In this document: positions 1 through 6,198 of the stretch, piece by piece
Layout: every line of letters starts with the position of its first letter
How positions within the stretch are numbered: position 1 is the first letter of the stretch
Assembly (NCBI GenBank): GCA_030590165.1
Contig: JAUUZA010000036.1
Location: forward strand, 1 to 6,198
Origin: Candidatus Altarchaeota archaeon
GTDB taxonomy: Archaea; SpSt-1190
Reading direction: 5' to 3'
DNA: 6,198 nucleotides
Made by a program: the position numbers and the translations under genes
The notes under the pieces: model-generated
What the model was told of the DNA's origin: nothing
What the model saw: the letters and a program-made list of their open reading frames with translations, nothing else
Database searches by the model: none

Positions 1-2
1 TC

Positions 3-182
3 ATACGACATGAAAAAGATAATAAAAGTAAAATTATGTTCAATAAGCAAGCTGCATTCATGGGAAAAACAATGTTAGTCGATACCTATGATTTGAGTCC
101 AATGGGGGCCATTGTCTTAGACATAGTGGATTTCGGAGATGAATTTGTAAAATGGCTCACTGGATACGAGAGAAATCTATAA
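3..182 (+). CDS. 3' end of an unrecognised protein-coding gene (5' truncated by the window)
   Basis: An open frame runs from the window edge to a TAA at 180-182 and gives 59 residues. It contains the stretch KTMLVDTYDLSPMGAIVLDI and ends in WLTGYERNL. I do not recognise the family. The alternation of hydrophobic residues with D and G looks like folded protein rather than a chance frame, and the other plus-strand frames close early here. An ATG at 36 could begin a 48-residue protein, but the frame stays open upstream of it, so a truncated longer gene is more likely. Its last 26 bases overlap the 3' end of the DP1 gene on the other strand, a tail-to-tail arrangement. Function is unknown. Confidence refers only to its being a real gene. 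Confidence 0.5.
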   Translation: MRHEKDNKSKIMFNKQAAFMGKTMLVDTYDLSPMGAIVLDIVDFGDEFVKWLTGYERNL

Positions 183-1605
183 TCTTTGAGTTACCATCAC
201 TCAAATTCATTACAATAAATTGACCTGGTGTTGGTTCGTGACCTAATTTTTCTTGAAAGTCAGTAATATTCTGAAATGTTCCACTCGAAACTAATTTCAC
301 TCCCTTGTATGAACTAAGACTAACATTATGAATATGACCAGTATGAAAAACATGTGGAACTTTATTTATTACCATGAAATCTTGTTTGTCTGGGAAAATT
401 TTGTTTTTTCCAAAAATTGGAGAAAGGTGCCTCTTTTTCAATAATTGAATTTGAGCTAAATAAGGCCTATGATATGCATTATTACGAATGGATTCAATTG
501 CATCAATCACACCATCAAAACTTGTACCATGATACATCAAAATATTAATACCTTCAACATCAATCCAAGATGGATTTGAATATACTTCTAAATTATCAAT
601 TTTTTTTAGTGGTTTTCCAAAAACTTCAGGAAAAACTGGTTGTGGTTCTGAATCACGGTTGGGGTCATGATTCCCACTTATTACAAAAATTTTAACATCA
701 TGTCTAATCTGTTTCATATATTTAGCAAAGACCTCCATTTGTTCTTCAACTGTTTCAATGTCGAGATGTTCATTTTGTTTGTAATACATCCCAACTCCAT
801 CTACAACATCACCAGCAATAAACACATATTTGACTTCTTTATGTTCCTTTAACCATGAAATAAATCTTTCCCAGAGTTCAACCATAAATTTTTTTGAGCC
901 AACATGTAAATCAGAAATAAAAACAGCATAAGGACGCTCTCCAACCGGCCAAGTAATAGGAGTTATTTCTGGAAAAAATATAGCGTTTGCAAATAAAATT
1001 CCCCCACCAGTTCCAGGAAATCCTTTAATCCCAATAACTTCATCACAAACTATATCCCCTCTTTCAGGAATTGTTGTTGGAATTAAAATTGTAATTGAAC
1101 CTGACAAATCTTCAACAGTAAGAAAACGCCTGCCGTCCTTATTTTCTCTAATATTTCTAACCATCCCAATTATACTCAACTCTTCCCTAGTTTTAATCCG
1201 TGAAATTTGTGAAATAGAAATTGTGTTTTTCATTTGTGGTCTCTTCCACAAAAGTTGAGAAAGTGCACGATATCTATATGTAAAATGAGATATGAAATTT
1301 CCTGGTGTGACTGGGTCCCAATTTAAATAAGTTTTAAGTGCTCTATATTTTTGACCATCTAATTTTGTGTTATTTTGGAATAAATCATCTTTTTCAGCGA
1401 CATAAGTATTATTTTTTAGATTATGAAGAAAAGTTGATGTTATTTCACTTGGAATCTTATCCATTGCAAGAAGTTTATCCATAAGAAGTGAATCTGAACT
1501 CAAAAAACTAAAAGCCTCTTCATAAATTACACGAACTCCTCTTTGAAAAATTCTTTCAACTTTTTCCCTATTTGAATCTTGTTTCATAAATGCTTCGAGT
1601 CCCAT
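157..1605 (-). CDS. polB: DNA polymerase D (PolD/Pol II) small subunit DP1, Mre11-like 3'-5' exonuclease
   Basis: This is the proofreading subunit of the archaeal replicative polymerase PolD; it pairs with the catalytic large subunit DP2, which is not in the window. Residues 1-120 are a mostly helical N-terminal region. About 125-215 form an OB fold (RRFLTVEDLSGSITILIP at 159-176). About 225-460 form a calcineurin-like phosphoesterase domain. All its metal-site motifs are present: SDLHVGS (D232, H234), GDVVD (D266), GNHD (N312, H313), YHG (H359) and GHIH (H424, H426). The exonuclease site therefore looks intact, unlike the inactivated eukaryotic B subunits. At 482 residues it lies at the short end of the family, through a brief N-terminal region. 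The ATG at 1605 has GGTGG seven bases upstream, which supports it over the in-frame ATG at 1587. It overlaps the cdc6 stop by one base (TAATG), so the two are probably co-transcribed and translationally coupled. Archaeal symbols vary (polB, dp1, polD1). Confidence 0.96.
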   Translation of the reverse strand: MGLEAFMKQDSNREKVERIFQRGVRVIYEEAFSFLSSDSLLMDKLLAMDKIPSEITSTFLHNLKNNTYVAEKDDLFQNNTKLDGQKYRALKTYLNWDPVTPGNFISHFTYRYRALSQLLWKRPQMKNTISISQISRIKTREELSIIGMVRNIRENKDGRRFLTVEDLSGSITILIPTTIPERGDIVCDEVIGIKGFPGTGGGILFANAIFFPEITPITWPVGERPYAVFISDLHVGSKKFMVELWERFISWLKEHKEVKYVFIAGDVVDGVGMYYKQNEHLDIETVEEQMEVFAKYMKQIRHDVKIFVISGNHDPNRDSEPQPVFPEVFGKPLKKIDNLEVYSNPSWIDVEGINILMYHGTSFDGVIDAIESIRNNAYHRPYLAQIQLLKKRHLSPIFGKNKIFPDKQDFMVINKVPHVFHTGHIHNVSLSSYKGVKLVSSGTFQNITDFQEKLGHEPTPGQFIVMNLSDGNSKIIDFSRIQ

Positions 1606-2789
1606 TAAATTTCCACCAAAAGTTGTTCAATGTCGTCTTTAATATTTCCTCCGATTTTCAGTTCAACAACTTTAGTTCGTCCATACCTACCCCTAGATAT
1701 AACACTTGTACCCACAACCCCAGAGGACTCAAACTCACCTAAAATATCAAGAACTCGCCTCATAGTAAGTCCCTTAGCTCCAATTTTTGAAACATTTTCA
1801 ATATACTTATTATAAATTTCTCTAGTATACACAACCGGTTTGTCAAGCTCAATTATAGCTTTTAAAACATTTTTTTGATGTTCTGGAAGAGTTTTTACAA
1901 ATGAAATAATTTGATCTGTATTAAATTTCCCAATTGCAACTTCAACATGTTTTCTTAAGACTTTATTTGAGGCTTCACGCTCCGCAATCTCCGCAGAAAT
2001 TCTTAGGAGTTCAATGGCTCGCCTAACGTCACCATGATTTTTGGCAGCGGACGCAGCACAAAGTAAAATTACTGAATCATTAATTGCACCTGGCGAAAAC
2101 GAAATATTACTTCTATCTTGGAGTATGTCTTTGATTTGATTTGCATTATACGGCGAAAAAATAATTTCTTCTTCTGAAAGACTTGATTTTGTCTTAGCAT
2201 CAAGATGACTCATTATACTCAAATCATTAGTTATACCTATGATTGAAAGTTTTGAATTTTTGAGTTCTGAATTAATTCTTGAAAGAGTATAAATTGTATT
2301 TGGGCTTTTTTCAATTAAAACATCAATTTCATCAAGAGCTAAGATGTAAACTGCAGGTTTACTGTCGAGTGCTTTTATCATTCTATCAAAAACTGAACTC
2401 GTAGGAATACCAGTATCTGGAATAAAATCTCCCATCCTCCTACAAAGATAAGCATAAAGTCTATACTCAGTATCTGCTATTTTTTTCAAGCCAGAATTAA
2501 CATATAAAAATTTTACTGGAATATTTTTATCTTGAGCTATTTTTTGGAGTTGTGAACCGACATATTGAACTACTGCTGTCTTTCCAGTTCCAGGTCTCCC
2601 ATATAAAAACACATTCGAAGGATTTTCAAGTCGTAGTGAAGGTGCTAAAATTTGAGCTAAATGCTTAATATGATTTTCACGGTGTGGTAAAACATCTGGT
2701 AAATATGAAGATTGTAAAAAATCTTTCCTTGCAAAAATTACACTCCCAGACGCATAAAAATTGAATATTTTTTCTATATCTGTTTTCAC
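1605..2789 (-). CDS. cdc6: Orc1/Cdc6 replication initiator (AAA+ ATPase with winged helix)
   Basis: It binds origin repeats (ORB boxes), melts or remodels origin DNA and recruits the MCM helicase. With the GTG start it has 394 residues, typical for the family. Residue numbers here count from the upstream TTG at 2804; subtract five for the GTG start. Walker A is GRPGTGKT (69-76), Walker B LALDEID (155-161), sensor 1 IIGITND (188-194) and sensor 2 GDVRRAIELLR (258-268). Residues from about 300 form the winged helix, with wing RGRYGRT (371-377). The usual DxRvkSS of box VII reads DAKTKSS, with Lys at 204 in place of Arg. Start: no ATG is in frame. TTG 2804 would give five extra residues. GTG 2789 lies where a leaderless mRNA would begin, about 26 bases downstream of the centre of a TATA-like box, so I prefer it. 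It is the first gene of an operon with DP1 and faces away from the candidate origin. Confidence 0.96.
   Translation of the reverse strand: MKTDIEKIFNFYASGSVIFARKDFLQSSYLPDVLPHRENHIKHLAQILAPSLRLENPSNVFLYGRPGTGKTAVVQYVGSQLQKIAQDKNIPVKFLYVNSGLKKIADTEYRLYAYLCRRMGDFIPDTGIPTSSVFDRMIKALDSKPAVYILALDEIDVLIEKSPNTIYTLSRINSELKNSKLSIIGITNDLSIMSHLDAKTKSSLSEEEIIFSPYNANQIKDILQDRSNISFSPGAINDSVILLCAASAAKNHGDVRRAIELLRISAEIAEREASNKVLRKHVEVAIGKFNTDQIISFVKTLPEHQKNVLKAIIELDKPVVYTREIYNKYIENVSKIGAKGLTMRRVLDILGEFESSGVVGTSVISRGRYGRTKVVELKIGGNIKDDIEQLLVEI
1613..1617 (-). promoter_or_regulatory. Shine-Dalgarno site of the DP1 gene
   Basis: GGTGG on the minus strand lies seven bases before the DP1 ATG, inside the last codons of cdc6. 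It resembles the archaeal GGTGA/GGAGG motif that pairs with the 3' end of 16S rRNA. It fixes the DP1 start at 1605. Confidence 0.75.
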
Positions 2790-2809
2790 ATCTCTATTAC
2801 ACAAAAAAA

Positions 2810-2826
2810 GTTTATATTTGTTTGTC
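2810..2826 (-). promoter_or_regulatory. Probable TATA/BRE promoter of cdc6-DP1
   Basis: Read on the minus strand, GACAAACAAATATAAAC gives an A-rich BRE-like stretch followed by a TATA-like box (AATATAAA, 2818-2811). The box occupies roughly -29 to -22 from the GTG at 2789, the spacing expected if transcription starts at the start codon. No ribosome-binding motif precedes the GTG, which fits a leaderless mRNA. An ORB-like dyad begins two bases upstream of the BRE-like stretch, so an initiator bound there could block TBP/TFB. Confidence 0.5.
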
Positions 2827-2827
2827 G

Positions 2828-2900
2828 TTCCTATGGCATTACTTCCTTTGGAACATAACCTTCATTTCCTATGGAACCTCCCCTTAATTTCTAATGGAAC
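2828..2900 (+). repeat. Four direct ORB-like dyads (left arm of candidate origin)
   Basis: Copies are TTCCTATGGCA (2828-2838), TTCCTTTGGAA (2843-2853), TTCCTATGGAA (2866-2876) and TTCTAATGGAA (2889-2899). The last three are each followed by C and start exactly 23 bp apart, close to two helical turns, which would place bound proteins on one face of the DNA. The second and third match TTCCnnTGGAA perfectly; the first and fourth each differ at one position. A CCTCCCC tract follows the third copy (2877-2883). The G-tract of classical ORBs follows the dyad on the same strand, so this tract has the opposite strand sense. Confidence 0.75.
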
Positions 2901-2930
2901 TTTTTTTAAAAATATTTATCGATTTAAATC

Positions 2931-2944
2931 TTTCAATATTGAAA
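2931..2944. repeat. 14-bp perfect palindrome, copy 1
   Basis: TTTCAATATTGAAA is a perfect palindrome at the left edge of the A/T segment. A copy with one mismatch lies at 3032-3045. The sequence differs from the ORB-like dyad, so a second protein may bind it. The adjacent winged-helix gene product is the obvious candidate, by inference only. Confidence 0.5.
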
Positions 2945-3001
2945 AAATTATATATAGATATTACTATATAGATATAATATTAATATATAATATATACATA
3001 T
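2945..3001. other. A/T-only segment, candidate DNA unwinding element
   Basis: Only 5 of the 60 bases at 2941-3000 are G or C. The segment includes an 11-bp direct repeat, TATATAGATAT, at 2951-2961 and 2965-2975 (14-bp period), followed by a TAATATATAATATATA run. Low melting stability and a position between opposed ORB-like sites fit the role of a duplex unwinding element. No convincing frame or start codon reads through it. Confidence 0.6.
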
Positions 3002-3013
3002 GTTCCATAAGAA
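3002..3013 (-). repeat. Inverted ORB-like dyad (right arm of candidate origin)
   Basis: On the minus strand this reads TTCTTATGGAAC. It differs by one base from the fourth left-hand copy (TTCTAATGGAAC) and by one from the third (TTCCTATGGAAC). Its inverted orientation and its place on the far side of the A/T segment give the usual arrangement of initiator sites facing a melting region. Confidence 0.6.
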
Positions 3014-3031
3014 ACCAAGGACTGTGTGTTT

Positions 3032-3045
3032 TTTCCATATTGAAA
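3032..3045. repeat. 14-bp palindrome, copy 2, abutting the winged-helix gene promoter
   Basis: TTTCCATATTGAAA matches the copy at 2931-2944 at 13 of 14 positions and starts 101 bp after it. It ends just before the TATA-like box of the 3076 gene and covers the BRE position, a place where a bound repressor would block transcription. Confidence 0.45.
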
Positions 3046-3055
3046 ATTTTTTAAA
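3042..3055 (+). promoter_or_regulatory. Probable BRE/TATA promoter of the winged-helix gene
   Basis: GAAAA (BRE-like, 3042-3046) is followed by TTTTTTAAA (3047-3055), which begins 29 bases before the ATG at 3076. There is no ribosome-binding motif before the ATG (AAATCAAATAAAAAT), so a leaderless mRNA is likely. The box is a weak match to the archaeal TATA consensus. Confidence 0.4.
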
Positions 3056-3075
3056 CTCTTAAATCAAATAAAAAT

Positions 3076-3567
3076 ATGAAATTCGGTTTAATATTAAATG
3101 GGCCTGTTGAAGACCTTAAATTTAGGGCTAATAAACTCAATCCAAATGTTCCTCTAATTATTATTGATGAAAATACTTATGATGATGTAGACCTTTTTGT
3201 TGTATTTGTTTTTGAACCCTTTAGAAAAAAGGCAGAGCATTTCAATGAACTTCGTTTACAAAAGAAAATTTCACCTTTTGCAATAATGGAATTTCCTCTT
3301 CATAAAGTTAGACCTATAGTAAAAAATTCAGTTAGGTCAAGAATAGTAGAAATATTAAAAGACGGAAAGGCATATGGATATCAAATTTTTAAAAAATATA
3401 AAGAAAGATATGGTAAAATTTCAATTAGATTAATTTATTATCATTTACAAAAAGGTGAAAAAGATGGTTTATTTGAGAAGGTTGAAATTGAAGAAAAGTC
3501 AGGAAATTTTTCTTGGGGTGGAACGGTTAAACACAAATATTACAAATTAAAGTTCCTTGTGGATTAG
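3076..3567 (+). CDS. Small protein with C-terminal PadR-like winged helix, origin-linked, function unknown
   Basis: It encodes 163 residues with no membrane segment or signal peptide. The N-terminal part (1-80) alternates strands and charged helices (MKFGLILNGP; VPLIIIDENT; VDLFVVFVFEPF) and looks like a small alpha/beta domain that I do not recognise. Residues 86-158 resemble a PadR-type winged helix: RIVEILKDGKAYGYQIFKKY, then ISIRLIYYHLQKGEKDGLFEKV as recognition helix and following turn, then a wing with KHKYYKL. DNA binding is therefore likely; whether it is a regulator or a replication factor is open. It is transcribed away from the candidate origin, divergently from cdc6, and one of two related palindromes touches its promoter, so autoregulation is plausible. 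Its last 21 bases overlap the 3' end of the opposing membrane-protein gene. No other upstream start is in frame close by, and base use matches the neighbours. Confidence 0.85.
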   Translation: MKFGLILNGPVEDLKFRANKLNPNVPLIIIDENTYDDVDLFVVFVFEPFRKKAEHFNELRLQKKISPFAIMEFPLHKVRPIVKNSVRSRIVEILKDGKAYGYQIFKKYKERYGKISIRLIYYHLQKGEKDGLFEKVEIEEKSGNFSWGGTVKHKYYKLKFLVD

Positions 3568-4410
3568 GAAATTTCCAATTATGGCGGGAAGCCAGAGGTT
3601 GAAGAATCTAAAAACAAAAACACCACCAACTGCGGCGGTTTGATTTACTCCAAGACTGATAAGGTATGCTGGAACGGCCACCTCATAAAAACCTATACCT
3701 GCTATTGTTGGTGTTGTGGTCATTATTCCTATTCCCATTATTAGTGCTTTTAATCCGTTTACAAAACTACTACCAGTAGCAACACTTAATGCGGCGGCGC
3801 TTGAGAAAAATTGAATAAAACTAATAATTAAAAGAAAAAAGATAGACCGGACATTCAAAAGGGATTTGAGATTTTCACTAAAATCTTTCAAAATATTAAG
3901 AAATTTTATATTGGGAATTTTATGAGAAAATTTTACAAATAAAAAGGTGAGAAGTAGTAAGATACAGAGAGCAATAAAAAGAAAAATATTGTATTGACCA
4001 AGAAAAAGTGCAAACATAATTCCAGTCACAAAAAGACTAATAACAATTTCACCGACATAGGCCGTCATTGCTTGAGACAAAATAATTCCTTTCTTTTTAA
4101 GATAATAAATTTTTATAGAATCACTAAATCTTATCATAGAAAAAACAGGAGAAAGGGAAATAAAATAACACTTAAATACAGTCCAAAAATTGATTAAACC
4201 TCCTTGTTTTTTAATTAAATACTTTAAACGGAAGGTCCCTACAATTACTGAAAGGAGAATAAACAAAAAAGTTAATAGGATACTTAGATTTAATTGTATT
4301 GCATAATAAAAACTTTCCACTAATATTTCTCGATACCTATATATTCCAAAAGGTATTAAAACCCCTAGTATCAGCTTAAGCCATTGCACATGAAATAGTG
4401 CATGACGCAT
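3547..4410 (-). CDS. Flippase-like integral membrane protein (UPF0104 / LPG synthase TM-domain, AglD-type)
   Basis: The 287 residues are almost entirely hydrophobic, with about eight likely membrane segments (around 11-25, 41-62, 75-92, 117-137, 140-161, 188-208, 215-235 and 258-283). The C-terminal signature TTPTIAGIGFYEVAVPAYLI, followed by GVNQTAAVGGVFVFRFFNLW, is that of the COG0392 family. This family covers the membrane part of bacterial lysylphosphatidylglycerol synthases and the archaeal AglD/AglR proteins, which are linked to dolichol-sugar handling in N-glycosylation. The soluble synthase domain is absent, so a role in moving or modifying lipid-linked molecules is the best guess; substrate unknown. 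The ATG at 4410 has no ribosome-binding site. The in-frame GTG at 4389 has TTTTTTAAA starting 29 bases upstream, as for the 3076 gene, and would give a 280-residue protein beginning just before the first membrane segment. Either start is possible. It overlaps the winged-helix gene at its 3' end and is divergent from rpl3. Confidence 0.87.
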   Translation of the reverse strand: MRHALFHVQWLKLILGVLIPFGIYRYREILVESFYYAIQLNLSILLTFLFILLSVIVGTFRLKYLIKKQGGLINFWTVFKCYFISLSPVFSMIRFSDSIKIYYLKKKGIILSQAMTAYVGEIVISLFVTGIMFALFLGQYNIFLFIALCILLLLTFLFVKFSHKIPNIKFLNILKDFSENLKSLLNVRSIFFLLIISFIQFFSSAAALSVATGSSFVNGLKALIMGIGIMTTTPTIAGIGFYEVAVPAYLISLGVNQTAAVGGVFVFRFFNLWLPAIIGNFLIHKEL

Positions 4411-4417
4411 TTAAAAA

Positions 4418-4422
4418 AGTGA
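4418..4422 (+). promoter_or_regulatory. Shine-Dalgarno-like site of rpl3
   Basis: AGTGA, a partial match to the archaeal GGTGA motif, lies five bases before the ATG at 4428. It favours this start over the in-frame GTG at 4398, which would add ten residues not typical of uL3 N-termini. Confidence 0.5.
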
Positions 4423-4427
4423 TAAAT

Positions 4428-5327
4428 ATGGCAAAAAAAGGAAGTTCAAGAAAAGGTTCATTACAGTTCAGCCCACGAAAAAGGGCCCAGAAGATGCTCC
4501 CCCGTGTTAGGAGTTGGCCTGATGCAAAGGGACTACAAGGTTTTGTAGGATACAAAGTAGGTATGCTTACAGTTTTTGTTAAATCAACTAATCCAAAATC
4601 ACCCTTCTCTGGGAAGGAAATAATAAAACCAGCAACAGTTATTGAAGTTCCTCCAATGATTTTAAGAAATGTGAGAACTTACAAAAAAACAGAATATGGT
4701 GCAAAGATTGTTAATGATTCCAAAACTCCGAAAGCAGAAGGGGTTGATTTTGCGCGTCTCATATTTGAGACTCAACCGAAGTTAGCAGGGACACCAAAGA
4801 AAAATTCTGAAATAGTAGAAATTGGTTTTGGTGGAACTGTTGAAGAAGTATTTACTTTTGCAAAGGAACATATGGATAAGGAAGTAAAATTTAGTGAAAC
4901 TTTTGTAGAAGGTGAATTTACTGATGTTACTGGGGTTTCAATTGGGAAAGGTCTTCAAGGTCCAGTAAGACGATTTGGAATTAAATTACAACAATCAAAG
5001 ACTGAAAAAGCAGTAAGAAAGGTTGGTTCACTTGGTCCATGGAATCCACAAAGAACGGATTGGCAGGTTGCAATGGCAGGTCAACACGGTTTCCACGCAA
5101 GAACAGAATATAATAAACAAGTATTGAAAATAAGTGGTCCAATCAATATTAATTGTGGTTGGAAAAAATATGGGGTTGCGAAGTCTGATTGTATTCTACT
5201 TTTAGGTTCAATTGTTGGAGCTAAAAAAAGAACATTAAAAATTAGAAAATCAATAAGGGGAAATCCCAAACTGTTTGCAGTTGAGGTTCAAAAAATAATA
5301 AAAAATGGAAAGGTGAGTAAGGAATGA
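4428..5327 (+). CDS. rpl3: Large-subunit ribosomal protein uL3 (archaeal L3)
   Basis: uL3 is an early assembly protein of the large subunit whose central extension reaches the peptidyl transferase centre. The 299-residue product opens with the conserved archaeal/eukaryotic segment GSLQFSPRKRAQKMLPRVRS (10-29), then GLQGFVGYKVGML (35-47). DVTGVSIGKGLQGPVRRFG (166-184) and the extension GPWNPQRTDWQVAMAGQHGF (203-222) followed by HARTEYNKQVLKI (223-235) are diagnostic. It is somewhat shorter than many archaeal homologues. It is the first gene of an S10-type cluster and overlaps rpl4 by four bases (ATGA). The flippase-like gene starts only 17 bases away on the other strand (38 if its GTG start is used), so the rpl3 promoter must lie within that gene. 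A TATTAAAA at 4354-4361 is a weak candidate. Confidence 0.97.
   Translation: MAKKGSSRKGSLQFSPRKRAQKMLPRVRSWPDAKGLQGFVGYKVGMLTVFVKSTNPKSPFSGKEIIKPATVIEVPPMILRNVRTYKKTEYGAKIVNDSKTPKAEGVDFARLIFETQPKLAGTPKKNSEIVEIGFGGTVEEVFTFAKEHMDKEVKFSETFVEGEFTDVTGVSIGKGLQGPVRRFGIKLQQSKTEKAVRKVGSLGPWNPQRTDWQVAMAGQHGFHARTEYNKQVLKISGPININCGWKKYGVAKSDCILLLGSIVGAKKRTLKIRKSIRGNPKLFAVEVQKIIKNGKVSKE
5312..5316 (+). promoter_or_regulatory. Shine-Dalgarno site of rpl4
   Basis: GGTGA, a perfect archaeal ribosome-binding motif, lies seven bases before the rpl4 ATG and inside the last codons of rpl3. With the ATGA overlap it points to coupled translation. Confidence 0.8.
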
Positions 5328-6124
5328 AAACATCAGTTTATGATATCAAAGGAAAAAAAATTAGAGACATTAAAATACCCAAACAATTTGACACCCCTAT
5401 AAGAAAAGACATTATTAGGCGTGCTGTTGTTGCTATACGAAAGAATAAAGTTCAACCATACGGACATAAAAAATTAGCAGGAAGAACGAGTTCTGCAATA
5501 TTTCGTTCAACAAGAACTGGGTATGGTCACAGCTATAATTGGGGTATTGCTCGTGTTCCAAGACTTATGGTTAGAGGTGGGCGTCGTGTTGGACGTGTAA
5601 TGAATGTTCCTCAAGCAGCTGGTGGACCACGTGCTCACGGACCAAAGGCAGAAAAAATTTGGAAAGTTAAAATGAATATTAAAGAAAGAAGACTCGCTAT
5701 TAGGTCAGCTTTGGCTGCAACACTTGATAGAACAATAGTTAGTGAACATGGACATAAAGTTCCTAAAATCTTTCCTTTAATTATAGTAGAGGCTTTTGAA
5801 AAATTATCAAAAACTAAAGAGGTTCTTGATTTCTTAATGGCTCTTGGTTTGGAAGATGAAATGGAAAGATCTTCAAAGAAAAAAGTGAGAGCGGGAAAAG
5901 GAACTATGAGAGGAAGGCCTTATAAGAAAAAGAAAGGACCTCTCCTTGTAATAAGTGAAGTTAAACCAATAATTAAGGCGGCTTCAAATATTCCTGGTGT
6001 TGATGTTGTTGTTGTGAGTCAGATTAATGCTGAACTCTTAGCACCTGGTGCACACCCTGGAAGACTTGTGATTTATTCTGAGTCTGCTTTGAAAAAGATG
6101 GAAGAAGAAAAACTTTTCTTCTAA
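5324..6124 (+). CDS. rpl4: Large-subunit ribosomal protein uL4 (archaeal L4)
   Basis: uL4 is a primary rRNA-binding protein whose long loop lines the polypeptide exit tunnel. The 266 residues have normal archaeal length and order. The N-terminal strand region is MKTSVYDIKGKKIRDIKIP. The basic tunnel loop lies at about 45-110 (GHKKLAGRTSS; GWN-like YNWGIARVPR; GGRRVGRVMNVPQAAGGPRA). The globular part includes KERRLAIRSALAAT (120-133), and the C-terminal segment carries GRPYKKKKGPLLVISE (197-212) and NAELLAPGAHPGRLVIYSES (235-254). It follows rpl3 with an ATGA overlap and its own GGTGA site. In most archaea uL23 comes next; here a hairpin and T-tract follow and no start codon occurs in the remaining 74 bases. 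Confidence 0.97.
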   Translation: MKTSVYDIKGKKIRDIKIPKQFDTPIRKDIIRRAVVAIRKNKVQPYGHKKLAGRTSSAIFRSTRTGYGHSYNWGIARVPRLMVRGGRRVGRVMNVPQAAGGPRAHGPKAEKIWKVKMNIKERRLAIRSALAATLDRTIVSEHGHKVPKIFPLIIVEAFEKLSKTKEVLDFLMALGLEDEMERSSKKKVRAGKGTMRGRPYKKKKGPLLVISEVKPIIKAASNIPGVDVVVVSQINAELLAPGAHPGRLVIYSESALKKMEEEKLFF

Positions 6125-6128
6125 AGTT

Positions 6129-6166
6129 TTCCACCTCTGGTGGGATTCTCTCTTATTTTTTATTTT
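6129..6166 (+). terminator. Hairpin plus T-rich tract after rpl4
   Basis: CCACC (6131-6135) pairs with GGTGG (6139-6143) across a TCT loop. A T-G wobble and a T-A pair extend the stem to seven. A pyrimidine-rich stretch with a run of six T (6156-6161) follows within 15 bases. Archaeal termination depends mainly on T-runs, so this may end or attenuate the rpl3-rpl4 transcript. The three-base loop and short stem make it modest. Confidence 0.5.
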
Positions 6167-6176
6167 AATCTATTAG

Positions 6177-6185
6177 TTTTTTAAA
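6177..6185 (+). promoter_or_regulatory. TATA-like box at the right edge (low confidence)
   Basis: TTTTTTAAA recurs here after the rpl4 terminator-like element. If it works with the geometry seen before the 3076 gene (start codon 29 bases after the first T), a leaderless gene would begin near base 6206, just past the window. In an AT-rich genome this nonamer also arises by chance. Confidence 0.2.
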
Positions 6186-6198
6186 TAAAAGAAAACAA

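Follow-up and report, generated by a model that had tools for sequence, protein, structure and literature searches.

Archaeal replication origins of the Orc1/Cdc6-ORB class (oriC1 type) lie beside the cdc6 gene and contain an AT-rich duplex-unwinding element (DUE) framed by opposed ORBs, each made of a core and an AAGG tail (PMC4010727). In Sulfolobus, a second DUE motif, ucm, is required for origin activity and is bound by UBP, a protein that is not an initiator; the ucm/UBP system appears to assist MCM in its departure from the origin (PMC12141716). In haloarchaea, the ribbon-helix-helix transcription factor CdrS controls ftsZ (PMC7439475, PMC8406309). The origins and cell-cycle control of DPANN archaea are nearly unstudied, and few of these organisms have been cultured; nothing specific on DPANN origins, on PadR proteins at archaeal origins, or on a DPANN cell-cycle regulator was found in the open-licence literature. 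The locus described here has the familiar ORB layout and, inside its DUE, a 14-bp palindrome, TTTCnATATnGAAA. This box recurs in other tiny-genome DPANN archaea, both at their origins and beside genes for cell division and DNA topology, and, judging from its distribution, is probably bound by a regulator encoded by the neighboring gene. As far as was searched, the DUE box and its candidate regulator are undescribed in the open literature.

The window, that is, the whole stretch of DNA analyzed, is an entire contig of 6198 b from a MAG of 724 kb (64 contigs; 87.6% complete), referred to as G000; genomes G002, G004, G005, and G006 belong to its family, and G003 and G008 belong to the same class. 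The initial annotation had named the gene beside the repeats as the initiator, in an operon with the exonuclease subunit of the replicative polymerase, and profile matches to Cdc6 and the polymerase D small subunit bore this out (Table 1). The order of cdc6 followed by the polymerase D small-subunit gene was common to G005, G006, and G002, and the window Cdc6 shared 72% identity with that of G006. Translation of cdc6 likely starts at the GTG at about 2788, from which the relatives align, rather than at the TTG at 2804, which gives the longest frame. On its other side, the 288-b intergenic region (23% GC) is bounded by a winged-helix (wHTH) gene, followed by a membrane protein gene and, beyond that, the ribosomal protein genes L3 and L4.

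Table 1. Features of the window (positions numbered from the first base of the contig)
Feature	Position	Strand	Sequence	Remarks
Polymerase D small (exonuclease) subunit DP1	157-1605	-		NF003118, 1e-125; downstream of cdc6, one operon
orc1/cdc6 initiator gene	1605-2804	-		TIGR02928, 1.3e-109; Pfam Cdc6_lid and Cdc6_C
TATA-like box of cdc6	2811-2819	-		TATAAA columns kept in relatives (alignment)
ORB3	2836-2853	-	TTCCAAAGGAAGTAATGC	Weaker; ATGC tail conserved
ORB2	2859-2876	-	TTCCATAGGAAATGAAGG	Exact to ORB pattern
ORB1	2882-2899	-	TTCCATTAGAAATTAAGG	Genome pattern scan and shuffle test
AT-rich DUE	2900-3002	.		10 G/C in 97 bases (2907-3003)
Box C	2931-2944	.	TTTCAATATTGAAA	Palindrome inside DUE; 30 bp from box B
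Box B	2961-2974	.	TTACTATATAGATA	Degenerate, 2 mismatches; relatives have TTTCnATATAGTAA or TTTCTATATAGAAA
Inverted ORB	3003-3020	+	TTCCATAAGAAACCAAGG	Genome pattern scan and shuffle test
Box A	3032-3045	.	TTTCCATATTGAAA	About 30 bp before wHTH start codon; same place in G002, G003, G004, G005, G006
PadR-like wHTH gene	3076-3567	+		wHTH, aa 81-160; N-terminal CoaD-type nucleotidyltransferase remnant; predicted binder of boxes A to C
LPG-synthase-type membrane protein gene	3547-4410	-

Five copies of an 11-bp repeat had been described in the intergenic region, four direct (at 2828, TTCCTATGGCA; 2843, TTCCTTTGGAA; 2866, TTCCTATGGAA; and 2889, TTCTAATGGAA) and one inverted (at 3003, TTCCATAAGAA). 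All five were present, and the spacing of exactly 23 bp among the copies at 2843, 2866, and 2889 was confirmed, but the outermost copy (2828-2838) was unconserved, the corresponding stretch in the relatives being the ATGC tail of ORB3, and was rejected as an ORB; the robust count is therefore three direct and one inverted. On the cdc6 strand, the repeats extend to 18-mers with a mini-ORB core and an AAGG tail, making them full ORBs. The intergenic region held three such 18-bp ORBs with two or fewer mismatches, a number reached in 0 of 5000 dinucleotide shuffles (expected, 0.015). The exact 18-bp pattern had three matches in the whole MAG, all in this intergenic region, and three matches with one mismatch were scattered elsewhere. 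The short form that the initial annotation had proposed for a genome scan, TTCCnnTGGAA, had seven forward sites genome-wide, compared with seven for the reversed control, so it was dropped as origin evidence in favor of the longer ORB. The proposed alignment of related genomes gave a positive result: three direct ORBs and one inverted ORB, spaced by 22 to 24 bp, recurred upstream of cdc6 in related genera (G006, G005, G004, and G002), with the same winged-helix gene as in the window on the opposite side of the origin. The center of the core varied freely among these relatives, and the suggested lineage-specific box was accordingly rejected, the change from AG to TA being ordinary drift of a variable core. 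As had also been proposed, the repeats flank an AT-rich segment; of all 60-mers in the window, the one with the lowest GC content (4 G/C) starts at 2935, within the DUE.

Two other loci bear on the number of origins. Two opposed ORB-like 18-mers, each with one mismatch and 232 bp apart, were found on contig 35 (G000:C35:15708-15957, at 15708 and 15940; L038:6709-6958). They lie in and between ordinary protein-coding ORFs, and no AT-rich core accompanies them; a second origin there is unsupported, and the matches are probably due to chance. The window's family also has a second, shorter Cdc6 paralogue, encoded beside a truB/cbf5-type pseudouridine synthase gene (L242 to L245, in G005, G006, G004, and G001, respectively); its loci had neither ORBs nor boxes, and a search of the window's own MAG did not return it.

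Archaeal Orc1 proteins are able to regulate their own genes, and the region could accordingly be read as no more than a divergent promoter whose ORBs are autoregulatory, with the active origin elsewhere. This is very improbable, given that the ORBs are opposed around a DUE, have no exact match elsewhere in the genome, and are conserved and that the second Cdc6 paralogue has none. The features that define an Orc1/Cdc6-ORB origin, namely, an adjacent orc1/cdc6 gene, opposed ORBs around an AT-rich DUE, and a genome-specific, conserved ORB cluster, were all found here. From this layout, positions 2805-3075 are almost certainly the site at which the chromosome of this small-genome archaeon begins to replicate, in line with the origin proposed in the initial annotation, and the origin appears to be of the ordinary Orc1/Cdc6-ORB type described for archaea (PMC4010727). 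By analogy with known archaeal origins, ATP-bound Orc1/Cdc6 would bind the ORBs and load MCM into the DUE.

The initial annotation had missed the palindrome TTTCnATATnGAAA, which occurs exactly at 2931 and 3032 and in degenerate form at 2961. The two exact sites were the only ones in the whole genome of the window, where the palindrome is thus confined to the origin and no cell-cycle regulon was seen. Elsewhere in the class, exact sites were similarly few (one each in G002, G003, and G008 and two each in G004, G005, and G006; controls, 0). Every exact site of G000, G002, G004 to G006, and G008 fell in the intergenic region between cdc6 and the wHTH gene, and the sole exact site of G003 lay about 34 bp before the wHTH gene, where the contig breaks. 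All three boxes held their positions across the window's family, with boxes B and C separated by 28 to 31 bp in the five family genomes compared. The box B variant was also present in the origin of L042.

The winged-helix gene, which had served only as a landmark, proved more interesting than any other part of the locus. AlphaFold2 gave a confident winged helix for residues 81 to 160 of its product (pLDDT mostly 73 to 94) and a poor model of the N terminus. In Foldseek searches with the domain model, PadR regulators were the best matches (6abq, E = 4.7e-5; 3hhh; 9qbd), and RTP and archaeal RosR ranked lower; the score against Pfam PadR (PF03551) was 18.6 bits, below the gathering score of 27. 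PadR proteins dimerize through a C-terminal helix; the monomer model of the window protein had no helix after the wing. The descent of the N-terminal half is suggested by G008, in which the gene divergent from cdc6 across the origin (L126:1003-1743) encodes a CoaD-like nucleotidyltransferase joined to this wHTH domain; the fusion protein has both the HxGH and the SSTRIR motif and matches phosphopantetheine adenylyltransferase (NF001985, 7e-17). A profile of the wHTH proteins of the window's family likewise matched genuine CoaD over the N-terminal half. Both motifs were absent from the window protein, which looks like a wHTH joined to a truncated CoaD remnant.

Beyond the window's class, TTTCnATATnGAAA was concentrated upstream of cdc6. 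Among 106 archaeal cdc6 loci, 16 had the palindrome within 500 b upstream of cdc6, with 20 sites in total, compared with 1 site in the remaining 638 kb of those loci. It was by far the commonest palindrome of its shape in these upstream regions, followed by simple TA runs (seven loci). The named carriers were mostly Woesearchaeota; relative to the direct ORB, the box sits upstream, within AT-rich sequence. The wHTH family (profile A3) was present as a single copy in all 12 DPANN-type genomes that have a box no more than 700 b upstream of cdc6; it was found in 10 of the 24 other genomes of the same set (14 negative) and, among another 39 archaea, in 2 (37 negative). One genome, G047, had three cdc6 loci (L072, L213, and L214), each with a box upstream, and no box besides these three; it may be a mixed bin.

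The wHTH gene lies near cdc6 not only in the window's class but also in G020 and L042, and it is mostly unlinked to cdc6 in Woesearchaeota. Outside the window's class, the box was found at the promoter of the wHTH gene itself in exact form in six genomes (G044, G051, G052, G042, G076, and G066) and with one mismatch in four (G045, G047, G074, and G075); at about half of the examined wHTH loci, the promoter had no box within one mismatch. A PWM trained on the wHTH-promoter boxes alone was then scored on cdc6 upstream regions, where its median was 17.5 in 22 genomes with the wHTH gene and 5.4 in 50 genomes without it (Mann-Whitney P = 3e-8); with only DPANN genomes as negatives, P was 4e-4. Genomes with the wHTH gene and no exact origin box mostly had a close variant at the same place, such as TTACTATATAGAAAAT; a good box was missing upstream of cdc6 in G067 and in G059, for which the upstream stretch is incomplete. 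These patterns suggest that the wHTH protein probably binds the palindrome. Alternatively, the palindrome could be a conserved DUE element read by another protein, with the wHTH gene co-occurring through shared ancestry. On the Cdc6 tree, the wHTH trait changed about eight times with only two supported independent pairs, and the tree-aware association over those two pairs, an underpowered test, averaged 0.7 in the same direction and 0.0 in the other. With so few supported independent pairs, much of the co-occurrence is accounted for by common descent, and the phylogenetic independence of the association is weak. The many wHTH promoters with no close box and two DPANN loci with a one-mismatch box and no wHTH gene also fit a different reader. 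That reading is nonetheless distinctly unlikely, considering that six wHTH genes unlinked to cdc6, all from outside the window's class, have an exact box, that the wHTH gene and cdc6 are physically linked in the window's class, G020, and L042, and that a PWM derived from wHTH promoters is able to predict origins.

In some Woesearchaeota, the box was also found at other genes. Exact sites numbered 16 in G044, 16 in G052, 22 in G063, and 6 in G051, with none for reversed-pattern controls. Of 58 sites examined in four Woesearchaeota-type genomes, 5 fell within an ORF (about 75% at random) and 33 lay 10 to 150 b upstream of one (11% at random). Apart from cdc6 and the wHTH gene, which recurred across genomes, the neighbors included the following: the FtsZ gene (G049, G051, and G052); the gyrase genes for GyrA (G043 and G052) and GyrB (G063); the SMC gene (G044); genes for DHH/DHHA1 proteins of the RecJ/Cdc45 superfamily (G044 and G052); an RNase Z/tRNA endonuclease gene (G042, G043, and G052); and, as single cases, the genes for CTP synthase, adenylosuccinate synthase, and a histone. 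The GyrA frame of L167 (G052) holds a LAGLIDADG domain, probably that of an intein.

The main rival to a role at the origin is that the boxes are ordinary wHTH operators, those upstream of cdc6 serving cdc6 transcription only and having no part in initiation. Elsewhere, the box does stand at promoters, including that of the wHTH gene, mostly 20 to 120 b before start codons. The copies upstream of cdc6 differ from these promoter-proximal targets, lying 128 to 673 b before the gene, beyond the ORBs and inside the DUE; this distance and placement, together with the constant spacing of the box pair in the window's family, make a purely transcriptional function unlikely, although it deserves to be taken seriously. 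The chance that the box matters for initiation is put at about even. The preferred explanation, an Orc1/Cdc6 origin combined with a box-binding wHTH autoregulator, is likely on the whole. In this explanation, a dimer of the adjacent PadR-like protein would bind the palindrome twice in the DUE, at boxes B and C, whose separation is about three helical turns, and would also bind box A at its own promoter, repressing or activating its own gene. The protein would then be an architectural or licensing factor of the origin, in a position like that of the ucm element in Sulfolobus.

In some Woesearchaeota, the reach of the wHTH-box pair may extend to ftsZ, smc, and the gyrase and DHH-phosphoesterase genes, which would couple replication, chromosome topology, and division. 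A broader proposal, held tentatively at slightly less than an even chance, is that DPANN archaea possess a cell-cycle regulator of this kind: an autoregulated PadR-like wHTH that would read TTTCnATATnGAAA both in the origin DUE and at the promoters of these genes, coupling them to initiation. In this reading, the protein of the window's class was fused to a CoA-biosynthesis-type nucleotidyltransferase domain, whose catalytic motifs were kept in G008 and lost in the window's family and which might once have tied initiation to a metabolite. If the proposal is true, a small protein and a 14-bp site would make origin-accessory factors and the transcriptional coupling of replication to division testable in vitro without culturing.

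Two further observations concern origins of other lineages. A different palindrome, TATAACAnTGTTATA, occurs exactly or with one mismatch near ORBs upstream of cdc6 in lineages without the wHTH gene (L015 in G013, L017 in G035, L018 in G027, L019 in G022, L051, and L101) and may represent another class of origin box; this palindrome also stands at cysteine desulfurase (iscS/nifS-type) genes in G013, G022, and G071, in the last of these divergent from a small HTH gene. In addition, an apparent TrmB-type HTH gene lies divergently upstream of the inverted ORB at several origins of the Woesearchaeota type (L054, L060, L065, L075, L106, L119, and L214), as judged by eye from translations.

Among regulators, the wHTH protein resembles CdrS as a candidate archaeal regulator with a predicted ftsZ target and differs in being a winged helix by its model, not a ribbon-helix-helix; to our knowledge, no origin box is known in the CdrS system. 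In bacteria, DnaA and CtrA each bind both the origin and the promoters of cell-cycle genes, and this dual reach is the parallel with the role predicted for the wHTH protein, to which they are unrelated. PadR/RosR regulators are its best structural matches and are likewise small, palindrome binding, and often autoregulated, whereas the window protein has a subthreshold PadR score, a model without the dimerization helix, and a link to an origin. Among origins, the window shares with the Orc1/Cdc6-ORB class its cdc6-adjacent DUE and opposed, tailed ORBs and adds palindromes B and C within the DUE and box A at the divergent winged-helix gene. The closest parallel is ucm/UBP, in which a short, conserved second motif likewise lies within a DUE bounded by opposed ORBs, recurs at other sites in the genome, and has a proposed accessory origin protein; the likeness drawn here is one of place in the DUE, and sites number tens at most per genome for the window-type box versus hundreds for ucm. 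If the proposed role is true, ucm, the DPANN box, and possibly TATAACAnTGTTATA would suggest that a second, non-ORB DUE element is general in archaeal origins. The candidate binder is modeled as a PadR-like winged helix, whereas UBP is strand swapped, saddle shaped, and beta rich; because the folds differ, the wHTH protein would be an analogue of UBP rather than a member of its family.

Follow-up and report, generated by a model that had tools for sequence, protein, structure and literature searches.

Archaeal Cdc6 origins usually consist of ORBs placed around an AT-rich stretch beside cdc6 (PMC4010727). In Sulfolobus, the DUE between the ORBs contains the ucm motif, which is bound by UBP, an essential protein that contacts MCM and is proposed to bridge MCM hexamers (PMC12141716). 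UBP is a saddle-shaped dimer with stirrup loops and has hundreds of sites in the genome, and ucm is not described as palindromic (PMC12141716). WhiP, the winged-helix protein encoded beside Sulfolobus oriC3, is the initiator of a Cdc6-less origin and is related to Cdt1 (PMC4010727).

The window, a 6,198-nucleotide stretch of DNA from a Candidatus Altarchaeota archaeon that was analyzed as a whole, contains a predicted origin and, facing it, the gene of a small winged-helix (wHTH) protein. No origin-binding accessory factor for DPANN archaea was described in the papers retrieved and, to our knowledge, almost nothing is known about how replication starts in this group. The reading we favor, and hold to be fairly probable, is that the protein is a dedicated origin-binding factor. 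Its dimer would occupy a palindrome, TTTCNATATNGAAA, between inverted ORBs, where it would organize or regulate initiation, and the protein would probably repress its own gene.

The gene (3076..3567, + strand) is an open reading frame with an ATG start that encodes 163 amino acids, composed of a remnant of a phosphopantetheine adenylyltransferase (PPAT) domain and a winged helix. Judged by its conservation in five genomes of the same family, it is a real gene. The homologues in G006, G005, G003, and G004 share 60, 56, 45, and 38% identity with it, each as a single open frame, and the homologue in G002 is cut off at the end of a contig. Its divergent neighbor is orc1/cdc6 (1605..2804, - strand; TIGR02928, E=1.3e-109), the likely initiator of the adjacent origin, so the first-pass annotation was correct in placing an uncharacterized winged-helix ORF divergent from cdc6. 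The gene of the DNA polymerase D small subunit, DP1 (157..1605, - strand), adjoins cdc6, as it does in relatives. The order in the window is DP1 (-), orc1/cdc6 (-), an AT-rich intergenic region of 271 bp that contains ORB-like repeats, wHTH (+), an LPG_synthase_TM-type membrane protein (-), rpl3 (+), and rpl4 (+). The LPG_synthase_TM-like gene (3547-4410, - strand) and the wHTH gene overlap at the 3' end of the latter. Copies of the LPG_synthase_TM-like gene occur in G005 and G003; none was seen in G006, G004, and G002, where rpl3 directly follows the wHTH gene. The order DP1-cdc6-wHTH is common to the window family and G008 (L070, L071, L074). The orientation of DP2 varies, being opposite to DP1 at L070 and L071 and on the same strand at L074.

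The intergenic region is, as predicted from sequence, an oriC of the Orc1/Cdc6 type: it is AT-rich, flanked by ORBs, and located beside cdc6. On the cdc6 side there are four ORB-like repeats (about 2824-2900), three of them good and the fourth weaker. The good copies are at 2882..2900 (CCTTAATTTCTAATGGAAC, a fuzzy ORB match), 2859..2877 (CCTTCATTTCCTATGGAAC), and 2843..2854 (TTCCTTTGGAAC), and the weaker one is at about 2824-2837. A very AT-rich stretch then precedes the repeat of the wHTH side (3002..3020, GTTCCATAAGAAACCAAGG), which has the opposite orientation.

The palindrome is distinct from the ORBs and was noticed by eye in all the cdc6-linked origins that were read. The window family has three copies at aligned positions, two in the AT-rich center and one by the wHTH promoter. 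Site 1 (2931..2944, TTTCAATATTGAAA) is located in the AT-rich center between the opposing ORBs, in the same place in G004-G006. Site 2 (2961..2974, TTACTATATAGATA) is weaker; it is aligned and conserved in four genomes. Site 3 (3032..3045, TTTCCATATTGAAA), a candidate autoregulatory operator, is the best conserved, with nearly all columns invariant in four genomes, and abuts the TATA-like TTTTTTAAA (3047-3055) of the wHTH gene. The strict form, TTTCHATATDGAAA, has two copies in the 724 kb genome, at 2931-2944 and 3032-3045, where 0.26 are expected genome-wide. A looser form, TTTYNATATNGAAA, has two further matches elsewhere in the genome. The operator pair that had been put forward as a candidate is thus real and origin-specific, its two members being the only strict copies.

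The winged-helix domain comprises residues about 86-158 (3331..3549, + strand), as delimited by alignments, the AlphaFold2 (AF2) model of the protein (mean pLDDT 94), and fold matches. The recognition helix is formed by residues 117-129 and the wing, a long one, by the hairpin 133-158. Residues R87, Y102, YYH 121-123, G127, G143, W147, G148, and Y156 are invariant in 27 diverse members. Foldseek with the wHTH model places PadR chains on top (best E=6.7e-5), and in VIA-align the domain is matched by repressors such as MecI and RosR (Z about 12, over about 70-77 residues at rmsd 1.3-1.8).

PadR-family regulators are dimers that bind palindromic operators. The window protein shares the wHTH fold of this family (LmrR, PadR) and has weak sequence similarity to it, with a Pfam PadR (PF03551) score of 18.6 bits (E=0.0018), below the 27-bit cut-off; the relatives reach at most 21.3 bits, also below it. 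Unlike PadR, it has YYH and [ST]WG motifs and operators within an origin, and the C-terminal dimerization helix was not found in the AF2 model, which stops at the strand 148-158 plus five residues. Searches of NCBIfam and PHROGs gave no usable name for the protein. The domain had been called a PadR-like winged helix, which was right in kind; it represents an undescribed, PadR-like family with invariant YYH and WG motifs. A literature search, with subscription journals and preprints mostly outside it, found no description of this family or of the palindrome motif.

Among proteins of replication, the window protein is like WhiP in being a winged-helix protein encoded beside an archaeal origin. 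It differs in that the origin here has cdc6 and ORB-like repeats and the protein has one PadR-like wHTH, and the earlier judgment that it is not WhiP-like holds. Bacillus RTP (1f4k) is also a winged helix with a replication role, which is proposed here for the window protein; the Foldseek match is weak (rank 36), RTP acts at the terminus and not the origin, and there is no evidence of homology beyond the fold. With ucm and UBP, the locus shares a conserved DUE motif midway between ORBs and a small, basic non-initiator protein, here a candidate binder. Unlike UBP, the window protein is a winged helix and not a saddle with stirrup loops, and, in contrast to the hundreds of UBP sites, most genomes here have between one and a few strict palindromes. 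The resemblance appears to be one of arrangement and not of ancestry, the two proteins not being homologous on this evidence.

The N-terminal domain comprises residues 1-82 (3076..3321, + strand) and is read as an eroded PPAT, a nucleotidyltransferase of the HxGH superfamily. In G008, a genome of the same class (L020/L074), a longer homologue beside cdc6 is a full PPAT fused to the same wHTH. The N-terminus of this fusion matches PRK00777 (E=7e-17) and the A. fulgidus PPAT (PDB 3do8, E=3.5e-8) and keeps the HKGH and SSTRIREG motifs. The G004 homologue matches PPAT models over their central and C-terminal portions (PRK01170, E=1e-4, also 1e-3). Given a model of the window domain alone, Foldseek and VIA-align both rank 3do8 first, Foldseek with E=4.4e-3 and TMq 0.63 and VIA-align with Z 7.7 (next Z 6.3) at rmsd 3.3 over 80 aligned residues. 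Direct comparison of the reduced domain with the G008 PPAT domain by hhalign is weak (probability 23%, 31 columns), and the assignment therefore rests on the homology chain and the structure. The structural score is modest by itself; read with the sequence chain, the predicted fold marks the domain as a PPAT remnant without the catalytic segments. Its fold and ancestry are those of archaeal PPAT (COG1019; 3do8), whereas the HxGH and SSTRIR motifs, kept in the G008 fusion, are absent from the window protein and from G003 and G004-G006. A search for PF01467 domains throughout G000, G002, G003, G005, and G006 gave no match. The first-pass annotation had described an unrecognized alpha/beta domain; alpha/beta was correct, and the domain is now recognizable as a reduced PPAT.

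Most other members of the family have no PPAT domain and start with M-x-RGRP-x2-S-x-IRQ. This short, basic N-terminus would, from its sequence, be an AT-hook-like tail, and the PPAT-derived N-terminus is a peculiarity of the window's class. Fusions of enzyme and regulator of the NadR type are known. The PPAT-winged-helix fusion of G008 (L020, 9213-9959) recalls them and is a candidate, possibly, for an active enzyme.

A scan of genome contigs with the window protein as a single sequence gave no match; an alignment of the wHTH domain as query gave 98 loci. The wHTH profile (A2) was found in 31 of the 394 archaeal genomes sampled around the window and in 99 of the 188 genomes of G284's class, mostly titled Woesearchaeota or Nanoarchaeota; the genomes are drafts, some less than 90% complete, and calls of absence can be wrong. 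The wHTH gene is within a few kb of cdc6 in G000, G004, G005, G006, G008, G020, G042, G062, G082, and G121, and at two Undinarchaeales loci (L142, L145). It is also near cdc6 in G394, G397 (locus L103), G399 (locus L080), G400, G401, G402, G404, and G447. In most Woesearchaeota, the gene is located away from cdc6. The neighbors of these unlinked genes (L022, L024, L075-L149) include an M50-type protease-like gene at 44 loci, an eIF5A-like gene at 36, and an RNA methyltransferase-like gene at 27, which suggests a conserved cluster; the protease and eIF5A-like labels are presumed from sequence. One contig titled Aminicenantes bacterium (JAFCCF010000010.1, L096) carries a DPANN wHTH, probably through a binning error.

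In G002, G003, G004, G005, G006, G008, G284, G336, and G248, every strict copy of the palindrome is at cdc6 or at the adjacent wHTH gene. The wHTH gene of G284, G336, and G248 is on another contig, and the sole strict copy in each genome is at the origin and not at the wHTH gene. Reading the pattern backward, as a control, gave a single copy in G248, two in G336, and none in the remaining genomes, G002-G006, G008, and G284. A chance origin of the palindrome was rejected by this control and by null shuffles.

A symmetric weight matrix was built from 17 linked-origin sites. It was applied to the 700 bp upstream of cdc6, extended by 60 bp, of genomes that had not contributed to it. At least 13 bits, a threshold chosen once the first scores were known (results at 12 and 14 are similar), was reached upstream of cdc6 by 30 of 40 test genomes with the wHTH and by none of 17 genomes of the same class without it, where the maximum is 8.2 (Fisher P=6e-8 by genome). 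Counted by family, the palindrome is present in 22/26 with the wHTH and 0/11 without (P=1.6e-6). If only the nine controls possessing a main Cdc6 and recognizable ORBs are used, none has it (0/9, P=4.5e-5). In other archaea without the wHTH, 0/40 cdc6 regions are positive (best 11.6), and G007, a member of the window's class that has no wHTH, scores 5.2. By hand count, the palindrome is present in 23 of the 32 genomes whose wHTH gene is unlinked, and linkage of the genes is thus not the source of the correlation.

Against the favored reading, ten of the 40 test genomes with the wHTH fall below the cut-off, although most of these have copies that are degenerate or lie somewhat too far away. In G082, two good palindromes are located just beyond the scored 700 bp. 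Both genomes seen of family f76 have a diverged wHTH (E about 1e-12) and a different perfect palindrome, TTATTCTATATAGAATAA, and this joint divergence favors a link between protein and site; family f20 has half-degenerate palindromes between its ORBs. Two further points weigh against the reading. Origins of the G042/G062 type have a different half-site (TATC), and some genomes have several strict palindromes off the origin (G319 with 11 palindromes, G087 with 8, G266 with 7, and G121 with 10), which may represent extra origins or a widened regulon. Clusters include G319 C2:82962-83098 and three copies near cdc6 in G087 (760955-763710), and those of G121 are mostly TTTCCATATGGAAA.

The position of the palindrome relative to the ORBs was examined with a fuzzy pattern drawn from the origins themselves, which replaced a strict ORB pattern that had found too few. 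Among strong matches, the ORBs face the palindrome, with 43 left-forward and 41 right-reverse copies versus 11 and 4 in the opposite orientations. A facing pair surrounds it in 21 of 41 origins, at median distances of 101 and 61 bp. The AT content around the palindrome is at a median of the 95th percentile of the region. In Woesearchaeota, its distance to cdc6 is very variable (about -30 to -700), yet it remains central between the ORBs. The palindrome was rejected as an ORB by its different sequence and its single, central placement. A second Cdc6 was likewise rejected as its ligand: the palindrome is present in G020 and G042, where one Cdc6 is seen, and absent from G354, G370, G387, and G433, which have two.

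A narrower explanation is that the protein is a palindrome-binding transcription factor only, a repressor of its own gene that also tunes cdc6, and that its presence at the origin reflects the shared promoter region. The placement of site 3, the best conserved, against the wHTH promoter fits this, as do the repressors among the fold relatives. We nevertheless hold it to be rather unlikely. The DUE sites of the window family are beyond four ORB-like repeats from cdc6, and the genomes with the wHTH on another contig (G284, G336, G248) have their sole strict copy at the origin. The variable distance to cdc6 in Woesearchaeota, combined with the ORB-centered position, favors an origin role over transcription of cdc6. 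An ordinary metabolic regulator of the PadR type or NadR-like, sensing CoA or pantetheine and beside cdc6 by chance, is highly improbable. Such a protein would have the PadR-like fold and, given the precedent of NadR-type fusions, the PPAT ancestry seen here, but the window genome has no strict operator off the origin, the catalytic motifs of PPAT have been lost, the domain itself is missing from most family members, and G000 has no PF01467 domain of any kind.

The palindrome could also be a DPANN origin element of another protein, or a structural unwinding element, with which the wHTH co-occurs by ancestry or linkage. Co-occurrence and neighborhood are not proof of contact, and a palindromic A+T-rich element in the DUE could act as a DNA structure. 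This we consider improbable, as the same-class origins that have ORBs and no wHTH are without the palindrome in nine of nine cases, the association persists at the level of families, a copy is located on the wHTH promoter, and the comparison of single- and two-Cdc6 genomes excludes a second Cdc6 paralogue as the cause. Returning to the dedicated origin-binding factor, the presence of the wHTH tracks the origin palindrome across DPANN archaea, which makes such a factor probable in place of an ordinary gene regulator. The first-pass annotation had suggested an origin-side regulator of initiation, and the comparative evidence strongly supports it: the palindrome is confined to the origin and tracks the protein in cis and in trans. 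It had also counted homologues scattered away from cdc6 against the idea. The wHTH gene is indeed off cdc6 in most Woesearchaeota, but there the cdc6 origin retains the palindrome, in trans to the gene, and the idea is strengthened by this.

In the proposed mechanism, the wHTH protein would recognize TTTCNATATNGAAA as a dimer. The palindrome lies in the AT-rich DUE, central between the inverted ORBs to which Orc1/Cdc6 would bind. At these central sites the protein may assist or limit initiation, by acting on MCM loading, on unwinding, or chiefly on the transcription of cdc6. The extra copy on its own promoter in the window family indicates that the protein probably also represses itself, and repression through site 3 would tie its level to origin occupancy. 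Its N-terminal PPAT domain is reduced and non-catalytic, with the AT-hook-like RGRP tail in its place in most relatives.

A more far-reaching possibility, which we regard as doubtful, is that the protein is an old origin-core factor of DPANN archaea, made up of an AT-hook-like tail and a wHTH. It would be located between two MCM loading sites, would be needed for firing, and would be convergent with UBP. In the window's class, the N-terminus rebuilt from PPAT may let CoA precursors or nucleotides gate initiation. The candidate pair is composed of one small soluble protein and one 14-bp palindrome and could be tested in vitro without growing the organism. The palindrome motif would mark replication origins in many uncultured genomes.
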